DNA of 64,000 nucleotides from Candidatus Gastranaerophilales bacterium (GTDB lineage Bacteria; Cyanobacteriota; Vampirovibrionia; Gastranaerophilales; Gastranaerophilaceae). Made by a program: the position numbers and the translations under genes. The DNA is taken from contig CALUWM010000002.1 in assembly GCA_944324485.1 (NCBI GenBank), positions 1 to 64,000 of the forward strand, read 5' to 3'. The notes beneath the pieces are model-generated. The model did not search any database. It had not been told where the DNA came from and worked only from the letters and a program-made list of their open reading frames with translations. This document shows positions 1 to 64,000 of this stretch, piece after piece (positions within the stretch are counted from its first letter, which is position 1; every line of letters starts with the position of its first letter).

Positions 1-201
1 ATCGGGAAGTTCAACTTTTATTTTATATTCATTCTTTTTTTCTTTAATTTCTATTGCAGGTCTAAAAGCTTTGTAAATAGAAGGCATATTTTTTTCTGCA
101 TAAGGAAGTTCGCCAAATGTATCTTTTAAAAATCTATTTAAATCTTCGTGTATATTTTCAAAAAAATACGAAGGTTCTCTTTTTATTACACTAAATCTCA
201 T
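1..201 (-). CDS. Small heat-shock protein Hsp20, N-terminal part (cut by window edge)
   Basis: Only the first 67 codons lie in the window; the gene continues past position 1. I translated it from the complement: it starts MRFSVIKREPSYFF and contains FRPAIEIKE (about residues 47-55) followed by YKIKVELPD at the cut. This is the usual beginning of the alpha-crystallin domain in Hsp20 chaperones, where a W/F-R-P-A-x-D/E-I stretch leads into the first beta strands ending ELPG. Family role: ATP-independent holdase that keeps unfolding proteins soluble in the cytoplasm. The ATG at 199-201 is preceded by a good AAAGGAG Shine-Dalgarno 7 nt upstream. The family is fairly certain; the C-terminal IxI motif cannot be seen. 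Confidence 0.85.
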   Translation of the reverse strand, partial: MRFSVIKREPSYFFENIHEDLNRFLKDTFGELPYAEKNMPSIYKAFRPAIEIKEKKNEYKIKVELPD

Positions 202-275
202 TTTTTTCTCCTTTGAATAATAAACTTGATATTTTATTTTGCTTTATTTTTCAAAAAAAAACATTATCCAAAAGT

Positions 276-1115
276 CTATAAACGTGCAATAACAACTCTA
301 TCAATATTTGCTAAATCTTTTATTATAGTAATATCTTTAAAATTATTTTGAATTAAAATATTTTTTATTATTTCGCTTTGATTTATTCCAATTTCAAATG
401 CTAAAATTCCATCTTGTTTTAAAAATTTACCGGCATCTTTTATAATTCTTCGATAAAATTCAACTCCATCATAATCAGGTGCAAAAAGAGCAATTTCAGG
501 TTCAAAACCAACTTCGTATTGTAAATTGTCTTTTTCTCTTAAAGGAATATAAGGAGGATTAGAAACTATTAAATCAAATTTTTCGCAATCCCTTATTTTT
601 GAATATATATCAGACTTTCTAAATATAATTTTTCTTATTAAATCTAATTTATCAGCGTTTTCAAGAGCCGTTTTAATTGCTTCAAAACTTATATCAACAG
701 CTAAAATTTCAATATCTTTATCTAAAAGTTTTTTAGCCAAAGCGCAACTTATACACCCGGAACCTACTCCAATATCCAAAACATCAACTTTTCCATTTTT
801 ATTTTTTAATAATTTATAACATTCTAAAACTAGAATTTCCGTTTCATCTCTTGGAATTAAAACATTAGGATTTACAATATATTTTTCACCCATAAAATAC
901 GAAAAACCAAGTATATGCTGAATTGGTGCTTTTGTATCTGCACGCTTTAAAGCAACATCAAGCATTTTTTCTCTATTTTCAATTTCTTGACCTAATAAAA
1001 TTTTATCCAAAGAAAAACCCGATATATCTTCAACAATAAGCCTTGCTTCTTGTTTATATTCTTCAATTCCACCATCTTTTAATATTTTTTCAATTTGTTT
1101 TATTATTGTATTCAT
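276..1115 (-). CDS. prmC: Release factor glutamine methyltransferase PrmC/HemK
   Basis: Transfers a methyl group from AdoMet to the glutamine of the GGQ motif in peptide-chain release factors. The 279-residue length is normal. After an N-terminal helical domain come the AdoMet loop DIGVGSG (residues 114-120) and the diagnostic NPPY motif (186-189) that binds the target glutamine. An in-frame TTG nine bases upstream (1124) is possible, but the ATG at 1115 is preferred. The gene overlaps the end of the upstream orphan gene by 26 bp, so it is probably the last gene of a three-gene operon with the two orphan genes upstream, translated by coupling. Confidence 0.93.
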   Translation of the reverse strand: MNTIIKQIEKILKDGGIEEYKQEARLIVEDISGFSLDKILLGQEIENREKMLDVALKRADTKAPIQHILGFSYFMGEKYIVNPNVLIPRDETEILVLECYKLLKNKNGKVDVLDIGVGSGCISCALAKKLLDKDIEILAVDISFEAIKTALENADKLDLIRKIIFRKSDIYSKIRDCEKFDLIVSNPPYIPLREKDNLQYEVGFEPEIALFAPDYDGVEFYRRIIKDAGKFLKQDGILAFEIGINQSEIIKNILIQNNFKDITIIKDLANIDRVVIARL

Positions 1116-1593
1116 CTTTTTCAATTATTTCCATTATCCAATTTCTTAAATCCAACCTACTTGCATTTTGAATATCTTTTTTTTCTATATCATGAACTTT
1201 TGTTAATTTATCATAATACATAATTTGTTTTTTTGTTGGCTTCAATTTTGACATTTTAAAATCCAATGCCCTTTTTCTCTGAATTTTAGCGTATTCTTTC
1301 TCCTTTTGTTTATAAGGTTCCAAAAGCTCTAATTGATGTTTTTCCCAAGTGCAATATTTAAAAAATTTTACTATATCGTTTAAAAAATTATCATCGTCAA
1401 AATAATCACCAACAAATTCAAAATGTGGATTTTTAATGTCAATATAATATTTTTCATCTTCTAAAAATTTGTAAGCCAATTCAATTTCAGAAAAATTAGA
1501 AAACTTTTTATAATAAGATTTCAAAGTCCCCAAAAGTTGAGACTTTTGACGCTTAGTCAAATATAAGAATACAACATTTTTAATATTCTGCAT
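1090..1593 (-). CDS. Conserved-looking hypothetical protein upstream of prmC
   Basis: A 167-residue soluble, charged protein that I do not recognise. It has no signal peptide or membrane segment. The middle is rich in aromatic and acidic residues (FVGDYFDDDNF at about 60-70), followed by a Lys-rich helix. The last 50 residues (PTKKQIMYYDKLT onward) look like the small helical tails with a P-T-x-x-Q motif found at the ends of some helicases and phage proteins; that resemblance is weak. The ATG overlaps the stop of the preceding 56-codon gene (TAATG) and its 3' end overlaps prmC, so all three are probably translated together. Confidence 0.7.
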   Translation of the reverse strand: MQNIKNVVFLYLTKRQKSQLLGTLKSYYKKFSNFSEIELAYKFLEDEKYYIDIKNPHFEFVGDYFDDDNFLNDIVKFFKYCTWEKHQLELLEPYKQKEKEYAKIQRKRALDFKMSKLKPTKKQIMYYDKLTKVHDIEKKDIQNASRLDLRNWIMEIIEKDEYNNKTN

Positions 1594-1763
1594 TATTCTA
1601 ACAAATCTTTTGGATTAATTTCTTTTTTTGTTTTTTGAAAAGCAAAAAGCTTTGCTGCAATAGGATTTTGCGCATATCCTGAATTGAGCATATCGTCAAA
1701 ATTTTTTTCTGCCGTTTTTTTAATATTTTTTTCTTTTAAATAAATAACTTTATTCTTTTCCAT
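1593..1763 (-). CDS. Short orphan protein (56 aa), first gene of the prmC operon
   Basis: A 56-residue protein read by hand from the complement, MEKNKVIYLKEKN at the N-terminus and INPKDLLE at the C-terminus. It is Lys/Asn/Ala-rich, predicted soluble, and not recognised. Reality as a gene is supported by context: its TAA stop overlaps the ATG of the next gene as TAATG, and a perfect extended -10 box (TG-A-TATAAT, 1771-1779) lies 7 nt before its ATG. No Shine-Dalgarno is present, so the mRNA may start at the A of the ATG. Size and position would suit a small partner of the downstream hypothetical protein, but that is only inference. Confidence 0.6.
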   Translation of the reverse strand: MEKNKVIYLKEKNIKKTAEKNFDDMLNSGYAQNPIAAKLFAFQKTKKEINPKDLLE

Positions 1764-1770
1764 AATAAAA

Positions 1771-1779
1771 ATTATATCA
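1771..1779 (-). promoter_or_regulatory. Extended -10 promoter, probably giving a leaderless mRNA
   Basis: The complement reads TGATATAAT, a perfect extended -10 element, followed by seven bases and then the ATG at 1763. Normal initiation 6-8 nt after the -10 would begin the transcript at or next to the start codon. No good -35 hexamer is visible, as expected for an extended -10 promoter. Confidence 0.6.
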
Positions 1780-1824
1780 TTATTCTCTCTTAAATATATA
1801 AAGTGTTTTTAAATAAAAAAATTG

Positions 1825-2517
1825 CTATTTAAATGAGCTTTCTTCCTTAACGGTTTTATTTATAACCCAATTATTATTCATTATTTTTGCAGCACAAGTT
1901 TCTCCGTAAAAATATTTAGAACAATTTTTTTCAATATCTTCCTCAGAAAAATTATAACCATAAGGCATAAACTTACCATCACCATAAAAACCAAAAACAA
2001 AAACATCATAACCAAGCCTATTTTCACCATCTTTATTATCAACATCAACAACCAAAATCCCACATAAATTATTCGGGACATCCATAACACAAGCACCTGT
2101 TGATCTTAAAGCAATATGAACTTTTCTCTTGTCAACCAAAGCACGAGCATAATCTGTTTTTTGTCTATAATTCGTATAATCCTCTCCATCCATTGATAAA
2201 AACCCGCCTACACATAAAAGAGGATTTTTACAAGATGTGTAGCCTGAAAAAGAAGGAAGTATATATTTATCTAAAATATATTGAGAAATTTCATTTGTGT
2301 CAGGAGCATTCCAACCCCAAGTTTGACAAGGTTCATCGTATTGTTTATATCTTTGGACTGTATCATTTATGGTTTCATATACCTCTTTTAGAGTATAGGC
2401 TATTTTTTCTTTCTCCGAAAGCTTATTAAAAAAAGGATTAACAAAAGTAACGACCGTCAAAATAATACAAACAGCGGTCAAAAGTTCGATAAAAGAAAAA
2501 GCACGACACTTACCCAT
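1825..2517 (-). CDS. Type IV pilin-like protein (minor pseudopilin)
   Basis: A 230-residue protein with a class III (prepilin) signal: a short basic leader MGKCRA, then FSFIELL and a hydrophobic helix (residues 7-26). Glu at position 5 after the cleavage point is present; the residue before the cut is Ala rather than the usual Gly. The C-terminal globular part is Cys-rich and carries an Asp/Asn-rich stretch near 157-172 (VDVDNKDGENRLGYD) that could be a metal- or calcium-binding loop, as in several pseudopilins. Family role: processed by PilD and assembled into a type IV pilus or type II-like pseudopilus. The PilMN and PilO genes at 45.8-48 kb may belong to the same machine. Which pilin it is cannot be told. 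Confidence 0.8.
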   Translation of the reverse strand: MGKCRAFSFIELLTAVCIILTVVTFVNPFFNKLSEKEKIAYTLKEVYETINDTVQRYKQYDEPCQTWGWNAPDTNEISQYILDKYILPSFSGYTSCKNPLLCVGGFLSMDGEDYTNYRQKTDYARALVDKRKVHIALRSTGACVMDVPNNLCGILVVDVDNKDGENRLGYDVFVFGFYGDGKFMPYGYNFSEEDIEKNCSKYFYGETCAAKIMNNNWVINKTVKEESSFK

Positions 2518-2576
2518 AATCTTAATCTATAAAAATTAACTAAAATTTACAATAGTCCTAATACAGGAATTATTCA

Positions 2577-2585
2577 TGATATAAT
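2577..2585 (+). promoter_or_regulatory. Extended -10 promoter of the PIG-L-like gene
   Basis: The sequence TGATATAAT is a perfect extended -10 element. It lies just upstream of a GGAAAG Shine-Dalgarno-like stretch (2593-2598) and predicts a very short leader. Confidence 0.5.
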
Positions 2586-2607
2586 TTTTTTCGGAAAGAT
2601 GGATTTA

Positions 2608-3372
2608 ATGATTAACATAAAAAGAAAAGTAATTGATTTCATCAAAAAAACAGATATTATTAAAAAAATAAATTATAATAAATTTATTTTTTATTTTCTT
2701 TTTGGCTTAAAAAGCCGATTTGGAGAGTTTAAAATAAATATAAATACAAAATGTCTTGTATTTTCTCAATATCCAGGAGCAGAAACCAAAGGATTAGGCG
2801 GTTTAATTGCACAATATCCCAAAAATTTTGAAATTTTATGTCTCACAAACGGTTCAAACATGATTTCAACTATGGATCCTATTGAATCTGCTTGTATTAA
2901 AAAACAACAATTTAACGAAGTTATGAAAATGACTCGAGCTAAGGGTCATAAAATCTTTGATATAGACAATAAAACACTAAAAAATCATTATGCTACATTT
3001 AAAAAAATCGATATATCGGAAGCAGACTATATTTTTATACCAAATATTTATGATAACAACATTGACACAATAGCTCTTTTACAACATTTTAAACAAATTT
3101 TAAAAGACAAAGAATTTAAACCCGAACTAAAAATCCTTATGTATGAATCGGATTTTCCGCTATGTACACTTGATTATTATATCGATATAAGTCCGATTAT
3201 TGAAACAAAGAAAAAAATGTTAAAGATATATTATCCTGAAGATAAATTCCCGGGGTTAGTTGATAGAATTATAGGAATAAATGCTTTTCGTTCTATTCAA
3301 CATAATTGCAACTATTGCGAAGCATTTTTAGCTTTTACAGCTGATGAATTCATCAAAATTCCTTTAATATAG
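2608..3372 (+). CDS. PIG-L (LmbE)-like protein lacking both metal-binding motifs
   Basis: Looks like the PIG-L/LmbE deacetylase fold, whose active members remove acetyl groups from N-acetylglucosaminyl substrates. Fold-level matches are LVFSQYPGAETKGLGGLIA (residues 50-68), ADYIFIPNIYDNNID (139-153), YYIDISPIIETKK and a final QHNCNYCEAF segment. However, the metal motif normally PHPDDE reads QYPGAE (54-59), and the second motif, normally HPDH, reads NNID (150-153). All expected metal ligands are therefore missing and deacetylase activity is unlikely. I prefer the ATG at 2608, 9 nt after GGAAAG; an ATG at 2599 is in frame. It could be a pseudoenzyme, a sugar-binding protein or a decaying gene, although the reading frame is intact. 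Confidence 0.65.
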   Translation: MINIKRKVIDFIKKTDIIKKINYNKFIFYFLFGLKSRFGEFKININTKCLVFSQYPGAETKGLGGLIAQYPKNFEILCLTNGSNMISTMDPIESACIKKQQFNEVMKMTRAKGHKIFDIDNKTLKNHYATFKKIDISEADYIFIPNIYDNNIDTIALLQHFKQILKDKEFKPELKILMYESDFPLCTLDYYIDISPIIETKKKMLKIYYPEDKFPGLVDRIIGINAFRSIQHNCNYCEAFLAFTADEFIKIPLI

Positions 3373-3445
3373 TAATTACCCGAATTTCTGTTTTAATCCC
3401 TGAATATTGTTGTATAATAGAATAAACAAAGTAAAGGGTTATTGG

Positions 3446-5596
3446 ATGAAGAAAAAAATTATAATTATTTTTGCATCATTTTTATTTTTTAATGCAATAG
3501 CAGCAGATATTTCACAAGAAGATATACAAAGATATTCTGCATATTATTCAAACGGAATGGAATATTTCAAAAATCAACAATATAGCTCAGCTATTATTGA
3601 ATTTAGAAAAGTTTTAAGATTTTCACCTTATGACGAAACTATACAAGAAAAGCTTGCGAATGCTTATATTGCGAGAGCTCAACAATATAAAAACGAAACC
3701 AAAGAATACAAAAAAGCATTAAGTGACTATAAAAGTGCTGTTTTTTATGCAAAATATTGGAAACAAACAAATCCATCCCAAACAATGCTTTCTCTTGCAA
3801 ATAGTGCAACCGGAGAAATAAACAGTCTGGAAAAAAGACTCTCAATCGCTCAAAGTCCGTCAACAAGAATACAAAATGCTAAAGCCCTAAGAGCCCAAGG
3901 GGAACTAGCAGCAGCAGGTTATGACTTTCAGCTTTTAAAAAATGGACAGTATAAAGAATTAGCATACGAAAATTTAGGAAATATATACAAAAATTTAAAT
4001 AACTTGTCCTCTGCAATGGATTATTTTAAAGATGCAATAAGCTTTAATCCTGATAATCCAAAACTTCACTTTTTATACGGTGTTATGCTTGATGAAGCAA
4101 AAAATTACGAAGCCAGCATGGAACAATATAATCTGGCCTTAAAATATGGAGACAAAAGTCCTGAGCTTCTTGAAATTCTTGAAAATAAGTGGACACAAAA
4201 TATTGTAAATAATCCAAATGATGCACAAAGCTACATTAATCTGGGTGCAATTTATCAAAAACAAGGCAACTTTGAAGCAGCAAAAACACAATATTTAAAA
4301 GCTGCAAATCTAGATAGTTCAGATGACACAAGCCTGTATAATCTTGCATCCTTATATATTCAACAGAAAAACTATCAAGGAGCAATTAGCGTATACGACA
4401 AATTACTCCTAAAAAAACCAAACAACATAGAAATTTTAGAATACAAAGCTAATGCCTTAAAAGAAATGCAAAGATACGATGAAGCCCTAAAACAATATGA
4501 TAAAATCTTAGCAATAGACCCTAATAACAAAAATATAAGAAGCTTAGCAGATGATATCATTTTAAATCATTTTTCAGGTCAAAAACTCCAAACATATTTG
4601 CTTGCAAAAGCAAATTCAAATCCTTCAAATTATGAGGCACAATTTAACTATGCCCTTGAATTACATAAAAATAAAAACTATCAAAGCGCAATAGAATACT
4701 ACAAAAAAGCTCAAAATATAAACCCCTCAAAAGAAGAAACATACTTGAATTTAGCTCAAATTTATATGGAACAGAAAAACTATGCTCAAGCAAATCAAAT
4801 TTGCGAAAAAGGGCTTATGATTATTCCAAACAGTGAAGAACTTAAAAAATATCTGGCTGACTCTAAAGCGCTAAGTGCAAATACGCAATATGAAAACGCT
4901 ACAAAACTATTTAATGAAAAGAAATATACTCAGGCAATAAATGAATATTTAAAAATACCAAACAAAACAAAAGAAGTAAACCTCGCTATTGCAAGTTGTT
5001 ATTGGCAAATGAATGATTATAAAAATGCAAACAAATATTACCTTGAAGTTTTATCAAAAGAACCAAATGATATAGAAGCTCTCACAAGCAGTGCGTGGGC
5101 TTATTACTCTACAAATGACATACAAAATGCAAAATCAACTGCAAATAAAATTTTATCTTTAGATAGTTCCAATCAAGAAGCAAAAAATATTCTTGCAAAT
5201 ATAGACGAACAAGAAAATTCAGAACTATTGCAAACTGCCATTGATCAATACGAAAAAGGCTCATACAATGAATCTTTAGCAAATTTAAATAAATACCTTA
5301 CAAAAAATCCCAATGATGAATATGGAATTTATTATAAGGGTTTGTGTTTAGATGAACTTAAAAAACCGCAAGAAGCAATAAAACAATATAAACTTTTAAT
5401 TTCAAAAAATCCAAATTTTGCCTCTGCTTATTATTCTCTGGCAGTAAATTTAGATAACAGTGAAAACTATAAAGAAGCAATTTCAAATTACGAAAAATTT
5501 ATCTCTTTAAAAGGAAATGAAAAAGACGAAATGACAAATTTCGCAACAGCAAGAATTAAGGAATTAAAAGATTATTTAAATGCCCTCAACAAATAA
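3446..5596 (+). CDS. Exported tetratricopeptide-repeat protein
   Basis: A 716-residue protein with a clear N-terminal Sec signal (MKKKIIIIFASFLFFNAIAA, cut near residue 20) followed almost entirely by TPR repeats. Repeats with W/Y-N-L-A/G-x-x-Y spacing recur about every 34 residues, for example YINLGAIYQKQGNFEAA, YNLASLYIQQKNYQGA and YKANALKEMQRYDEA. TPR arrays form superhelical scaffolds for protein-protein binding, here probably in the periplasm. I chose the ATG at 3446, because an upstream in-frame ATG at 3407 would add an implausible leader before the signal peptide; AAAGGG lies just before it and a TATAAT at 3413-3418 is a likely -10. The end overlaps dusB by 17 bp. The partner is unknown. 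Confidence 0.88.
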   Translation: MKKKIIIIFASFLFFNAIAADISQEDIQRYSAYYSNGMEYFKNQQYSSAIIEFRKVLRFSPYDETIQEKLANAYIARAQQYKNETKEYKKALSDYKSAVFYAKYWKQTNPSQTMLSLANSATGEINSLEKRLSIAQSPSTRIQNAKALRAQGELAAAGYDFQLLKNGQYKELAYENLGNIYKNLNNLSSAMDYFKDAISFNPDNPKLHFLYGVMLDEAKNYEASMEQYNLALKYGDKSPELLEILENKWTQNIVNNPNDAQSYINLGAIYQKQGNFEAAKTQYLKAANLDSSDDTSLYNLASLYIQQKNYQGAISVYDKLLLKKPNNIEILEYKANALKEMQRYDEALKQYDKILAIDPNNKNIRSLADDIILNHFSGQKLQTYLLAKANSNPSNYEAQFNYALELHKNKNYQSAIEYYKKAQNINPSKEETYLNLAQIYMEQKNYAQANQICEKGLMIIPNSEELKKYLADSKALSANTQYENATKLFNEKKYTQAINEYLKIPNKTKEVNLAIASCYWQMNDYKNANKYYLEVLSKEPNDIEALTSSAWAYYSTNDIQNAKSTANKILSLDSSNQEAKNILANIDEQENSELLQTAIDQYEKGSYNESLANLNKYLTKNPNDEYGIYYKGLCLDELKKPQEAIKQYKLLISKNPNFASAYYSLAVNLDNSENYKEAISNYEKFISLKGNEKDEMTNFATARIKELKDYLNALNK

Positions 5597-6557
5597 AAAA
5601 ATCGATATAAATAAAATTAAAGTTATTCAAGCTCCGCTTGCAGGAATTTCTGATGTTGTTTTCAGAGGACTCATAAGAAAATACGGTTCAAAATGCCTTA
5701 TGACAACTGAAATGATTTCATCAGAGATGCTATGCAACAATCCCAATCCAAGAATAATAAAATTTGAAGAATTTGAATATCCTCTTTCTTTCCAATTAGT
5801 CGGTCATAAAATAGATAAAATGACGACAGCAGCAAAAATCATTGCTCCTTATGCCAGTATGATAGATATCAACTGCGGATGTCCGGTAAAAAAAGTTGTT
5901 GTTTCGGGTGATGGTTCCGCCATGATGAAAGCACCAAAACTTGCTTCAGACATTTTAAAATCTATTAAAGATTCAACCAATCTGCCTGTAAGTGTAAAGT
6001 GTAGATTAGGATGGTCAAAAGATGAAGAAAATTATATTGATTTTGCAAAAACAATGGAAGAAGCAGGAGCAGATTTCATAACTTTACACGCAAGAACAAG
6101 AAGTGCAATGTACGAAGGACATGCCGACTGGGAAAAAATAGCACTTTTAAAAAAAGAGCTTAACATCCCTGTTTTTGCAAATGGTGATATTAAAAGCCTT
6201 GAAGATGCTAAAAAATGTCTCAAAATAACTAAGTGTGATGGCATTTCAATAGGCAGAGGCATTATGGGAGATTTTACACTTCCATACAGAATAGAAAAAT
6301 ATTTAGAAGAACAAATCGAAATTAAAGAACCAAACTTAAAACAAAAAATTGAAATGCTAAAAGAACATTTGTTACTTGAAATTGAAAACTTAGGGGAAAC
6401 TAACGGAATAAAATTTATGAGAAAATTTTATAACTACTATATTTCATCAGTAAAAAATGCTTCAAAATACAGATCTATGTTGGTAAGATTAGAAAACGAA
6501 AAAGAAATCTTAAAGGTCTTAGATGAAATACTTTGTATACATAATTCAAACTGTTGA
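5580..6557 (+). CDS. dusB: tRNA-dihydrouridine synthase (DusB-type)
   Basis: Reduces specific uridines in the tRNA D-loop to dihydrouridine using FMN and NAD(P)H. The 325-residue protein shows the Dus TIM barrel: APLAGISDVVFR (18-29), TEMISSE (43-49), NCGCP (98-102, with the proton-donor Cys of the GCP motif at 101), KCRLGW (140-145), HARTR (170-174), ANGDI (200-204) and a GRG phosphate-binding motif (225-227). The C-terminal helical RNA-binding domain is present. The TEM-S-SE signature and length point to the DusB group. It starts inside the end of the TPR gene and overlaps the next gene by 35 bp, so the three are one operon. Confidence 0.93.
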   Translation: MPSTNKKIDINKIKVIQAPLAGISDVVFRGLIRKYGSKCLMTTEMISSEMLCNNPNPRIIKFEEFEYPLSFQLVGHKIDKMTTAAKIIAPYASMIDINCGCPVKKVVVSGDGSAMMKAPKLASDILKSIKDSTNLPVSVKCRLGWSKDEENYIDFAKTMEEAGADFITLHARTRSAMYEGHADWEKIALLKKELNIPVFANGDIKSLEDAKKCLKITKCDGISIGRGIMGDFTLPYRIEKYLEEQIEIKEPNLKQKIEMLKEHLLLEIENLGETNGIKFMRKFYNYYISSVKNASKYRSMLVRLENEKEILKVLDEILCIHNSNC

Positions 6558-6807
6558 CGATACATTATATTGCGGAATTGCAAAAAATATATTTGAAAGA
6601 TACAAAAAACATCTTGAAGGTAAAGGTGCAAAATACCTAAAAAGCCATAAACCACAAAAAATTGTATATGCAGATATTTTTGAAGATAAGTCTTCTGCAC
6701 TAAAGGAAGAATTTAAAATTAAATCCCTCACAAGACAAGAAAAAAACAATTTAATCGAAAAAAACAAAAAAAGAACCGAAAAATTTTTTATAAGTCTTGA
6801 CATATAA
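6523..6807 (+). CDS. GIY-YIG domain protein (YhbQ-like)
   Basis: A 94-residue single-domain GIY-YIG protein. The two motif halves are FVYIIQT (4-10) and YCGIAKN (16-22), followed by the Arg of the catalytic helix (ERYKKH, 25-30), the GKGAKYLKSHKP loop and a conserved Glu in EEFKIKSLTRQEK (62-74). Members are small nucleases or DNA-binding proteins such as E. coli YhbQ; a role in DNA repair is suspected but unsettled. It overlaps the 3' end of dusB by 35 bp, suggesting coupled translation, and is the last gene of the TPR-dusB operon. Confidence 0.88.
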   Translation: MKYFVYIIQTVDDTLYCGIAKNIFERYKKHLEGKGAKYLKSHKPQKIVYADIFEDKSSALKEEFKIKSLTRQEKNNLIEKNKKRTEKFFISLDI

Positions 6808-6981
6808 AGTTTTACATGGTAAAATAGTAAAAATTTGTGAAATCGGTTAGGGAATTACAAATTTTTACTACACAGGTGATTTGATTTTTTTTTGACCAAA
6901 TCAAGACGAGTGGAAAATAGGCAGTGTCATAACTCAAAACAGGGATTGACACGATTATCTTGTGAAGAAAGTGTGAAGATT
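6808..6981 (+). ncRNA. Candidate structured leader RNA or terminator region
   Basis: This 174-bp non-coding stretch holds three nested or successive inverted repeats: a perfect 14-bp stem (6825-6838 with 6857-6870, 18-nt loop), a 7-bp stem TTGATTT/AAATCAA (6881-6887 with 6898-6904), and a 6-bp stem GTGTCA/TGACAC (6924-6929 with 6947-6952). It is richer in G than its surroundings near 6905-6960. It could be the dusB operon terminator plus a structured 5' leader of the next gene. I do not recognise any known riboswitch consensus. The class is uncertain. Confidence 0.35.
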
Positions 6982-7356
6982 ATGATTCAAGCAGTTCAAA
7001 CATCAGAAACTACAAAAAACAACTACGGTAAATATGCCCTTGCGGCAGGAGCAGGTGCTGTTGCGGGTGCAGGAGCACGTTATTTATTACCTACAAAAAC
7101 AGAACTTTCTTCAATATTTAATAAAGAAGCTGTGGACACCTTTGTAACAAACACTGCAACCCAAGCAAGAGGTGCAAATCGTTCAATCGTTAAATATGCG
7201 GGAATTGGAGCGATTTTAGCAGCAGGACTAAAATTTCTTTCTAAAATTTTCCCAAGTGAAAAAACATACCAAAAAGCAAATTTAGAATATTCCAAATTCG
7301 GTGCTTTAGTAGATGCACCCGATTACGCTGTTGAAATTATGTGGTATGGCGAATAA
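6982..7356 (+). CDS. Small Gly/Ala-rich membrane protein of unknown function
   Basis: A 124-residue protein with two small-residue-rich hydrophobic segments: YALAAGAGAVAGAGARYLL (about 18-36) and a second near residues 72-90 (YAGIGAILAAGLKFLSKIF). The first resembles glycine-zipper membrane helices. There is no signal peptide with a cleavage site. The reading frame stays open upstream to 6892, but that part coincides with hairpin-forming sequence and is unlike the rest, so I start at the ATG at 6982 (weak GTGAAG upstream). It ends 8 bp from the convergent metallopeptidase gene. Function is unknown. Confidence 0.65.
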   Translation: MIQAVQTSETTKNNYGKYALAAGAGAVAGAGARYLLPTKTELSSIFNKEAVDTFVTNTATQARGANRSIVKYAGIGAILAAGLKFLSKIFPSEKTYQKANLEYSKFGALVDAPDYAVEIMWYGE

Positions 7357-7364
7357 TTAATTTA

Positions 7365-8255
7365 TTATAACGAATTGCTTATAAAAGAATAAAGCTCTTT
7401 ACTCAATAAACGTTTAGCTCTTATTACAGGGTCATTTTTTGAGCAATCCAAAACATTAACGGATACACTATATGCTTCAGCTTCATTTTGAGTTTCTTGC
7501 TTTACCCAACCTTTTATAGCATCTTTCATATCATTATAATTTTTGCCCAAATTCATTGAAACAACCTCTGCCACATTTTCAATAATACTTTCAAATTGAG
7601 AATTATCTATTGATTTTTCTATATTGAAATTACCTCTCATAACAGAATTTAAAACATTGTTTACTTTTACCTGATTACTAAAAAGACACATTTGACAACT
7701 TCTTACAACTTCATCCATAGCCTTCTTTGCAGCTCTTGCTATAAAAGCTATTTCTTGAGGATTTTGAGTGTATTTTAAAATACCATAATAATTTTCATCA
7801 TTTGCTCTTTGCAAAACATGAGTATATTCATGAGCCAAATTTGCAATCAAATCAGTTTTTTCTTTAGAAGTATTCGGTATATTTCCAAGGTGTATTTTTG
7901 CCATTTTAAGCCTAAAATCTAAACCATACAAAGGAAGCATATGAGCAATAACTGCACCTGCTGTATTTATACCCTTAACAGGACATTCTTCTAAATTTTT
8001 AATCTCGACCTTAACAGGTGATACACTATTTACCATTTCACTCAAATTTTCATAAGAAAGATTATTAGCTCTTGAAAATTTTAAAATTTTCTTACCAAGA
8101 CTTGTACCGGCTATAATATTTTCAGAATCTTCATTTCTTGCATTTTTTCCTGAAAATGAAACAGAATCATACTTTAAATTATAATTATTTTTACATTTAA
8201 ATGAATTATTATATACCTTTTGAAAAGAAACTAAATTAATGGGGAGAATATTCAT
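7365..8255 (-). CDS. Putative HExxH zinc metallopeptidase with N-terminal F-x-G motif
   Basis: A 296-residue protein with a zinc-metallopeptidase signature AHEYTHVLQ (HEYTH at 142-146), preceded by a hydrophobic helix as in gluzincin-like enzymes. A downstream NEAEAY (257-262) offers a plausible third zinc ligand. There is no Sec signal. The first 45 residues are Asn/Ser-rich and contain SVSFSG (31-36), a motif shared with four other proteins in this window. Two cysteines in RSCQMC (185-190) and C91 could be structural. I use the ATG at 8255, which has AGCAGG upstream; an ATG at 8288 is in frame without such support. Substrate and location are unknown; a toxin or effector role is possible but unproven. 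Confidence 0.7.
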   Translation of the reverse strand: MNILPINLVSFQKVYNNSFKCKNNYNLKYDSVSFSGKNARNEDSENIIAGTSLGKKILKFSRANNLSYENLSEMVNSVSPVKVEIKNLEECPVKGINTAGAVIAHMLPLYGLDFRLKMAKIHLGNIPNTSKEKTDLIANLAHEYTHVLQRANDENYYGILKYTQNPQEIAFIARAAKKAMDEVVRSCQMCLFSNQVKVNNVLNSVMRGNFNIEKSIDNSQFESIIENVAEVVSMNLGKNYNDMKDAIKGWVKQETQNEAEAYSVSVNVLDCSKNDPVIRAKRLLSKELYSFISNSL

Positions 8256-8461
8256 ATCAAACCTGCTTTCTATAATGAGAGAAAACATATAAAAATTAAA
8301 CTTTGCTATTTAAATTTTTTATTATTTAAAAATACACAATAAATAAGTTATAATAAAACGCCTAAAAAATTTACATCTAATTTATATATACGTTTTTGTT
8401 TTTATAACAAAATAATAAAATACAAAAATATGTTTTAGTTTATGCTATAAAGGAGAAAAAA

Positions 8462-9028
8462 ATGAAATCAATTACAACTTTTGATTTGCAGTATGCTCAC
8501 AGATTTTATGGTTTTAAAGGTGAAGCCCAATATTTACATGGGCATACTGGTGTTTTAACTATCGAAGTAGAAGACAGTATAAACACAGGTGTTAACATGG
8601 TATTTCCCTGCAACGAAATACAAAAAATCGCTTGGGAAGTATTAAAAAACTTTGACCACGCAACAATCCTAAGACATGATGATCCGCTTTTACCTGCACT
8701 TTTAGAGGTTTACGAAAAACAAGGAATTAAAAACGGCGCTCCGCAGAACACAATGAAAGGTGAAGCTTTCAAAACCGAATTAGCAACAGCATACCCTGAT
8801 TGCAGACTTGTTGTAACAAAGGAAACTATGACAGTTGAAGGCATGATTAAAATTGTTTATGACTTATTAAAAGACAAATTGAACATCTCAAAAATAACAT
8901 TCACTAGCGGTGTAAATGCTGCAAGCGAAGAATATACAATTAATAAAACAATTGAACGCTGTCCTTTATGCGGTATTACACTAAATTCTGAAGGTGTATG
9001 TCCAAAATGCGGATATAGAAAACAATAA
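8462..9028 (+). CDS. QueD/PTPS-family protein with C-terminal zinc ribbon and no catalytic Cys
   Basis: Belongs to the 6-pyruvoyl-tetrahydropterin/6-carboxy-tetrahydropterin synthase fold, which acts on dihydroneopterin triphosphate in queuosine or pterin synthesis. The zinc ligands are present: H13 (AHRF) and H26/H28 (LHGH); the FDH pair is at 64-66. The Cys usually four residues before LHGH is Ala22, so normal QueD chemistry is doubtful. About 40 extra residues follow the FDH region, and a four-Cys zinc ribbon (CPLC at 167-170, CPKC at 180-183) is fused at the end. At 188 residues it is much longer than ordinary QueD (about 120). A strong AAGGAG precedes the ATG. It may be a divergent pterin enzyme or a binding protein; no queCEF neighbours are present. 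Confidence 0.8.
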   Translation: MKSITTFDLQYAHRFYGFKGEAQYLHGHTGVLTIEVEDSINTGVNMVFPCNEIQKIAWEVLKNFDHATILRHDDPLLPALLEVYEKQGIKNGAPQNTMKGEAFKTELATAYPDCRLVVTKETMTVEGMIKIVYDLLKDKLNISKITFTSGVNAASEEYTINKTIERCPLCGITLNSEGVCPKCGYRKQ

Positions 9029-9037
9029 TTTTCAATC

Positions 9038-9079
9038 AATATAGGGTCTTAATATTCAATTTAGGACCCTATATTTTTT
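9038..9079 (+). terminator. Rho-independent terminator after the QueD-like gene
   Basis: An 11-bp perfect stem AATATAGGGTC/GACCCTATATT (9038-9048 with 9065-9075) with a 16-nt loop is followed by a T run, directly after the stop codon at 9028. Confidence 0.8.
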
Positions 9080-9953
9080 GTTTTTGTATGACAACAAAAG
9101 AAATACCACACAAAATTAAAATAATTCCCAAAACAGACCTAAAACCCAATCGTTCGCCAAAAAATAAAACTCCAAAGAAAATTGCACTTAGTGGTTCAAA
9201 AGTCCCTAAAATAGCTGTTTTAGTAGAACCTATAAGTTTAATTGCAATATTAATTGTCTCAATAGAAATAATCGTTGGAAAAATTGACAACATTAAAAGA
9301 AAAAATAAATGTTTTGCACTGTCAATCACTTCAAGATTAGTACCAAACTTTGAACTGCATACATATACACATAAACCAAACAACATTGTATAAAAATTCA
9401 ATTTTTCAACTTTTAAATGATTTATAAATGGAAATTTCTTGATTCCAACCATATAAAAGGCATAAAGCAATGCCGAAGATAAAACTAGCATAATACCATA
9501 AGGATTAATTTTTGAACTTACATTGTTAAAAGATAAAAGAAAAACACCAACAAGAGCACAAAACATTGAACATATAATTTTTAAAGTTATTTTCTCTTTA
9601 AAAAATAATGCCATAATAATTGCAGTAAACATAGGATAAACAAACAAAATCGTACAAGCAATTCCTGAATCCAAATATTTAAAACTTTTAAATAAAGCAA
9701 GCGAAGAAAAAGAAAACAATAACCCTAAAATAAGTAAAAATATTGCCTGTTTAAAAGATACTTTCAAAGATATTTTTTTAATAAATTTAATTATAAATAA
9801 ATAAATAAGTACTGCAAAAAAATACCTATAAAACAATACCGAATTAACACCAAAACCACATGAATACAAAGGCAAAGCAAACAAAGGATTTGTTCCATAA
9901 CTTATAGAAGCAAACAACCCATTAATAGTTCCAATAAATTCTCGTCTTATCAT
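9069..9953 (-). CDS. EamA/DMT-family transporter
   Basis: A 294-residue integral membrane protein with about ten hydrophobic helices arranged as two EamA halves, typical of the drug/metabolite transporter superfamily. Recognisable pieces are the N-terminal GLFASISYGTNPLFALPL, LLGLLFSFSSLALFKSF and the C-terminal FEPLSAIFFGVLFFGERLG, which contains the conserved P and the G/E-R of the family. Members export amino acids, nucleotides or other small metabolites; the substrate cannot be read from sequence. The ATG overlaps the TGA of the sulP gene as ATGA, so the two are translationally coupled and may act on related solutes. Confidence 0.85.
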   Translation of the reverse strand: MIRREFIGTINGLFASISYGTNPLFALPLYSCGFGVNSVLFYRYFFAVLIYLFIIKFIKKISLKVSFKQAIFLLILGLLFSFSSLALFKSFKYLDSGIACTILFVYPMFTAIIMALFFKEKITLKIICSMFCALVGVFLLSFNNVSSKINPYGIMLVLSSALLYAFYMVGIKKFPFINHLKVEKLNFYTMLFGLCVYVCSSKFGTNLEVIDSAKHLFFLLMLSIFPTIISIETINIAIKLIGSTKTAILGTFEPLSAIFFGVLFFGERLGFRSVLGIILILCGISFVVIQKQKI

Positions 9954-11548
9954 TTATTGCATCCGCCAATGTTTTCGATTGCAAAATCTATTGCTTCCTG
10001 TTCATTTTTATACAACAACAAATCAAAACCTTCTTTTTGTATAGCTTCAAGTTGGTTATATATTTCATCATAAGAGGCCACAAAACAAAGTTTTATCTTT
10101 TGTGCATCAAGTCTTAAAATTATATCTTCAAGAGCAAATATAGCCGACATATCTAATTTATGAGAACTTGAATAAGTTAAAATTATATATTCAACACCAA
10201 GCAATTCATCAAAATGAGAAACAATTTGACTGATAGAACCAAAGAAAAATTGTCCGTCAATGTGTAAAATTCTGATTTTATAGTGTGATTCTTTTTCTGC
10301 TTTTGCTTCATTAAGGCTATAACCTTCGGGATTATATGTTTCTTTAATATTTGTATTATCTGCAACCCTTTTAGCGTAAAGGATTGAAGCTAAAACAATA
10401 CCTGTAATAATTGCAAAAATTAAATTATAAAAAACAGTTAAAAATATGACTATACACAAAGTTAAAACATCATCTTTTGGTGCATGTTTTATTATCTTAA
10501 ATATTTTTAAATCCAAAATATCATATCCGATTTTAATTAAAATAGCACTCAAAACACAAATTGGAATTTGAGAAATTAAAAAAGAAAATTTATATAGCGC
10601 GATTAATAAAATCAAAGAAGAAAAAACAGCACTTAATTTTGTAGTAGCACCAGCCTTATATGCTGCAACACTTCTCATAGTAGCAGCAGAACCTTGCATT
10701 ATACCAAATGAAGCACAAATTAAATTTCCCAAACCTTGAGAAAAAACAAGTCTTTTAGGATTGTATTTTTTCTTAGCTAAAGATTCCATAACAAGCCCTG
10801 TTAAAAGACTTTCAGAAGTTAAAACAAATGATATAGATATAGCTATTGCTAATGAATTCGATAAAATCGAAAAATTAAAATTATGAAGTGCAAACTTTGG
10901 AATTTCAAAGGTTATAGCAGAAATTTTTTCTACTTCAAAATTAAAATAAAAACAAATTAAACTACCTAAAATCAAAGCTATAATTTGCGATGGAATATAT
11001 TTTGAAATTCTTTTAGGAATTAAAAACACAACTAAAAGAGAAATAACTCCCAATAAAACCGCATCAAAATTTATATTTTGAATACATAAAGGTATATTTT
11101 TTAACGCTTCAATTACTGATGAATAATTTTCACCTCCTAAAATCGGAGAAATTTGCAGAATTATAATAATTATCCCAATACCACTCAAAAATCCTGATAT
11201 AACAGGATATGGAATATATTTTATTAATGATGGAATTGAAGTTATTGAAATTATCATCTGGATTATTGCACTAAACGCCAAAATTAAAAATACGCTTGAA
11301 ATATCACCACTCATAAGTGCATAAATATGAGCAATAATAATTGCGCTCGGACCTGTTGGACCTGATATTATAGGGCAATTTAGCCCCGTAAATGCCGCAA
11401 TAAATGATAAAATTATAGCACCCCAAATCCCCGCAGCTGCACCAAGCCCAGATGCTACACCAAAAGCAAGTGCTTGCGGAAGTGCTATTATACTTGCAAT
11501 AACTCCGCCAAAAAAATCACCTTTTATTGTGTTTAATTTTTTTATCAA
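9950..11548 (-). CDS. SulP-family anion transporter with STAS domain
   Basis: A 532-residue inner-membrane transporter. The N-terminal part has the SulP signature GVIASIIALPQALAFGVA (residues 15-32) and about 14 membrane segments, including a GPTGPSA loop near 62-68. The C-terminal STAS domain (about 425-515) contains LDMSAIFALEDI, matching the D-x-S-x-x-x-x-LE phosphoacceptor-loop pattern. SulP proteins move sulfate, bicarbonate, dicarboxylates or similar anions; the substrate is not determinable here. The start is TTG at 11548, supported by AAAGGA 9 nt upstream. It forms an operon with the overlapping eamA gene and is separated from groEL by a strong terminator. Confidence 0.9.
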   Translation of the reverse strand: MIKKLNTIKGDFFGGVIASIIALPQALAFGVASGLGAAAGIWGAIILSFIAAFTGLNCPIISGPTGPSAIIIAHIYALMSGDISSVFLILAFSAIIQMIISITSIPSLIKYIPYPVISGFLSGIGIIIIILQISPILGGENYSSVIEALKNIPLCIQNINFDAVLLGVISLLVVFLIPKRISKYIPSQIIALILGSLICFYFNFEVEKISAITFEIPKFALHNFNFSILSNSLAIAISISFVLTSESLLTGLVMESLAKKKYNPKRLVFSQGLGNLICASFGIMQGSAATMRSVAAYKAGATTKLSAVFSSLILLIALYKFSFLISQIPICVLSAILIKIGYDILDLKIFKIIKHAPKDDVLTLCIVIFLTVFYNLIFAIITGIVLASILYAKRVADNTNIKETYNPEGYSLNEAKAEKESHYKIRILHIDGQFFFGSISQIVSHFDELLGVEYIILTYSSSHKLDMSAIFALEDIILRLDAQKIKLCFVASYDEIYNQLEAIQKEGFDLLLYKNEQEAIDFAIENIGGCNK

Positions 11549-11600
11549 AATTCTTTCCTTTATACATATTTTATTTTTGATTAAAAAAAATAAAATTGCA

Positions 11601-11635
11601 AAAAACTCGACAAGTTTGATTCTTGTCGAGTTTTT
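11601..11635 (-). terminator. Rho-independent terminator downstream of groEL
   Basis: A perfect stem AAAACTCGACAAG/CTTGTCGAGTTTT with a short loop lies between the groEL 3' region and the sulP start, with A/T tracts on both sides. It would terminate groESL transcripts and insulate sulP. Confidence 0.8.
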
Positions 11636-11682
11636 ATGGTTTTTTGTCTTAGATTATTAACAACTCATAATGCTAAATCTAC

Positions 11683-13544
<1,862 letters not shown>

Positions 13545-13566
13545 CTAACTATTTAAAACAATACTT

Positions 13567-13851
13567 TTAAGCTAAAACTGCCAATGCGTCTTTTACGCTG
13601 ATAATTTTATATTCAACATCATCGATTTTAACATCTGTTCCTGAATATTTTGCAAAAAGAACAACATCACCCACTTTAACTTCCATAGGCTCTTTTTCGC
13701 CATTATCAAGTGTTTTTCCTGATCCGATTGCAACAACTTCACCTTTTTGTGGTTTTTCTTTTGCACTATCAGGAATAAAAATTCCTCCTGATGTTTGCTG
13801 AACGTCATCAATAACTTTAATAACAATTCTGTCTGCTAAAGGTTTAATCAT
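13567..13851 (-). CDS. groS: Co-chaperonin GroES (Hsp10)
   Basis: Caps the GroEL ring and sets the folding chamber. The 94-residue protein starts MIKPLADRIVIK and has the mobile loop QQTSGGIFIPDSAKEKP (about 18-34), followed by GEVVAIGSG and the DDVEYKIISVKD end. I use the ATG at 13851 because a perfect GGAGG lies 6 nt upstream; an ATG 12 bases further out is in frame but overlaps the Shine-Dalgarno. First gene of the groESL operon. Confidence 0.97.
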   Translation of the reverse strand: MIKPLADRIVIKVIDDVQQTSGGIFIPDSAKEKPQKGEVVAIGSGKTLDNGEKEPMEVKVGDVVLFAKYSGTDVKIDDVEYKIISVKDALAVLA

Positions 13852-14038
13852 AATATCCTCCATTTTTCTGATTTTTCACAAGTTTACTTTTCTATAATAA
13901 CGGCAAAATTAAAAATAACTAATTATGTTAATAAAAAATTAATTTTTCATTTTTTAGTTTAAAAAGTCCGAGATTGCTTTTAAACAGCATTTATTATAAA
14001 ATTTTCGTATAGTTATGTAAAGAAGAAAGAAGAAAAAA

Positions 14039-16177
14039 ATGACAAACATGCCTGAAAGTAAAAAAATGGTACTTACGGTTGGTGGGAAAACCGTAGAAGT
14101 TGAAACAGGGAAATACGCTAAACAAGCAACAAGCTCTGTAACGGTAAGATGCGGAAATACAATGTTATTTGTACATGCTACTGTTAGCAAAGAACCTCGT
14201 GTGGGAATAGATTTCTTCCCGTTATTAATCGATTATGAAGAAAGAATGTCTGCAATAGGCAAAATCCCCGGAGGATATACAAGAACAGAAGGAAGAAGCT
14301 CAGAAAAAGCAATATTAATTTCAAGATTAATAGATAGACCAATTAGACCTTTATGGCCAAAGGGATATAGAAATGATGTTCAAATCGTTTCACAATTATT
14401 TGCATATGATCAAGAAGAACAACCTGATATCCTATCAATTATCGGTGCATCAACTGCCCTGATGTTGTCGGGCGCTCCTTTTGAAGGACCTGTTGGCGCT
14501 GTTAGAGTAGGAAGAATAGATGGTCAATTCATTGCAAATCCAACTCATTCACAAGATGAAAAATCAGATATGAATATAGTAATCGCTGGCACTCATGATT
14601 CAGTCATCATGGTTGAAGCAGGTTGTAACTTTGTAACCGAAGACGATATTATGGCAGCAGTTGAATTTGCTCAAGTTGAAATAAGAAAACAATGCGAAGC
14701 TCAATTAGCTTTTGCAAAAGAATGCGGGGTTGAAAGGCAAGAATTTGTTAATCCTTATGATACATCAGAATTAGCTGCAATCATTAAAGAAACAGCTTAT
14801 AATGCCGTAGTTGACGCATATCACACAACAGACAGAGACCAAAGAAGCGAAAAATTAGATAAAATCAAAGAAGTTGTTAAAGAAAAAATTGAAGCTCTAG
14901 GTGAAGAACATCCTATTGCAAAGATGATTGAAGAAACAGGTATTGATTTTGTCGCTGAAGAATTTAAAGCTCTTGAAAAGAAAATCATGAGAGCAATGAT
15001 TAAAAACGAAGGCATACGTGCTGATGGAAGAACAACAACAGAAGTTCGCCCTATTTGGTGTGAAGTCGGTGTTTTACCAATGGTTCACGGTTCTGCGGTA
15101 TTCACCAGAGGACAAACCCAAATTTTATCAGTTGCAACTCTGGCAGGTCCCGGAATGGCTCAAGAGCTTGACGGCGTAGACCCTGTTAGAACTAAAGATT
15201 ACATGCACAAATATATTTTCCCAGGATTTTCAGTTGGTGAAGTTAAACCATTAAGAGGCCCTGGACGTCGTGAAGTAGGTCATGGAAATTTAGCTGAAAG
15301 AGCTAATGTTCCTGCACTTCCATCTAAGGAAGAATTTCCATACGCAATAAGAGTAACATCAGATGTATTAGAATCAAACGGTTCAACCTCTATGGGCTCA
15401 ACTTGTGCAAGCTCTATGGCGTTAATGGATGCCGGTGTTCCTGTTAAATGTATGATAGGCGGTGTTGCAATGGGTTTAATCCATGAAGAAGATACCGACA
15501 TCGTTTTAACTGACATTCAAGGAATTGAAGACTTTTTAGGTGATATGGACTTTAAAGTTACAGGTAATAGTGAAGGTATTACCGCTCTTCAAATGGATAT
15601 GAAAATTAAAGGTATTTCAAACCCAACCCTCAGAAGAGCATTAGCTCAAGCAAAAGAAGGCAGACTTCATATAATGAATTGTATGAAAGAAGCTATCAGC
15701 GAACCAAGAGCTGAAATTTCACCTAACGCACCAAGATTATTATCTATGACAATTCCTCAAGAAGATATAGGAACTGTAATCGGACCTGGCGGCAAAACAA
15801 TCAGAGGAATCATTGATGCAACAGGTGCTGAAATTGATATCCAAGATGACGGTAAAGTAACTATCACATCAAACGATAAAGAAGGTGCTGAGTTAGCTAA
15901 GAAAATGATTAAAGACTTAACTTTCAAGGCAGAAGTTGGAATGGTTTGCAAAGGTAAAGTAGTTAGAATTATTCCAATCGGCGCATTTGTTGAATTAGCT
16001 CCCGGAAAAGACGGTATGGTTCACATTTCTCAAATATGTAACGAAAGAATTGAAACTATTGAACCACATTTAACAATAGGCCAAGAAGTAGTCGTTAAAG
16101 TTCAAAAAATCGATGATAAAGGTAGAGTAAACCTAACAATCAAAGGTGTAACAGACGAAGAAAAAGCTCAAATTTAA
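14039..16177 (+). CDS. pnp: Polyribonucleotide nucleotidyltransferase (PNPase)
   Basis: Phosphorolytic 3'-5' exoribonuclease in mRNA decay and RNA quality control; trimeric. The 712 residues contain the two RNase PH domains (IPGGYTRTEGRSSEKAIL near 80; GSAVFTRGQTQIL near 350; the second-domain SNGSTSMGST near 443), a KH domain with the GxxG loop IGPGGKTIRGI (about 581-591) and a C-terminal S1 domain (KGKVVRIIPIGAFVELAPG). Length and domain order are standard. A purine-rich AAAGAAGAAAGAAG stretch precedes the ATG at 14039; a second ATG three codons later is possible. Terminated by a strong hairpin. Monocistronic. Confidence 0.97.
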   Translation: MTNMPESKKMVLTVGGKTVEVETGKYAKQATSSVTVRCGNTMLFVHATVSKEPRVGIDFFPLLIDYEERMSAIGKIPGGYTRTEGRSSEKAILISRLIDRPIRPLWPKGYRNDVQIVSQLFAYDQEEQPDILSIIGASTALMLSGAPFEGPVGAVRVGRIDGQFIANPTHSQDEKSDMNIVIAGTHDSVIMVEAGCNFVTEDDIMAAVEFAQVEIRKQCEAQLAFAKECGVERQEFVNPYDTSELAAIIKETAYNAVVDAYHTTDRDQRSEKLDKIKEVVKEKIEALGEEHPIAKMIEETGIDFVAEEFKALEKKIMRAMIKNEGIRADGRTTTEVRPIWCEVGVLPMVHGSAVFTRGQTQILSVATLAGPGMAQELDGVDPVRTKDYMHKYIFPGFSVGEVKPLRGPGRREVGHGNLAERANVPALPSKEEFPYAIRVTSDVLESNGSTSMGSTCASSMALMDAGVPVKCMIGGVAMGLIHEEDTDIVLTDIQGIEDFLGDMDFKVTGNSEGITALQMDMKIKGISNPTLRRALAQAKEGRLHIMNCMKEAISEPRAEISPNAPRLLSMTIPQEDIGTVIGPGGKTIRGIIDATGAEIDIQDDGKVTITSNDKEGAELAKKMIKDLTFKAEVGMVCKGKVVRIIPIGAFVELAPGKDGMVHISQICNERIETIEPHLTIGQEVVVKVQKIDDKGRVNLTIKGVTDEEKAQI

Positions 16178-16182
16178 AAATA

Positions 16183-16213
16183 AAAAACCCTGATAAATAT
16201 CAGGGTTTTTTAT
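16183..16213 (+). terminator. Rho-independent terminator of pnp
   Basis: A 13-bp perfect stem AAAAACCCTGATA/TATCAGGGTTTTT (16183-16195 with 16198-16210) ends in a T run, 6 bp after the pnp stop. Confidence 0.92.
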
Positions 16214-16249
16214 TGCTCAAAAAAAGAAAATACGTTATTATAATATCAA

Positions 16250-16906
16250 ATGGGGAAAATTAAAAAACTAAAATTTTTAATTCTAATAAGTGCAATGTTT
16301 TTATTAAGCGGTTGTGCGACTTTAACTTATGTTGGAGATGACTACAACTCTAATAACACTCAAACGGTAAAAACAAATGAAGATTTTATTTTTAATGTTT
16401 ATAAAAAATCAAATGAAAACGTAAATGTTAAAATGGGAATTTCAAAAACTCCTGTTCCGGAACTTCTTGCACTATATGTTCAAGTTGAGAATTTATCTTA
16501 TGAAACACCTTATATTTTTAAAGTCGAAGACATAATATTATCAAATCCAGATAAAACGCTTCAATTTATAACTTCAAATAATTATCTTGATATTTGGCAA
16601 AATCAAGAAGCTTCCTCAATGGCAGCAATGAGCTCTATGGGAGCTACTATAACAAATATGACAGGAATGAATGCTAATTACAATGAATTTAATCAATCTA
16701 TGGTTCAAAATTCATCAGAGCAATCAAATAAATCTGCTTTTTCAAGGCTGGAAGCAGTCGGAAACCAAATTTTAAAACATTCCATTAAACATTCAGCAAC
16801 AATCAATCCAAGAAGAAGTCAATATTATTACTTTTTCTTTGAAGATTTAGATAAATACCCTATAATTGTTCAATACAAAGACTTTAGATACCAATTTCAA
16901 CTCTAA
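16250..16906 (+). CDS. Putative lipoprotein
   Basis: A 218-residue protein with a textbook lipoprotein signal: basic MGKIKKLK, hydrophobic core, and lipobox LLSGC with the acylated Cys at residue 22. After lipidation it should sit in the inner or outer membrane facing the periplasm. The mature part contains a Met/Ser/Asn-rich linker (about 125-155: MAAMSSMGATITNMTG) between a beta-rich first half and a C-terminal YYYFFFEDL segment. I do not recognise the family. A TATAAT ends 5 nt before the ATG with no Shine-Dalgarno. Its last 4 bp overlap the convergent TolC gene. Confidence 0.85.
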   Translation: MGKIKKLKFLILISAMFLLSGCATLTYVGDDYNSNNTQTVKTNEDFIFNVYKKSNENVNVKMGISKTPVPELLALYVQVENLSYETPYIFKVEDIILSNPDKTLQFITSNNYLDIWQNQEASSMAAMSSMGATITNMTGMNANYNEFNQSMVQNSSEQSNKSAFSRLEAVGNQILKHSIKHSATINPRRSQYYYFFFEDLDKYPIIVQYKDFRYQFQL

Positions 16907-18198
16907 ACTTTATCATATTTTATAACATCTATATTATCCGCATTCATTTCTTTTAATAATTCAGCATAACAATTATAATATTCCGCTAAAGCAGATTCAT
17001 AACCTAACATAAGTTCTAAGTACAATTTTTTAGAAACCAAAAATGAAGTTAAATCAATTTCCTTTTTATCCAAATTTTCTTTTGATTCTTTTAATAATTC
17101 TCTTGAATTTGACAAAAGTTCTTTATTATAAAAATTCAAATTATTTCTTGCAATAACAAATTTTTCCCAAGCATCAGTCAAATCTCTTATAACATCAACT
17201 TTAATGTCTTCATATTTTAACTGAGCTTTTTCTATTTCTAACTCAGCATTTTTGATTTCAGGTTTATATCTGTAAAATAATGGAATATTAACCAAACTTG
17301 CGCCAACATAAGCACCAGAAAGATAATTTCCCGTAGCGGAAACTCCTTTTGTTTGATAAGCATATCCGCCGGTTACCTCTACATCAGGAATAAGCTGACT
17401 CTTAACAACTTTTAAATTAAGTTTTGCACTCTCAACTTCCTGAGAAGCTTTAAGCAAATCATATCTTTGTGACAAAGCATATTCTTTAATTTTTTCAAAA
17501 TCAAATCCATTTTCCTGCGGACTTATGGTATTCAATGCTTCATAATCATCATCTAAATAGTCCTCTTTTGTATCATAATTTATTTCTTTTGTATTCATTG
17601 TTGAATTAAGACGATTTTGAGCAAAAATAACCTCGGATTTAGCATTGTTTGTATACATTATTGAACGATTTAAGGCAATTTTAGCTTGAATTACCTCAGT
17701 TTGCGGCAATTTTCCTTTTTTAGATTCTTTTTGTGCAAAATCAAGCAACTCCCTTAAAAGTTCTTGTTGTTCCGTTAATATTTTCAAATATGACTTTTTA
17801 AGCAACAAATCTATATAAGCCTTTTTAACGCTCAAAATCAGCTGTTGTTCTTTGAATTTCTGATTATTATATGAAGCCAAAAGCTCTGATTTTTGATAAT
17901 CTTTTCTTTTACCTCTCTTTAATATTTCAATCGTATAATCAGCACCAATTTGTTGAGGATTTCCCTCTCCTGCTGTTCCTATATTTTGAAAAGTGTGTAA
18001 AGACGGATTTTGCAATCTATCTGCTATGTCAATTTCATTTTTCGAAGTTTCAACATTTAATTTTTCAATTCTTACTCTGGGGTTTGCTTGCAAAGTAATG
18101 TCTATCGCCTGTTTTAAATCAATTTTTTTATTTTCAACAAGAGCAAAAGACGAACTATTTAACATAATTATTACTAAAAATATAATTATTTTTTTCAT
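16903..18198 (-). CDS. TolC-family outer membrane efflux protein
   Basis: A 431-residue protein with a Sec signal (MKKIIIFLVIIMLNSSSFA) and two outer-membrane-efflux repeats made of long coiled helices with a beta strand each. Recognisable are DLKQAIDITLQANPRVRIEKLNV at the start of the first repeat and SYNNQKFKEQQLILSVKKAYIDLLL; the second repeat starts near residue 240 (YALSQRYDLLKASQEVESAKLNL). Family role: trimeric channel through the outer membrane for RND, ABC or MFS pumps, closest in feel to the CzcC-like group. No pump genes are adjacent, so its partner is elsewhere. Converges with the lipoprotein gene. Confidence 0.88.
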   Translation of the reverse strand: MKKIIIFLVIIMLNSSSFALVENKKIDLKQAIDITLQANPRVRIEKLNVETSKNEIDIADRLQNPSLHTFQNIGTAGEGNPQQIGADYTIEILKRGKRKDYQKSELLASYNNQKFKEQQLILSVKKAYIDLLLKKSYLKILTEQQELLRELLDFAQKESKKGKLPQTEVIQAKIALNRSIMYTNNAKSEVIFAQNRLNSTMNTKEINYDTKEDYLDDDYEALNTISPQENGFDFEKIKEYALSQRYDLLKASQEVESAKLNLKVVKSQLIPDVEVTGGYAYQTKGVSATGNYLSGAYVGASLVNIPLFYRYKPEIKNAELEIEKAQLKYEDIKVDVIRDLTDAWEKFVIARNNLNFYNKELLSNSRELLKESKENLDKKEIDLTSFLVSKKLYLELMLGYESALAEYYNCYAELLKEMNADNIDVIKYDKV

Positions 18199-18289
18199 TG
18201 TTGCTTCGAGCTTAAATCCGTATATATATTATAAAACATAAGTAACAAAATTATTGCATAAATTTACAAAATAAGTAAAAATATTAACC

Positions 18290-18754
18290 ATGAACTATTT
18301 TTATAAAAAGACCAAAATAGGTTATATAACAATTTTTGAAGATAATGAAAAAATAATAAAATTAAGATTAGATAAAATAGAAGACAACTCCAATTTTATT
18401 TTAAGTCCATTAATAGAAAAAACTTTTATAGAACTTGAAGAATATTTTGAAGGAAGAAGAAAAAAATTTGATATTCCAATTAAACCCGAAGGTACAGATT
18501 TTCAAAAAAAAGTGTGGCAAGAATTAACTAAAATACCGTACGGAACATATACAACATATAAAGATATTGCTAATAAAATCAAAAACAAAAATGCCTCAAG
18601 AGCAGTAGGGAGCGCAAATAACAAAAATCCAATTCTAATAATTATTCCATGCCATAGAGTAATTGGCTCAAATAAAAAATTAAAAGGATATAGCGAAGGC
18701 ATCAATTATCAAAAAATGCTTTTAAAAATAGAGAAAATAAATATAGGAGAATAA
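18290..18754 (+). CDS. ogt: Methylated-DNA--protein-cysteine methyltransferase
   Basis: Repairs O6-alkylguanine by irreversible transfer to its own Cys. The 154-residue protein has the active site PCHRV (Cys121), the helix-turn-helix stretch FQKKVWQELTKIPYGTYTTY (71-90) with the base-flipping Tyr90, and the Arg finger in RAVGSAN (Arg104). The N-terminal ribonuclease-like domain is shortened but present. Followed one base later by the flavin reductase-rubredoxin gene, whose Shine-Dalgarno lies inside the ogt 3' end, so the two are co-transcribed. Confidence 0.95.
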   Translation: MNYFYKKTKIGYITIFEDNEKIIKLRLDKIEDNSNFILSPLIEKTFIELEEYFEGRRKKFDIPIKPEGTDFQKKVWQELTKIPYGTYTTYKDIANKIKNKNASRAVGSANNKNPILIIIPCHRVIGSNKKLKGYSEGINYQKMLLKIEKINIGE

Positions 18755-18755
18755 A

Positions 18756-19385
18756 ATGAATATTCAAGAATCTTTAAAAAACTTATCTTACGGTGTTTAT
18801 GTTGCAACAACCAAAACATCCGAAAAATCAACCGGATGTATAGTAAACAGTGTTATTCAAGTAACATATAACACTATGGCAATAAGCATAAATCACAACA
18901 ACTACACAAATGAATGTATAAAATCATCAGGTCATTTTGCAATTTCAATTTTACCGGAAGATATTGACGAAAATATAATACCAACATTTGGTTTTCAATC
19001 CGGCAGAAATGTAAATAAATTTGACAACATAGAAAAAATAACCGCCCAAGGTCTTGATATAATAAAAAATTGCGTCAGCTACCTTATTTTAGATGTAATA
19101 AATACTATTGAAACAGAAACTCATACAATTTTTATTGCCAAAATAGCAGGAGGAGATGTCATTAATCCAAACAAAACACCTATGACATATGCTTATTACC
19201 ATTTAATCAAAAAAGGACTAACTCCTAAAAATGCTCCGACTTTTATTGAACAAGAAACAAAAACTAAAGGCTATAAATGCTCTGTATGCGGATATATCTA
19301 CAAAGGCAACATAGAAGACGAGCCTGATGATTTTATATGTCCTATTTGCAAACAACCAAAAAGTGTTTTTAAAAAAATTAATTAA
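18756..19385 (+). CDS. Flavin reductase-rubredoxin fusion (high-molecular-weight rubredoxin)
   Basis: A 209-residue two-domain protein. Residues 1-155 form a flavin reductase-like FMN-binding domain (SYGVYVATTK, SGHFAISIL); residues 172-207 are a rubredoxin with Cys at 175, 178, 195 and 198 (CSVC and CPIC). Such Hrb proteins, known from Moorella, pass electrons from NADH to flavodiiron proteins that reduce O2 or NO, protecting anaerobes. No flavodiiron gene is in this window. A GGAG lies before the ATG, inside ogt; the pairing with a DNA-alkylation repair gene suggests a stress operon, though that is inference. The 3' end overlaps the convergent eamA gene by 8 bp. Confidence 0.9.
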   Translation: MNIQESLKNLSYGVYVATTKTSEKSTGCIVNSVIQVTYNTMAISINHNNYTNECIKSSGHFAISILPEDIDENIIPTFGFQSGRNVNKFDNIEKITAQGLDIIKNCVSYLILDVINTIETETHTIFIAKIAGGDVINPNKTPMTYAYYHLIKKGLTPKNAPTFIEQETKTKGYKCSVCGYIYKGNIEDEPDDFICPICKQPKSVFKKIN

Positions 19386-20274
19386 TTTTATTAAATTTCT
19401 TATTCCATTTTGCAATATAAAGACTTTCCAAGATTACAGATAATAAAATTGCAAAAAAGCCTATATAAAAAGCAAGGTTTAAATCCTTATACTCATGAAA
19501 AATAATCATAGCAAGAATAATAGTATAAACCGGCTCGAGATTATATGATAAATTAACGCTAAAAGCAGAAAGTTTTTTCAAGGCACTAATTTGAAAATAA
19601 TATAAAAATATAGTACAAAATAAAGCTAAAATCACAAGATAAAGCAAATTTAAACCATATGGGAATATATTTTGAGTTGGAAATATATATAAATAAAAAG
19701 GTAAAAAGGCACTAATACAAATTAATCCGCCTATCATCTCATAAAACAATACTGCTTCAAGATTATATTTAGAAACTTTTTTATTGAAAATCGTAAACAA
19801 TGCAGCCAAAAGTGCCGAAATTATACCTATAACTACGCCTGTCCTATAACCACTATCAAAATTAAAAATTAAAATTATACCAAAAATTGTAATCAAACTA
19901 AATAGGAACTCATGTTTAAAATATCTGTGCTTATTGACTATGGGGTCAATTATGGCCGTAAAAAAACTAATCAAAGATAAACAAACTGTACCTACTGAAA
20001 TATTTGCATATTTTATACTTCCATAAAAAAACAACCAATGAAGCCCTAAAAGAGCACCTACGCCTGCCATTTTAAAAAAATCTTTAAGCTTTACTTTGTA
20101 TATTTTTTTAGTAAACAATAACACTAAACAAAATATAAGCACTGTGAAAAAAAGTCGCCAAAAAGTAAGCAATCCCTCGTTTAAAGTTATTAAACGACCA
20201 AATAATCCTGTTAAACCTGCCAATACAATTGAAATATGCAAATGAATAAAAGGCACTTTTGAATTCTTTTCCAT
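19378..20274 (-). CDS. EamA/DMT-family transporter
   Basis: A 298-residue membrane protein with ten predicted helices in two EamA halves. Typical segments are AGLTGLFGRLITLNEGLLTFWRLF near the N-terminus, LLGLHWLFFYGSIKYANISVGTV and the second-half SYNLEPVYTIILAMIIFHEY with the conserved E-P. Exporter of unknown small metabolites. It is distinct from the eamA gene at 9069-9953. It is transcribed away from the GNAT gene across a gap of only 37 bp, so both promoters must overlap there. Monocistronic. Confidence 0.85.
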   Translation of the reverse strand: MEKNSKVPFIHLHISIVLAGLTGLFGRLITLNEGLLTFWRLFFTVLIFCLVLLFTKKIYKVKLKDFFKMAGVGALLGLHWLFFYGSIKYANISVGTVCLSLISFFTAIIDPIVNKHRYFKHEFLFSLITIFGIILIFNFDSGYRTGVVIGIISALLAALFTIFNKKVSKYNLEAVLFYEMIGGLICISAFLPFYLYIFPTQNIFPYGLNLLYLVILALFCTIFLYYFQISALKKLSAFSVNLSYNLEPVYTIILAMIIFHEYKDLNLAFYIGFFAILLSVILESLYIAKWNKKFNKIN

Positions 20275-20296
20275 ACTTATATTATCGCATAAAACA

Positions 20297-20305
20297 TGTT
20301 AAAAT
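20297..20305 (+). promoter_or_regulatory. Extended -10 promoter of the GNAT gene, leaderless arrangement
   Basis: TGT-TAAAAT is an extended -10 element ending 6 nt before the ATG at 20312; a weak TTATAT lies 17 nt further upstream. No Shine-Dalgarno is present. Confidence 0.5.
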
Positions 20306-20311
20306 TTTCTA

Positions 20312-20848
20312 ATGAAACTAAAACAAGCTAAAGACGAAACAATCATAAAAAAAATAAAAGATTTATATGAATATTCTTTTCCAAAAAAAGAAAAGAAACC
20401 TTTTTCATTGATATGCGAAAAACAAAAAACCAAACAAGTAGAAATTTTATCTCTAGAAAAAGAAAATAATTTTTACGGGCTAATGATTTTAGCTTTATAC
20501 AACGATTATATTCTACTAGATTATTTTGCAATTGACGTAAAATACCAATCCAAAGGAATCGGCAGTGAAGCAATAAAATTACTTTTTAAAAAATACAAAA
20601 ACAAAAAAATTATTATTGAAATTGAATCTACTTTAAAATTATCAAATAATCAATTACAAAGAGAAAAAAGAAAAAATTTTTATCTAAAAAACAACTTTAA
20701 AATTTTACCCTTTAAAGTTAACCTATTTAACGTTGAAATGGAAATTCTATCCAATAACACAAATATTAATTACGAAGAATACATAAAAATATATGAAAAT
20801 ACATACGGAAAAAATATATCAAAAAATATTTTCCTTATAGAAAAATAA
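20312..20848 (+). CDS. GNAT-family N-acetyltransferase
   Basis: A 178-residue acetyl-CoA-dependent acyltransferase. Motif A is clear: YFAIDVKYQSKGIGSEAIKLLF, with the pyrophosphate-binding Q-x-x-G-I-G at about 77-83. The N-terminal part with ALYNDYILLDY forms the preceding strands and FYLKNNFKILPF is the motif B region. The C-terminus is Asn-rich and not conserved to my eye. Substrate unknown: these enzymes acetylate small amines, antibiotics or protein termini. The start has an extended -10 six bases upstream instead of a ribosome binding site. Confidence 0.8.
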   Translation: MKLKQAKDETIIKKIKDLYEYSFPKKEKKPFSLICEKQKTKQVEILSLEKENNFYGLMILALYNDYILLDYFAIDVKYQSKGIGSEAIKLLFKKYKNKKIIIEIESTLKLSNNQLQREKRKNFYLKNNFKILPFKVNLFNVEMEILSNNTNINYEEYIKIYENTYGKNISKNIFLIEK

Positions 20849-20939
20849 GGAATACAAAAAACTTACTCTAATATATTCAAAAAACATTTTGCACAAATTA
20901 AAGTCAAATATTTTACTCTTAAATAAATCCTATTAAAAA

Positions 20940-22295
20940 TTAATTAAATTTTTTCATTCTTATTTTTTTAAGATTTTTTATTAAACTTATTTTATACCCT
21001 ATATAAAGAACTATTGCAGCTGCAACCCACGCAGCCGGAGTAGAAAGGCAAATTCCTAAATAACCAAAATAATGTCCTAAAATAAAGGCACAAGCTGTTC
21101 TTGCAATAAGTTCAGCAACTCCCGAAGCTAATGGTGCTGTAACATTTCCCATACCTTGTAAAATATTTCTATAAATAATCAAAATTCCAAGAAAAAGAAA
21201 AAATACCATAATAATATGTATATACAGTACTGCAAGTCTTATAACCTCGGGATGAGGTTCATCCATAAATAAAGCTACTATATTTCCTGCAAAAAATGTC
21301 AAAAATATAACAGCAAATATACTAGCAATAAGAGCTATTAAAATACTTGCTTTTGCCCCTTCTTTAATCCTTGACATTTTTTTAGCACCAAAATTCTGAG
21401 CGGTATATGTTGCCATAGTTGCTCCCAAAGCAAGATATATCTGCGAAAATAACTGATCAACACGCATTGCGGTTGTATAAGCTGCAACAGCAATAGAGCC
21501 TAAGCCATTTAAAACAAATTGCAGTGCAATTATTCCTATGGATAAAACAGACATCTGAAAGCCCATAGGAATACCTACATATAAATGCTCATATAAAAAA
21601 TCCCAACTAACAGACCAGTCTTTTGCTTTTAATTTTAATATCGGGAACTTTAAAAACATAAATATTAAACACAAAACAGTAGCAAAAGCTTGAGAAAAAA
21701 CTGTTGCCCATGCAGCACCTTTAACCCCCATATTAAATTTTAAAATGAAAACCAAATCAAGGATTATATTTAATATAGAAGCAAATATTAAAAAATAAAG
21801 AGGGGTTTTACTGTCTCCCAAAGCTCTTAAAATATTAGATGAAACGTTATAAAAAACAGTTGCGAAAATTCCTATGAACATAATAAAAAGATAATCATAT
21901 GCAGGATTAATAATATCTGACGGCGTTCTTAAAAAATCTAACATTTGAAATGCAAAAGGCGCAGACAATAAAGTCAGTATAATCGTTAAAGCAAAAGACA
22001 AGATAAAAGAAGAGCTAACAGACTTTTTCACAGAGTCATAATCTCTTGCACCAAACTTTTGTGCTGTTATTACAGCAAAACCTTGCGTTGTAGCAAAAAT
22101 AAAACTTATCACAAGAAAAATTAAAGGAGCAGTAGCACCAACTGCACCAAGAGCCTTGATACCCAGAGTTCTCCCAACAATTAAAGCATCCACCAAATTA
22201 TAAAACTGTTGGAACATGTTTCCAATTAAAATAGGAAACATAAAATTTAAAATTAATTTAAAAGGATTTCCTAAAGTTAACTCTTTTGTCGCCAT
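20940..22295 (-). CDS. MATE-family efflux transporter
   Basis: A 451-residue integral membrane protein with 12 helices. The start MATKELTLGNPFKLILNFMFPILIGNMFQQFYNLVDALIVGR and ALGAVGATAPLIFLVISF are characteristic of the MATE family of the polysaccharide/drug exporter superfamily, the NorM/DinF-like group; the second-half AMRVDQLFSQIYLALGATMATYTAQNFGAKK repeats the pattern. Uses Na+ or H+ gradients to expel cationic drugs or metabolites. I start at the ATG at 22295 (GGGGA upstream); an in-frame ATG at 22331 adds twelve residues unlike the family. Located 5' of the guanidino-modifying enzyme gene on the opposite side of a small gap, same strand. Confidence 0.92.
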   Translation of the reverse strand: MATKELTLGNPFKLILNFMFPILIGNMFQQFYNLVDALIVGRTLGIKALGAVGATAPLIFLVISFIFATTQGFAVITAQKFGARDYDSVKKSVSSSFILSFALTIILTLLSAPFAFQMLDFLRTPSDIINPAYDYLFIMFIGIFATVFYNVSSNILRALGDSKTPLYFLIFASILNIILDLVFILKFNMGVKGAAWATVFSQAFATVLCLIFMFLKFPILKLKAKDWSVSWDFLYEHLYVGIPMGFQMSVLSIGIIALQFVLNGLGSIAVAAYTTAMRVDQLFSQIYLALGATMATYTAQNFGAKKMSRIKEGAKASILIALIASIFAVIFLTFFAGNIVALFMDEPHPEVIRLAVLYIHIIMVFFLFLGILIIYRNILQGMGNVTAPLASGVAELIARTACAFILGHYFGYLGICLSTPAAWVAAAIVLYIGYKISLIKNLKKIRMKKFN

Positions 22296-22336
22296 ACTAT
22301 CCCCGAAAATAAATATTAACACAAAAACCAAACTAA

Positions 22337-23467
22337 TTATATATCAGAGGAAAAATCAGGAATTTCAAGAGAAATACAATGCAACCCGCCTTTAGAATTT
22401 TTTAATTCTTCAGGAAGTCTTCTACCTTCCAAAAAGAAAATATTTTCAGGTTTAACATATCCATCAACACTATCGAGAAACATTTTTTCAAAATCAGTCC
22501 CTAAAATATCAGATATTTCTGGCGTTATTCCGAATTGTCTATTAAGCCTCGATTTATTAGTCAATATAACAACTTCATTTTCATTATTTTTAAATGTTAC
22601 TGCATTTGCATAATTTAAATCATGGCTTAGTGAATATCCGCCTGCATTATACCCATAACTATATATTCTTGCGGGGACTTTTATAACTTCAAATCCTTCA
22701 TCTTTTAAAACTTTTTCTACATCAGATAAACTTGATAAAGAATCATTAGACTTATTTCTTATTGCAGAATCAAGAATATATTTATTTATTTTAAACTGTT
22801 GCAAAAAACCTTCAAGTTCTTCAGATAAAATTTTTAATCTTGATTTTAATATCTGCTTTCCCTTTTCATCTGATAGATATTTTTTTGCATTTTGCAACAT
22901 TTTCTCTATATATTGAATTGTTAAATCATCATCACAAAGAAGAATTTTATTATCTCCAATAGGAGTCAAAAACAAATCCAAATGAAAATCAGCTTGCGGA
23001 ACTTTTACTATCCTATCGCAACAAAAATCTTTATCAAATTTTCCATGATGAAAACCTGAACCAACTTCACAAATATCATCCGGTAAAAAATTGACAGCTC
23101 CCGAAAGCAGCAGTGTCTCGCCATTTTTATTTTTTACCTGAAAATAATTACCGCCATCATAAAAAGTCAAATTTGTTCCTTCTGTATCCAAACCTTTAAA
23201 TTTACTAAACTCACATACAGGTAAATCAGAACCAAACACTTTTCCTTTTGAATTTATAAAAGTTCTATCTTGTACCCAAGGCAATACTGCAGAACTTGAA
23301 TTATACAAAATAAGCCCGTTTTGTTTTGCTATTTCTTCAAGTTCTTTAATTAATTTTTCATCGCCATAGCAACCGTTAGTTATAATACCTTGAAGCTTTC
23401 TTGCTTCGAAACCTTTGAAATTTAAAGATTCTGTTTTATTTAAAAATTTATTAGAATTTATACGCAT
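22337..23467 (-). CDS. Guanidino-group-modifying enzyme (deiminase superfamily) with N-terminal F-x-G motif
   Basis: A 376-residue protein with the active-site pattern of the amidinotransferase/arginine-deiminase/agmatine-deiminase superfamily: PWVQD (63-67; usually WxRD, here Gln for Arg), DGGN (104-107), FHLDLF (H162 and D164) and GGLHC (360-364, nucleophile Cys364). Such enzymes hydrolyse or transfer guanidino or amidino groups of arginine, agmatine or protein arginines through a Cys covalent intermediate. Substrate is not obvious. There is no Sec signal, but ESLNFKG (13-19) matches the shared N-terminal motif. GAGG lies before the ATG. It and the MATE gene are 41 bp apart and probably co-transcribed. 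A protein-arginine deiminase activity is one option among several. Confidence 0.7.
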   Translation of the reverse strand: MRINSNKFLNKTESLNFKGFEARKLQGIITNGCYGDEKLIKELEEIAKQNGLILYNSSSAVLPWVQDRTFINSKGKVFGSDLPVCEFSKFKGLDTEGTNLTFYDGGNYFQVKNKNGETLLLSGAVNFLPDDICEVGSGFHHGKFDKDFCCDRIVKVPQADFHLDLFLTPIGDNKILLCDDDLTIQYIEKMLQNAKKYLSDEKGKQILKSRLKILSEELEGFLQQFKINKYILDSAIRNKSNDSLSSLSDVEKVLKDEGFEVIKVPARIYSYGYNAGGYSLSHDLNYANAVTFKNNENEVVILTNKSRLNRQFGITPEISDILGTDFEKMFLDSVDGYVKPENIFFLEGRRLPEELKNSKGGLHCISLEIPDFSSDI

Positions 23468-23569
23468 GCCTCATTTAAAACAAAACATATGTAAAAATTT
23501 ACTAAAAAAATCTTTATGTTAACTTTTCTAAAATGTTATAATATGTCTAACTTTTAAAGGATTTAAATT

Positions 23570-24088
23570 ATGAACAATATTAATTTTACAGCAAGACTTT
23601 CAGTTGCTAAAGACAAAACATTCCCAAATTACAGCAAAAGAGGCGCTACTATCAACAGGATGTTCAAACAACAAACAAAAAATTCACCAAATGACATTCT
23701 TTTTGTTGATGATTTTAACAAAGGAGAATTTTCCATAGGAATTGACAAGAAAAAAGAACGCAGTCAAACATTTAACTTTGGCGACCCTCAAAAAATGACA
23801 AATGAACAATTAACTAAAAGATTAGTGGATGTTTTTGACATTTTAAAATTAAAAGCACAACAAGAAATAAGTATAGAAAACCTTAAAGCCTTAAGAAAAA
23901 AAACTTATGAAACATACCAAAAAAGAATAGAAGAACAAGAAGCCAAAGGGTCTGACGTAACTGCAATGAGATTTATTCAACTTGCCACACTCAAAGAAAA
24001 CTCAAGAGCAATTACAAGTTTAAAAAGAATATACGACATAGATCTTAATAGTTTAATGATTTCAAAAAATTTATCTAATAAATTTTAA
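23570..24088 (+). CDS. Orphan protein with N-terminal INFTA motif
   Basis: A 172-residue soluble, basic protein that I do not recognise. It begins MNNINFTARLS, fitting the F-x-G/A motif at residues 4-8. The centre (KKKERSQTFNFGDPQKMTNEQLTKRL) is polar and the second half (about 90-150) is predicted as a long charged helix (LKALRKKTYETYQKRIEEQEAK), perhaps a coiled coil. AAAGGA lies before the ATG and a TATAAT is in the divergent promoter region near 23540. It ends 11 bp before the helicase-nuclease gene, so the two are probably in one transcript. Confidence 0.65.
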   Translation: MNNINFTARLSVAKDKTFPNYSKRGATINRMFKQQTKNSPNDILFVDDFNKGEFSIGIDKKKERSQTFNFGDPQKMTNEQLTKRLVDVFDILKLKAQQEISIENLKALRKKTYETYQKRIEEQEAKGSDVTAMRFIQLATLKENSRAITSLKRIYDIDLNSLMISKNLSNKF

Positions 24089-24099
24089 AAGGAAAATTA

Positions 24100-27000
24100 A
24101 TGAATACGATAAAATTAAACCCAAAACAACAAGAATGTATTGATAATCTTGAGGGAAAATATCTTGTTATAGCAGGCCCCGGAACAGGTAAAACTTTTAC
24201 TGTTACCCAAAGAATTAAAGCAATATTAGATAAAGGTGTTAATCCTGAAAAAATATTATGTTTGACATTCTCAGAAACTGCTGCAAGTGAAATGAAAAAT
24301 AAACTTATACAAACATTAAACAGCAGCAACGCAGATGTAAATATTTATACTTTTCATGGCTTTTGCAATGATATTTTAGGGCAATTTTCAGAAAGTTTTG
24401 AACTACCTGAAAATTATAAAATCATAACAGACCCCGTTAAAAATCAATTAATAAAAGAATGTATAGATGAATATAATCCTAAATATTACAGAAATTCTAA
24501 AAACAATCCATATGTTTATTTGAATATAATCATTAAAAAAATATCCGAAATTAAAAAATATAGATATACAAAAGAACAATATTTTGAAAATATAGAAAAA
24601 AACCCCTCTTGGAATCCTAAAAAAAATGAAATTATAAAACAAATTGAAGAATTGAAAAATAATCCAAATACAAAACCAGATAAAATTGAAAAATTAAAAA
24701 GTTCACTCGAAGAACAAGAAGAAACTATTAATAAAGCAATAGAAATTTGGAATTATTATGAATTATACAAATCTAAAATGGAAAAAGAGGGTTATATTGA
24801 TTTTGATGACATGATAACTTATGTAATCGAAAAATTTGATAAATCGCCTGCTTTCTTAGATAAAATTTCAAAAAAATATGACTATATTATGGTTGATGAA
24901 TATCAAGATACAAATGAAGCGCAAAACAGCATTGTCTTTTTTCTTGCTTCTAATTGTAAAAATATTTTCGTTGTAGGAGATGACGATCAAATTATATATT
25001 CATTTCAAGGTGCTAATTTAGATACCATCCAAAATTTTTTAGAAAAATTTCCCGACACAAAAGTAATATGTCTAAAAGAAAATATGCGTTCAACTCAATC
25101 TATTCTTGATGTTGCAAGAGAAATATCAAAACAAGATGGAAGAAGACTTGAAATTAACCCAAAATTCTTAAAATACAACATAAACAAAGATTTAATCGCA
25201 AAAAATAAAAATATAATTCAAAAAGATAAAAAAGTGCGATGCACAATTTATAATAATACAGAACAGGAATATCTTGATATCGTAGATGAAATAAAAAACT
25301 TAATTGACTCAAATGACTGTCCCAAAAATGAAAAAGGAGAAAAAAATCTTTCACAAATAGCAGTAATATCAACATCCAACGAACAATTACAAATATTTGC
25401 AGATAAATTTAAAGATAAAAACATCCCAACCGAATTAAAAGAAGGAAAAAGCATTTTTGAAATAAATTCATCCATAACCCTTCTTTATTACCTTCAAATG
25501 CTTGCAAATCCTGAACTATATTCAGATAAAATATTTAAACTTCTTCTCTTAAAACCATTTAAAATTAACCCCATTGATTATGGAAAAATTTATGAAAAAA
25601 TTTCAATTAATAAAACTTTTATCGAATCTATGAGGACTATTGATAATTGGATAGAAAAAGAAAAAATAAACAACTTTTTAAAAACTTATGATGAGCTAAG
25701 AGAGTATATTTCAGCCGAATCTCCAAGAAATGTTGTTGTAGAAACAGGATATAAAACCGGAATTTTCAAATATTATCTTGAAGAAAAAATAAATAAAAAC
25801 GAAAATATAGAAGGATTAAAAAAACTAATTGAAGAAGCTTCGAACTTCAGCGAAAATCCTAACAATAATTTTTATGATTTTATTGACTACCTATTAATCA
25901 TACAAAATGACAAAGATTTAGATATTAAAACAAATAAACCCATAACAAATATGAATGCCGTTCAATTAACAACATATCATTCATCCAAAGGGAAAGAATA
26001 TGAATATGTTTATATGCCCACACTTCAAGCAAGACGCTGGGAAAGTTCTTCCTCAAGCTTTAAACCAACAATTCCAACTGCTTTAGATAAATATAAAACT
26101 GACGAACAATGGCAAGAATATAAAATTTCAGACAAAATAAAAACCATGTATGTAGGAATGACAAGAGCTAAGCATGCTTTAAGGCTCTCTTATGCAATAT
26201 CTTCAGGTAAAAGAAATTCTCCTGCAAGCAAATGGATTACAAATGCCCAACATTTAATGGAAATTGTGTATAAAAATGAAATTAATGAAAACACAGAAAA
26301 CGAAATAAATAGCAATATTTTAATTAAAAGACCATATGATTATAAAAGAGATTTTAAAATTTTAATTAATACAAAAATGCAAAATAGAGCATACTCTCAA
26401 ACATTATTCAATACATATCAAGAATGTCCGAGAAAATTTTTATATAGTGAAATTTTAAATTTTGATACAAGACTATCAATTTCAGATTCTGCAAATTATG
26501 GAAGTGCAATACATAAAACTTTTGAATATATAATTAAAAACGCAATTAAAACTAAACAATACCCAAAAAAAGAAGAAGTATTAGACATTTTTAGAAATAT
26601 CTTTTCAACATTTCCTATGTCAAATACCGAAATAAAAGAAATGTACTTACAAAGAGGAGTAAACGAACTTAATAATTATTATCAACATTTATTTGATACA
26701 CCGATTTCAAATTTATATGCAACCGAATATAAAATAGAATATGAAACTGAAAACTACAAATTTAAAGGAATAATTGACAAATTAGAAAAAAATCCGGATG
26801 GAACTTTTAATATAATTGACTATAAAACCTCTAAACCTGAAAGCGAAAAAGCTATTTCATACAACGGAAAGTATAAAAATTATTACAATCAAATGTGTTT
26901 GTATAAATACTTTTTTGAAAAAATAACTGGAAACAAAGTAAAAGAAACTAATTTTTTATTTTTACTTGATGGAAAAACAAGGGTATTAAATTTAACCGAA

Positions 27001-27138
27001 GAAGAATGTAAGCAAGTTATTTATGATTTTGAGCAAACATTGGAAAATATAAAAAATTGCAACTTTGAACCAAATTACGAAGAATCAGGCTGTACATATT
27101 GCCCCTATAAAGACTTTTGTAGAATGGATATAGTATAA
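24100..27138 (+). CDS. UvrD/PcrA-type helicase fused to a Fe-S PD-(D/E)xK nuclease
   Basis: A 1012-residue SF1 helicase with C-terminal nuclease. Helicase motifs: Walker A AGPGTGKT (25-32), Walker B VDEYQD (265-270), GDDDQIIYSFQGA (motif III region), TTYHSSKGKEYEYV (motif V) and VGMTRAKHAL (motif VI). The nuclease has D893 and DYK (907-909) of the RecB-type active site, and four Cys (776 in ECPRKF, 998, 1001, 1007 in CTYCPYKDFC) spaced as in the AddB/RecB-like 4Fe-4S nuclease domain. Role: DNA end resection or repair, resembling a one-gene AddB-like enzyme. No addA or recC partner lies nearby. It may replace RecBCD/AddAB or act against foreign DNA; neither is shown. ATG has AAAGGA upstream. 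Confidence 0.9.
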   Translation: MNTIKLNPKQQECIDNLEGKYLVIAGPGTGKTFTVTQRIKAILDKGVNPEKILCLTFSETAASEMKNKLIQTLNSSNADVNIYTFHGFCNDILGQFSESFELPENYKIITDPVKNQLIKECIDEYNPKYYRNSKNNPYVYLNIIIKKISEIKKYRYTKEQYFENIEKNPSWNPKKNEIIKQIEELKNNPNTKPDKIEKLKSSLEEQEETINKAIEIWNYYELYKSKMEKEGYIDFDDMITYVIEKFDKSPAFLDKISKKYDYIMVDEYQDTNEAQNSIVFFLASNCKNIFVVGDDDQIIYSFQGANLDTIQNFLEKFPDTKVICLKENMRSTQSILDVAREISKQDGRRLEINPKFLKYNINKDLIAKNKNIIQKDKKVRCTIYNNTEQEYLDIVDEIKNLIDSNDCPKNEKGEKNLSQIAVISTSNEQLQIFADKFKDKNIPTELKEGKSIFEINSSITLLYYLQMLANPELYSDKIFKLLLLKPFKINPIDYGKIYEKISINKTFIESMRTIDNWIEKEKINNFLKTYDELREYISAESPRNVVVETGYKTGIFKYYLEEKINKNENIEGLKKLIEEASNFSENPNNNFYDFIDYLLIIQNDKDLDIKTNKPITNMNAVQLTTYHSSKGKEYEYVYMPTLQARRWESSSSSFKPTIPTALDKYKTDEQWQEYKISDKIKTMYVGMTRAKHALRLSYAISSGKRNSPASKWITNAQHLMEIVYKNEINENTENEINSNILIKRPYDYKRDFKILINTKMQNRAYSQTLFNTYQECPRKFLYSEILNFDTRLSISDSANYGSAIHKTFEYIIKNAIKTKQYPKKEEVLDIFRNIFSTFPMSNTEIKEMYLQRGVNELNNYYQHLFDTPISNLYATEYKIEYETENYKFKGIIDKLEKNPDGTFNIIDYKTSKPESEKAISYNGKYKNYYNQMCLYKYFFEKITGNKVKETNFLFLLDGKTRVLNLTEEECKQVIYDFEQTLENIKNCNFEPNYEESGCTYCPYKDFCRMDIV

Positions 27139-27168
27139 AATACACACCTAAAATAAATCTTATATTAA

Positions 27169-27195
27169 AAAGAAGCATCCTTAATGCTTCTTTTA
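27169..27195. terminator. Bidirectional terminator hairpin after the helicase gene
   Basis: AAGAAGCAT/ATGCTTCTT stem with a 5-nt loop and A/T tracts on both sides. The same hairpin recurs at 27299-27325 and 27429-27455 within the tandem repeat; the copy next to the tRNA is its natural terminator on the minus strand. Confidence 0.65.
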
Positions 27196-27469
27196 ATACG
27201 CGCTTGGAGACTCTGCCGAAAAAAAGTTGCCCCAATGGGCAAGTTTTTTGAGAGGGCAAAAGCGAAGCGATTGCATCCCGACAAGTGTCGTATTAAAAAA
27301 AGAAGCATACTTAATGCTTCTTTTAATACGCGCTTGGAGACTCTGCCGAAAAAAAGTTGCCCCAATGGGCAAGTTTTTTGAGAGGGCAAAAGCGAAGCGA
27401 TTGCATCCCGACAAGTGTCGTATTAAAAAAAGAAGCATACTTAATGCTTCTTTTAATACGCGCTTGGAG
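27171..27469 (-). repeat. 130-bp tandem repeat duplicating the tRNA-Arg 3' end and terminator
   Basis: Units start at 27171, 27301 and 27431 (exact 130-bp period): two full copies and a partial third that runs into the real tRNA. Each unit carries, on the minus strand, the last bases of the tRNA (CTCCAAGCGC), the tRNA terminator hairpin, then a GC-richer segment with a near-palindrome CGACACTTGTCG and a second hairpin TTGCCC/GGGCAA next to T-runs on both sides. The copies differ by only one base in the first hairpin loop. Open frames across it on both strands are by-products of the repeat. This is a tandem duplication or repeated insertion at a tRNA 3' end, not a CRISPR. Confidence 0.85.
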
Positions 27470-27532
27470 GGATTCGAACCCCCGACCTTTTGGTTCGTAG
27501 CCAAACACTCTATCCAGCTGAGCTACAAGCGC
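27459..27532 (-). tRNA. tRNA-Arg (anticodon ACG)
   Basis: The complement folds into a complete cloverleaf: acceptor GCGCTTG/CAAGCGC, D-arm GCTC...GAGT, anticodon stem TTTGG/CCAAA with loop CTACGAA (anticodon ACG at 27496-27498), five-base variable loop and T-arm GGGGG-TTCGAAT-CCCTC. The discriminator base is G and no CCA is encoded. The ACG anticodon (A34 read as inosine) would decode CGU, CGC and CGA. Confidence 0.95.
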
Positions 27533-27660
27533 AAATATCAAGTTTAACCCAATTCTACAACGCACAAAAACAAATATCAAGCAAGCAAATCATACAACAA
27601 TAAAATGATATGAAATTTAACTTTTTTAAATTATAATTTTATCAATAGGGGAAGATTTTA

Positions 27661-29250
27661 ATGAAAAAGATAACACCGGTTATAATACTTTCTTTTTTAA
27701 TATTAGCTCAAAACACCTTCGCTATTGAAGAAAATAATACAACAACAAAAAAATCTTTTTTCAATTTTTTCAAAAAAAGTAAAACAAAAATTGAAAATCA
27801 AGAAGATGAGCAAAACAAAAAACAAAAGAAGACCAAAAAACAACAATTCAGAATTCAAGAAATTAAACTTCCCGAAGTAAGAACAGGAAGAAGGCCCCCA
27901 TTAAATCAACTTTCAGTTATGACAATAGAAGATTGCGTAGAATACGCTATGACCCATAACCCCAATCTTCAAGTATCACAAGAAAGAATTAATGCCGCAA
28001 AATCAGGAATAGGTCAGCAAAGAGCAAACTATGCACCAAAACTAACAGGCAGAGTAAATTATAACCACAACAACAACAATGGAACAAAGATAGTTAATTC
28101 TCAGGACAATTCACTTGGTTTTAATGTCGGAATTTCTGAAATGATTTGGGATTTCGGAAGAACAACAGCGAAAATAAACATGGCAAAATATGATACCCAA
28201 TCTGCCCAATATGACTACGATTTTGATGTTTTAGGGGTAATTTATGAAGTTAAAATAAATTACTATAAAGTTTTATCAGCATTAGCCAATCTTGATATAT
28301 ACGAACAAAACGTCAGAATCAACACCCTCAATTATGAACGTACAAAAGCAATGTTCGATGAAGGCTTAAAATCTAAAATTGATGTAGTTAATGCACAGGT
28401 AAACCTGACAGACTCAAAAATACAACTAGTTGAAGGGCAAAATAATCTGGAAACAGCCCTTATAGCACTCAAAAATTCAATGTATTACGAAGAAGACACA
28501 GATTTTATTGTAAAAAACACCGAAAACTTTAGTTTTCTAAAAGCAGACTACAGAAAAAAAGTTGAAAGTTTCACAACAATAAAACCACCCGAAGAAACGG
28601 TTAAAAAAACTCCTGATGGGCTTATTATGCTATCATCAGGAATTGAACATCGTGATATAATTCAAAATTTTGAATTTAAACCTTTGACCTTAACAAGAAA
28701 AGAAGCGGTTGATGAGGCCCTTAGTCTCAGACCCGATTTAAAGTCAAATGAAATGCTTGTACTCGTTCAAAATGAATCTTTAAAAGCAATCAAAAAACAA
28801 TACCTGCCTGAAATAACAGGCGATCTAACTTGGGGTTATACAAAAAGTGAATCTACATATTCAAGTCCGCTGCAACTTGGAGCAAGTGTAGGTTTAGGCT
28901 CAATTAACCCTTATGGAATACACTATCAGGTCAAAGAAGGCGAATCGTACTTAGATATAGCTTTGCATAATGTAAATATATCTAAAGCGGATATTTTCTG
29001 GGAAGTACAAACAAATTATGTTAATATGCGGCAATTAGAGCGAAAAATTCCTCTCATGAATTCAAAAGTTAAAGCAACACTTGAAAATTTTGAACTTGCA
29101 GACGGAAGATACAGTGTAGGCTTAAATAACTATGTTGAATTACAAGATGCCCTTGCGAATTACAACAATTCGCAGTTGAATTTTGTTGAAGCAGTATTTA
29201 ATTATAATGTAGCAAGAGAAACCTTACTTAAATCAATGGGGGTAAGATGA
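27661..29250 (+). CDS. TolC-family outer membrane protein of a MacAB-type pump
   Basis: A 529-residue protein with a Sec signal (MKKITPVIILSFLILAQNTFA), then an unusual Lys/Gln-rich charged spacer (about 30-70) before the first efflux repeat (MTIEDCVEYAMTHNPNLQVSQE, near 88-109). The second repeat starts near LTRKEAVDEALSLRPDLKSNEM (about 344). It should form the trimeric outer-membrane channel. AGGGGAAG precedes the ATG. Its stop overlaps the start of the membrane-fusion gene as ATGA, making it the first gene of a tolC-macA-macB operon. The spacer may help span a thick periplasm, which is inference. Confidence 0.9.
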   Translation: MKKITPVIILSFLILAQNTFAIEENNTTTKKSFFNFFKKSKTKIENQEDEQNKKQKKTKKQQFRIQEIKLPEVRTGRRPPLNQLSVMTIEDCVEYAMTHNPNLQVSQERINAAKSGIGQQRANYAPKLTGRVNYNHNNNNGTKIVNSQDNSLGFNVGISEMIWDFGRTTAKINMAKYDTQSAQYDYDFDVLGVIYEVKINYYKVLSALANLDIYEQNVRINTLNYERTKAMFDEGLKSKIDVVNAQVNLTDSKIQLVEGQNNLETALIALKNSMYYEEDTDFIVKNTENFSFLKADYRKKVESFTTIKPPEETVKKTPDGLIMLSSGIEHRDIIQNFEFKPLTLTRKEAVDEALSLRPDLKSNEMLVLVQNESLKAIKKQYLPEITGDLTWGYTKSESTYSSPLQLGASVGLGSINPYGIHYQVKEGESYLDIALHNVNISKADIFWEVQTNYVNMRQLERKIPLMNSKVKATLENFELADGRYSVGLNNYVELQDALANYNNSQLNFVEAVFNYNVARETLLKSMGVR

Positions 29251-30392
29251 AAAAAAGGTATATAATAATAGGCATTATTTCTTTAATAGTAATTATTTCT
29301 CTCATATTTATTTTAAAGAAAACGGCTGTTAAATATATAACAAAACCAATAAAAAAAGAGTCGATTGTTCAATATGTCGAAGCTTCGGGAACAATTAAAC
29401 CTATAAATACAATCGCAGTTGGTACACAAGTCTCAGGAACAGTTGCAAAAATTTATGTTGATTATAACTCAATAGTTAAACAAGGCGACCTTTTAGCAGA
29501 GCTTGATCCAAGCTTATTTCAAGCGAACGTTGACCAATCAAGCGCAAAACTAAGAAACGCAAAAGCAACGTACGCAAAAGCAAGTTCTACACTAACTTAT
29601 AAAAAAAATAATTACCAAAGATATAAGCACCTATTTGAAAAAAATTATGTATCAAGAGATGATGTTGAACTAGCGCTTTCAAATTATCTTCAAGCAAAAG
29701 CAGAAGTTGACGCAGCAAAAGCAGAAGTTAGTGCAGCGCAAGCTTCGCTTGATAATAACATGACAAATTTAAGATATTCAAAAATTACCTCTCCTGTTGA
29801 CGGAACAGTTATTTCAAGAGCGGTAGATGTCGGTCAAACAGTTGCTGCAAGCTTTAATACTCCTACTTTATTTGAAGTAGCAAAAGATTTAACCAAAATG
29901 CAAATTGAAACAAGTGTATCAGAAGCCGATATCGGAAAAATAGAAGTCGGGCAAAAAGCAAAATACACTCTTGACGGATATCAAGATAGAATTTTTGAAG
30001 GTGAAGTTACTCAAGTTCGTCTGGCTTCAACCACTACAAATAACGTTGTAACATACACAGTTATTATATCCGTAGATAATACAGAAGGTCTTGTTATCCC
30101 CGGAATGACAGCCAATGTTTCAATTATAACAGATGAAGTTAAAGACGCTCTTTGCGTAGATAATAAAGCTCTTAAGTTCACTCCCGAAGATAATACTCAA
30201 AAATTTGAACAACAAGGCATTTGGATTCAAACAAAAAATGGCTTGAAACGCTATAATGTTGAACTTGGAGTTTCAGACGAAAATAAAACGCAAATCATTT
30301 CAAAAGAAATTAAAGAAGGAGACAAAGTAGTTATTTCATCTGTTGGCGGAAAAACCAAAAAACAAACAAATATGCGTCCACCAAGAATATAA
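29247..30392 (+). CDS. macA: MacA-like periplasmic adaptor (HlyD/RND family)
   Basis: A 381-residue adaptor with one N-terminal membrane anchor (YIIIGIISLIVIISLIFIL). It has the barrel-sandwich hybrid halves VEASGTIKPINTIAVGTQVSG (about 47-67) and KITSPVDGTVISRAVDVGQTV (about 179-199), a coiled-coil hairpin rich in Ala/Lys between them (SQAKAEVDAAKAEV-like), and a beta-barrel region with VIPGMTANVSI. Family role: links the MacB transporter to the TolC channel. Overlaps the tolC gene by 4 bp and is followed 8 bp later by the ATPase gene. Confidence 0.9.
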   Translation: MKKRYIIIGIISLIVIISLIFILKKTAVKYITKPIKKESIVQYVEASGTIKPINTIAVGTQVSGTVAKIYVDYNSIVKQGDLLAELDPSLFQANVDQSSAKLRNAKATYAKASSTLTYKKNNYQRYKHLFEKNYVSRDDVELALSNYLQAKAEVDAAKAEVSAAQASLDNNMTNLRYSKITSPVDGTVISRAVDVGQTVAASFNTPTLFEVAKDLTKMQIETSVSEADIGKIEVGQKAKYTLDGYQDRIFEGEVTQVRLASTTTNNVVTYTVIISVDNTEGLVIPGMTANVSIITDEVKDALCVDNKALKFTPEDNTQKFEQQGIWIQTKNGLKRYNVELGVSDENKTQIISKEIKEGDKVVISSVGGKTKKQTNMRPPRI

Positions 30393-30400
30393 TTAAAATT

Positions 30401-31117
30401 ATGGAACTAATTAAAGTTAAAAATGCTATAAAAACTTATCAAATGGGAGAAGAAACTTTCCATGCGTTAAATGATGTTTCTTTTACGATTGAGACAGGAG
30501 AATTTGTTGCAATAATGGGAACATCAGGCTCGGGAAAATCAACCTGTATGAACATGTTAGGTACTCTTGATAAACCAACATCAGGAGAATATTATCTTGA
30601 AGGAGTTGATGTTTTTTCACTAAACGCCAATCAACTTTCAGATATCAGAAACAACAAAATAGGATTTGTTTTTCAAGGTTTTAATCTAATATCAAGAACT
30701 TCAGCAATTGATAATGTATGTATGCCTATGATATACAAAGGAATTCCGGAAGAAGAAAGATACAAAAGAGCAAGAGAAGCCCTAAAGATTGTAGGTTTAG
30801 ACAAAAAAGAAAACAATATGCCTTCTCAAATGTCAGGCGGACAGCAACAAAGGGTTGCAATAGCAAGAGCAATCGTAAATGACGCTCCGTTAATTTTAGC
30901 AGATGAGCCTACGGGTAATTTAGATACCAAAACTAGCATAGATGTTATGGAATTTTTTGTAAATCTCAATGAAAATCTTGGAAAAACTGTTGTTTTGGTT
31001 ACTCATGAACCTGATATTGCAGAATATACAAAAAGAATAATAAAATTTAAAGATGGGAAAATTGTCTCTGATCTTCCGAAAGAAGAATGGCAAAAACAAA
31101 GGACCAGACAAACATGA
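30401..31117 (+). CDS. MacB/LolD-type ABC transporter ATPase
   Basis: A 238-residue ABC ATPase of the MacB/LolD group: Walker A GTSGSGKST (40-48), Q-loop FVFQGFNLI, ABC signature MSGGQQQR (144-151) and Walker B LILADEPTGNLD (about 165-176), with the H-loop THEPD. Drives the mechanotransmission pump formed with the downstream permease, the MacA adaptor and TolC. Unlike E. coli MacB, where ATPase and permease are one chain, the two are split here, as in many non-proteobacterial systems. The stop overlaps the permease start as ATGA. Confidence 0.93.
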   Translation: MELIKVKNAIKTYQMGEETFHALNDVSFTIETGEFVAIMGTSGSGKSTCMNMLGTLDKPTSGEYYLEGVDVFSLNANQLSDIRNNKIGFVFQGFNLISRTSAIDNVCMPMIYKGIPEEERYKRAREALKIVGLDKKENNMPSQMSGGQQQRVAIARAIVNDAPLILADEPTGNLDTKTSIDVMEFFVNLNENLGKTVVLVTHEPDIAEYTKRIIKFKDGKIVSDLPKEEWQKQRTRQT

Positions 31118-32340
31118 TAGACTTTAAATCTACATTAAAAATTGCAATAAATTCTCTTAAAGTCAACAAAATGAGATCAGCTTTAACCTCTTTGGGTATT
31201 ATCATAGGTGTTGCAGCTGTAATTATAATGCTTGCAATAGGCTCAGGTGCAAATAAACAAGTCCAAGAAAATATGGAATCAATGGGCTCTAATTTGCTTA
31301 CAATACGCTCCGCTACTGCAAAAACCGGTGGTGTTTCAATGGGCATGGGCACTAAACCAACTTTAAGCATAAAAGATGCAACTGCAATTCAAAAAACAGC
31401 CAGAGGAGTTGAAGCAGTTGCACCCGTCATGAACTCCACAAAACAAGTCATGTATGGAAATCAAAACTGGTCTACTACGGTATATGGAGTTACAACTCCA
31501 TATTTATACGTAAAAAATTATGAAGTAAGCAGAGGCAGAACTTTTACTAAAGATGATGACAAAAATGCAGCAAAAGTCGCAATAATAGGTTCTACTGTTG
31601 AAACTGAGCTTTTTGGAGATGTAAATTCAATAAATAAAACTATAAGAATAGGTAATGTCCCCTTTAAAGTTATAGGAACTCTTAAATCAAAAGGGCAAAT
31701 GGGACCTATGGATCAAGATGATATCATATTTATTCCTATAACAACAGCCCAAAGAAAAGTTTTTGGAACTGATTTTCCCGGTTCCGTCAATCAAATTATA
31801 GTGAAAGCGGCTTCTCTTGAAGATACTAACATGGCGGAAAAAGATATAGAAGAAATCCTAAGACGCAGGCATAATCTTGGAAAACTGCAAGAAAATGACT
31901 TTGAAATAAGGAACAGCGCAGAATTTCAAGAAAAAATGAAATCAACAGTAAGAACATTTGCTATTTTACTGGCTTCTATTGCTTCTGTTTCTCTTGTTGT
32001 AGGCGGTATAGGAATTATGAATATTATGCTCGTCTCAGTAACAGAAAGAACAAAAGAAATTGGGATACGTATGGCAATAGGAGCAAGAGCAATTGACATT
32101 CAAATACAATTTTTAATAGAAGCTTTAATTTTATCTTTAATAGGAGGCCTGATAGGTGTTATTACAGGAATAGTAATTGCTTTGATAATAGGCGGAGTAT
32201 TTGGAACAAGTATAGAAATAACAATTGCCCCCATACTTTTATCGTTCGGTTTTTCAGGATTAGTTGGAATAGGTTTTGGATACTATCCTGCTTATAAAGC
32301 CTCTTTATTAAATCCAATTGACGCTTTGAGATATGAATAA
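31114..32340 (+). CDS. MacB-type ABC transporter permease
   Basis: A 408-residue permease with the MacB/FtsX layout: one N-terminal helix (MRSALTSLGIIIGVAAVIIMLAIG), a large periplasmic MacB core domain (about 50-270) and three C-terminal helices with the FtsX motif (VVGGIGIMNIMLVSVTERTKEIGIRMAIGA). The ATG at 31114 overlaps the ATPase stop; an upstream in-frame ATG at 31087 lies inside the ATPase gene. Exports peptides, macrolides or lipoproteins in other bacteria; the substrate here is unknown. Stop and next start overlap as TAATG with crcB. Confidence 0.92.
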   Translation: MIDFKSTLKIAINSLKVNKMRSALTSLGIIIGVAAVIIMLAIGSGANKQVQENMESMGSNLLTIRSATAKTGGVSMGMGTKPTLSIKDATAIQKTARGVEAVAPVMNSTKQVMYGNQNWSTTVYGVTTPYLYVKNYEVSRGRTFTKDDDKNAAKVAIIGSTVETELFGDVNSINKTIRIGNVPFKVIGTLKSKGQMGPMDQDDIIFIPITTAQRKVFGTDFPGSVNQIIVKAASLEDTNMAEKDIEEILRRRHNLGKLQENDFEIRNSAEFQEKMKSTVRTFAILLASIASVSLVVGGIGIMNIMLVSVTERTKEIGIRMAIGARAIDIQIQFLIEALILSLIGGLIGVITGIVIALIIGGVFGTSIEITIAPILLSFGFSGLVGIGFGYYPAYKASLLNPIDALRYE

Positions 32341-32708
32341 TGTTAAATATTTTATCAGTATTTTTAGGTGGTGGCATAGGTGCAACTCTTAGGTATCTGA
32401 TTACCAAACTTTGTATGAACTACTGTAAAATCGGTTATCCTGCCACATTTTTAGTTAATATTACAGGTTGTTTTTTAATAGGACTTATATCCGGATTAAT
32501 AATAAACAAAATGCAACTACCACAAAATACAATACTTTTTTTAACAACAGGACTACTCGGCGGTTTAACAACGTTTTCAACTTTTAGCCTCGAAGGAGTT
32601 TATTTCCTTAAAGAAGGAAAATATTTATATTTTACAATCTATATAACTTCAAGTTTAGTATTAGGACTTTTTGCAACCTATGCCGGTTTTTTAATTGGCA
32701 AAAATTGA
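32340..32708 (+). CDS. crcB: Fluoride channel CrcB/Fluc
   Basis: A 122-residue four-helix protein of the Fluc family, which forms dual-topology dimers expelling fluoride. Signatures: GGGIGATLRYL (10-20), FLVNITGCFLIG (37-48, with the pore Asn) and GLLGGLTTFSTFSLE (71-85). Its ATG overlaps the stop of the ABC permease (TAATG), an unusual operon context. No fluoride riboswitch is seen before it. The 3' end overlaps the convergent ynbB gene by 18 bp. Confidence 0.94.
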   Translation: MLNILSVFLGGGIGATLRYLITKLCMNYCKIGYPATFLVNITGCFLIGLISGLIINKMQLPQNTILFLTTGLLGGLTTFSTFSLEGVYFLKEGKYLYFTIYITSSLVLGLFATYAGFLIGKN

Positions 32709-33962
32709 TTCTCCTTGTTCTAACAATGCCTCTACAACAGCCTTAAGTGCAATTTTAACGTGAAAATAGCTTAAACCACCTTGAAGATATATAGCCCAAG
32801 GCTCTCTAACAGGACCATCAGCCGAAAGTTCTATTGTTGAACCTTCAATAAAACTTCCACCTGCCATAAATAAATTACAATCATATCCGGGAACCACATC
32901 CGGAATAGGAGTCAGATAACTTTCAACAGGGGAATTTTTTTGAATCATTGTGCAAAAAGCCTGTTGCTCTTTTTCATTATTAAATTTTATTGTTTGAATT
33001 AAATCCGTCCTTTTAGTATTTGAAGAAGGAAAAGTATTAAATCCCATATCCTCAAAAACTTTAGCAGCTAAAACAGAACCCTTTAAGGCATAAGAAGTTA
33101 CACTGGGCGCCATAAAGAAACCTTGCAAAATAACCCTTGTCTGATTGTGCATTGCACCCCCTTCAGCTCCGATACCGGGAGCAGTAAGTCTGCGTGCTGC
33201 CATATCAACATATTTTTTCTTTCCTGCAATATATCCGCCTGCTTCAACAATACCGCCACCAGGGTTTTTAATTAAACTTCCGGCTATTAAATCAGCACCG
33301 ACATCCGTTGGTTCAAATTTTTCCGTAAATTCTCCATAACAATTATCAACAAAACAACAAATATCAGGATTTTTAGCTTTTACAATTTCAACAATCCGCT
33401 TAATATCTGCTATTGATAATGGTTTTCTTAATGAATACCCTCTTGATCGTTGTATTAATACCATTTTCGTATCAGGAAGAAGATATTTTTCAATGATTTC
33501 ATAATCAACATCCAAACCATCTTTTAAAGGAACTTCGCTATATTTAACGCCATGCCCTATCAAACTTGTTTCAAAATCATCGGTATTAGGTCTGGAGCCG
33601 ATTATTTGTTGCATAGTATCATACGGTTCACCAGCAACAGAAACCAATCTGTCATTATATTTTAATACACCGAATAAAGCACATGCAATTGTATGAGACC
33701 CCGAAACAAAATGAGGACGAACAATCGCAGCTTCTGTATTAAAAACATCAGCATAAGTCTTGTCTAAAGCATCCCTGCCTATATCATCATGCCCGTAACC
33801 TGTAACAGTATAAAAATGTTCCTCGCCTATTTTATTTTTACAAAAAGCATCAAGAACTTTTTTTTGGTTATATTCAGCTATTTCATCTATTTCTCTAAAA
33901 ATTTCAAAAAGCGAATTATGTGCGTTTTCAACTAAAACGCAAGCTTTTTCTTTATTATCCAT
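32691..33962 (-). CDS. PLP-dependent YnbB-family protein (aluminium resistance/methionine gamma-lyase-like)
   Basis: A 423-residue fold-type I PLP enzyme of the family annotated as aluminium resistance protein or YnbB. Motifs: TVTGYGHDDIGRD (53-65), RPHFVSGSHTIACALFG (82-98), GEPYDTMQQIIG, the Asp of CFVDNCYGEF (about 203-212) that pairs with the PLP ring, and the Lys-containing GSLIKNPGGGIVEAGGYIAG (about 229-248). Family members cleave or rearrange sulfur amino acids, but activity is poorly defined. Upstream of yajQ by strand order it is the downstream member, with a 5-bp gap, so the two probably share a transcript. Confidence 0.88.
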   Translation of the reverse strand: MDNKEKACVLVENAHNSLFEIFREIDEIAEYNQKKVLDAFCKNKIGEEHFYTVTGYGHDDIGRDALDKTYADVFNTEAAIVRPHFVSGSHTIACALFGVLKYNDRLVSVAGEPYDTMQQIIGSRPNTDDFETSLIGHGVKYSEVPLKDGLDVDYEIIEKYLLPDTKMVLIQRSRGYSLRKPLSIADIKRIVEIVKAKNPDICCFVDNCYGEFTEKFEPTDVGADLIAGSLIKNPGGGIVEAGGYIAGKKKYVDMAARRLTAPGIGAEGGAMHNQTRVILQGFFMAPSVTSYALKGSVLAAKVFEDMGFNTFPSSNTKRTDLIQTIKFNNEKEQQAFCTMIQKNSPVESYLTPIPDVVPGYDCNLFMAGGSFIEGSTIELSADGPVREPWAIYLQGGLSYFHVKIALKAVVEALLEQGESIFAN

Positions 33963-33967
33963 ATTGC

Positions 33968-34468
33968 TTACCTATAATTTGTAAATTGCAAAGGTGCATC
34001 GATTTCATCTTCTTTTTGTCTTATAACTTTAATAACATCTTGAAGATCATCTCTGCTTTTTCCTGAAACTCTAACTGAATCACCTTGGATAGAAGCCTGT
34101 ACTTTCAATTTTGTGTCTTTTATAAAACCGGTAATTTTTTTAGCTAATTCAGTCGATAGACCCTTTTTAAGTTTAATCTCCTGTTTTACCTTACCCCCAA
34201 GAGCATTTTCAATTTTTTGCGGGTCTAAAATTTTTAAACTTAAATTTCTTTTAATTAATTTAGATTGCAAAATATCATAAATATTTTTTAACTTCATTTC
34301 ATCATTAGTAGTAATATTAATTGCCTTGTCATCGTCTAAAGTTATATCTGAGTTTGAATCTTTAAGATCAAATCTCGTTGACAACTCTCTTTTTACCTGA
34401 TCAACAGCATTTAAAAGTTCTTGCTTATCGAATTCGGAAACTATATCAAAACTAGCATCTTTTGCCAT
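33968..34468 (-). CDS. yajQ: YajQ-family nucleotide-binding protein
   Basis: A 166-residue two-RRM-like-domain protein: starts MAKDASFDIVSEFD and contains RFDLKDSNSDITLDDD and DSVRVSGKSRDDLQDVIKVIR. YajQ proteins bind nucleotides or RNA, and in Xanthomonas bind cyclic di-GMP to control transcription. The start at 34468 is chosen because AAAGGAG is correctly spaced; an ATG at 34492 would lie before the Shine-Dalgarno. Full length matches the family. Confidence 0.93.
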   Translation of the reverse strand: MAKDASFDIVSEFDKQELLNAVDQVKRELSTRFDLKDSNSDITLDDDKAINITTNDEMKLKNIYDILQSKLIKRNLSLKILDPQKIENALGGKVKQEIKLKKGLSTELAKKITGFIKDTKLKVQASIQGDSVRVSGKSRDDLQDVIKVIRQKEDEIDAPLQFTNYR

Positions 34469-34530
34469 ATAACTCTCCTTTTGAATACTCATTTATTATA
34501 TCATAATAAATTAACTTTATAATAAAATTA

Positions 34531-34560
34531 AAACCGACAAATCTTGAAATCTGTCGGTTT
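34531..34560 (-). terminator. Rho-independent terminator of rpsU
   Basis: AAACCGACA/TGTCGGTTT stem (34531-34539 with 34552-34560), 7 bp past the rpsU stop, followed on the minus strand by T-rich sequence. Confidence 0.8.
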
Positions 34561-34566
34561 ATTAAT

Positions 34567-34740
34567 CTATACTTTTCTTTTTCTTGCAGCTTCTGATTTT
34601 CTTTTTCTTTTTACAGAAGGTTTTTCGTATCTTTCTCTGCGTTTAATTTCAGATAAAATACCCGCTTTTTGAATTTTTTTCTTGAATCTTTTAAGTGCTG
34701 ATTCTATATTTTCATTTTCACGAACTCTTACTTCTGGCAT
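34567..34740 (-). CDS. rpsU: 30S ribosomal protein S21
   Basis: A 57-residue, very basic protein: [21 protein letters not shown] at the start and a long Arg/Lys-rich helix ending AARKRKV, as in bacterial S21. It takes part in translation initiation near the anti-Shine-Dalgarno end of 16S rRNA. The ATG at 34740 has a strong AAGGAGGTG upstream; three extra codons are open before it. The strong Shine-Dalgarno contrasts with the leaderless arrangement of nadK on the other side of the same intergenic region. Confidence 0.95.
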
Positions 34741-34837
34741 CGTTTTCACCTCCTTTGGAGTTAAATTATTTGTATAAAATATGCTAACATGCTAAAAAAA
34801 CAACGTCAATCAAAATTTGACCTTTTATAAAACTATT

Positions 34838-34866
34838 TTTACAACAATTTTAATTTTTGATAAAAT
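34838..34866 (+). promoter_or_regulatory. Sigma-70 promoter placing the nadK transcript start at its ATG
   Basis: TTTACA (34838-34843), 17-bp spacer and TAAAAT (34861-34866) with an extended TGA before the -10. The -10 ends 6 nt before the nadK ATG at 34873, so the mRNA should begin at or within one or two bases of the start codon. Confidence 0.75.
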
Positions 34867-34872
34867 TAAATT

Positions 34873-35670
34873 ATGGAAAAAAACTTTGAAAAAATCGGTA
34901 TAATTTTTAATCCTGAGTTTAATGATTCTAAAACTCTGGCAAAAAAAATTAGCCAAAAAATCAAAAATGCCAATATTTTTTCCATTGACAATCTGAAAAA
35001 CAACATTGATTTAGCCATTGTTATAGGTGGAGATGGTACATTTCTAAAAGCCTCAAGATTTTACAGCAAAAAAGATATTCCAATAATTGGTTTTAATGTG
35101 GGAAGATTAGGCTATCTGGCTCAAGCACATCCGAATGAAGCTGATTTCGTAATTGAAAAACTCAAAAAGGGTGACTATAAAATTGAAAACCGACTTATGT
35201 TAAAATCAAAAAATAAAACCGCTTTAAATGACATTGTAATTAAAGGTCAAAACTATTCAAGAACAGCTACATTAGATTTATACATAAATGATAAAAAACT
35301 ATGTTCTTATGTTGCAGACGGTTTAATAATTTCAACTCCAACAGGTTCTACTGCCTATTCCCTTTCGGCAGGCGGTCCTATTATATCTCCTGATATCGAT
35401 TGTTTTTTAATTATACCTATTTGCCCGCACACACTTAATACTCGCCCTGTTATTATACCTTCAAGTGAAAAAATTAAAATAATGGCAAGCGAAAAAAAAG
35501 AAAAATTAAATGTCTCCTTTGACGGCCAAGAAGACTTTACAACAAGCAATGACATTATCATTGAAAAAAATGAAAAATATGCAAAACTTTTAATTTTAAA
35601 CAGACAAAATGATAAATTTTATGATATTTTAAAAGAAAAACTACACTGGGCTGTCGCACCTAAAAAATAA
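34873..35670 (+). CDS. nadK: NAD kinase
   Basis: Phosphorylates NAD to NADP using ATP or polyphosphate. The 265 residues show the diagnostic GGDGTFLKA (52-60), NVGRLGYLAQ (73-82), and DGLIISTPTGSTAYSLSAGGPI (about 149-170), with the second-domain Gly/Thr-rich NAD site. Slightly shorter than E. coli NadK because loops are trimmed. No Shine-Dalgarno; a near-consensus promoter ends 6 nt upstream. One base separates its stop from recN, so recN is probably translated by coupling. Confidence 0.95.
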   Translation: MEKNFEKIGIIFNPEFNDSKTLAKKISQKIKNANIFSIDNLKNNIDLAIVIGGDGTFLKASRFYSKKDIPIIGFNVGRLGYLAQAHPNEADFVIEKLKKGDYKIENRLMLKSKNKTALNDIVIKGQNYSRTATLDLYINDKKLCSYVADGLIISTPTGSTAYSLSAGGPIISPDIDCFLIIPICPHTLNTRPVIIPSSEKIKIMASEKKEKLNVSFDGQEDFTTSNDIIIEKNEKYAKLLILNRQNDKFYDILKEKLHWAVAPKK

Positions 35671-35671
35671 A

Positions 35672-37264
35672 ATGCTAAAATCACTTTTAATTAAAAATTT
35701 TATACTAATAGAAGAAGCCTTTTTAAAATTTAGCGAGGGCTTCAATATACTTTGCGGTGAAACCGGAGCAGGAAAAAGTATTATTATAAAAGCTCTTGAC
35801 GGTGTTCTTGGTGCAAAAATTTCAAAAGAAGTTATTTTAAACAAAGAAAAACCTGCATTAATAGAAGCAGTTTTTGAAATAAATGGACAAGAAATAACCA
35901 TTTCAAGAGAAATAAATACACAATCAAAATTCAGACTAAACGGAATTTTATCAAATATCGAAGAAATAAAAGAAAAACGTGAACGTCTGGTTGATATTCA
36001 TTCCCAACACCAAACTTACGCCTATATGTCTCCTAAAAACCACATTACATTATTGGATGATTATATATGCAAAAAAAGTCCTGAATTTAAAGAAATTTTA
36101 AAATCATACAAAGAAACATATCTTGATTTCAAAGAAGTTGAAAAAAAACTAAACTATTTAAAAGAAAATTTACAAAATAATCAAAAAGAAATTGATTTTT
36201 TATCTTTTCAATTGAAAGAACTTGATGATGCGGAAATTAAAACCAATGAAGAAGATGAAATCAAAGCCGAACTGGATATTTTAACAAATGCTCAAGAACT
36301 TAAAGAAAAAACATATGGAGCATATTGGGCTTTATATGGGGATAATCAAAATATTATTGAAGGATTATCAAAAATAAAATACGAAATTTCAAACTGTGCC
36401 GGATTGGATAAAAATTTAACAACATCTGAAGAGACACTTTTTGACGCATTAGAAAATTTAAAAGATTGTGCAAATTATCTTAAAGACTATTCTTCAAATC
36501 TTGAATTTAATCCTTTAAGATTAGATGAATTAAATGAAAGACTCTCACTAATCCAAAAATTAAAAAGGAAATACGGAGAAAACCTTGAAGAAGAAAGAGA
36601 TAAAATAGAAAAGCAATTAAATGAACTAACTTCAAATGATAATAATCTGGAAATAATTGAAGAAAATTACAACACACTTTTAACTTCTATAAATTTACTT
36701 TCAAAAAAACTAAACGAATATAGAAATATAAACGCAAAAGAACTATCGAAAGCTATTGTTGAAGAATTAAAAAGTCTCAAATTAAACGAAGCTAAATTTG
36801 AAATAATGATAAAAGAAACAACAAAAGGCGAAAAAGGAAGCGACAATGTTGAATTTTTAATTTCAACAAACAAAAATCAAACCTTGTCACCACTTGTAAA
36901 AATAGCCTCAGGTGGCGAAATTTCAAGAGTTATGCTCGCAATGAAGATAATTTTTGCAAACATAGACAAAGTTTCGACTGTTGTATTTGATGAAATTGAC
37001 ACAGGTATTTCCGGCATAACTTCAAATGCTGTTAGAGATTCCCTGATGAAATTATCAAAAACAACACAAATAATCTGTATAAGCCACCAACCCATAATAT
37101 GCGCTAAAGCAGATAATTTTATCTGGATATCTAAAACACATAACGAAAATACCAATATTAAAGTTGAAATTTTAAATGAAAAAGAAAGACTAAAAGCTAT
37201 TGCCCAACTTGCAAGCGGACAAGTAAACGATGAAACTGTTGAGTTTGCAAAAACACTTATTTAA
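35672..37264 (+). CDS. recN: DNA repair protein RecN
   Basis: SMC-like ATPase acting early in double-strand break repair. The 530-residue protein has Walker A CGETGAGKS (28-36), VDIHSQHQ (about 109-116; a RecN hallmark), two long coiled-coil arms (about 135-370), the signature KIASGGEISRVMLAMK (about 408-423) and Walker B VVFDEIDTGISG. RecN is usually about 550 residues. It lacks its own clear Shine-Dalgarno, consistent with coupling to nadK, an arrangement also common in other bacteria. Converges with dnaA with a 5-bp gap. Confidence 0.95.
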   Translation: MLKSLLIKNFILIEEAFLKFSEGFNILCGETGAGKSIIIKALDGVLGAKISKEVILNKEKPALIEAVFEINGQEITISREINTQSKFRLNGILSNIEEIKEKRERLVDIHSQHQTYAYMSPKNHITLLDDYICKKSPEFKEILKSYKETYLDFKEVEKKLNYLKENLQNNQKEIDFLSFQLKELDDAEIKTNEEDEIKAELDILTNAQELKEKTYGAYWALYGDNQNIIEGLSKIKYEISNCAGLDKNLTTSEETLFDALENLKDCANYLKDYSSNLEFNPLRLDELNERLSLIQKLKRKYGENLEEERDKIEKQLNELTSNDNNLEIIEENYNTLLTSINLLSKKLNEYRNINAKELSKAIVEELKSLKLNEAKFEIMIKETTKGEKGSDNVEFLISTNKNQTLSPLVKIASGGEISRVMLAMKIIFANIDKVSTVVFDEIDTGISGITSNAVRDSLMKLSKTTQIICISHQPIICAKADNFIWISKTHNENTNIKVEILNEKERLKAIAQLASGQVNDETVEFAKTLI

Positions 37265-37269
37265 TCAAT

Positions 37270-38685
37270 TTACTTACTTAACAATTCTTTTAGCTCATCT
37301 GTTACAATCTGCATCGCTTTATTTACTTCAATATCTTTTTTTAATTTTTCATGCTGATACATAATTGTTGTATGGTTTTTTCTAAATTCTTTTGCCAAAT
37401 TAGGATAACTTAAATCAAGCATTTCTCTTGATAAATAAATTGCATATTTTCTGGCATTTACAACTTCTTTCGCTCTTGCAGAAGATAAAATTTCATCTTC
37501 ATCAACACAAAAATATCTTGCACAAGTTTTTAAAATATCTGAAACAGTTATCTGTTTTTTCTTATTTTTCAAATCCAAAAATTCAACAACATTTTCAATA
37601 TTCAACTCCACACCTTCAATAGAAGCTCTTGCGCTTGCTTTATTATAAGCTCCTTCTAATTCTCTTATATTTGTTGAAAATTCTTTTGCAAGAAATAAGG
37701 CGACCTCATCCGTTATTGGAAAATTTGATAAAATTGCATGACGTTTTACAATCTCCATTCTTGTTTCAAGATCAGGAATTTTAATATTTGCTTCTATTCC
37801 CCATTCAAAACGACTTCTCAATCTGTCAGGTATCAATTCAAAAGCTGACAAAGGTCTATCTGATGCAAATACAATTTGTTTTCCGGCATGATAAAGGGCA
37901 TCAAATGTATTAAAAATTTCTTCTTCAGTTCTTTTTTTACCATCTATCCACTGAATATCATCAATTAAAAGAACATCAACATTTCTGTGCATATCTCTAA
38001 ATTTACGCATTTTTTCGTTCAAATCACCTGTATTTTTACAAGTATTTAAAGACTCAATTAATTTATTTCCAAACTCTTCCGCTTTTGTATATCTAATTTT
38101 TAAATTTGGAAAATTTCTTAAAATTTTATGCCCAATAGCCTGCATTAAATGAGTTTTTCCAAGTCCCACAGAACCGGAAATAAACAACGGATTATATTTT
38201 TGTCCCGGAGCTTCCGCTATCATTTGAGCAATTTTATATGCAAATTTAGAATTTTTACCTTCAACAAAATTTTCAAAAGTATATTTTAAATTTAATCCGC
38301 AAAAAGAATGCATTTGAGAAAGATTTTCCATTTTAATTGCGGTTTTTTCGTGAGTTTTTTGCTCGGGAGTTAATTTTTGTTTTTTCTTTGCTTTAGTATT
38401 TTCATCAAGAATAAATCTGGGAGTTCTTTTTATATTTGTAGCCTGAAAAAGAGCTTCTTCAACCTCTTTTAAATGCTTCTGTTGAAGAACTTGTATACCA
38501 AAACTTTGTGAACTTTTAATTAAAAAAATCCCGTTTTCGCTTTCTTCAAATAATGGTAAAGCAGGCTCAAGAGAGTTTATCCAAGGACGAACAAAACCGG
38601 GAAGTTTCTCGGATAAAATATTTATAAAATTTTCCCAAGCTTCATTTTCTTTTTTATTTAATGAACTCGTCAAAAAAGCCACCAT
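37270..38685 (-). CDS. dnaA: Chromosomal replication initiator protein DnaA
   Basis: AAA+ ATPase that binds DnaA boxes and melts the origin. The 471 residues contain domain I (WENFINILSEKLPGF), Walker A GSVGLGKTHLMQAIGH (about 170-185), Walker B VLLIDDIQWIDG, sensor-II-region RLRSRFEWGI and the C-terminal DNA-binding helix-turn-helix ending EFRKNHTTIMYQHEKLKK. Unusually it sits next to recN, not dnaN, and no cluster of TTATCCACA boxes is seen around it, so oriC is probably elsewhere. The start (ATG at 38685) is at the end of an about 55-nt leader from a palindromic promoter shared with the divergent radical SAM gene. Confidence 0.97.
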   Translation of the reverse strand: MVAFLTSSLNKKENEAWENFINILSEKLPGFVRPWINSLEPALPLFEESENGIFLIKSSQSFGIQVLQQKHLKEVEEALFQATNIKRTPRFILDENTKAKKKQKLTPEQKTHEKTAIKMENLSQMHSFCGLNLKYTFENFVEGKNSKFAYKIAQMIAEAPGQKYNPLFISGSVGLGKTHLMQAIGHKILRNFPNLKIRYTKAEEFGNKLIESLNTCKNTGDLNEKMRKFRDMHRNVDVLLIDDIQWIDGKKRTEEEIFNTFDALYHAGKQIVFASDRPLSAFELIPDRLRSRFEWGIEANIKIPDLETRMEIVKRHAILSNFPITDEVALFLAKEFSTNIRELEGAYNKASARASIEGVELNIENVVEFLDLKNKKKQITVSDILKTCARYFCVDEDEILSSARAKEVVNARKYAIYLSREMLDLSYPNLAKEFRKNHTTIMYQHEKLKKDIEVNKAMQIVTDELKELLSK

Positions 38686-38739
38686 TCCTACATTTTAACA
38701 TCCAACCACAAAACAATGGAAAATTCTTCCATGCTTTTT

Positions 38740-38784
38740 AAAATAAATTTTACTATAAACATTAAATGTAGTAAAATTTATTTT
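38740..38784. promoter_or_regulatory. Perfectly symmetrical divergent promoter of dnaA and the radical SAM gene
   Basis: A 16-bp perfect inverted repeat (38740-38755 with 38769-38784, 13-bp centre) contains TTTACT-N17-TAAAAT on both strands: plus strand -35 at 38749-38754 and -10 at 38772-38777; minus strand -35 at 38775-38770 and -10 at 38752-38747. The right arm ends on the base before the ATG at 38785. Each strand's -35 overlaps the other's -10, so the two promoters should exclude each other. Confidence 0.75.
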
Positions 38785-39891
38785 ATGAATAAATCAGGAT
38801 TATTCGACACCTTAAGAAATTTATACAGTCTTATAAGCTATAATAATCCAATGATTAAAACAGGGCGAGCAATTTTGCCTTTAAGGTATTTTTTTGAATT
38901 AACGCACTTGTGCAACCTAAACTGCCCATATTGTTACATAGGAAAAAATCGAGCTAAAGAAGAATTAACAACAGAACAATGGCTCAGCGTTATTAATCAA
39001 ATTCCTTTTTATGGATTTATTACTCTTGTTGGCGGAGAACCGCTAATTAGAGAGGATTTTTCAGAAATTCTTTTTGCATCATCAAAAAAAACTTTCGGAA
39101 AAGTAAACATAGTAACTAATGGAACACTTTTAGATAACAAAATCGAAGATATCATCAAATCAAAAATTTTACTTTTAAGTGTTTCTTTGGATGGATGGGA
39201 TAAAAATCACGATAAATTTCGAAATAAAGACGGCATTTTTAATACAATAATCAACAATCTTTATCATTTAAATCAAGAAAGAAAAAAAGCTAAATCGAAA
39301 CTTATGATTGATATTAAAACTATTGTTTTAAATGATAACCTTGAAGATATTTTAAAATTATATGAATATGCAACAAAATCAAATTTTGAGTTTTTATCTG
39401 TTTCATTTTTAAGAAATAATAATTTAAAACAAAACGGCACATTATACAATAATTTTGATGAAATTTTCTATAAACCTGATTATCCTATAAAACAATACTT
39501 TGATATAGAAAAGTTTGAAAAAATATATTTAGAAATTCAAAAAATAAAAAAATTCTCAAAAACAAAAATACGTTTTTCGCCCAAATTTGATAACGAAAAT
39601 CCCAAAATTGAACTTAATAGTATCAAGAATTTTTTTAAAAATCCCAATAAAAATATTAAAGATATATATTTCCCATGTCTTTATCCTTATTCAAATACAA
39701 TAATAAATCCAATGGGGGATATTTACCCTTGTTTATCATATAAAATGGGTAATATAAAAGAACAAAAATTAATTGAAATAATTAATAGCTCAAAATATCG
39801 TTGTTTCAGAAAAAATTTAAAACATTCTAAAATTTTTTCATCTTGCCAAATGTGCTGTGAACTTAAAGTAAAAAATGAGGATTTAAAATGA
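38785..39891 (+). CDS. Radical SAM protein with SPASM-like C-terminus
   Basis: A 368-residue radical SAM enzyme: CNLNCPYC (Cys43, 47, 50) binds the AdoMet 4Fe-4S cluster; GGEPLIRED (about 71-79) and SVSLDGWDKNHD complete the barrel. The C-terminus has several Cys (FPCLYP, YPCLSYKMGN, SSCQMCCEL) as in SPASM domains that hold extra clusters and modify ribosomal peptides or sugars. Upstream open codons to 38716 cover the promoter, so I use the ATG at 38785, which is leaderless by promoter position. The stop overlaps the M16 peptidase start (ATGA), giving a radical SAM-peptidase pair as in PqqE/PqqF or AlbA/AlbF systems. No precursor peptide is visible. Confidence 0.88.
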   Translation: MNKSGLFDTLRNLYSLISYNNPMIKTGRAILPLRYFFELTHLCNLNCPYCYIGKNRAKEELTTEQWLSVINQIPFYGFITLVGGEPLIREDFSEILFASSKKTFGKVNIVTNGTLLDNKIEDIIKSKILLLSVSLDGWDKNHDKFRNKDGIFNTIINNLYHLNQERKKAKSKLMIDIKTIVLNDNLEDILKLYEYATKSNFEFLSVSFLRNNNLKQNGTLYNNFDEIFYKPDYPIKQYFDIEKFEKIYLEIQKIKKFSKTKIRFSPKFDNENPKIELNSIKNFFKNPNKNIKDIYFPCLYPYSNTIINPMGDIYPCLSYKMGNIKEQKLIEIINSSKYRCFRKNLKHSKIFSSCQMCCELKVKNEDLK

Positions 39892-42497
39892 AAAAACTAA
39901 TCAGTGCACTAACAATTATAACTCTTTCAATAGGAACGGTTTTCGCTCTTGAAGAGGGAATGAGTATAACAACCTTGCCAACAGGTCAAAAAGTTGTAAT
40001 CAAAGAAGTAAAAGATAACAATATTGTAAAAATTGACACTTGGATAAATACAGGCTCAATTAATGAAGATGAAAAAACATCAGGAATAAGCCACTTTTTA
40101 GAGCATCTATTCTTTAAGGGTACTCAAAAATATCCCACAGGAACTATGGATAAAATTCTTGACTCCAAAGGTGCAATAGTAAATGCAGGAACCAGTAAAG
40201 ATTTCACTCATTACTATATCCAAATTCCTTCCAAAGACTTTGATTTAGCGCTAGAACTGCATGCTGATATGCTTTTAAATCCTATGATTCCAAGAAAAGA
40301 ACTTGAACGCGAACGTCCGGTTGTTATCGAAGAAATCTCCAAAACAAAAGACAGTCCTTCAAACAGACTCTTTGATAACATATATAAAGCTTTATATACC
40401 AAATCAAATCATCCATACAAAAGAAATGTAATAGGCAATAAAGAGATAATTCAAAATGTAACAAGAGAAGAAATACTTGATTATTATAAAAAATTCTATA
40501 CTCCTGATGCTTTTACAACAGTGATTGTAGGCGATGTTAATAAAGAAGATGCCCTAAATAAAGTTGCCAAAGCTTTTTCATCTAATCAAAAAAATAAACA
40601 AGTTAAAATAAAATATCCAAAAATAAAACCCCTAGATAAAATAGAACGCATAGAAGATACAATGGATATTAACAAAAGTCATATGATGATTGCTTTTTTA
40701 GCGCCAAAATTTTCAAATGCAAAAGATAACTATGCCCTTGATGTACTTACAACTATGTTATCTTCCGGAAAAAGCTCAATTCTAAACCAAAACTTAAAAG
40801 AAAACAAACAGCTCGTTTTATCAATCTCATCAGGCAATTACTCACAAAAAGATTCAGGTATGTTATATATATACGGGACTTTTGAGCCTGAAAAGGAAAA
40901 ACTGGTTGAAAATGAAATAATTTCAGAATTGAAAAAAATTCAAGAAGGACAATTCAACGATTCGCAAATCGAGAAAGCCAAAAACACAATTAAAACAGAT
41001 ACTTATTACTCAAGAGAATCAATTTCTAATATATCAGATGATTTAGGATACGACTTTACTTTCGCTAATGATGATACATACTACGAAAATTATCTTAAAA
41101 ACATAGAAAAAGTAACAAAAAAAGACGTAATCGATGTTGCAAAAAAATATCTGACATTAGATAAATACGCTATTTCTGTTGTTAAACCAACTAATTTTAA
41201 AGAAATATCAAATACTAAACCTCAAGAAATTAAAAAACAAGATAAACTTTTAGAACAAAAAGGAAACGAAAAAAAGGTTCTTCTAAAAAACGGGGCAACC
41301 TTGATAACCAAAAAGAAAACAACAAATTCAATTATTGCAATAGATATTACAATAAAAGGTTCAAAGGCGCTTGAAAAAAAACCATCAAGTGCAATGCTTG
41401 CCGCATTAAGCGCCACAACAGGAACGCAAAATTATACAAATGCAGAATTTGCAAATTTTCTTGATGAAAACGGAATAAAATTAGGGCTCAGCTCCACAAA
41501 TGATGTTTTTGCAATAGTAATACAAACAACCAAAGATAACTTGGATAATGCCCTAAAAGCTTTAGATGAAGTGATTAATAAACCTGTTTTTTCAGATTAT
41601 GAAATTAAAAAAATTAAAGAAAGAAAAATCCAAGAATTAAAAGGAATTTCAGACAATCCTTCTTCTTTTGTTTTTGATGAATTTAGAAAACTGGCATTCT
41701 TAAATTCAATATACGGACAAAATTCAGAATTCATTTTAAAAAACATAAACAACGTTTCAAGAGATGATATTGTTGAATTTTATTCAAAAATAATAAATCC
41801 TGAAAATATGTCTATAAGCGTGGTTGGAGACATTAATGAAGATTTTATTTCAGAAAAATTAAATTCTATAATTAAAGAAAATCCAAATGGGGTAAAATTT
41901 TCATTTTCAAATGTTAAATACTCTCCGTATCACCCGACAAAAAATATTGAAACCACACTCTATAAAAACGAAGTTCAAGCAAATTGGATGGCTTTAGGGT
42001 ATAAAATATGCGGAGTTTTGAACAGAAAAGATATAGCAACTTTAAGTGTTATTAATTCCATATTAGGAGAAGGTATGTCCTCGAGGCTATTTACAAAGCT
42101 AAGAGAAGAAAAAGGGCTTGCATATACAGTAGGCTCAAGTCTTATGACAAATGTTTTAGACGGAGCTTTTGTAGCATATATAGGCACAAATGAAAACAGT
42201 ATCAATGAAGCTAAAAAAGGCATTTTAGAAGAATTTGAAACAATTAAAACAGAAATGGTAACAACAGAAGAATTAAATAATGCAAAAGATAAACTTTTAG
42301 GAAAATTTCTGCTTTCAATCGAAACAAATATGGATGAAGCCGATTTATTAAGCTGGTATAGTGCTTTAGGTCGTGATTTAAACGCATTTAATGAATATAA
42401 GGAAATGATTAAAAACGTTACACAAAATGATATAATTGAAACCGCCAATAAATACTTTTCAAAACCATACATATACACTGTGGTCAAACAAAAATAA
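39888..42497 (+). CDS. Exported M16 (insulinase-family) zinc peptidase, double module
   Basis: An 869-residue protein with a Sec signal (MKKLISALTIITLSIGTVFA) and two M16 halves. The first has the inverted zinc motif HFLEH (69-73) with downstream glutamates (ELERERPVVIEEISK near 135-149); the second half (from about 455) lacks it, as in the usual active/inactive pairing. The fold encloses small peptides or unfolded substrates of up to a few kDa. It should act in the periplasm. Translation is coupled to the radical SAM gene by an ATGA overlap, so the pair may mature or degrade a modified peptide, which is inference. Confidence 0.9.
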   Translation: MKKLISALTIITLSIGTVFALEEGMSITTLPTGQKVVIKEVKDNNIVKIDTWINTGSINEDEKTSGISHFLEHLFFKGTQKYPTGTMDKILDSKGAIVNAGTSKDFTHYYIQIPSKDFDLALELHADMLLNPMIPRKELERERPVVIEEISKTKDSPSNRLFDNIYKALYTKSNHPYKRNVIGNKEIIQNVTREEILDYYKKFYTPDAFTTVIVGDVNKEDALNKVAKAFSSNQKNKQVKIKYPKIKPLDKIERIEDTMDINKSHMMIAFLAPKFSNAKDNYALDVLTTMLSSGKSSILNQNLKENKQLVLSISSGNYSQKDSGMLYIYGTFEPEKEKLVENEIISELKKIQEGQFNDSQIEKAKNTIKTDTYYSRESISNISDDLGYDFTFANDDTYYENYLKNIEKVTKKDVIDVAKKYLTLDKYAISVVKPTNFKEISNTKPQEIKKQDKLLEQKGNEKKVLLKNGATLITKKKTTNSIIAIDITIKGSKALEKKPSSAMLAALSATTGTQNYTNAEFANFLDENGIKLGLSSTNDVFAIVIQTTKDNLDNALKALDEVINKPVFSDYEIKKIKERKIQELKGISDNPSSFVFDEFRKLAFLNSIYGQNSEFILKNINNVSRDDIVEFYSKIINPENMSISVVGDINEDFISEKLNSIIKENPNGVKFSFSNVKYSPYHPTKNIETTLYKNEVQANWMALGYKICGVLNRKDIATLSVINSILGEGMSSRLFTKLREEKGLAYTVGSSLMTNVLDGAFVAYIGTNENSINEAKKGILEEFETIKTEMVTTEELNNAKDKLLGKFLLSIETNMDEADLLSWYSALGRDLNAFNEYKEMIKNVTQNDIIETANKYFSKPYIYTVVKQK

Positions 42498-42502
42498 AAA
42501 AA

Positions 42503-42535
42503 TGAGCACTCATCTGTTGTGCTCAGTCATGTTTT
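42503..42535 (+). terminator. Probable terminator after the M16 peptidase gene
   Basis: TGAGCAC/GTGCTCA stem (42503-42509 with 42519-42525), 9-nt loop, then GTCATG and a five-base T run. Weak but correctly placed just after the stop. Confidence 0.45.
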
Positions 42536-42541
42536 TGGTTT

Positions 42542-42599
42542 ATTAATATATAACAAATATATTTATATATCTAATACAAAATATATTTTTATATATTAA
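42542..42599. repeat. AT-only inverted repeat between convergent genes
   Basis: TTAATATATA (42542-42551) and TATATATTAA (42590-42599) flank a run of ATAT repeats between the M16 gene and the sigma factor gene. Could be a melting region or chance in such AT-rich DNA. Confidence 0.35.
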
Positions 42600-42624
42600 C
42601 TTTAAAACATTTTCTTGTCAAATC

Positions 42625-43425
42625 TCATTTAATATATGAAATAAGACTTGTTTTTGTAAAATCTAAATTAGCAATTTTACTTAAAGCTCTTTTTTCTATT
42701 TGTCTTATACATTCTTTTGTGACTCCATAACTATTACCAATTTCTTCAAGAGTCTTTTTTGCTTGATTTTCTAAACCAAATCTTAAAACAATAACATTCT
42801 TTTCTTTTTCTTTAAGGTTATTAAGAGCAATTTTAATATCTTTTTTAAGCTCCAAATCAATTACATCTCTTTCAACATTTTGTTTTTCATCTTCTATTAT
42901 TTCAGCTAAAGTAAGTTCTTTATTATCAGTCATTGCAACACCTGATTCAATAGAAAGAGCTTTAGTATATACATTTAAAAAAGTATCAATTTTTTCTTCA
43001 GTCATATTTAATTTTTCCGCTACATCTTTTTTAGAAACCTCTTTTTGAACCGATTGTTCCATTTCTTGTTTTGTTTTTTTATACCTTGAGAGAGTTTCTT
43101 GAATATATACAGGAATATTTACCGCATAACTTTGTTCAGAAATTGCTTTAAACATAGCTTGTTTAACCCACCAAGTTGCATAAGTTGAAAACTTATATCC
43201 TAACGAAGGATTGAATTTTTCTATTGCAACAACTAATCCAAAAATTCCTTCTTGTACTAAATCAGAATTTGAAAGACAAGAAGAAGTTATGGATTTTGCT
43301 GCAATTTTTTTAATTAAAGAAATATTATTTTCTATTATTTTATTTCTTGCAAAAACATCACCATTTTTTGCTCTTAAGATAAGCGCTGTTTCATTTTCAA
43401 ATTCATTTTCAATTTTTTTCAACAT
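42625..43425 (-). CDS. Alternative sigma-70-family RNA polymerase sigma factor
   Basis: A 266-residue sigma factor. Region 2 is well kept: LVQEGIFGLVVAIEKFNPSLGYKFSTYATWWVKQAM (about 56-91); region 3 follows (IPVYIQETLSRYKK), and region 4 has LRFGLENQAKKTLEEIGNSYGVTKECIRQIEKRAL near the end. It lacks the long acidic N-terminus of the neighbouring principal factor, so it looks like a group 2/3 paralogue. GAGG lies 7 nt before the ATG. Downstream of rpoD on the same strand but separated by about 400 bp. It may serve stress or developmental promoters; nothing shows which. Confidence 0.88.
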   Translation of the reverse strand: MLKKIENEFENETALILRAKNGDVFARNKIIENNISLIKKIAAKSITSSCLSNSDLVQEGIFGLVVAIEKFNPSLGYKFSTYATWWVKQAMFKAISEQSYAVNIPVYIQETLSRYKKTKQEMEQSVQKEVSKKDVAEKLNMTEEKIDTFLNVYTKALSIESGVAMTDNKELTLAEIIEDEKQNVERDVIDLELKKDIKIALNNLKEKEKNVIVLRFGLENQAKKTLEEIGNSYGVTKECIRQIEKRALSKIANLDFTKTSLISYIK

Positions 43426-43831
43426 AAAAATACCTCATTTTGCAACACAAAATAAACTAAAGAAACATTATTTTTGTAACCGTAGCTTTAAAAATTTAAT
43501 AGAGAAAGATATACATTTGATATATTTAATATATCACTATAAAATTAGTTTTTCAAGAGGTTTATTAAGACATGTTAAGCAAAGATTGATTTTTATATGA
43601 GGTTTTTAACAAAACTTAATATAGGAAAAACATTATACATAGCTGATTTTAGCCTTTAATATTAAGAAATATTACACATTTTTCTTTATTTAGCAATTTT
43701 ATATTTAATATATACTTTATATATACAAGAGAGTAAACCACTATAAAACCCGAGGATATCAAGAAAAACCTAAAATCCCTCTTTCGATAGCGAAAGAGGT
43801 TTTTATTTGCTTGAATTTAATACATTTTGAA
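43426..43831. other. 406-bp AT-rich intergenic region between two sigma factor genes
   Basis: Holds the promoter of the smaller sigma gene and the rpoD 3' end. Two related palindromes are visible: TGATATAT-TTA-ATATATCA (43518-43536) and TATAT-TTA-ATATA (43700-43712), which share the core ATATTTAATATA and may be operators. A strong hairpin with a plus-strand T run is at 43778-43806. I see no convincing gene; a 20-codon frame at 43597 has no ribosome binding site. Confidence 0.4.
43778..43806. terminator. Terminator hairpin next to rpoD
   Basis: Perfect CCTCTTTCG/CGAAAGAGG stem (43778-43786 with 43791-43799) with a GATA/TATC-type 4-nt loop. The better T run (TTTTT) is on the plus strand; on the minus strand GATTTT follows. 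It is 30 bp past the rpoD stop and may work both ways. Confidence 0.7.
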
Positions 43832-44842
43832 CTAATCTAGGCCTATGTAATTTTTCAAATTAACAGAAAGATTTTTATTCCTGCATAATTTCTTCAATTT
43901 AGCTATTGCTCTTGTTTCAATTTGTCTTATTCTTTCTCTTGAAACTCCGTAACGTGATCCTATTTCATCAAGCGTCTTTTTTTGTCCGTTATTATCAAGC
44001 CCATATCGCATAATCAAGACATCTTTTTCTTTAGGATTGAGTTGATTTAGCATTTTTTGCACATCCTCAAGCAAATTTTCTTGCGTTACTTTTGTATCAG
44101 GGGTAAGATGTGTATCATCTACAATAAAATCAGCAATTTTAGATGTGTCATCTTTTTGGTTTGCGGGTGTTTCTATCGAAATAGTACTTTGTGAGCTTTT
44201 CATTAACGCAACAAGTTTTGATATAGGCATATCAACTCTTTTTGCTATTTCTTCCTTGGTTGGAACACGATTTAATTCAGTAGATAATTCAATAGTAGCT
44301 CTTTTAATTCTGCTTAAAGTTTCAATCATATGAACCGGCAATCTTATCATTCTTGATTTATCCGCAATTCCTCTTGTTATTGCTTGTTGAATCCACCAAG
44401 TAGCATATGTTGAAAACTTATAGCCTTTTGAATAATCAAACTTTTCAGCAGCTTTCATAAGCCCCAAATTACCTTCTTGAATCAAATCAAGAAATGAAAG
44501 CCCTCTGCCTATATATTTTTTTGCAATAGAAACAACCAGTCTTAAATTAGCATTAATTAATATTTCTCTTGCTTTTTGAGAATGATTTTCTTTTATTTGC
44601 CTAGCAATTTCCAACTCATCTTCAAAACTTAAAAGGGGAATTTTACCTATTTGTTGAAGATAAATTTTAACAGAATCATCGGCAACAATAGATTTATAAT
44701 CTTCATGATTTTTTGAAGAATCTTCATCATCTTCTTCTTTATTTTGAATATCGTTATCAATTTCTAAAAGAGTTTCTTCGTCTAAATCATCATATAAAAA
44801 ATCTTCTTGAACCTTCTTTTCTTCTTTAGTTTTTTGTTTCAT
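43832..44842 (-). CDS. rpoD: Principal RNA polymerase sigma factor (RpoD/SigA-type)
   Basis: A 336-residue sigma-70: an acidic N-terminal stretch, region 1.2 (DDSVKIYLQQIGKIPLLSFEDE), region 2 (NLRLVVSIAKKYIGRGL, DLIQEGNLGLMKAAEKFDY, FSTYATWWIQQAITRGIAD), region 3 (RLPVHMIETLSRIKR) and region 4 (LNPKEKDVLIMRYGLD, TLDEIGSRYGVSRERIRQIETRAI). It matches the primary factor group, although region 1.1 is replaced by a short Asp/Glu-rich segment. I use ATG 44842, which has TTGGAG 6 nt upstream, rather than the TTG at 44860. A TATAAT near 44865-44870 is the likely -10. Confidence 0.92.
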   Translation of the reverse strand: MKQKTKEEKKVQEDFLYDDLDEETLLEIDNDIQNKEEDDEDSSKNHEDYKSIVADDSVKIYLQQIGKIPLLSFEDELEIARQIKENHSQKAREILINANLRLVVSIAKKYIGRGLSFLDLIQEGNLGLMKAAEKFDYSKGYKFSTYATWWIQQAITRGIADKSRMIRLPVHMIETLSRIKRATIELSTELNRVPTKEEIAKRVDMPISKLVALMKSSQSTISIETPANQKDDTSKIADFIVDDTHLTPDTKVTQENLLEDVQKMLNQLNPKEKDVLIMRYGLDNNGQKKTLDEIGSRYGVSRERIRQIETRAIAKLKKLCRNKNLSVNLKNYIGLD

Positions 44843-44888
44843 TTCAATCTCCAAAGACAACGCTATTATACATTATTTTTTGATTTTC

Positions 44889-45656
44889 TTAAAGAGATTT
44901 AGGTTTTTGTTTTAAATTTATTTGTCGTTTTGCCTCATATATTATAACAGCAGCTGCCGTAGAAACATTTAAGGATTCAAAATTTGATTCCAACTTAACC
45001 GTAAAATCAGCTTTATTTAAAATCGTTTTTGATATACCTTTTCCTTCTGACCCCATTACAAGAGCAAAATTCATATCGGTATAATCAATTTCATAATAAT
45101 TTTCTTTTGCATCCATTTTTGTCGCAATTACCCAAAAGTCGCGTTTTTTTAACAAATCAACACTAGCCGAAAGACTGGTTGTTTTAATTATAGGAATGTG
45201 GTTAACTGCTCCGGATGAAATTTTCTCAACAGTAGCTGTAATAGGCGCTGCTCTATGATTTGAGACCATGACTGCATCAAATCCCGCTGCAGCAACTGTC
45301 CTTATTATTGCCCCTGAATTATGCGGGTCTTCTATTCCATCTAAAATAACAATCCTTTTATAATCCTGTTTATTTATATTTAAAAAATCTGATAACTCAA
45401 CATATTCAACAGGACAAACGCTTGCTACAACACCTTGAAAATTGGGTTTTTGCTCAAAATTTTCATTAAATTTTTGCAAATTAACATATTGGACTTGAAC
45501 TTTATTTTGATATGCAAGTTCATTGATTTTTTTTAGTCTATTATCAAAAAAAATTCCTTTTTGAAAATAAATTTTATTAATTCTCTTAGGATTTTTTAAC
45601 AATATCTCATAGACGGGATTTTTTCCATAGACATAGGTATTTCCAGTATTTTGCAT
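44889..45656 (-). CDS. rlmB: TrmH/SpoU-family 23S rRNA 2'-O-methyltransferase
   Basis: A 255-residue SPOUT methyltransferase. N-terminal substrate-binding domain: VYGKNPVYEILLKNPKRINKIYF; catalytic knot: VILDGIEDPHNSGAIIRTVAAAGFDAV (motif 1, about 122-148), VMGSEGKGISKTIL (motif 2, about 207-220) and ESLNVSTAAAVIIYEAKRQ (motif 3). Matches RlmB, which methylates G2251 of 23S rRNA, though other TrmH targets are possible. AAGG lies before the ATG. Probably monocistronic between rpoD and the divergent pilMN gene. Confidence 0.9.
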   Translation of the reverse strand: MQNTGNTYVYGKNPVYEILLKNPKRINKIYFQKGIFFDNRLKKINELAYQNKVQVQYVNLQKFNENFEQKPNFQGVVASVCPVEYVELSDFLNINKQDYKRIVILDGIEDPHNSGAIIRTVAAAGFDAVMVSNHRAAPITATVEKISSGAVNHIPIIKTTSLSASVDLLKKRDFWVIATKMDAKENYYEIDYTDMNFALVMGSEGKGISKTILNKADFTVKLESNFESLNVSTAAAVIIYEAKRQINLKQKPKSL

Positions 45657-45767
45657 AGTTTTTGACCTTAAATTTTGTATATAATTGTTAAGTTATTACA
45701 TTATTTTATTTAATTATTGTATTATAAAATAAGAGTAGGATGTGAATAAGTTTAGAATTTTATAGAG

Positions 45768-47453
45768 ATGTTAAATTTTTTATCTTCAGGAAATCAGAAA
45801 CAAATCGTCGGAATTGCACTAACCCCGGGCATTGGATTGGAAGCAGTTGTTCTTGATAAAAACAAATCTGCCATTTTAAATTACGGGCGCAAAAAAGTTG
45901 AATATAATTTTTCAACAAGGGAAATTCAAGACTACGTTCAATTTAAAACATCCATAGTTGAACTTATGGATGAAATGAAAATTCCACCAAAGTCTCCTGT
46001 ATATTTGGTTTTACCAAATGTATATTTTGATTTTCTTGAAATTCCGCCAATGATAAGCAATCCTGAAATCAAAACTGCCATCCTGTCAAAAGCAGAAGAA
46101 TTTTACATATTTAAAAGAGATGAACCTGTTTCAGGTTGGTGCGAGATAGTTAATACCGAAGGTGGCTCTCAAAAAAAATTAGCTTACGCTTCATTTCAAA
46201 AAAGCGCAGTTGATGAAATTAAAGAAATTATTTCAGATATAGGCTTACAGCTTATTGGGATTGAAAGTGCTTATTCAGCAACATTAAGAGGTTTATTTGT
46301 TGCCGGTTTCATAAGTGATGTAGTTATTGAAGAAGCATCTTGGACTGCTATGCTAATCAACACAAATAGCTACACCTTATTTCAAATGGATGGTAAAAAT
46401 CTTATTGATTATAGCGAAGTACCACTCGCAATTAAATCATTTTCAATGGAAGAAGCTTATCAAGCAATTGTTTCAAGTTCTTCACAACTTTTATCAAATT
46501 TTTCATCAACCAATTTATATATAATAAGCCAAACTGATGAAATATGTGCTGAAGTTTTAAAAAGACAACTTCAATTTGATAGAGAAATCATTGCCATAGA
46601 TTCAAATAAATACTCCAAAAAACCCTTAATGGAAGTTATGACGGCAACTGACTTCAATGCTACCAATTCAATTACCTTAGCCGCTATTGGTGCTGCTTGC
46701 ATTAAAACTGATTTAAACCTTACTTTAAATGTATTACAAGATGACCCAAATGCAAGCATGGGAGTATATTTCACAACAAATATACTCGGTAATAATGTTG
46801 AAGTTACAAGTGGCTTTATAGATAAGCTTACTATTTTAATTATAGCATTATGTGCTATTGTTTTTGGTGCTTTAATAGGATTAATGTATTTTATTGATTC
46901 TCAAGCACAAAATAGTATTTCTGATTTAAGCAGCCAAATACAATCAGTAGATGCCCAAATTAATGCGGAAAATCAAACTGAAAAAAAAGAAGAAATAGAC
47001 ATGAATATGGTAATTGATGAAGTTGCAGCATTAAATGTAAGTACTATAAGCTTCTATGATTCAATTGCAACAGACATTCCAAAAAATATATGGCTTACAA
47101 AATACTATAATAAAGCAGGAAATCAAATAGCAGTAAGAGGAATAGCTGAAAGTATCGTTGATATCTATGAATATTATAAAAATTTAAGAATAGTGTCTCC
47201 TCAATCAGATATTAAATTGACTGAACTAAAAGTTGTAACTGAAGATTCTAAAACTGAAGAAGAAGATAGTGTTATTAAAGATTTAGCAATCGACAAAAAT
47301 TCAGGCAGATTGTACAGTTTTGAAATTTCAAATACACAAATTCAATTTAATCAAAAAAATGAAAACGAAGAAGGTCCAAATGAAAACGATATTATAACAA
47401 GACCAACAGGTGATATCGAACAACCATCAAGTCAAATGAGACCTACAAATTAG
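45768..47453 (+). CDS. PilM-PilN fusion protein of a type IV pilus
   Basis: A 561-residue protein. Residues 1-345 resemble the actin-like ATPase PilM (QKQIVGIALTPGIGLEAVVL, ILSKAEEFYIFKRDEPVSGW, GIESAYSATLRG); a membrane helix follows (LTILIIALCAIVFGALIGLMYFI, about 353-375); the rest (about 376-510) has the coiled coil and ferredoxin-like pattern of PilN, including NIWLTKYYNKAGNQIAVRGIAES, and a Glu/Asn/Pro-rich tail. PilM and PilN bind directly in the pilus alignment complex, here joined in one chain. The PilO gene follows 9 bp later. Orientation fits cytoplasmic PilM and periplasmic PilN. The fusion is uncommon to my knowledge. Confidence 0.78.
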   Translation: MLNFLSSGNQKQIVGIALTPGIGLEAVVLDKNKSAILNYGRKKVEYNFSTREIQDYVQFKTSIVELMDEMKIPPKSPVYLVLPNVYFDFLEIPPMISNPEIKTAILSKAEEFYIFKRDEPVSGWCEIVNTEGGSQKKLAYASFQKSAVDEIKEIISDIGLQLIGIESAYSATLRGLFVAGFISDVVIEEASWTAMLINTNSYTLFQMDGKNLIDYSEVPLAIKSFSMEEAYQAIVSSSSQLLSNFSSTNLYIISQTDEICAEVLKRQLQFDREIIAIDSNKYSKKPLMEVMTATDFNATNSITLAAIGAACIKTDLNLTLNVLQDDPNASMGVYFTTNILGNNVEVTSGFIDKLTILIIALCAIVFGALIGLMYFIDSQAQNSISDLSSQIQSVDAQINAENQTEKKEEIDMNMVIDEVAALNVSTISFYDSIATDIPKNIWLTKYYNKAGNQIAVRGIAESIVDIYEYYKNLRIVSPQSDIKLTELKVVTEDSKTEEEDSVIKDLAIDKNSGRLYSFEISNTQIQFNQKNENEEGPNENDIITRPTGDIEQPSSQMRPTN

Positions 47454-47462
47454 GGAATAAAA

Positions 47463-48038
47463 ATGGAAAAACTAATAAAAGATAAAATTTTATATATTCT
47501 TGTAGTTATAGTGGCAATTATAGGCGGTTTGTACGGCACTTGGTATTTCGCAACACTTGCTATTGAAAGTCATAATGAAGTTGTGCAAAAAAAAGCAGAG
47601 CTTGAAACAAAACAAGATAAGCTTGAGCAAATAAGACGTCAAAAAACAAGCAATGTTGAAAAGAAAAAAGAATCAGAAAGCGGAAAAGTTATATATGAAG
47701 TATTAGGAGAACAATTTAGCCCCGAAGCTTCTTTTGGTATAATGTTTGAAAATGTTTTATCAAATATAACAAACAGTGGCATTAGAATTCGCTCAATCGA
47801 TTACAACTATCAACCAAGCGATGATAAAATACTTTTTGCTAATGTTCCCGGATATAATGCTTGTGAATTATCTTTTACGGCTGTGGGTAACTATTCACAA
47901 TTCCAAAATTTCTTTAAAAACATAGCAAAAGAAAACTATCTAAGCAATATATATGAAATTTATATTGAGCCATATGATAAAGATAAAACAATTTTAATTG
48001 TAAAATTTAAAATCAGACTTTATACAAAAACTATATAA
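47463..48038 (+). CDS. pilO: PilO-like type IV pilus assembly protein
   Basis: A 191-residue bitopic protein: N-terminal membrane helix (ILYILVVIVAIIGGLYGTWYFATL), a coiled-coil segment (about 38-75, many Lys/Glu/Gln) and a C-terminal ferredoxin-like domain (GIMFENVLSNITNSGIRIRSIDY...FTAVGNYSQFQNFFKNIAKE). PilO pairs with PilN in the periplasm and links the platform to the secretin. Directly behind the PilMN fusion. Its last codons and stop form half of a 24-bp perfect palindrome with the convergent nitroreductase gene. Confidence 0.8.
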   Translation: MEKLIKDKILYILVVIVAIIGGLYGTWYFATLAIESHNEVVQKKAELETKQDKLEQIRRQKTSNVEKKKESESGKVIYEVLGEQFSPEASFGIMFENVLSNITNSGIRIRSIDYNYQPSDDKILFANVPGYNACELSFTAVGNYSQFQNFFKNIAKENYLSNIYEIYIEPYDKDKTILIVKFKIRLYTKTI

Positions 48039-48053
48039 CAATTGTTATATAGT
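48030..48053. repeat. 24-bp perfect palindrome holding both convergent stop codons
   Basis: ACTATATAACAATTGTTATATAGT reads the same on both strands without spacer. It contains the final ACT-ATA-TAA codons of pilO on the plus strand and of the nitroreductase on the minus strand, so both proteins end Thr-Ile-stop. Confidence 0.85.
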
Positions 48054-48701
48054 CAACTTATTTCCTTTCTTTTCAAAATGGACAATTTCGTCAAAATCTT
48101 TTCTTATTTTATTAGAAGGAGTGTTTTCTTTAGCATATCCCAATGTAATTATAGTAATAATTACTTCATTATTATTCAAATTTAAAACTTTATTTACTTT
48201 TTCAATCAAATCATCATTTTTAACTGTTGCTTCATTTGAAATAGCGCCTATAATACAAGAATCTATGCCTAAATCTTTGGCTTCCAGCATCATATAAGAA
48301 ACCGCATAAGTAACTTGTTCTACTGTTCTTAAAAGAACCTTATCTTCGCCTAATAGTGGAGGGTAAAACATAGGAATATTAAATATTTTCTCACGACCAC
48401 TCTCGCCAATTCCTCTTGCAGCAAGCACCTTACCAAATTCCTCTTTGGACCAACCATTTTTATCAGCAATACAGACAATAAGGGCGTTAGCATTTTTCAC
48501 ATGTGGCTGATTGCCTGATAATTGAGATAAAAGTTCCTTTGTATCTTGATTTTTAACAAGAATAAATTTCCAAGGCTGACTATTCATCCAAGATGGAGCA
48601 AGATATCCGGCTTTTAAAATCTTTTTTAAATCATCATTCGATATATCATCTTCAAGATACTCACGAACACTTTTTCTGTTTTCAATCAAATCTAATAACA
48701 T
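48045..48701 (-). CDS. Nitroreductase-family FMN oxidoreductase
   Basis: A 218-residue nitroreductase: NRKSVREYLEDDI at the N-terminus (FMN phosphate Arg), APSWMNSQPWKFILVK (about 38-53) and the C-terminal IITLGYAKENTPSNKIRKDFDEIVHFE. Such enzymes reduce nitroaromatics, quinones or flavins with NAD(P)H. The ATG at 48701 has AAGGAG 7 nt upstream; an earlier frame start lies inside the glycosyltransferase gene. It follows the glycosyltransferase by 4 bp and may be co-transcribed with it, although the functional link is unclear. Confidence 0.9.
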   Translation of the reverse strand: MLLDLIENRKSVREYLEDDISNDDLKKILKAGYLAPSWMNSQPWKFILVKNQDTKELLSQLSGNQPHVKNANALIVCIADKNGWSKEEFGKVLAARGIGESGREKIFNIPMFYPPLLGEDKVLLRTVEQVTYAVSYMMLEAKDLGIDSCIIGAISNEATVKNDDLIEKVNKVLNLNNNEVIITIITLGYAKENTPSNKIRKDFDEIVHFEKKGNKLTI

Positions 48702-48705
48702 AATG

Positions 48706-50538
48706 CTACTCCTTATCATTCAATATTGTCTTTGAAAAAACCCCTAAGGGTGTCTTATATAATTCTATACTATAAGCATTATTAATTATATCGTCTTTTA
48801 AATATAAATTTAAAACATATGCACAAAAAGGTTTCTTCAAATCATACATATTAAAATCAATTTCTTTAATACCTTTATTTACAGGCAAATATATTATTTT
48901 TGTATTTTTTTTATTTTTAAATATCTTTTCAAATCCATAATATCCTTCAACAGTATCAGACATAAAAATATAATTATTCATATTATAATTTATATCATTT
49001 TGGATAAATTTCAGATAAATATTATGGTTACAAAAAAGATTTTGATAATTCACTCTTGAATAAAGAGCAAAAAATATTATAAATAAAACCTTTACAAGGT
49101 TCTCACCTTTAAATTTATAATTACAAGCAACAAAATATGAAACAAGAGCAATATAACAAGGATAGACAACATAAAAATATCTATAACAAAAAATTGGTTT
49201 AACAACATAAGAAAAAATAAATGCACACATAAACACAAATAAAATTGCAAAAAAATTATAAAAAACAAAGACTTTTTCTTTTCTTTTTTTGACACTTTTT
49301 AAAACCAAAATGCAAATAACTAAAAAAATTAAAAATAACAATGCTTTTCCTGAGAAAGTCTCAAAAACAAGCATAATATCAACCAAATCAGGCGGGGTTA
49401 ACCAAGAATTAAAATCAGATGTTATACTTTCTTTTTTAAAAAATAACAAAGGTAAAAAAGTTAGAAAATTCAAAAAAGTAATTTTAATAAAATCAACTTT
49501 TCTCTTTTTATTAAAATAAAAGAAAAAACCAAATATAAAATTATATAAAACCAAAAATGCCCCATAAAAATGCGTATACAGTAAGGCAGTAGAACTCAAA
49601 AAATAATATAATTTATTTTTCCCTTTGAAATTGAATAAAAATAATGCACTTAAAACACTAAGAAGCATTAAAAGCATATAACATCTTAATTCCTGAGAAA
49701 AATAAATTAAAACAATATTTACACTAACTATAAAAAGGCCTATATTTGATGCTTTATGGTTTAGTACTTTTTTTAAATATATATAAAAAACAATATTAAA
49801 AATGCTTCCAAAAATAATTGACGAAACTCTCCAAAAATCAGGGTTTTTAATTATTAAACTAAAAACCTTAAATAAAATAAAATAAAAAGGAGGATTCCCC
49901 GGATCTGAAAAAAGCAAACTCAAAGGAGAATTTATAGAAGCAACTTTTAAAGTATAAATTTCGTCATCCCAAAAAGGTATATCATTCAACTGTACAAACC
50001 TTAAAAATAAAGTTAAAAAAATCATTAAATAAAAAAGCTTTTTATTAGAAAATTGAAATTTTGTACAAAAAAGAAATAAAAATAAATAACTAACTATGTA
50101 ATAATTGAAATTATAAAAAAACGAAAGAAAGGAAATCGCCACCTTATCATATAAGGGTTTTAGGGACATTTTTTGAGTTTCTATACTAAAAATTTTTTCT
50201 TTTATATTAAACGAATTAACAAAAAACACTTCTTTATCAGCATAGATAATAACTTTTTCAACATTTTCAGGTCTTTTTAAATCTATTTTTTTAACTAGCT
50301 TATAATCTTTTAACGAATATAAAAAATGTGCATTATCAATTTTTAAAATATTTTCAGGATTTTTACCATCAAATAAAATACTTCCTTTATTTTCTTCTAA
50401 TGAATTTTTAAATTTTACATCAAGCGAAATTTTTTTATTTAAACCACCAAAATAAGGAATATTTATTTTATTAAAATTAATAAACAAAGAAAATATAAAA
50501 CTCAATATAAAAAAAATAAAAAATAATCTCTTCTTCAT
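48706..50538 (-). CDS. GT-C-fold membrane glycosyltransferase (ArnT/PMT-like)
   Basis: A 610-residue integral membrane protein: an N-terminal signal-anchor, an extra periplasmic segment (about 30-140), then about a dozen helices. The first periplasmic loop after that has DIPFWDDEIYTLKVA, the Asp-rich catalytic signature of dolichol/undecaprenyl-phosphate sugar-dependent transferases, and GNPPFYFILFKVFS follows. Family role: moves a sugar from a lipid-linked donor to lipid A, protein or a surface glycan on the periplasmic side. The substrate is unknown. First codons follow the Ctp protease gene by 11 bp, so both are in one operon with the response regulator. Confidence 0.8.
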   Translation of the reverse strand: MKKRLFFIFFILSFIFSLFINFNKINIPYFGGLNKKISLDVKFKNSLEENKGSILFDGKNPENILKIDNAHFLYSLKDYKLVKKIDLKRPENVEKVIIYADKEVFFVNSFNIKEKIFSIETQKMSLKPLYDKVAISFLSFFYNFNYYIVSYLFLFLFCTKFQFSNKKLFYLMIFLTLFLRFVQLNDIPFWDDEIYTLKVASINSPLSLLFSDPGNPPFYFILFKVFSLIIKNPDFWRVSSIIFGSIFNIVFYIYLKKVLNHKASNIGLFIVSVNIVLIYFSQELRCYMLLMLLSVLSALFLFNFKGKNKLYYFLSSTALLYTHFYGAFLVLYNFIFGFFFYFNKKRKVDFIKITFLNFLTFLPLLFFKKESITSDFNSWLTPPDLVDIMLVFETFSGKALLFLIFLVICILVLKSVKKRKEKVFVFYNFFAILFVFMCAFIFSYVVKPIFCYRYFYVVYPCYIALVSYFVACNYKFKGENLVKVLFIIFFALYSRVNYQNLFCNHNIYLKFIQNDINYNMNNYIFMSDTVEGYYGFEKIFKNKKNTKIIYLPVNKGIKEIDFNMYDLKKPFCAYVLNLYLKDDIINNAYSIELYKTPLGVFSKTILNDKE

Positions 50539-50549
50539 ACTTTATTTTG

Positions 50550-51827
50550 TCATAAACCTTTTGCAGTTTGCTTTTCCAAATATCTTTGAGCATATATTAA
50601 TTGCGGATCAATATTATTAATAAAATCATTATGAGAAAAATTAACTGTAAAATCAGGTTCAATCCCCTTTTTATTTATATCAACTCCTTTAGGAGTTAAA
50701 TATCTGGCAATTGTTAAATTCATTCCGGATTGGTTTGGAAGTGAAAATATTTTTTGTACTAAACCTTTACCATATGTTCTTGTTCCCACCAAAACAGCTC
50801 TGGAATTATCCCTCAGCGCAGAAGACAGAATTTCTGAAGCAGATGCTGAGTTATTGTCAATTAAAACAACTAAAGGATTATTATAAATACAACCTTCATT
50901 TTGTGCAGAATAAACATTCTTTTTACCTTGTCTTGCAATTACATTAACAATAACACCTTTATTCATAAATAAATTTGATATCATTATTGCATTTTGAAAT
51001 AACCCACCTGAATTTCCTCTTAAATCTAAAATAAGTCCTTTGGAGTCTTTAAGGCGATTTAAAGCAATTATAAATTCTTTGGGGGTATCAGCACCAATAA
51101 AACTTAAAACTCTAATATATCCAATATCTTGAGTTATTTTTTTATATTCAATGGTTTTTATTTTTATTTCTTCACGTTTTATCGTTTTACTATATTTTTC
51201 ATTTCCTCTTAACAACTCTAAATCAAGAAATTCATTAACATCACCGCGAATTAATTGAGCAACATGATAAATTGTTTGACCGTTAACATCTTCGCCATTA
51301 ACTTTTAAAATTATATCTCCTGCCTTTATGCCTGCCAGTGAAGCAGGAGCATTTTCAAGAACATTAATAATGTATATTTTACCTGCAATTGAGGCTATAT
51401 TTATACCAATTCCGTATAATTTTGAATTTATCGCACTATTTTGAGCCAAAAATTCTTCTTTTGTCATAAACTTTGAATACGAATCATTCAAAGAAGCAAG
51501 CATGGTATTAATAGCAATATAAGCATCTTCTTCAGTTTTTATTTCATGAATATACCTTTTTTTCCATCTATTCCAATTTTGCTTATTTAAATTATTTTTA
51601 TAATAATTTGTTTTTATAATTTGCCAAGAATCAACAAAAAGCTCTTTTGGTGAAACTTTTTTATCATTAATAATATTTACTTCCGATATATTATTAATTC
51701 TTTTAATTTGTTTAATTTTAAAATTATTATAAGTAATACTGAAAAGTACAAGTATGCTCAACACAATTAAGACAAATTTTTTCAATTTATCAACATTAGA
51801 AAAAAAATTTATCTTTTTAAATCTCAT
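50550..51827 (-). CDS. ctpA: S41-family C-terminal processing protease (Ctp)
   Basis: A 425-residue membrane-anchored periplasmic serine protease: an N-terminal helix (about 18-33), a PDZ domain (about 135-215, YGIGINIAS...PASLAGIKAGDIILKVNGEDV) and the S41 core with DLRGNSGGLFQNA (268-280), the Ser-containing NSASASEIL (326-334) and the general-base Lys354 in TYGKG. Cleaves C-terminal tails of periplasmic proteins; in cyanobacteria CtpA processes photosystem proteins, which are absent here. Its start is one base after the response regulator stop. Confidence 0.92.
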   Translation of the reverse strand: MRFKKINFFSNVDKLKKFVLIVLSILVLFSITYNNFKIKQIKRINNISEVNIINDKKVSPKELFVDSWQIIKTNYYKNNLNKQNWNRWKKRYIHEIKTEEDAYIAINTMLASLNDSYSKFMTKEEFLAQNSAINSKLYGIGINIASIAGKIYIINVLENAPASLAGIKAGDIILKVNGEDVNGQTIYHVAQLIRGDVNEFLDLELLRGNEKYSKTIKREEIKIKTIEYKKITQDIGYIRVLSFIGADTPKEFIIALNRLKDSKGLILDLRGNSGGLFQNAIMISNLFMNKGVIVNVIARQGKKNVYSAQNEGCIYNNPLVVLIDNNSASASEILSSALRDNSRAVLVGTRTYGKGLVQKIFSLPNQSGMNLTIARYLTPKGVDINKKGIEPDFTVNFSHNDFINNIDPQLIYAQRYLEKQTAKGL

Positions 51828-51828
51828 C

Positions 51829-52545
51829 TTATTTTTTTTCTACACCACTTGCTAAAAGTCTGTATCCGCCACCGTATATAGTCTGAATATATTTATTTTT
51901 TTTAGAAGAAATTTTATCAATCTTTGCTCTTAGGTGAGTTATATGAACTCTTATGGTATCAATATCATTCTCATCTTCATAACCCCACACCTCTTTTAAT
52001 AATGCCTTGGCACTAACCATTGAACCTTCATGTTGCATTAGAACATTCAAAATATCAAATTCAATAGGAGTCAACTGAGCAATTTTATCCAAAATTTTGA
52101 CACTATAACTTTCAGGAATTAAAGTTATATCTCCTTTTGATAAAACTTCTTTAACTCTTAAAGACGAATATTCCTCTCCTGAACGAGCTAAAAGAGCCAT
52201 GACTCTTGCTTTTAATTCCTCTATTTCAAAAGGCTTGGTTAAATAATCATCGACACCGGAATTAAAACCTTCCAATTTATTATTTAATTCCCCCAGAGCA
52301 GTAAGCATAATAATGGGAGTTCTTGAAATATCTTTTGTTTGACGAATTTTTTTAGCAATGTCATATCCGCTGACTTCCCCCATCATAACATCCAATACCA
52401 CTAAAGCCGGCATTTCCTGTTTCGCAAGAGCAAAACCTCTAACAGGATCAGTGGAATAAATACAATCGTAACCTTGCAATTCAAGATTAACCTTTATTAA
52501 TTCACAAATAGCAGAATCATCATCAATTATTAATATCTTATTCAT
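51829..52545 (-). CDS. OmpR/PhoB-family response regulator
   Basis: A 238-residue two-domain regulator. Receiver: acidic pocket IDDD (7-10), phosphorylated Asp52 in VVLDVMMGE, conserved Thr and Lys (MLTALGE and TKPFEIEELKARV). The C-terminal winged helix runs from about 140 to 232 with SYSVKILDKIAQLTPIEFDIL and EDENDIDTIRVHITHLRAKI. No histidine kinase is adjacent, so it is an orphan in this window. A TATAAT ends 8 nt before the ATG without a Shine-Dalgarno. It heads a regulator-Ctp-glycosyltransferase-nitroreductase gene row. Confidence 0.93.
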   Translation of the reverse strand: MNKILIIDDDSAICELIKVNLELQGYDCIYSTDPVRGFALAKQEMPALVVLDVMMGEVSGYDIAKKIRQTKDISRTPIIMLTALGELNNKLEGFNSGVDDYLTKPFEIEELKARVMALLARSGEEYSSLRVKEVLSKGDITLIPESYSVKILDKIAQLTPIEFDILNVLMQHEGSMVSAKALLKEVWGYEDENDIDTIRVHITHLRAKIDKISSKKNKYIQTIYGGGYRLLASGVEKK

Positions 52546-52553
52546 AATAAAAT

Positions 52554-52559
52554 ATTATA
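52554..52559 (-). promoter_or_regulatory. -10 box of the response regulator, leaderless arrangement
   Basis: The complement reads TATAAT followed by ATTTTATT and the ATG at 52545. No -35 of good quality and no Shine-Dalgarno is visible. Confidence 0.5.
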
Positions 52560-52744
52560 TCTAAAATCTATTAAATGAATTGAAAGTTAAAAAATATTAA
52601 AAATAATATAGCAAAATAAAGAATTATTAAAAATTGTTAAAAAGTTTTTTTAAAATATTAACTTTTACCCCTTGTATGTTTTTTTGTTATAGTGTATATT
52701 TATTTTTGCAAGTAAAAATAGAAAAATATAAGGGGGAATATGAA

Positions 52745-53191
52745 TTGGCAATAATGACACCTATCGGAAATGCAGTAGCTGAAAAGCAACAACAATATCT
52801 TGGACGACACATACTGGCTGAATTTTTTGAATGCGACCCTAACGTTTTAAATAATCCAACACTGGTTGAAAAATACATGCTTGAAGCGGCACTGGAATGC
52901 GGTGCAACAATAGTTAATAAATGCTTTCATTTATTTATGCCGCATGGAGTCTCCGGAGTTGTTATAATTTCTGAAAGTCATTTAGCAATTCATACTTGGC
53001 CTGAATTTGGTTATGCAGCTGTTGATTTGTTCACTTGCGGAGAACAATGCGACCCTAAAATTTCTTATGAATTTTTAAAGAAAAAATTTAATTCAAAAGA
53101 TGCTAAATATAGTCAATTAAATCGTGGTTTAATGGACTTTGAAGGTCATGATATCAAACATCAACCTTTTAAAATATCAGAATCATTTTAA
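52745..53191 (+). CDS. speD: S-adenosylmethionine decarboxylase proenzyme
   Basis: Makes decarboxylated AdoMet for spermidine synthesis and self-cleaves to form a pyruvoyl group. The 148-residue protein (from a TTG start) has LGRHILAEFFECD (19-31), the cleavage site SES with Ser78 (VIISESHLAIHTWPE, 73-87) and AAVDLFTCGEQCDP. The frame stays open upstream to 52634 with a signal-like hydrophobic run, but a TATAGT promoter box and an AGGGGG Shine-Dalgarno lie inside that part, so it is untranslated leader. TTG 52745 is 8 nt from AGGGGG; ATG 52754 is the alternative. No speE is nearby. Confidence 0.9.
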   Translation: MAIMTPIGNAVAEKQQQYLGRHILAEFFECDPNVLNNPTLVEKYMLEAALECGATIVNKCFHLFMPHGVSGVVIISESHLAIHTWPEFGYAAVDLFTCGEQCDPKISYEFLKKKFNSKDAKYSQLNRGLMDFEGHDIKHQPFKISESF

Positions 53192-53205
53192 TATTTTCTG
53201 ATATT
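53173..53205 (+). terminator. Hairpin at the speD end overlapping the rimI promoter
   Basis: AATATCAGAA/TTCTGATATT perfect 10-bp stem (53173-53182 with 53196-53205). The left arm is in the last speD codons; the right arm contains part of the extended -10 (TG-A-TATTAT, 53199-53207) of rimI. Confidence 0.5.
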
Positions 53206-53213
53206 ATATTTAT

Positions 53214-53738
53214 ATGCAACAGTTTAAAATTGAACAAATGGAACAAAAACACATTGACACAATTCTTCAGATAGAAGAGTTGTGTTATGGTGCACATCAT
53301 TGGTCAAAAGAATCTTTTTTAACAGAATTAAATAATAAAATTTCATCATATAAATGCGTAATATATGAAAACAAATGTGTAGGATACATTGGTTTTTGGA
53401 AGATTATTGACGAAGCTCATATTACAAATTTATCAGTACATCCTGATTTTCAAAATAAAAAATTAGCACAAAGTTTGCTATTAAATATGATAGAAGAATG
53501 TTACAAAGAAAAAATAAAATTTATAACTCTTGAAGTAAGAGTTTCAAATAAAAAAGCAATTTCTTTATATGAAAAATTCGGTTTTAAATCTTTGGGAATC
53601 AGAAAAAATTATTACCAAGACAACAACGAAAGTGCTTTTATTATGTGGAGTGAGAATATTTTTGATAAAAAATACAAAGAATTATATGATAGAATTAAAG
53701 AAAACCTTATAAATTACGGAAATAATAATGATAAATAA
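53214..53738 (+). CDS. rimI: Ribosomal-protein-alanine acetyltransferase RimI-like
   Basis: A 174-residue GNAT enzyme with the RimI signatures: EELCYGAHHWSKESFLTEL (about 22-40), acetyl-CoA site LSVHPDFQNKKLAQSLLLNM (about 76-95), and EVRVSNKKAISLYEKFGFKSLGIRKNYY (about 108-135). RimI acetylates the N-terminus of S18. The pyrophosphate loop is Q-N-K-K-L-A rather than the classic Q-G-x-G-I/V-G, which is unusual. TATTAT with extended TGA ends 6 nt before the ATG and there is no Shine-Dalgarno. Overlaps bioY by 11 bp. Confidence 0.87.
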   Translation: MQQFKIEQMEQKHIDTILQIEELCYGAHHWSKESFLTELNNKISSYKCVIYENKCVGYIGFWKIIDEAHITNLSVHPDFQNKKLAQSLLLNMIEECYKEKIKFITLEVRVSNKKAISLYEKFGFKSLGIRKNYYQDNNESAFIMWSENIFDKKYKELYDRIKENLINYGNNNDK

Positions 53739-54453
53739 AAGATATAAAGATATTTTTGACCAATATATATACAAAGGCGAACCTACTAATTTAAGTATCG
53801 GAACGCTTGTTATATGTGCATTATGTTTTTTAATGCTTATAGTTGCAACTTTTACACAAATAAATTTTTCTCACCCTTGGTTTGAATATATAAAAGGAAT
53901 GGGATTTGCTCCGGCTTTTAAAAATATTACATATACCCCGCAAATACCCGTCATGATATTTATAATTTATATTCTTGGAAAAAAATATTCATATATAACA
54001 TTTTCAATGTATCTTTTAACAGGTTTTTTTATTTGGCCAATTTTTATATATGGCGGGGGCATAGACTACATTAAAAATTATCTTTTTGGATATTATGTAG
54101 GTTTTATTTTTGCAATTTTACTTTCCGGAACAATCCTGAGATTAAATCATTCATTAAAATTCAGGGTCATATCAGCCTTAACAGGGGTTATAACAATACA
54201 TTTAATAGGCTTTATTTATTGTATTATTCTTGCCATATTTAAAATAATTGATTTTAATTTAATTTTTCCAATAGCAAAAGCTATGAGCAGCAAATTCATT
54301 TATGATTTGTTGTTTAGCACAATAATATTAGCTATTGGACCATACATAAAAAACATTTTCTGGATTTGTATGAAACCAAAACCAAATTCCAAAAAAAATA
54401 AAAAAACTAAAAAATCCCCGCGTATGAAACTAAATAATCAGTTATCACATTAA
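53728..54453 (+). CDS. bioY: BioY-like biotin transporter component
   Basis: A 241-residue membrane protein with about six helices. The pattern YTPQIPVMIFIIYILGKKYSYITFSMYLLTGFFIWPIFIYGGG followed by YLFGYYVGFIFAILL fits BioY S-components of ECF transporters, in the form found in cyanobacteria. It binds biotin and works with an energy-coupling module, which is not encoded here. The C-terminus is a Lys-rich tail. Starts inside rimI, so translation is coupled; the last 47 bp overlap the convergent fliR gene. BioY assignment is likely but rests on pattern only. Confidence 0.7.
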   Translation: MINKRYKDIFDQYIYKGEPTNLSIGTLVICALCFLMLIVATFTQINFSHPWFEYIKGMGFAPAFKNITYTPQIPVMIFIIYILGKKYSYITFSMYLLTGFFIWPIFIYGGGIDYIKNYLFGYYVGFIFAILLSGTILRLNHSLKFRVISALTGVITIHLIGFIYCIILAIFKIIDFNLIFPIAKAMSSKFIYDLLFSTIILAIGPYIKNIFWICMKPKPNSKKNKKTKKSPRMKLNNQLSH

Positions 54454-55186
54454 TCAACATAGGTAAAATTACAATTAAAATAAAAGCACCTAAAACGGGC
54501 TTAAATAAGAAACTCAACGAAAAAACATTTACCTGTGGTGCGGTTTTTGATATTATGCCAAGAATAATATCTTGTGCCATTGTCGCAAGAAAAACAGGTC
54601 CAGCAATATGTAATCCCATAAAAAGGATATTTCCTGTAACTTCACTAAGATATTGTATATTTACTATATTTTCAAAGTGAAAATTTACACTATACATAGG
54701 ATATAATTCAAAACTCTTAATTAAAGCATTAAACAGCCAATATATACCGCCGGAATACATAAAAATCAATATCGCAAGCACAGAAAAAAAGTTAGCCATG
54801 ACACTAACTTGAGATTTAGTGCTAGGATCCATAATCATAGCAGAAGACAAACCCATTTGAGTATTTATCATATCTCCACCTGTTAAAACTGCCGCTAAAA
54901 TACAATTCGCAACAAAACCAATTATTGCTCCAAAAACAAAATTTAAAACCATACAAAGAAAAATTGGAGTTCCATCCGGTGGCGCAGTTGGTTTTATAAC
55001 TCCGACTAAAATAATGGTACATATTATTGCAAAAGAAAGACGAACCATAGACGGAATTTCACTTTTTGACAAAACCGGAGCAAGCCTCATCATGCCAACC
55101 AAACGCAAAAAAACCATAATACCGCTACCTAGTGCCATATTAATCTCAGGAAATAAAACTGCAAATTGTTTTAAAATTTCATCCAA
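54407..55186 (-). CDS. fliR: Flagellar export gate protein FliR
   Basis: A 259-residue membrane protein of the FliR/SctT family: VFLRLVGMMRLAPVLSKSEIPSMVRLSFAI (about 25-54), FGAIIGFVANCILAAVLTGGDMINTQMGLSSAMIMDP (about 84-120), and the C-terminal GLHIAGPVFLATMAQDIILGIISKTAPQVNVFSL. Forms the FliP5Q4R1 export gate of the flagellar type III apparatus. Last gene of a SPOA-fliO-fliP-fliQ-fliR operon, 11 bp after fliQ. Its 3' end overlaps bioY on the other strand. Confidence 0.93.
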   Translation of the reverse strand: MDEILKQFAVLFPEINMALGSGIMVFLRLVGMMRLAPVLSKSEIPSMVRLSFAIICTIILVGVIKPTAPPDGTPIFLCMVLNFVFGAIIGFVANCILAAVLTGGDMINTQMGLSSAMIMDPSTKSQVSVMANFFSVLAILIFMYSGGIYWLFNALIKSFELYPMYSVNFHFENIVNIQYLSEVTGNILFMGLHIAGPVFLATMAQDIILGIISKTAPQVNVFSLSFLFKPVLGAFILIVILPMLINVITDYLVSYAGIF

Positions 55187-55197
55187 TTTCTATTCCT

Positions 55198-55692
55198 CTA
55201 ATTTCCACGTTGTATTTTTAATCTTTCTATAAAATTAGGTTCAACTGTTGGATTTTGCTTTGCATTTATATATACTTGGCGTCTTGTTGCTTTTTTATCC
55301 CAAGGAATTTGACCATTATTCATTAAAGCCTTATTAAAAGTCTTGTCCGTATTAATCTTATCTTGCATTTCAGCGCTAAAAGGACGAGTATATTTATAAT
55401 AATCTGGCGGTAAAACAAAAGTATCATTTTTAGGAACAATTTGAAAAGCAAGGTGAGTTCCTTCATATAAATAATTTGTTAAAAGTTTTATAAAATAACC
55501 ACCCAATAAAACAATAGTCAAAAAAACTATAACAATTTTCGGAGCTGCTGCTATTGTTTGTTCCTGTACTTGAGTAACAGCTTGCAAAATACCCACAATC
55601 AGACCAACCAAAGCCGCCATAAGAACACAAGGCATACTTATTGCAAGCATTACCATAAAACCTTTAGCTAAATATTCAACAAGTACTTCCAT
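55198..55692 (-). CDS. fliQ: Flagellar export protein FliQ with a long C-terminal extension
   Basis: A 164-residue protein. Residues 1-85 are a normal FliQ with two helices (FMVMLAISMPCVLMAALVGLIVGILQAVTQVQEQTI and KIVIVFLTIVLLGGYFIKLL). FliQ usually ends near residue 90, but here about 78 more residues follow, rich in Lys, Asn, Pro and Tyr (VPKNDTFVLPPDYYKY onward). The tail is predicted soluble and on the side of the second helix end. I start at ATG 55692, one base after the fliP stop, with GGAGAG upstream; the extended frame begins inside fliP. The tail may bind other export or C-ring parts; that is inference. Confidence 0.9.
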   Translation of the reverse strand: MEVLVEYLAKGFMVMLAISMPCVLMAALVGLIVGILQAVTQVQEQTIAAAPKIVIVFLTIVLLGGYFIKLLTNYLYEGTHLAFQIVPKNDTFVLPPDYYKYTRPFSAEMQDKINTDKTFNKALMNNGQIPWDKKATRRQVYINAKQNPTVEPNFIERLKIQRGN

Positions 55693-55693
55693 T

Positions 55694-56335
55694 TTAATTA
55701 AAACTCTCCACAAGACCTTTAACAATAAGACTCCACCCGTCCACAGCTATAAAAATCAATAATTTAAAAGGAGTTGAAACAATTTGAGGAGAAAGCATAA
55801 ACATCCCTAAAGCAAGTAAAATATTAGCCACAACAAGATCTAAAACAATAAAAGGAACATAAATAATAAAACCTATCTCAAATGCTGTTTTCAATTCAGA
55901 TATAATATAAGCCGGTGCAACTTCCCACAAAGTAAGCTCATCAGGAGTTGACGGGGCAGCCTTTCTGGTTTTTTCAACAAAAAAAGCTAAATCTCCTTGT
56001 CTGGTTTGTTTCAGCATATACTCTTTTAAGGGTTTCGAACTGGCATTTAGTGCTTCAATTACATTCTGATTTTTTTGATAAGGAATTTGATATTCTTGAT
56101 ACATCTTATCAAAAACCGGAGACATAGTATATATTGTTAATATCAAGGACAATCCGATTAAAGTAATAGCGGGCGGAACGGAATTAGTACCCATCGCGGT
56201 TTTAAGCATAGAAAAAACAACCGTAAACCTTAAAAAGGGAGTCATAGAAACAAAAATGAAAGGCAACAAAGAAAATGCCGCCATCGCAATTAATAATTGT
56301 ATAACAGGATTTATATCCTTCAACAAATTATCCAT
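55694..56335 (-). CDS. fliP: Flagellar export gate protein FliP
   Basis: A 213-residue FliP/SctR: LIAMAAFSLLPFIFVSMTPFLRFTVVFSMLKTAMGTNSVPP (about 15-55) and the C-terminal AYIISELKTAFEIGFIIYVPFIVLDLVVANILLALGMFMLSP are diagnostic. It lacks the cleavable signal peptide of E. coli FliP and resembles the shorter form. The start overlaps the fliO stop by one base, and fliQ begins one base after its stop. Confidence 0.95.
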   Translation of the reverse strand: MDNLLKDINPVIQLLIAMAAFSLLPFIFVSMTPFLRFTVVFSMLKTAMGTNSVPPAITLIGLSLILTIYTMSPVFDKMYQEYQIPYQKNQNVIEALNASSKPLKEYMLKQTRQGDLAFFVEKTRKAAPSTPDELTLWEVAPAYIISELKTAFEIGFIIYVPFIVLDLVVANILLALGMFMLSPQIVSTPFKLLIFIAVDGWSLIVKGLVESFN

Positions 56336-56847
56336 TAAAATCTCCCTGCTTTAACATTTTTTGATTCATTTAATTCATCTAGCAATTGACGCATAATTTG
56401 ATGTTTATTAGCAGCTTTACTAATCAAATTTGGTTGTTCATCTTCTTTTTCATATAATTCCATAAACTGCTTTTGCAACTTTTCAAGATGTGTTTTTTTA
56501 TCATCATCAAATCTTGGTGCTTCTTGAACTTCTTTTTTTAATTCACTTGTAAAATTTTGAATTTGTTGCTTTTTTTCTGACGTATTTTTTTGCACATTAT
56601 CATTTTCTAACTTTGATAAAAACGTAGTATGCTCAGCACCTGAAGCAATTAAAAACTTTTCATTCCTTATTTTTACAACCAACAAAGTTTTTTTAGGCCC
56701 AATAGGATAACTATCTAAAATTTTTATCATTCCCTTATTTTCACTTTTATTAATAACAAAGGTTTTTTTATAAATAATTAATCCGACAAGCATTATGCCT
56801 ATCATTGCAAGTGTATAAAAAATAAATGCAGCTATATAATTAATCAT
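56335..56847 (-). CDS. fliO: FliO-like flagellar assembly protein
   Basis: A 170-residue protein with one N-terminal membrane helix (FIFYTLAMIGIMLVGLIIY) and the FliO-type beta segment IKILDSYPIGPKKTLLVVKIRNEKFLIASGAEHTTFLSKL (about 41-80), followed by a long charged, probably helical cytoplasmic tail. FliO is a scaffold that helps FliP form its ring and is specific to flagellar, not injectisome, systems. That argues for a flagellum-type apparatus here. Placed immediately before fliP. Confidence 0.85.
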   Translation of the reverse strand: MINYIAAFIFYTLAMIGIMLVGLIIYKKTFVINKSENKGMIKILDSYPIGPKKTLLVVKIRNEKFLIASGAEHTTFLSKLENDNVQKNTSEKKQQIQNFTSELKKEVQEAPRFDDDKKTHLEKLQKQFMELYEKEDEQPNLISKAANKHQIMRQLLDELNESKNVKAGRF

Positions 56848-56859
56848 AATTTTCCTTCT

Positions 56860-58074
56860 TTACTTTTCAAAATCAGAGTAATCAAATTGCTCGTCTTCAG
56901 CAACTTTTGGTTTTGCTGCCTGAGGCGATTTCAAAGGCGCTTTTGCAGCAGGTTTATTCGTAGCAACTCCTTTCGGCGGAACATTAACCGCAGGTTTTGC
57001 AGCAGGATTTGGTGTAGTTTTCGCCTGCACTTCAATATTTTCCTTCATTTTAGAACTTAAGACTTCATTTAATCTCACCGCATATCTGTCATTAATTATT
57101 ATAAGTTCACCCTTTGCAACTTTTTTATCTTCGACAAAAAGCGAAATTTCATTATCAAAAACCGAACCCAAATCAACAACTTGTCCTTGAGTAATTTGTT
57201 TCAGCTCTCCTATTGTCATTTTCACTTTTTCAAATTCTGCGTTGATTTCAATTTGTATATCATCCCAGAGATTTTTTTCCATTATTACCTCATTATTTGT
57301 ATTATTATCAATATCTGTAACGCTATGTTCTTCATCATCAATATTTAAAATAAGAGAAGGATTAACCTTAACATTAAATTTTTTCCTATATTCACCTGAA
57401 ATTAAAACAAGTTTTGAACTATCGCTATTTTCAAGCAAAACTATATCTTCTTTAGACAAATTATTTAATTCTTCTAAAGTTATTTTTGAGCTACCTGCCT
57501 GTATTCTAACAATAGTCTGAGAAGTTCTAAAATCTTCATCATTAAAAGCCTTCACCTTTTGCAAATTTTTAAAATCAATTCTATCTAATGGAATTGTAAC
57601 CAAAATTTCAGATGTAGCACCATTTTTTAAGCCTAATAAAAATAAAAAGCTAACATTTTTTTCGCTTTTTTCAGTCAATTTTAAGTCTTTTTCAGAAATC
57701 AAAACATCTTTTAAACGTCTATACAAAAATTCAGAAAAACTGTTCAATATTTTAATTTCAAGAGGAGTTAAATCAGAAAGTGAAAATTTCTCTTTGGAAT
57801 CTAAAGTTATATCCAAAAAATTTTGAATAAAATTGCCTGAAAGTCTTACTGTGAGGGGTTTATGTTTTTCTACTTTAATTGAACTTGAAAAAAAATTAGT
57901 ATTTTTTAAAAGTTTTTCGTCTCTTAATTCACGAAAATCATTTATAGCTCTTAAAGTAATTTTAATGTCTTGTTCCCAAAATTTTTCAACGGCAATTTTG
58001 ACAGCATTAATAATAGTGTCTGTGTTTTTACTAAAATCTATATCTTCAAAAATATTTTTATCTTTAATAGACAA
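56860..58074 (-). CDS. Flagellar C-ring protein with two SPOA domains (FliN/FliM-like)
   Basis: A 404-residue protein. Residues 1-180 are an N-terminal domain not clearly of the FliM CheC type. A first SPOA-like segment spans about 185-240 (IRIQAGSSKITLEELNNLSKEDIVLLE) and a second, close to FliN, about 272-340 (IEINAEFEKVKMTIGELKQITQGQVVDLGSVFDNEISLFVEDKKVAKGELIIINDRYAVRL). It ends in a Pro/Ala/Lys-rich tail. Two SPOA domains in one chain recall injectisome SctQ, but the FliO-P-Q-R neighbours are flagellar. It should sort export substrates and bind the motor. The start is TTG 58074 (ACGGAT upstream). Confidence 0.82.
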   Translation of the reverse strand: MSIKDKNIFEDIDFSKNTDTIINAVKIAVEKFWEQDIKITLRAINDFRELRDEKLLKNTNFFSSSIKVEKHKPLTVRLSGNFIQNFLDITLDSKEKFSLSDLTPLEIKILNSFSEFLYRRLKDVLISEKDLKLTEKSEKNVSFLFLLGLKNGATSEILVTIPLDRIDFKNLQKVKAFNDEDFRTSQTIVRIQAGSSKITLEELNNLSKEDIVLLENSDSSKLVLISGEYRKKFNVKVNPSLILNIDDEEHSVTDIDNNTNNEVIMEKNLWDDIQIEINAEFEKVKMTIGELKQITQGQVVDLGSVFDNEISLFVEDKKVAKGELIIINDRYAVRLNEVLSSKMKENIEVQAKTTPNPAAKPAVNVPPKGVATNKPAAKAPLKSPQAAKPKVAEDEQFDYSDFEK

Positions 58075-58384
58075 TGTAAATATCCGTTTTTAGGCTACAA
58101 ATCCCCACAGATATTATATAATTTTATTTTTTGATAAGGCAATTTATTAAAAAAATGTAATATGTTGTTTTGTAACAAATACTTAATATATAAAATTTAT
58201 ATATTAAGTATTGATTTCAGGGGATTTAGCCGCAAATTACAACAAAATCAGCCTATTGTAATATTGCAAACCCTATTTTATAGAGTTAAAATAACAAAAA
58301 ATAATTTTTTAAACTAGCAAAAAAAATCTTTTTTTGGTTTTGTATAATAAACAGGAAAAAACCTGAACTTTTGGAGAGTAATTA
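58075..58384. other. 310-bp intergenic region with 31-bp palindrome
   Basis: Divergent promoter region of the flagellar block and the 116-residue orphan. It contains a perfect 15-bp inverted repeat with one central base, TACTTAATATATAAA-A-TTTATATATTAAGTA (58180-58210), a TATAAT at 58343-58348 for the plus-strand gene, a small CAGG/CCTG hairpin (58352-58365) and GGAGAG before the ATG. No further gene is seen. Confidence 0.5.
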
Positions 58385-58735
58385 ATGAATAACGATATAA
58401 ACAATAAAATAAATTTTATTGGTTCAGCAAAAAATAACAACAATGCTGTTCAAAAATCTCAAACACAAAAAAAACCGGAAAAATATGAACCTGAAACTAT
58501 ACAAAATCCTCTGAATTTTCTAGGTACACTTGGATGTGCACAGGTTAATATGGATAATTTAGAAAATAAACGTTTAAAAAATGCACTTAATGAATTTCAA
58601 TCAGATCCTGATAAAATCGAAGCTCACATTACTGTTTGCGATGAATTAGTAAAAAAAGGTTATCCACTTGAAAAAGCCATTTTAACAACAGATAAAATTT
58701 TTAATGTATTATCTAATAGAGAAACTTATATCTAA
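58385..58735 (+). CDS. Orphan protein with two F-x-G motifs
   Basis: A 116-residue soluble protein that I do not recognise. It begins MNNDINNKINFIGSAK (motif at 9-13) and has a second copy, PLNFLGTLG (motif at 43-47). The spacer between them is Asn/Gln/Lys-rich and probably unstructured; residues 55-116 are predicted as amphipathic helices. No signal peptide. GGAGAG precedes the ATG and TATAAT lies 37 bp upstream. It is followed 15 bp later by upp and faces the flagellar operon divergently. Confidence 0.7.
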   Translation: MNNDINNKINFIGSAKNNNNAVQKSQTQKKPEKYEPETIQNPLNFLGTLGCAQVNMDNLENKRLKNALNEFQSDPDKIEAHITVCDELVKKGYPLEKAILTTDKIFNVLSNRETYI

Positions 58736-58750
58736 TCAAAGGAATTAATA

Positions 58751-59413
58751 ATGGAAGCTCTTAAAACCAACGTAGAAATCTTATCTCACCCAATTATAGA
58801 CAATAATTTATCAATAATAAGAGATAAGAATTCTGATTGTGAAAAATTCAAAAATGCAGTCAGAAGAATAACTTATATGCTCGTATACGAAGCTTCAAAA
58901 AATCTTCCAATGATAGAAAAAGAAATTGAAACACCATTAGAAACTACTGTTTGCAAGGTTTTTGATAGCGATGCTCAATTAATCATTGCTCCCATTTTAA
59001 GAGCCGGTATGATTTTTTGTGAAGTAGCTCAAGACCTTTTACCTTTTGCAAACGTCCACCACATAGGAATGTATCGAAATGAAGATACCTTAGAGCCGGT
59101 TTGGTATTATGATAAAAGAAAAAAAATAAAAGAAAATAGGGAAAAAGTTTTTGTTATAATATTAGATCCTATGCTTGCAACAGGAAATAGTGCGATAGAC
59201 ACAATCAAAAATTTTATTTCCAAAGGAGTTATGGAAAAAAATATTACATTTTTGAGCCTAATTTCATCTCCTGAAGGAATTAAAAAAGTATCAGAAACAT
59301 TTAAAGAAGTAAAAATAATAACTGCTTCTGTTGATAGAACATTAAACAATAAAGGATATATCCTCCCCGGTCTAGGAGACGCAGGAGATAGAATATATAA
59401 TACAGTTGATTAA
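58751..59413 (+). CDS. upp: Uracil phosphoribosyltransferase
   Basis: Converts uracil and PRPP to UMP in pyrimidine salvage. The 220-residue protein has ILRAGMIFCE (about 79-88), the PRPP loop VIILDPMLATGNSA (about 135-148) and the uracil-binding YILPGLGDAGDRIYNT at the C-terminus, as in the family. AAAGGA lies before the ATG. The stop overlaps the convergent amidohydrolase gene by 4 bp. Confidence 0.95.
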   Translation: MEALKTNVEILSHPIIDNNLSIIRDKNSDCEKFKNAVRRITYMLVYEASKNLPMIEKEIETPLETTVCKVFDSDAQLIIAPILRAGMIFCEVAQDLLPFANVHHIGMYRNEDTLEPVWYYDKRKKIKENREKVFVIILDPMLATGNSAIDTIKNFISKGVMEKNITFLSLISSPEGIKKVSETFKEVKIITASVDRTLNNKGYILPGLGDAGDRIYNTVD

Positions 59414-60717
59414 AAATTTAAAGAATAATTTTTAACAACTCTTTTACCTTTTATATAAACATGTCTTGGTTTTTCTTTATTTAAAATTGCGTCAAATTGT
59501 TCGTTCTCCTCAAGCTCAAAAACATTAAAATCAGCATCTTTATCAATTTCAAGAGAACCTGTTATGTTATTTAATCTTAAAATTTTTGCAGGAATAATTG
59601 TAAGATACTTTATTGCTTCCAGAGTATTTAATTGACCATTATTGACATATCTTAATTCATTTAATAAAGATAAATCTTTATTAAATGCTAAAGAATTAAC
59701 ACCGAAACCAAATCTATATGAAAAATATTCTAAAACTTTATCAAAGTCAAGTTTTTTATTGTGCAAATTATCACTAACCCTTGGACAATAAGCAAGCGCA
59801 ACTTTATTCTCCTTTAAAATTGCCAAATCCGAATCTGATAAAAAATTTCCATAAGAAACTATTAATTGTTTAGATAAAACCCCTAGCTCTTGCAAATACT
59901 TAGCAGGAGAATAATTTTCAAAAACCGGTTCCATCTTCTTATGACCGGTAAATTCATTTAACAAATCGACATCCGAAAAACCATGCTTTAGCCAATCCAT
60001 TTCTTCTTGAGATTCAGCCAATCTTATTGTCATCAATATGTTATTTTTCTTACAATATTTAACTAAAATTTTAAATAATCGCTTATGCACGCAACATATG
60101 CTGTGGGGAGCAACCCCAATAAAAGTATTATCTGACTTTTGTTTTTTTAATTTCTCAATCTTTTTTTGAATATTTCTAAATTCATCTTTACTTTTTTCAA
60201 CTGAATCTGAAAATAATTCAAAAAATAAATAGGTTTTTAAAGGCATTTCGTTTAAAACTTCAAAATATTTACTTTCCTTAGAAAGTTGAACAACTGCCGT
60301 TGTTCCCATTAAAAGACTATTTTCAATACCTTTTTTAAAAGAGGCTATTTTTTCATCTCTGGACATACAAAAATATTCAGACAAGAGATTGGCAAGTCTA
60401 TATATAAAAGATTTTTTTGAAATACCGGCAAGAAAATAATGTTTTTGAAAAATAGTATATAATTTTTTTATTTTTGCTTTTAAATCAGTTTTTTTTCTGT
60501 CTTCAAGATAACTATACTGTAAATGATTATGCAAATTTATAAATCCGGGAGTAATTACACTATTTTGAAAATCTTTTACATTGGTATATTGGCTTTCATC
60601 CAAACTATCTTGCTTTATTATTTCAACAACTTTTCCTTCGTCCACAATAAGCGCACAATCGGTATATACATTACCATCAGAAGGAATTATCCACTTTGCT
60701 TTAAATGCTTTTGCCAT
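59410..60717 (-). CDS. Amidohydrolase-family protein lacking key metal ligands
   Basis: A 435-residue protein of the cytosine deaminase/MtaD/SsnA-type amidohydrolase fold: ITPGFINLHNHLQYS (HxH at 63 and 65), VAPHSICCVHKRLF (about 202-215), RLAESQEEM (232-240), VSYGNFLSDSDL (287-298), AYCPRVSDNLH (309-319) and FGFGVNSLAFNKDLSLLNELR. In active members the third ligand His, the active-site His and the Asp ligand stand at positions here occupied by Arg232, Tyr289 and Asn341. Only HxH and the catalytic Glu (E235) remain, so deaminase activity is doubtful. AAGGA lies before the ATG. It may be a binding protein or a divergent enzyme. Confidence 0.8.
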   Translation of the reverse strand: MAKAFKAKWIIPSDGNVYTDCALIVDEGKVVEIIKQDSLDESQYTNVKDFQNSVITPGFINLHNHLQYSYLEDRKKTDLKAKIKKLYTIFQKHYFLAGISKKSFIYRLANLLSEYFCMSRDEKIASFKKGIENSLLMGTTAVVQLSKESKYFEVLNEMPLKTYLFFELFSDSVEKSKDEFRNIQKKIEKLKKQKSDNTFIGVAPHSICCVHKRLFKILVKYCKKNNILMTIRLAESQEEMDWLKHGFSDVDLLNEFTGHKKMEPVFENYSPAKYLQELGVLSKQLIVSYGNFLSDSDLAILKENKVALAYCPRVSDNLHNKKLDFDKVLEYFSYRFGFGVNSLAFNKDLSLLNELRYVNNGQLNTLEAIKYLTIIPAKILRLNNITGSLEIDKDADFNVFELEENEQFDAILNKEKPRHVYIKGKRVVKNYSLNF

Positions 60718-60825
60718 TAAAAATCCTTAAAAAATTAAATTATAAAAGAATTATACCAATTTTTAAAATTAAATTCAATTATTACATTAAAGCAATATTT
60801 AATTATATTTTGTTTTTAATATATT

Positions 60826-61167
60826 ATGGAAACCGCAAACCTCAATAAAATAAAATCACCCGAGCCAAATTTAATTTCAAAACAAGAAAAAGAAGAGCCT
60901 AAAAGAAAAATTAAAAGGCCAAGTGTTGGCGTTGTTAATGTGCCTAAAATTTCAACTACTCCACTTGCAGACACTCTTGCCATAAATAAACAAGAGAACC
61001 CTCACACCATATATAAATTAACCAACAAAAAAAATCCATTTGTAAATATACATAATATATCTTCAATAGGAATATTCGCTTGTGCAGGAATCATTACCTT
61101 GCCTTTAATAAAAAAAGGGATATCCAGTGCGTTTAAAATGTTTAAAAAAATATTTACAAAAAAATAA
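60826..61167 (+). CDS. Small protein with one C-terminal membrane helix
   Basis: A 113-residue protein I do not recognise. The first 70 residues are polar and Pro/Lys-rich (KEEPKRKIKRPSVGVVNVP); a single hydrophobic segment (about 77-97, ISSIGIFACAGIITLPLI) is followed by a very basic end. It could be a tail-anchored inner-membrane protein with the long N-terminus in the cytoplasm. There is no clear ribosome binding site; an A/T-rich TTTTTAATATATT sequence precedes the ATG directly. A strong terminator follows. Confidence 0.6.
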   Translation: METANLNKIKSPEPNLISKQEKEEPKRKIKRPSVGVVNVPKISTTPLADTLAINKQENPHTIYKLTNKKNPFVNIHNISSIGIFACAGIITLPLIKKGISSAFKMFKKIFTKK

Positions 61168-61191
61168 GGCTCTTGATTTGAGCCTTATTTT
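61161..61191. terminator. Bidirectional rho-independent terminator
   Basis: AAAATAAGGCTC/GAGCCTTATTTT perfect 12-bp stem (61161-61172 with 61180-61191), 7-nt loop, between two convergent genes. Confidence 0.93.
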
Positions 61192-62388
61192 CTACATATC
61201 ATCTCTATTAAATATCTTTATTCTTAAAGGTTCCAGTAAAACAAACTCTACCCTCTGTCCTTTATGAATATACATATTTTGACCTCTTACAACATTATAT
61301 CTTGTTCTTGTTAAATATGGGTCATTTCTTATTATTCTCATATCAGCATTTCTTTCACCTAATGTAGCAACAATCTTCATTTCAGGGATGCCTTTGCCAT
61401 CTATGATATTTGTTGTAGTTAAAGCCATATAACCATTTTTTATAAATCTAAAGGGACGTTGCACCTTATGAACTCTACCATCAATTTGAACTCCGACAGG
61501 AATTACAACATATTTTTCTCTGGTAACAAAATTGAATGGTGCTCTAGCTGTGAATTGTTCTCCTTCTTTGGCTGTTTTTGCATTCAAACATTTATCCACT
61601 GTTAAAGGCAAAACCGTACCCTTAGGAATTACAGCATAATCTTCATCATAATAAACATTATCTAAAATATAACCGTCTGCTTTTTTAGGTTCAACCGGCT
61701 TTTTAGGTTCTGTTGCTTCTTTTATTTTATCGCTCGGCATAATTTTAACTGCCTCAGTCATATTAAATAAAAATCTTGCCAGTTCCCCACGTGTCGCAGG
61801 ACGCAAAGGTTCAAGCGTAGTTTCATGCCCTGGCAAATTATATACAAGTCCAATCATTTGGCATTTTCCGGCAGCAATTAAAGCCCAATCAGGAATTTCA
61901 GAATAATCTTTATATATTGATAAGAAATGCTTAGCTTGTTCAGAATCAATATTTTCAGGGGCAAGAGCATTTAAAATAACTTCGAGTGCTTCAATTCTTG
62001 TTACATCTTTATTTGGATAAAACATCTCATTTGGATAACCTTTTACAAGACCATAATATGATGCAACTTGAATGTTTCTATCTGCCCAATGATCTTTTGT
62101 ATCTTTATAATTAAATATTTCAGGAATGTCTTTTTCATACAAACCTAAAGCTTTTATAACCATTGTAGCAAATTCGCCTCTGGTAACTTTTTGATCAGGT
62201 CTATATAAGCCATCAGGATAACCAACAACAACCTTTTTATCAGTTAAAAAAGTAACTGCTTCATAAGCCCAATGGTCAGAAGGTAAATCAGGATAACTTG
62301 CAGGTCCTTGTTCAAGCTCCCAAGCTAAAACCGGTGAAAATAAAGCTAATACAAATAAAATGATGATGTTCAATAATAATTTTTTCAT
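61192..62388 (-). CDS. S-layer-homology (SLH) domain protein
   Basis: A 398-residue exported protein: Sec signal (MKKLLLNIIILFVLALFSPVLA) and three SLH repeats (about 33-95, 95-155 and 156-215), e.g. YPDLPSDHWAYEAVTFLTDKKVVVGYPDG and DTKDHWADRNIQVASYYGLVKGYPN. SLH domains bind pyruvylated cell-wall polymers or peptidoglycan; in cyanobacteria they anchor outer-membrane porins. Here the C-terminal part (about 235-398) is beta-rich with IPKGTVLPLTVDKCLNAKTAKEGEQF and lacks the usual OprB barrel, so it may be a periplasmic wall-outer membrane linker. GGAG lies before the ATG. Strongly supports a diderm cyanobacterial-type envelope. Confidence 0.88.
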   Translation of the reverse strand: MKKLLLNIIILFVLALFSPVLAWELEQGPASYPDLPSDHWAYEAVTFLTDKKVVVGYPDGLYRPDQKVTRGEFATMVIKALGLYEKDIPEIFNYKDTKDHWADRNIQVASYYGLVKGYPNEMFYPNKDVTRIEALEVILNALAPENIDSEQAKHFLSIYKDYSEIPDWALIAAGKCQMIGLVYNLPGHETTLEPLRPATRGELARFLFNMTEAVKIMPSDKIKEATEPKKPVEPKKADGYILDNVYYDEDYAVIPKGTVLPLTVDKCLNAKTAKEGEQFTARAPFNFVTREKYVVIPVGVQIDGRVHKVQRPFRFIKNGYMALTTTNIIDGKGIPEMKIVATLGERNADMRIIRNDPYLTRTRYNVVRGQNMYIHKGQRVEFVLLEPLRIKIFNRDDM

Positions 62389-62508
62389 TTAAACTTGCTC
62401 CATTCTTAATAAAATAATTTTACATGCTAATATCTCATCATGCAAGAAAATTAATTATTTTTCCTCTATACAAAGCAGGTAAAAATTATTTTTGAACATT
62501 TTTTAAAT

Positions 62509-62539
62509 AAAAAAGTCCGGGTTTTTACCGGACTTTTTT
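62509..62539. terminator. Rho-independent terminator downstream of the HEAT-like gene
   Basis: AAAAAAGTCCGG/CCGGACTTTTTT perfect 12-bp stem (62509-62520 with 62528-62539), 7-nt loop, 24 bp past the stop codon at 62564 on the minus strand. Confidence 0.92.
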
Positions 62540-62563
62540 AGGATAAATATATTACAAACTCAA

Positions 62564-62926
62564 CTAAGAGCTAAAAGACATAAGTGCTTTAACTGAACGT
62601 GCAGTATCTTGCACCTCTTTTTCACTATGCATATTAATAGTGTCATCAAGAATTTTAATTGCTTCTTGTTTATCTTTAAGAGCTAAAAGTTCATTTATTG
62701 CACACATTGCAACACGTGCAGAAAGATCATTAATTCCTTTTCCTTTGTTCACAATCATAAGCTCAAGCGCTCTATGAGTGTTTTTTCTAATCAAAGCCTT
62801 ACTTGTCATTTCTCTGATTTCATCGATAGGACAATTTGTACCTAATTCATTTAAAACTTCGATTGATTCTTCGTCTTTGTGTTTACCAAGTGCTTCAATA
62901 ATGTTCTTAACTCTCTTACTGTTCAT
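62564..62926 (-). CDS. Small all-helical (HEAT-like) protein
   Basis: A 120-residue soluble protein made of short paired helices with repeats such as IIEALGKHKDEESIEVLNELG, EIREMTSKALIRKNTHRALELMI and ARVAMCAINELLALKDKQEAIKIL, which look like HEAT or PBS-lyase-type repeats. Those fold into solenoids that bind proteins. The ATG at 62926 has AAGGAG 6 nt upstream and lies inside the end of the upstream gene (11-bp overlap), so translation is coupled. The partner is probably that upstream gene product. Function unknown. Confidence 0.7.
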   Translation of the reverse strand: MNSKRVKNIIEALGKHKDEESIEVLNELGTNCPIDEIREMTSKALIRKNTHRALELMIVNKGKGINDLSARVAMCAINELLALKDKQEAIKILDDTINMHSEKEVQDTARSVKALMSFSS

Positions 62927-63395
62927 TAGTAACTCCTTGTAATTCATTCGATAACATCGATTTTAATTCGCTAACCGGTTTATTTTGTAATCTTGATACA
63001 TTATATTTAAAGATATCAAATTCTACTTTTGTGTTTCCAAAATCTCTAATCTTTTTAGCAGCAGCTATGGTGTTATCTTTAATTTTATTTCCAAATGCAA
63101 TTGCGTTAGTTTTTAGAGATGAAAATTTATTAATTGTGCCAACCCACGCGCTTGCAAGTAATTTACCTGTATTTTGCATTCTTTCTTTTAAAGAAATTGC
63201 ATTTTTGGTATTTTCGTTAACCTTTTCAGCCTTTTCAAATACATCCATTTGAATAACTGTACCTTTAAAAGTTATACCAAATGGGTTTGTTTGTGTTTTG
63301 TTTGTTTCTTGAGCTTTATCAGTTTTATTCAATCTTGCTGCTCTAAACTTATTAAAAGCTTCAATGCTTGATCTTAGGGGGGAAATTTTTTGCAT
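62916..63395 (-). CDS. Orphan protein with N-terminal ITFKG motif
   Basis: A 159-residue protein of unknown function. The first 38 residues are basic and Asn/Thr-rich; GITFKGTVIQM follows (motif at 41-45). The middle (SLKERMQNTGKLLASAWVGTINKFSSLKTNAIAFGNKI) is amphipathic and rich in Ala/Lys, and the end returns to a polar helix. No signal peptide. AAGGCAG lies before the ATG. Co-transcribed with the overlapping HEAT-like gene; the two may work as a pair. Confidence 0.65.
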   Translation of the reverse strand: MQKISPLRSSIEAFNKFRAARLNKTDKAQETNKTQTNPFGITFKGTVIQMDVFEKAEKVNENTKNAISLKERMQNTGKLLASAWVGTINKFSSLKTNAIAFGNKIKDNTIAAAKKIRDFGNTKVEFDIFKYNVSRLQNKPVSELKSMLSNELQGVTNEQ

Positions 63396-63492
63396 ATCTT
63401 CTGCCTTTCTTGTTAATACTTTGTAATACGTTTATCCTAAATAAAAACTATCATAGTTGCCATTTTAAAAAATCAATCTTTTGATTGAAAAA

Positions 63493-63999
63493 TTAAAATT
63501 TTATCACTCCAATAAGACGAATATTGTTGAAATTATAAACCACAATCCAACTTTTTTGCTCATCAATATAGATGATTTCAGCATCTTTCCATTCAATTTC
63601 AGAAGGATTTTCACCCTTTAAATATTTTCTATATTCCTTTTCTTGTTTTCTTTTAAATTTTGAATAACTCATTTTTTCAGGCTTAAATTGCTCAGGATTA
63701 TTTGTTTCAAAAAATTTAGTCTCAATAACAGGGATTTTAGCTTTCAATTTTCCACTCTGATAAATCAGTAAAAAATCAAGATATTTGTCAGGACAAATAT
63801 TATAAAACCCTTTTTTTAAACCATAGCCATCTTCATTAATTATATTATCTTCTAAAATTAAAACAGCAGAAGCTTGTTTGTTTGGCGAATATTTATCAAT
63901 TAATTTTGTTTCATCCTTTTCTCCACTGGGATAAATTGCATTTGGAGTATATTGATTTTTAAAATATTCATAAGCAATTAAATTATTATCTAAAATCAT
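63493..63999 (-). CDS. Hypothetical protein, possibly cut by the window edge
   Basis: At least 168 residues, beginning at an ATG one base from the window edge, so the real start may lie outside. It contains VLILEDNIINEDGYGLKKGFYNICPDKYLDFLLIYQSGKLKAKIPVIET, which reads as a compact beta-rich fold, then a Lys/Glu-rich helix (about 109-135) and a final pair of strands (AEIIYIDEQKSWIVVYNF). No signal or membrane segment is seen and I do not recognise the family. A poly-T/A gap separates it from the ITFKG gene downstream. Confidence 0.65.
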   Translation of the reverse strand: MILDNNLIAYEYFKNQYTPNAIYPSGEKDETKLIDKYSPNKQASAVLILEDNIINEDGYGLKKGFYNICPDKYLDFLLIYQSGKLKAKIPVIETKFFETNNPEQFKPEKMSYSKFKRKQEKEYRKYLKGENPSEIEWKDAEIIYIDEQKSWIVVYNFNNIRLIGVIKF

Positions 64000-64000
64000 A

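Follow-up and report, generated by a model that had tools for sequence, protein, structure and literature searches.

A mirror-symmetric repeat between dnaA and a radical-SAM gene as a probable pair of interlocked divergent promoters in Candidatus Gastranaerophilales

In an uncultured gut bacterium related to cyanobacteria (a MAG, Candidatus Gastranaerophilales, Melainabacteria), the short stretch of DNA between dnaA and a divergent radical-SAM gene holds a long perfect inverted repeat. The question is what this symmetry is doing beside the replication-initiator gene. It could be the operator of a regulator, a switch between two genes, an accident of AT-rich DNA, or simply what two promoters look like when they point away from each other and use the same boxes. 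We favor the last of these, and we give a probability of roughly 0.78 to the reading that the palindrome consists of two divergent housekeeping promoters (sigma-70 type) that interlock. Promoter activity and start sites are what we infer from the sequence and from its conservation in related genomes. We use "the window" for the whole stretch of DNA that was analysed, which is 64,000 nucleotides long.

The repeat and its geometry

The features that matter for the argument are these, in window coordinates.

37270 to 38673, minus strand: dnaA (TIGR00362, E=1.3e-121), with a probable TTG start at 38673-38671
38674 to 38740, minus strand: predicted dnaA leader of about 67 nt, with CATG at 38730-38733, TGGTTGGAT at 38700-38708 and AGGA at 38686-38689
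38740, minus strand: predicted dnaA transcription start, the seventh base after TAAAAT, placed from the position of the -10 box
38739 to 38785, no strand: perfect inverted repeat with 17-nt arms and a 13-nt spacer, in the dnaA / radical-SAM intergenic region
38747 to 38755, no strand: left core arm ATTTTACTA, read as the dnaA -10 box TAAAAT (minus strand, 38752-38747) and the radical-SAM -35 box TTTACT (plus strand, 38749-38754)
38769 to 38777, no strand: right core arm TAGTAAAAT, read as the radical-SAM -10 box TAAAAT (plus strand, 38772-38777) and the dnaA -35 box TTTACT (minus strand, 38775-38770)
38784 to 38785, plus strand: predicted radical-SAM transcription start, at the ATG or one base before it, placed from the position of the -10 box
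38785 to 39891, plus strand: radical SAM/SPASM protein gene, 368 aa (Pfam PF04055, E=1.2e-21; PF13186, E=8e-13)
39888 to 42497, plus strand: two-domain M16 peptidase homologue, 869 aa (PF05193, PF00675)

Sequence analysis of the window gave two arms, 38739-38755 and 38769-38785, which are 17 nt each and 100% complementary. The original prediction had described a 16-bp perfect inverted repeat at 38740-38784, and we confirmed it as the inner part of this longer repeat. We also found, as had been claimed, exact matches to TTTACT-N17-TAAAAT on both strands (38749-38777 on the plus strand and 38747-38775 on the minus strand, an offset of 2 bp), with the -35 box of each strand lying over the -10 box of the other. 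The two -10 hexamers are separated by 19 bp, and about 45 bp lie between the predicted starts at 38740 (-) and 38784/38785 (+).

We compared both the arms and the boxes with what chance would give. A one-step Markov model of the window's composition predicts about 0.03 inverted repeats per 64 kb with arms of at least 16 and a loop of at most 14. In 849 kb of the real genome there are 19 whose arms reach this length, three of them inside the window, so long arms are unusual, not unique. Promoter-like hexamer pairs in the window were not above chance (29 found vs 31.7 expected in the promoter scan with a shuffled control), and a generic scan for promoters and terminators, which showed no excess over shuffles, was not used as evidence. 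Genome-wide, TTTACT-N17-TAAAAT with at most one mismatch was not enriched (157 matches vs 202 for the reversed control), and a scan of TTTAC-N-GTAAA spacings in 459 kb had no peak at 17. Because hexamer matches are at chance level in such AT-rich DNA, we placed the weight of the evidence on conservation.

Conservation and the two predicted transcripts

We searched 58 genomes for the core, the comparison set being 27 further genomes of the same genus and 30 more distant ones. The intergenic DNA at dnaA was compared at 27 congeneric loci, including that of the window, and the divergent neighbour was identified at each. The exact core, ATTTTACTA-N13-TAGTAAAAT with no mismatch, was present at dnaA in ten of the 58 genomes, and among these ten the identity of DnaA to the window's protein falls as low as about 75%. 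Both core arms are invariant at all ten shared loci. At nine of them dnaA faces the radical-SAM gene, whose ATG stands 6–7 nt past the TAAAAT of the right arm; at the tenth, in G022, an M16 peptidase gene takes the place of the radical-SAM gene. The only exact core away from dnaA in the 58 genomes lies between divergent cysS and purA genes, in G009.

For comparison we took the 15 other dnaA loci that had an alignable promoter and no abutting radical-SAM or M16 gene. Perfect 9-bp symmetry was found at 10/10 loci with the abutting divergent gene vs 1/15 of these (Fisher p=3.4e-6, shared ancestry ignored), and the single symmetrical case has 9-bp arms with different letters at their inner ends, ATTTTACTC/GAGTAAAAT. 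The arm that serves as the dnaA -10 box is near-invariant in all 15 (GTAAAAT, with the G in 13 and TAGAAT once). The opposite arm, on the -35 side of dnaA, fares differently: TTTAC stands at exactly 17 nt in eight of the 15 and is absent from that position in the other seven. The AT that precedes TTTACT is retained in the shared loci and often lost in the others.

Not all of the repeat is held in this way. The symmetry of the outer 7–8 bp is perfect only in the window's genome and in G001 and breaks down in close relatives that share the gene order. Conservation in such relatives was a check attached to the original prediction, and it holds for the inner 9-bp arms, exact in ten genomes, and fails for the outer symmetry. 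Only the inner 9 bp of each arm appear to be under visible constraint, and the promoter-pair reading does not account for the exact symmetry further out in the window's genome.

The pairing is not conserved across the genus: most members either lack the radical-SAM gene or carry it at another place, and their dnaA lies beside different genes. On the DnaA tree, which has an unresolved backbone, the loci that share the radical-SAM gene need three changes and fall into two supported clades plus one isolated genome. G005 (L007) is an example of a genome where the radical-SAM gene is farther from dnaA: a TATAAT of its own precedes the gene's ATG by 7 nt, and the palindrome is lost, yet TTTACC-N17-TAAAAT is kept for dnaA. 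We considered and rejected an origin of the right arm in the 3' end of recN (a TAGTAAAATAGTTA match in G019), as TAATAAAATAG is what sister genomes carry, and recN elsewhere natively ends in FAKTL(I/V)K.

If the promoters work as we read them, each 9-bp arm would do double duty, supplying a -10 box (TAAAAT) to one strand and a -35 box (TTTACT) to the other. A polymerase heading for dnaA would take the left arm as its -10 and the right arm as its -35, and would produce a leader of about 67 nt ahead of a TTG start. A polymerase in the opposite orientation would swap the roles of the arms, and the radical-SAM mRNA would begin at the ATG or one base before it. The symmetry would arise as a side effect, since both promoters would use complementary boxes, spaced by the usual 16–17 bp, in one shared stretch; it would persist where a divergent gene needs it and would decay on that side where none does. 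As AGTAAA is the complement of TTTACT, dnaA boxes spaced by 17 bp already supply most of a promoter for the other direction, and the extra need would be the AT before TTTACT. The symmetrical divergent promoter pair of the original prediction is supported by the exact 9-bp arms in ten genomes and by the spacing of the radical-SAM -10 box. TTTACT is an imperfect -35 box, and because of this and of the seven other loci without TTTAC at 17 nt, we propose that dnaA may rely mainly on its -10 region (TTTNNNGTAAAAT).

The start of dnaA itself needed some attention. There is an in-frame ATG at 38685, 12 nt upstream of the TTG at 38673. Many relatives have no in-frame dnaA ATG, yet they keep an AGGA- or GGGA-like site upstream of the TTG, and their conserved TTG aligns with codon 5 of the dnaA ORF in the window. 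The start is probably the TTG at 38673, common to the genus, rather than the ATG. The earlier claim of a dnaA transcript beginning about 55 nt before the gene therefore needs an adjustment: the predicted leader is about 67 nt to the TTG instead of 55 to the ATG. We rejected a second, leaderless dnaA promoter with a TAAAAT 6 nt before the ATG at 38685, as that box is not conserved and the ATG is probably not the start.

In most members of the genus the dnaA leader carries two motifs, a CATG that follows the -10 box by 12–15 nt and a TGGTTRGAY ahead of the ribosome site. These leader elements could possibly regulate dnaA at the RNA level or through the early transcript. The CATG brings in an upstream AUG, and the short ORF that begins there is not conserved. 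A 5' hairpin is predicted in many of the leaders and is weak when compared with shuffles (mean z -1.3 over 18 leaders). No DnaA boxes were found near the promoter (TTATNCACA occurs twice in the window, which is below chance), and the Rfam search of the window found only a tRNA.

On the other side, the radical-SAM -10 box lies 7 nt before the ATG in the window and there is no Shine-Dalgarno site. In most of the genus a TATAAT or TAAAAT is found 6–7 nt before this ATG wherever the gene sits, and genomes that carry it after recN or other genes have TATAAT at 6 nt; in members of other genera the spacing is not consistent. Among 701 genes in 849 kb of the window's genome, 65 have a TATAAT-like hexamer 6 nt before the start codon vs about 11 per neighbouring position, and a further 19 have a -10-like box at 7 nt. 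This sharp peak at 6 nt is the expected signature of leaderless mRNAs. High fractions of leaderless mRNAs have been reported for Cyanobacteria, Bacteroidetes and Deinococcus-Thermus (PMC5397173), and the radical-SAM gene resembles them in having its -10 box directly upstream of the start codon, which is positional evidence. A leaderless radical-SAM transcript is well supported by this spacing, both within the genus and genome-wide, and we agree with the original prediction that it would start at the ATG. Our literature search found no paper on leaderless transcripts in Melainabacteria, and none on Melainabacteria promoters was among the matches listed. Leaderless genes appear common in the window's genome, G000, with about one gene in eight (84/701) having a -10-like box 6–7 nt upstream.

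The radical-SAM protein did not reach any NCBIfam equivalog cut-off in the profile search. The start of the M16 gene overlaps the radical-SAM stop, and the two are presumed to be on the same transcript. The best NCBIfam match of the M16 homologue is YfmF/YfmH, below the cut-off; it resembles a fusion of YfmH- and YfmF-like halves, which are EF-P modification-associated proteins. After the M16 gene there are two sigma-70 family genes on the minus strand (42625-43425 and 43832-44860), one without a region 1.2 match and the other RpoD-like.

Sister elements and competing explanations

We searched the 27 congeneric genomes for ATTTTAC-N14..20-GTAAAAT and found 81 matches vs 26 for the reversed control. 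The excess comes mainly from three orthologous divergent regions, which are dnaA, spoIID-murJ vs an MFS transporter, and cysS vs purA; the spacing signal is seen only with 7-bp arms and in orthologous intergenic regions. On this evidence the dnaA element belongs to a small class in the genus. In the spoIID region one gene (spoIID) starts 6–8 nt from its TAAAAT and its partner has a leader, while cysS starts 6 nt from its box in some genomes and 18 in others, with purA at about 34. There is also a near-symmetrical site between an HD/GAF-domain gene and polA, and there are single matches in other divergent pairs (L129, L133). Among the matches inspected, the recurrent non-coding ones lie between divergent genes, and several sampled non-recurrent ones lie inside genes. 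The spacing among the sister elements varies from 16 to 19. Two one-mismatch symmetric matches, C1:100519 and C5:24824, were discarded as they are inside ORFs.

Because the sister elements have unrelated functions on both sides, they favor a promoter architecture over a pathway-specific operator. We can imagine a genus-wide class of mirror-symmetric promoters (arm as -10 and -35, one side leaderless and the other with a leader) that locks genes into a reciprocal ratio to their divergent neighbours, through polymerase orientation alone or through a shared factor that binds ATTTTAC/GTAAAAT, and that covers the core functions dnaA, cysS/purA, spoIID-murJ and possibly polA; we consider this joint idea doubtful.

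A separate element, ATTTTAC-N28-GTAAAAT, lies about 180 nt upstream of rpoB (L137 91-132, which is G000 C26:91-132, and L173, L174 and L175). It is present in many genomes of the genus, with the 28-nt spacer also conserved.

The alternative that survives best is a dimeric factor, repressing or activating both genes, with the palindrome as its operator and half-sites about 22 bp apart, or two helical turns. An inverted repeat with constant spacing is what such a factor would bind, and the related palindromes at cysS/purA and spoIID-murJ/MFS, with the near-match at polA, could form a small regulon. The conserved spacer of the spoIID/MFS element also fits an operator and counts against our reading. 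This palindrome, ATTTTACAATTAAAAATTATTAATGTAAAAT at L138 3768-3798 (G000 C8:8767-8797), is conserved through the spacer in nearly all of the congeneric genomes searched, which is more than two plain promoters would need, and the promoter architecture does not account for it. However, a site that controls dnaA should be kept regardless of the neighbouring gene, and we see the opposite: where no divergent gene abuts, the palindrome decays (it is lost at 14 of the 15 comparable dnaA loci) and the dnaA -10 arm stays. The spacing of the sister elements varies as -35/-10 spacing may and as a dimer site rarely does, and the position of the inspected recurrent matches between divergent genes also speaks against it. 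We believe that a dedicated operator is unlikely, and the earlier suggestion of a repressor operator is not borne out.

A deliberate switch is less probable still, and we regard it as quite unlikely. The original prediction held that RNA polymerase could occupy only one direction at a time, making dnaA expression mutually exclusive with that of the radical-SAM/M16 operon. Such a switch would couple replication initiation to the radical-SAM/M16 pathway. With predicted starts about 45 bp apart, the polymerase footprints would overlap almost wholly, and from their size it is geometrically likely that two polymerases are unable to bind together. The steric part of the claim stands on this geometry; a consequence for expression is not supported. 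In plasmid pLS20, a switch does arise from overlapping promoters that differ in strength, given a regulator (PMC4207663), but no regulator gene adjoins our site and most of the genus lacks the gene pairing. Five bidirectional promoters have been assayed in E. coli, and their basal activity did not reach a level at which the two directions would compete (PMC12825309). We see no support for regulatory coupling between dnaA and the radical-SAM gene, and our findings do not show replication coupled to the radical-SAM pathway.

A chance coincidence around one ordinary dnaA promoter is very improbable: the AT content of 71%, the lack of enrichment of promoter-like matches and the unconserved outer arms would suit it, but the 18 positions of the core do not vary among ten genomes and the leaderless spacing is kept as well, so a chance origin is largely refuted for the 9-bp core and likely for the outer 7–8 bp.

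Relation to known divergent promoters

The interlocked promoters would fall in the broad class of overlapping divergent promoters, as they share base pairs, lie between divergent genes and have conserved boxes. In bio and Tn10 tet, the divergent promoters overlap and the palindrome is the repressor site. The dnaA site is like them in having back-to-back promoters in a compact palindromic region, and unlike them in that its conserved arms coincide with the promoter boxes themselves.

The bidirectional promoters of Warman and Grainger have starts 7–25 bp apart and reciprocally overlapping -10 elements (PMC10268837). The strands share one -10, and start distances of 10, 18 or 23 bp are the commonest (PMC12825309, PMC10268837). 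As in those promoters, a short symmetrical element between divergent genes would serve polymerase both ways, with simultaneous binding sterically barred. The dnaA / radical-SAM site lies outside their definition because the predicted starts are about 45 bp apart, and it differs in having separate -10 boxes, each overlaid on the other -35.

The Pc/Pr promoters of plasmid pLS20 are overlapping divergent core promoters of sigma-A type with a TTTACA -35 box, and the available text of that report describes unequal strengths and a regulator with DNA looping and contains no description of mirror-image sharing of -35 and -10 boxes (PMC4207663). As far as that text goes, the likeness is in the two oppositely directed overlapping promoters, which are predicted in our case. 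Unlike pLS20, the dnaA / radical-SAM site has no evident regulator or operator.

If our reading is true, this would be a compact form of divergent promoter beyond the shared -10 type that is being catalogued in E. coli and Salmonella, and it would occur at the replication-initiator gene. One 9-bp word would be a -10 in one direction and a -35 in the other, and divergent genes could be packed into about 100 bp, one of them leaderless. Natural variation in the genus, where the arm has been kept or lost or the gene has moved, amounts to a ready-made mutant series.

We also observed a pair of divergent genes at L034 8381-8417 whose start codons are 36 nt apart, each with a TATAAT 6 nt before the ATG. 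From the position of these boxes it reads as a very compact leaderless divergent pair.
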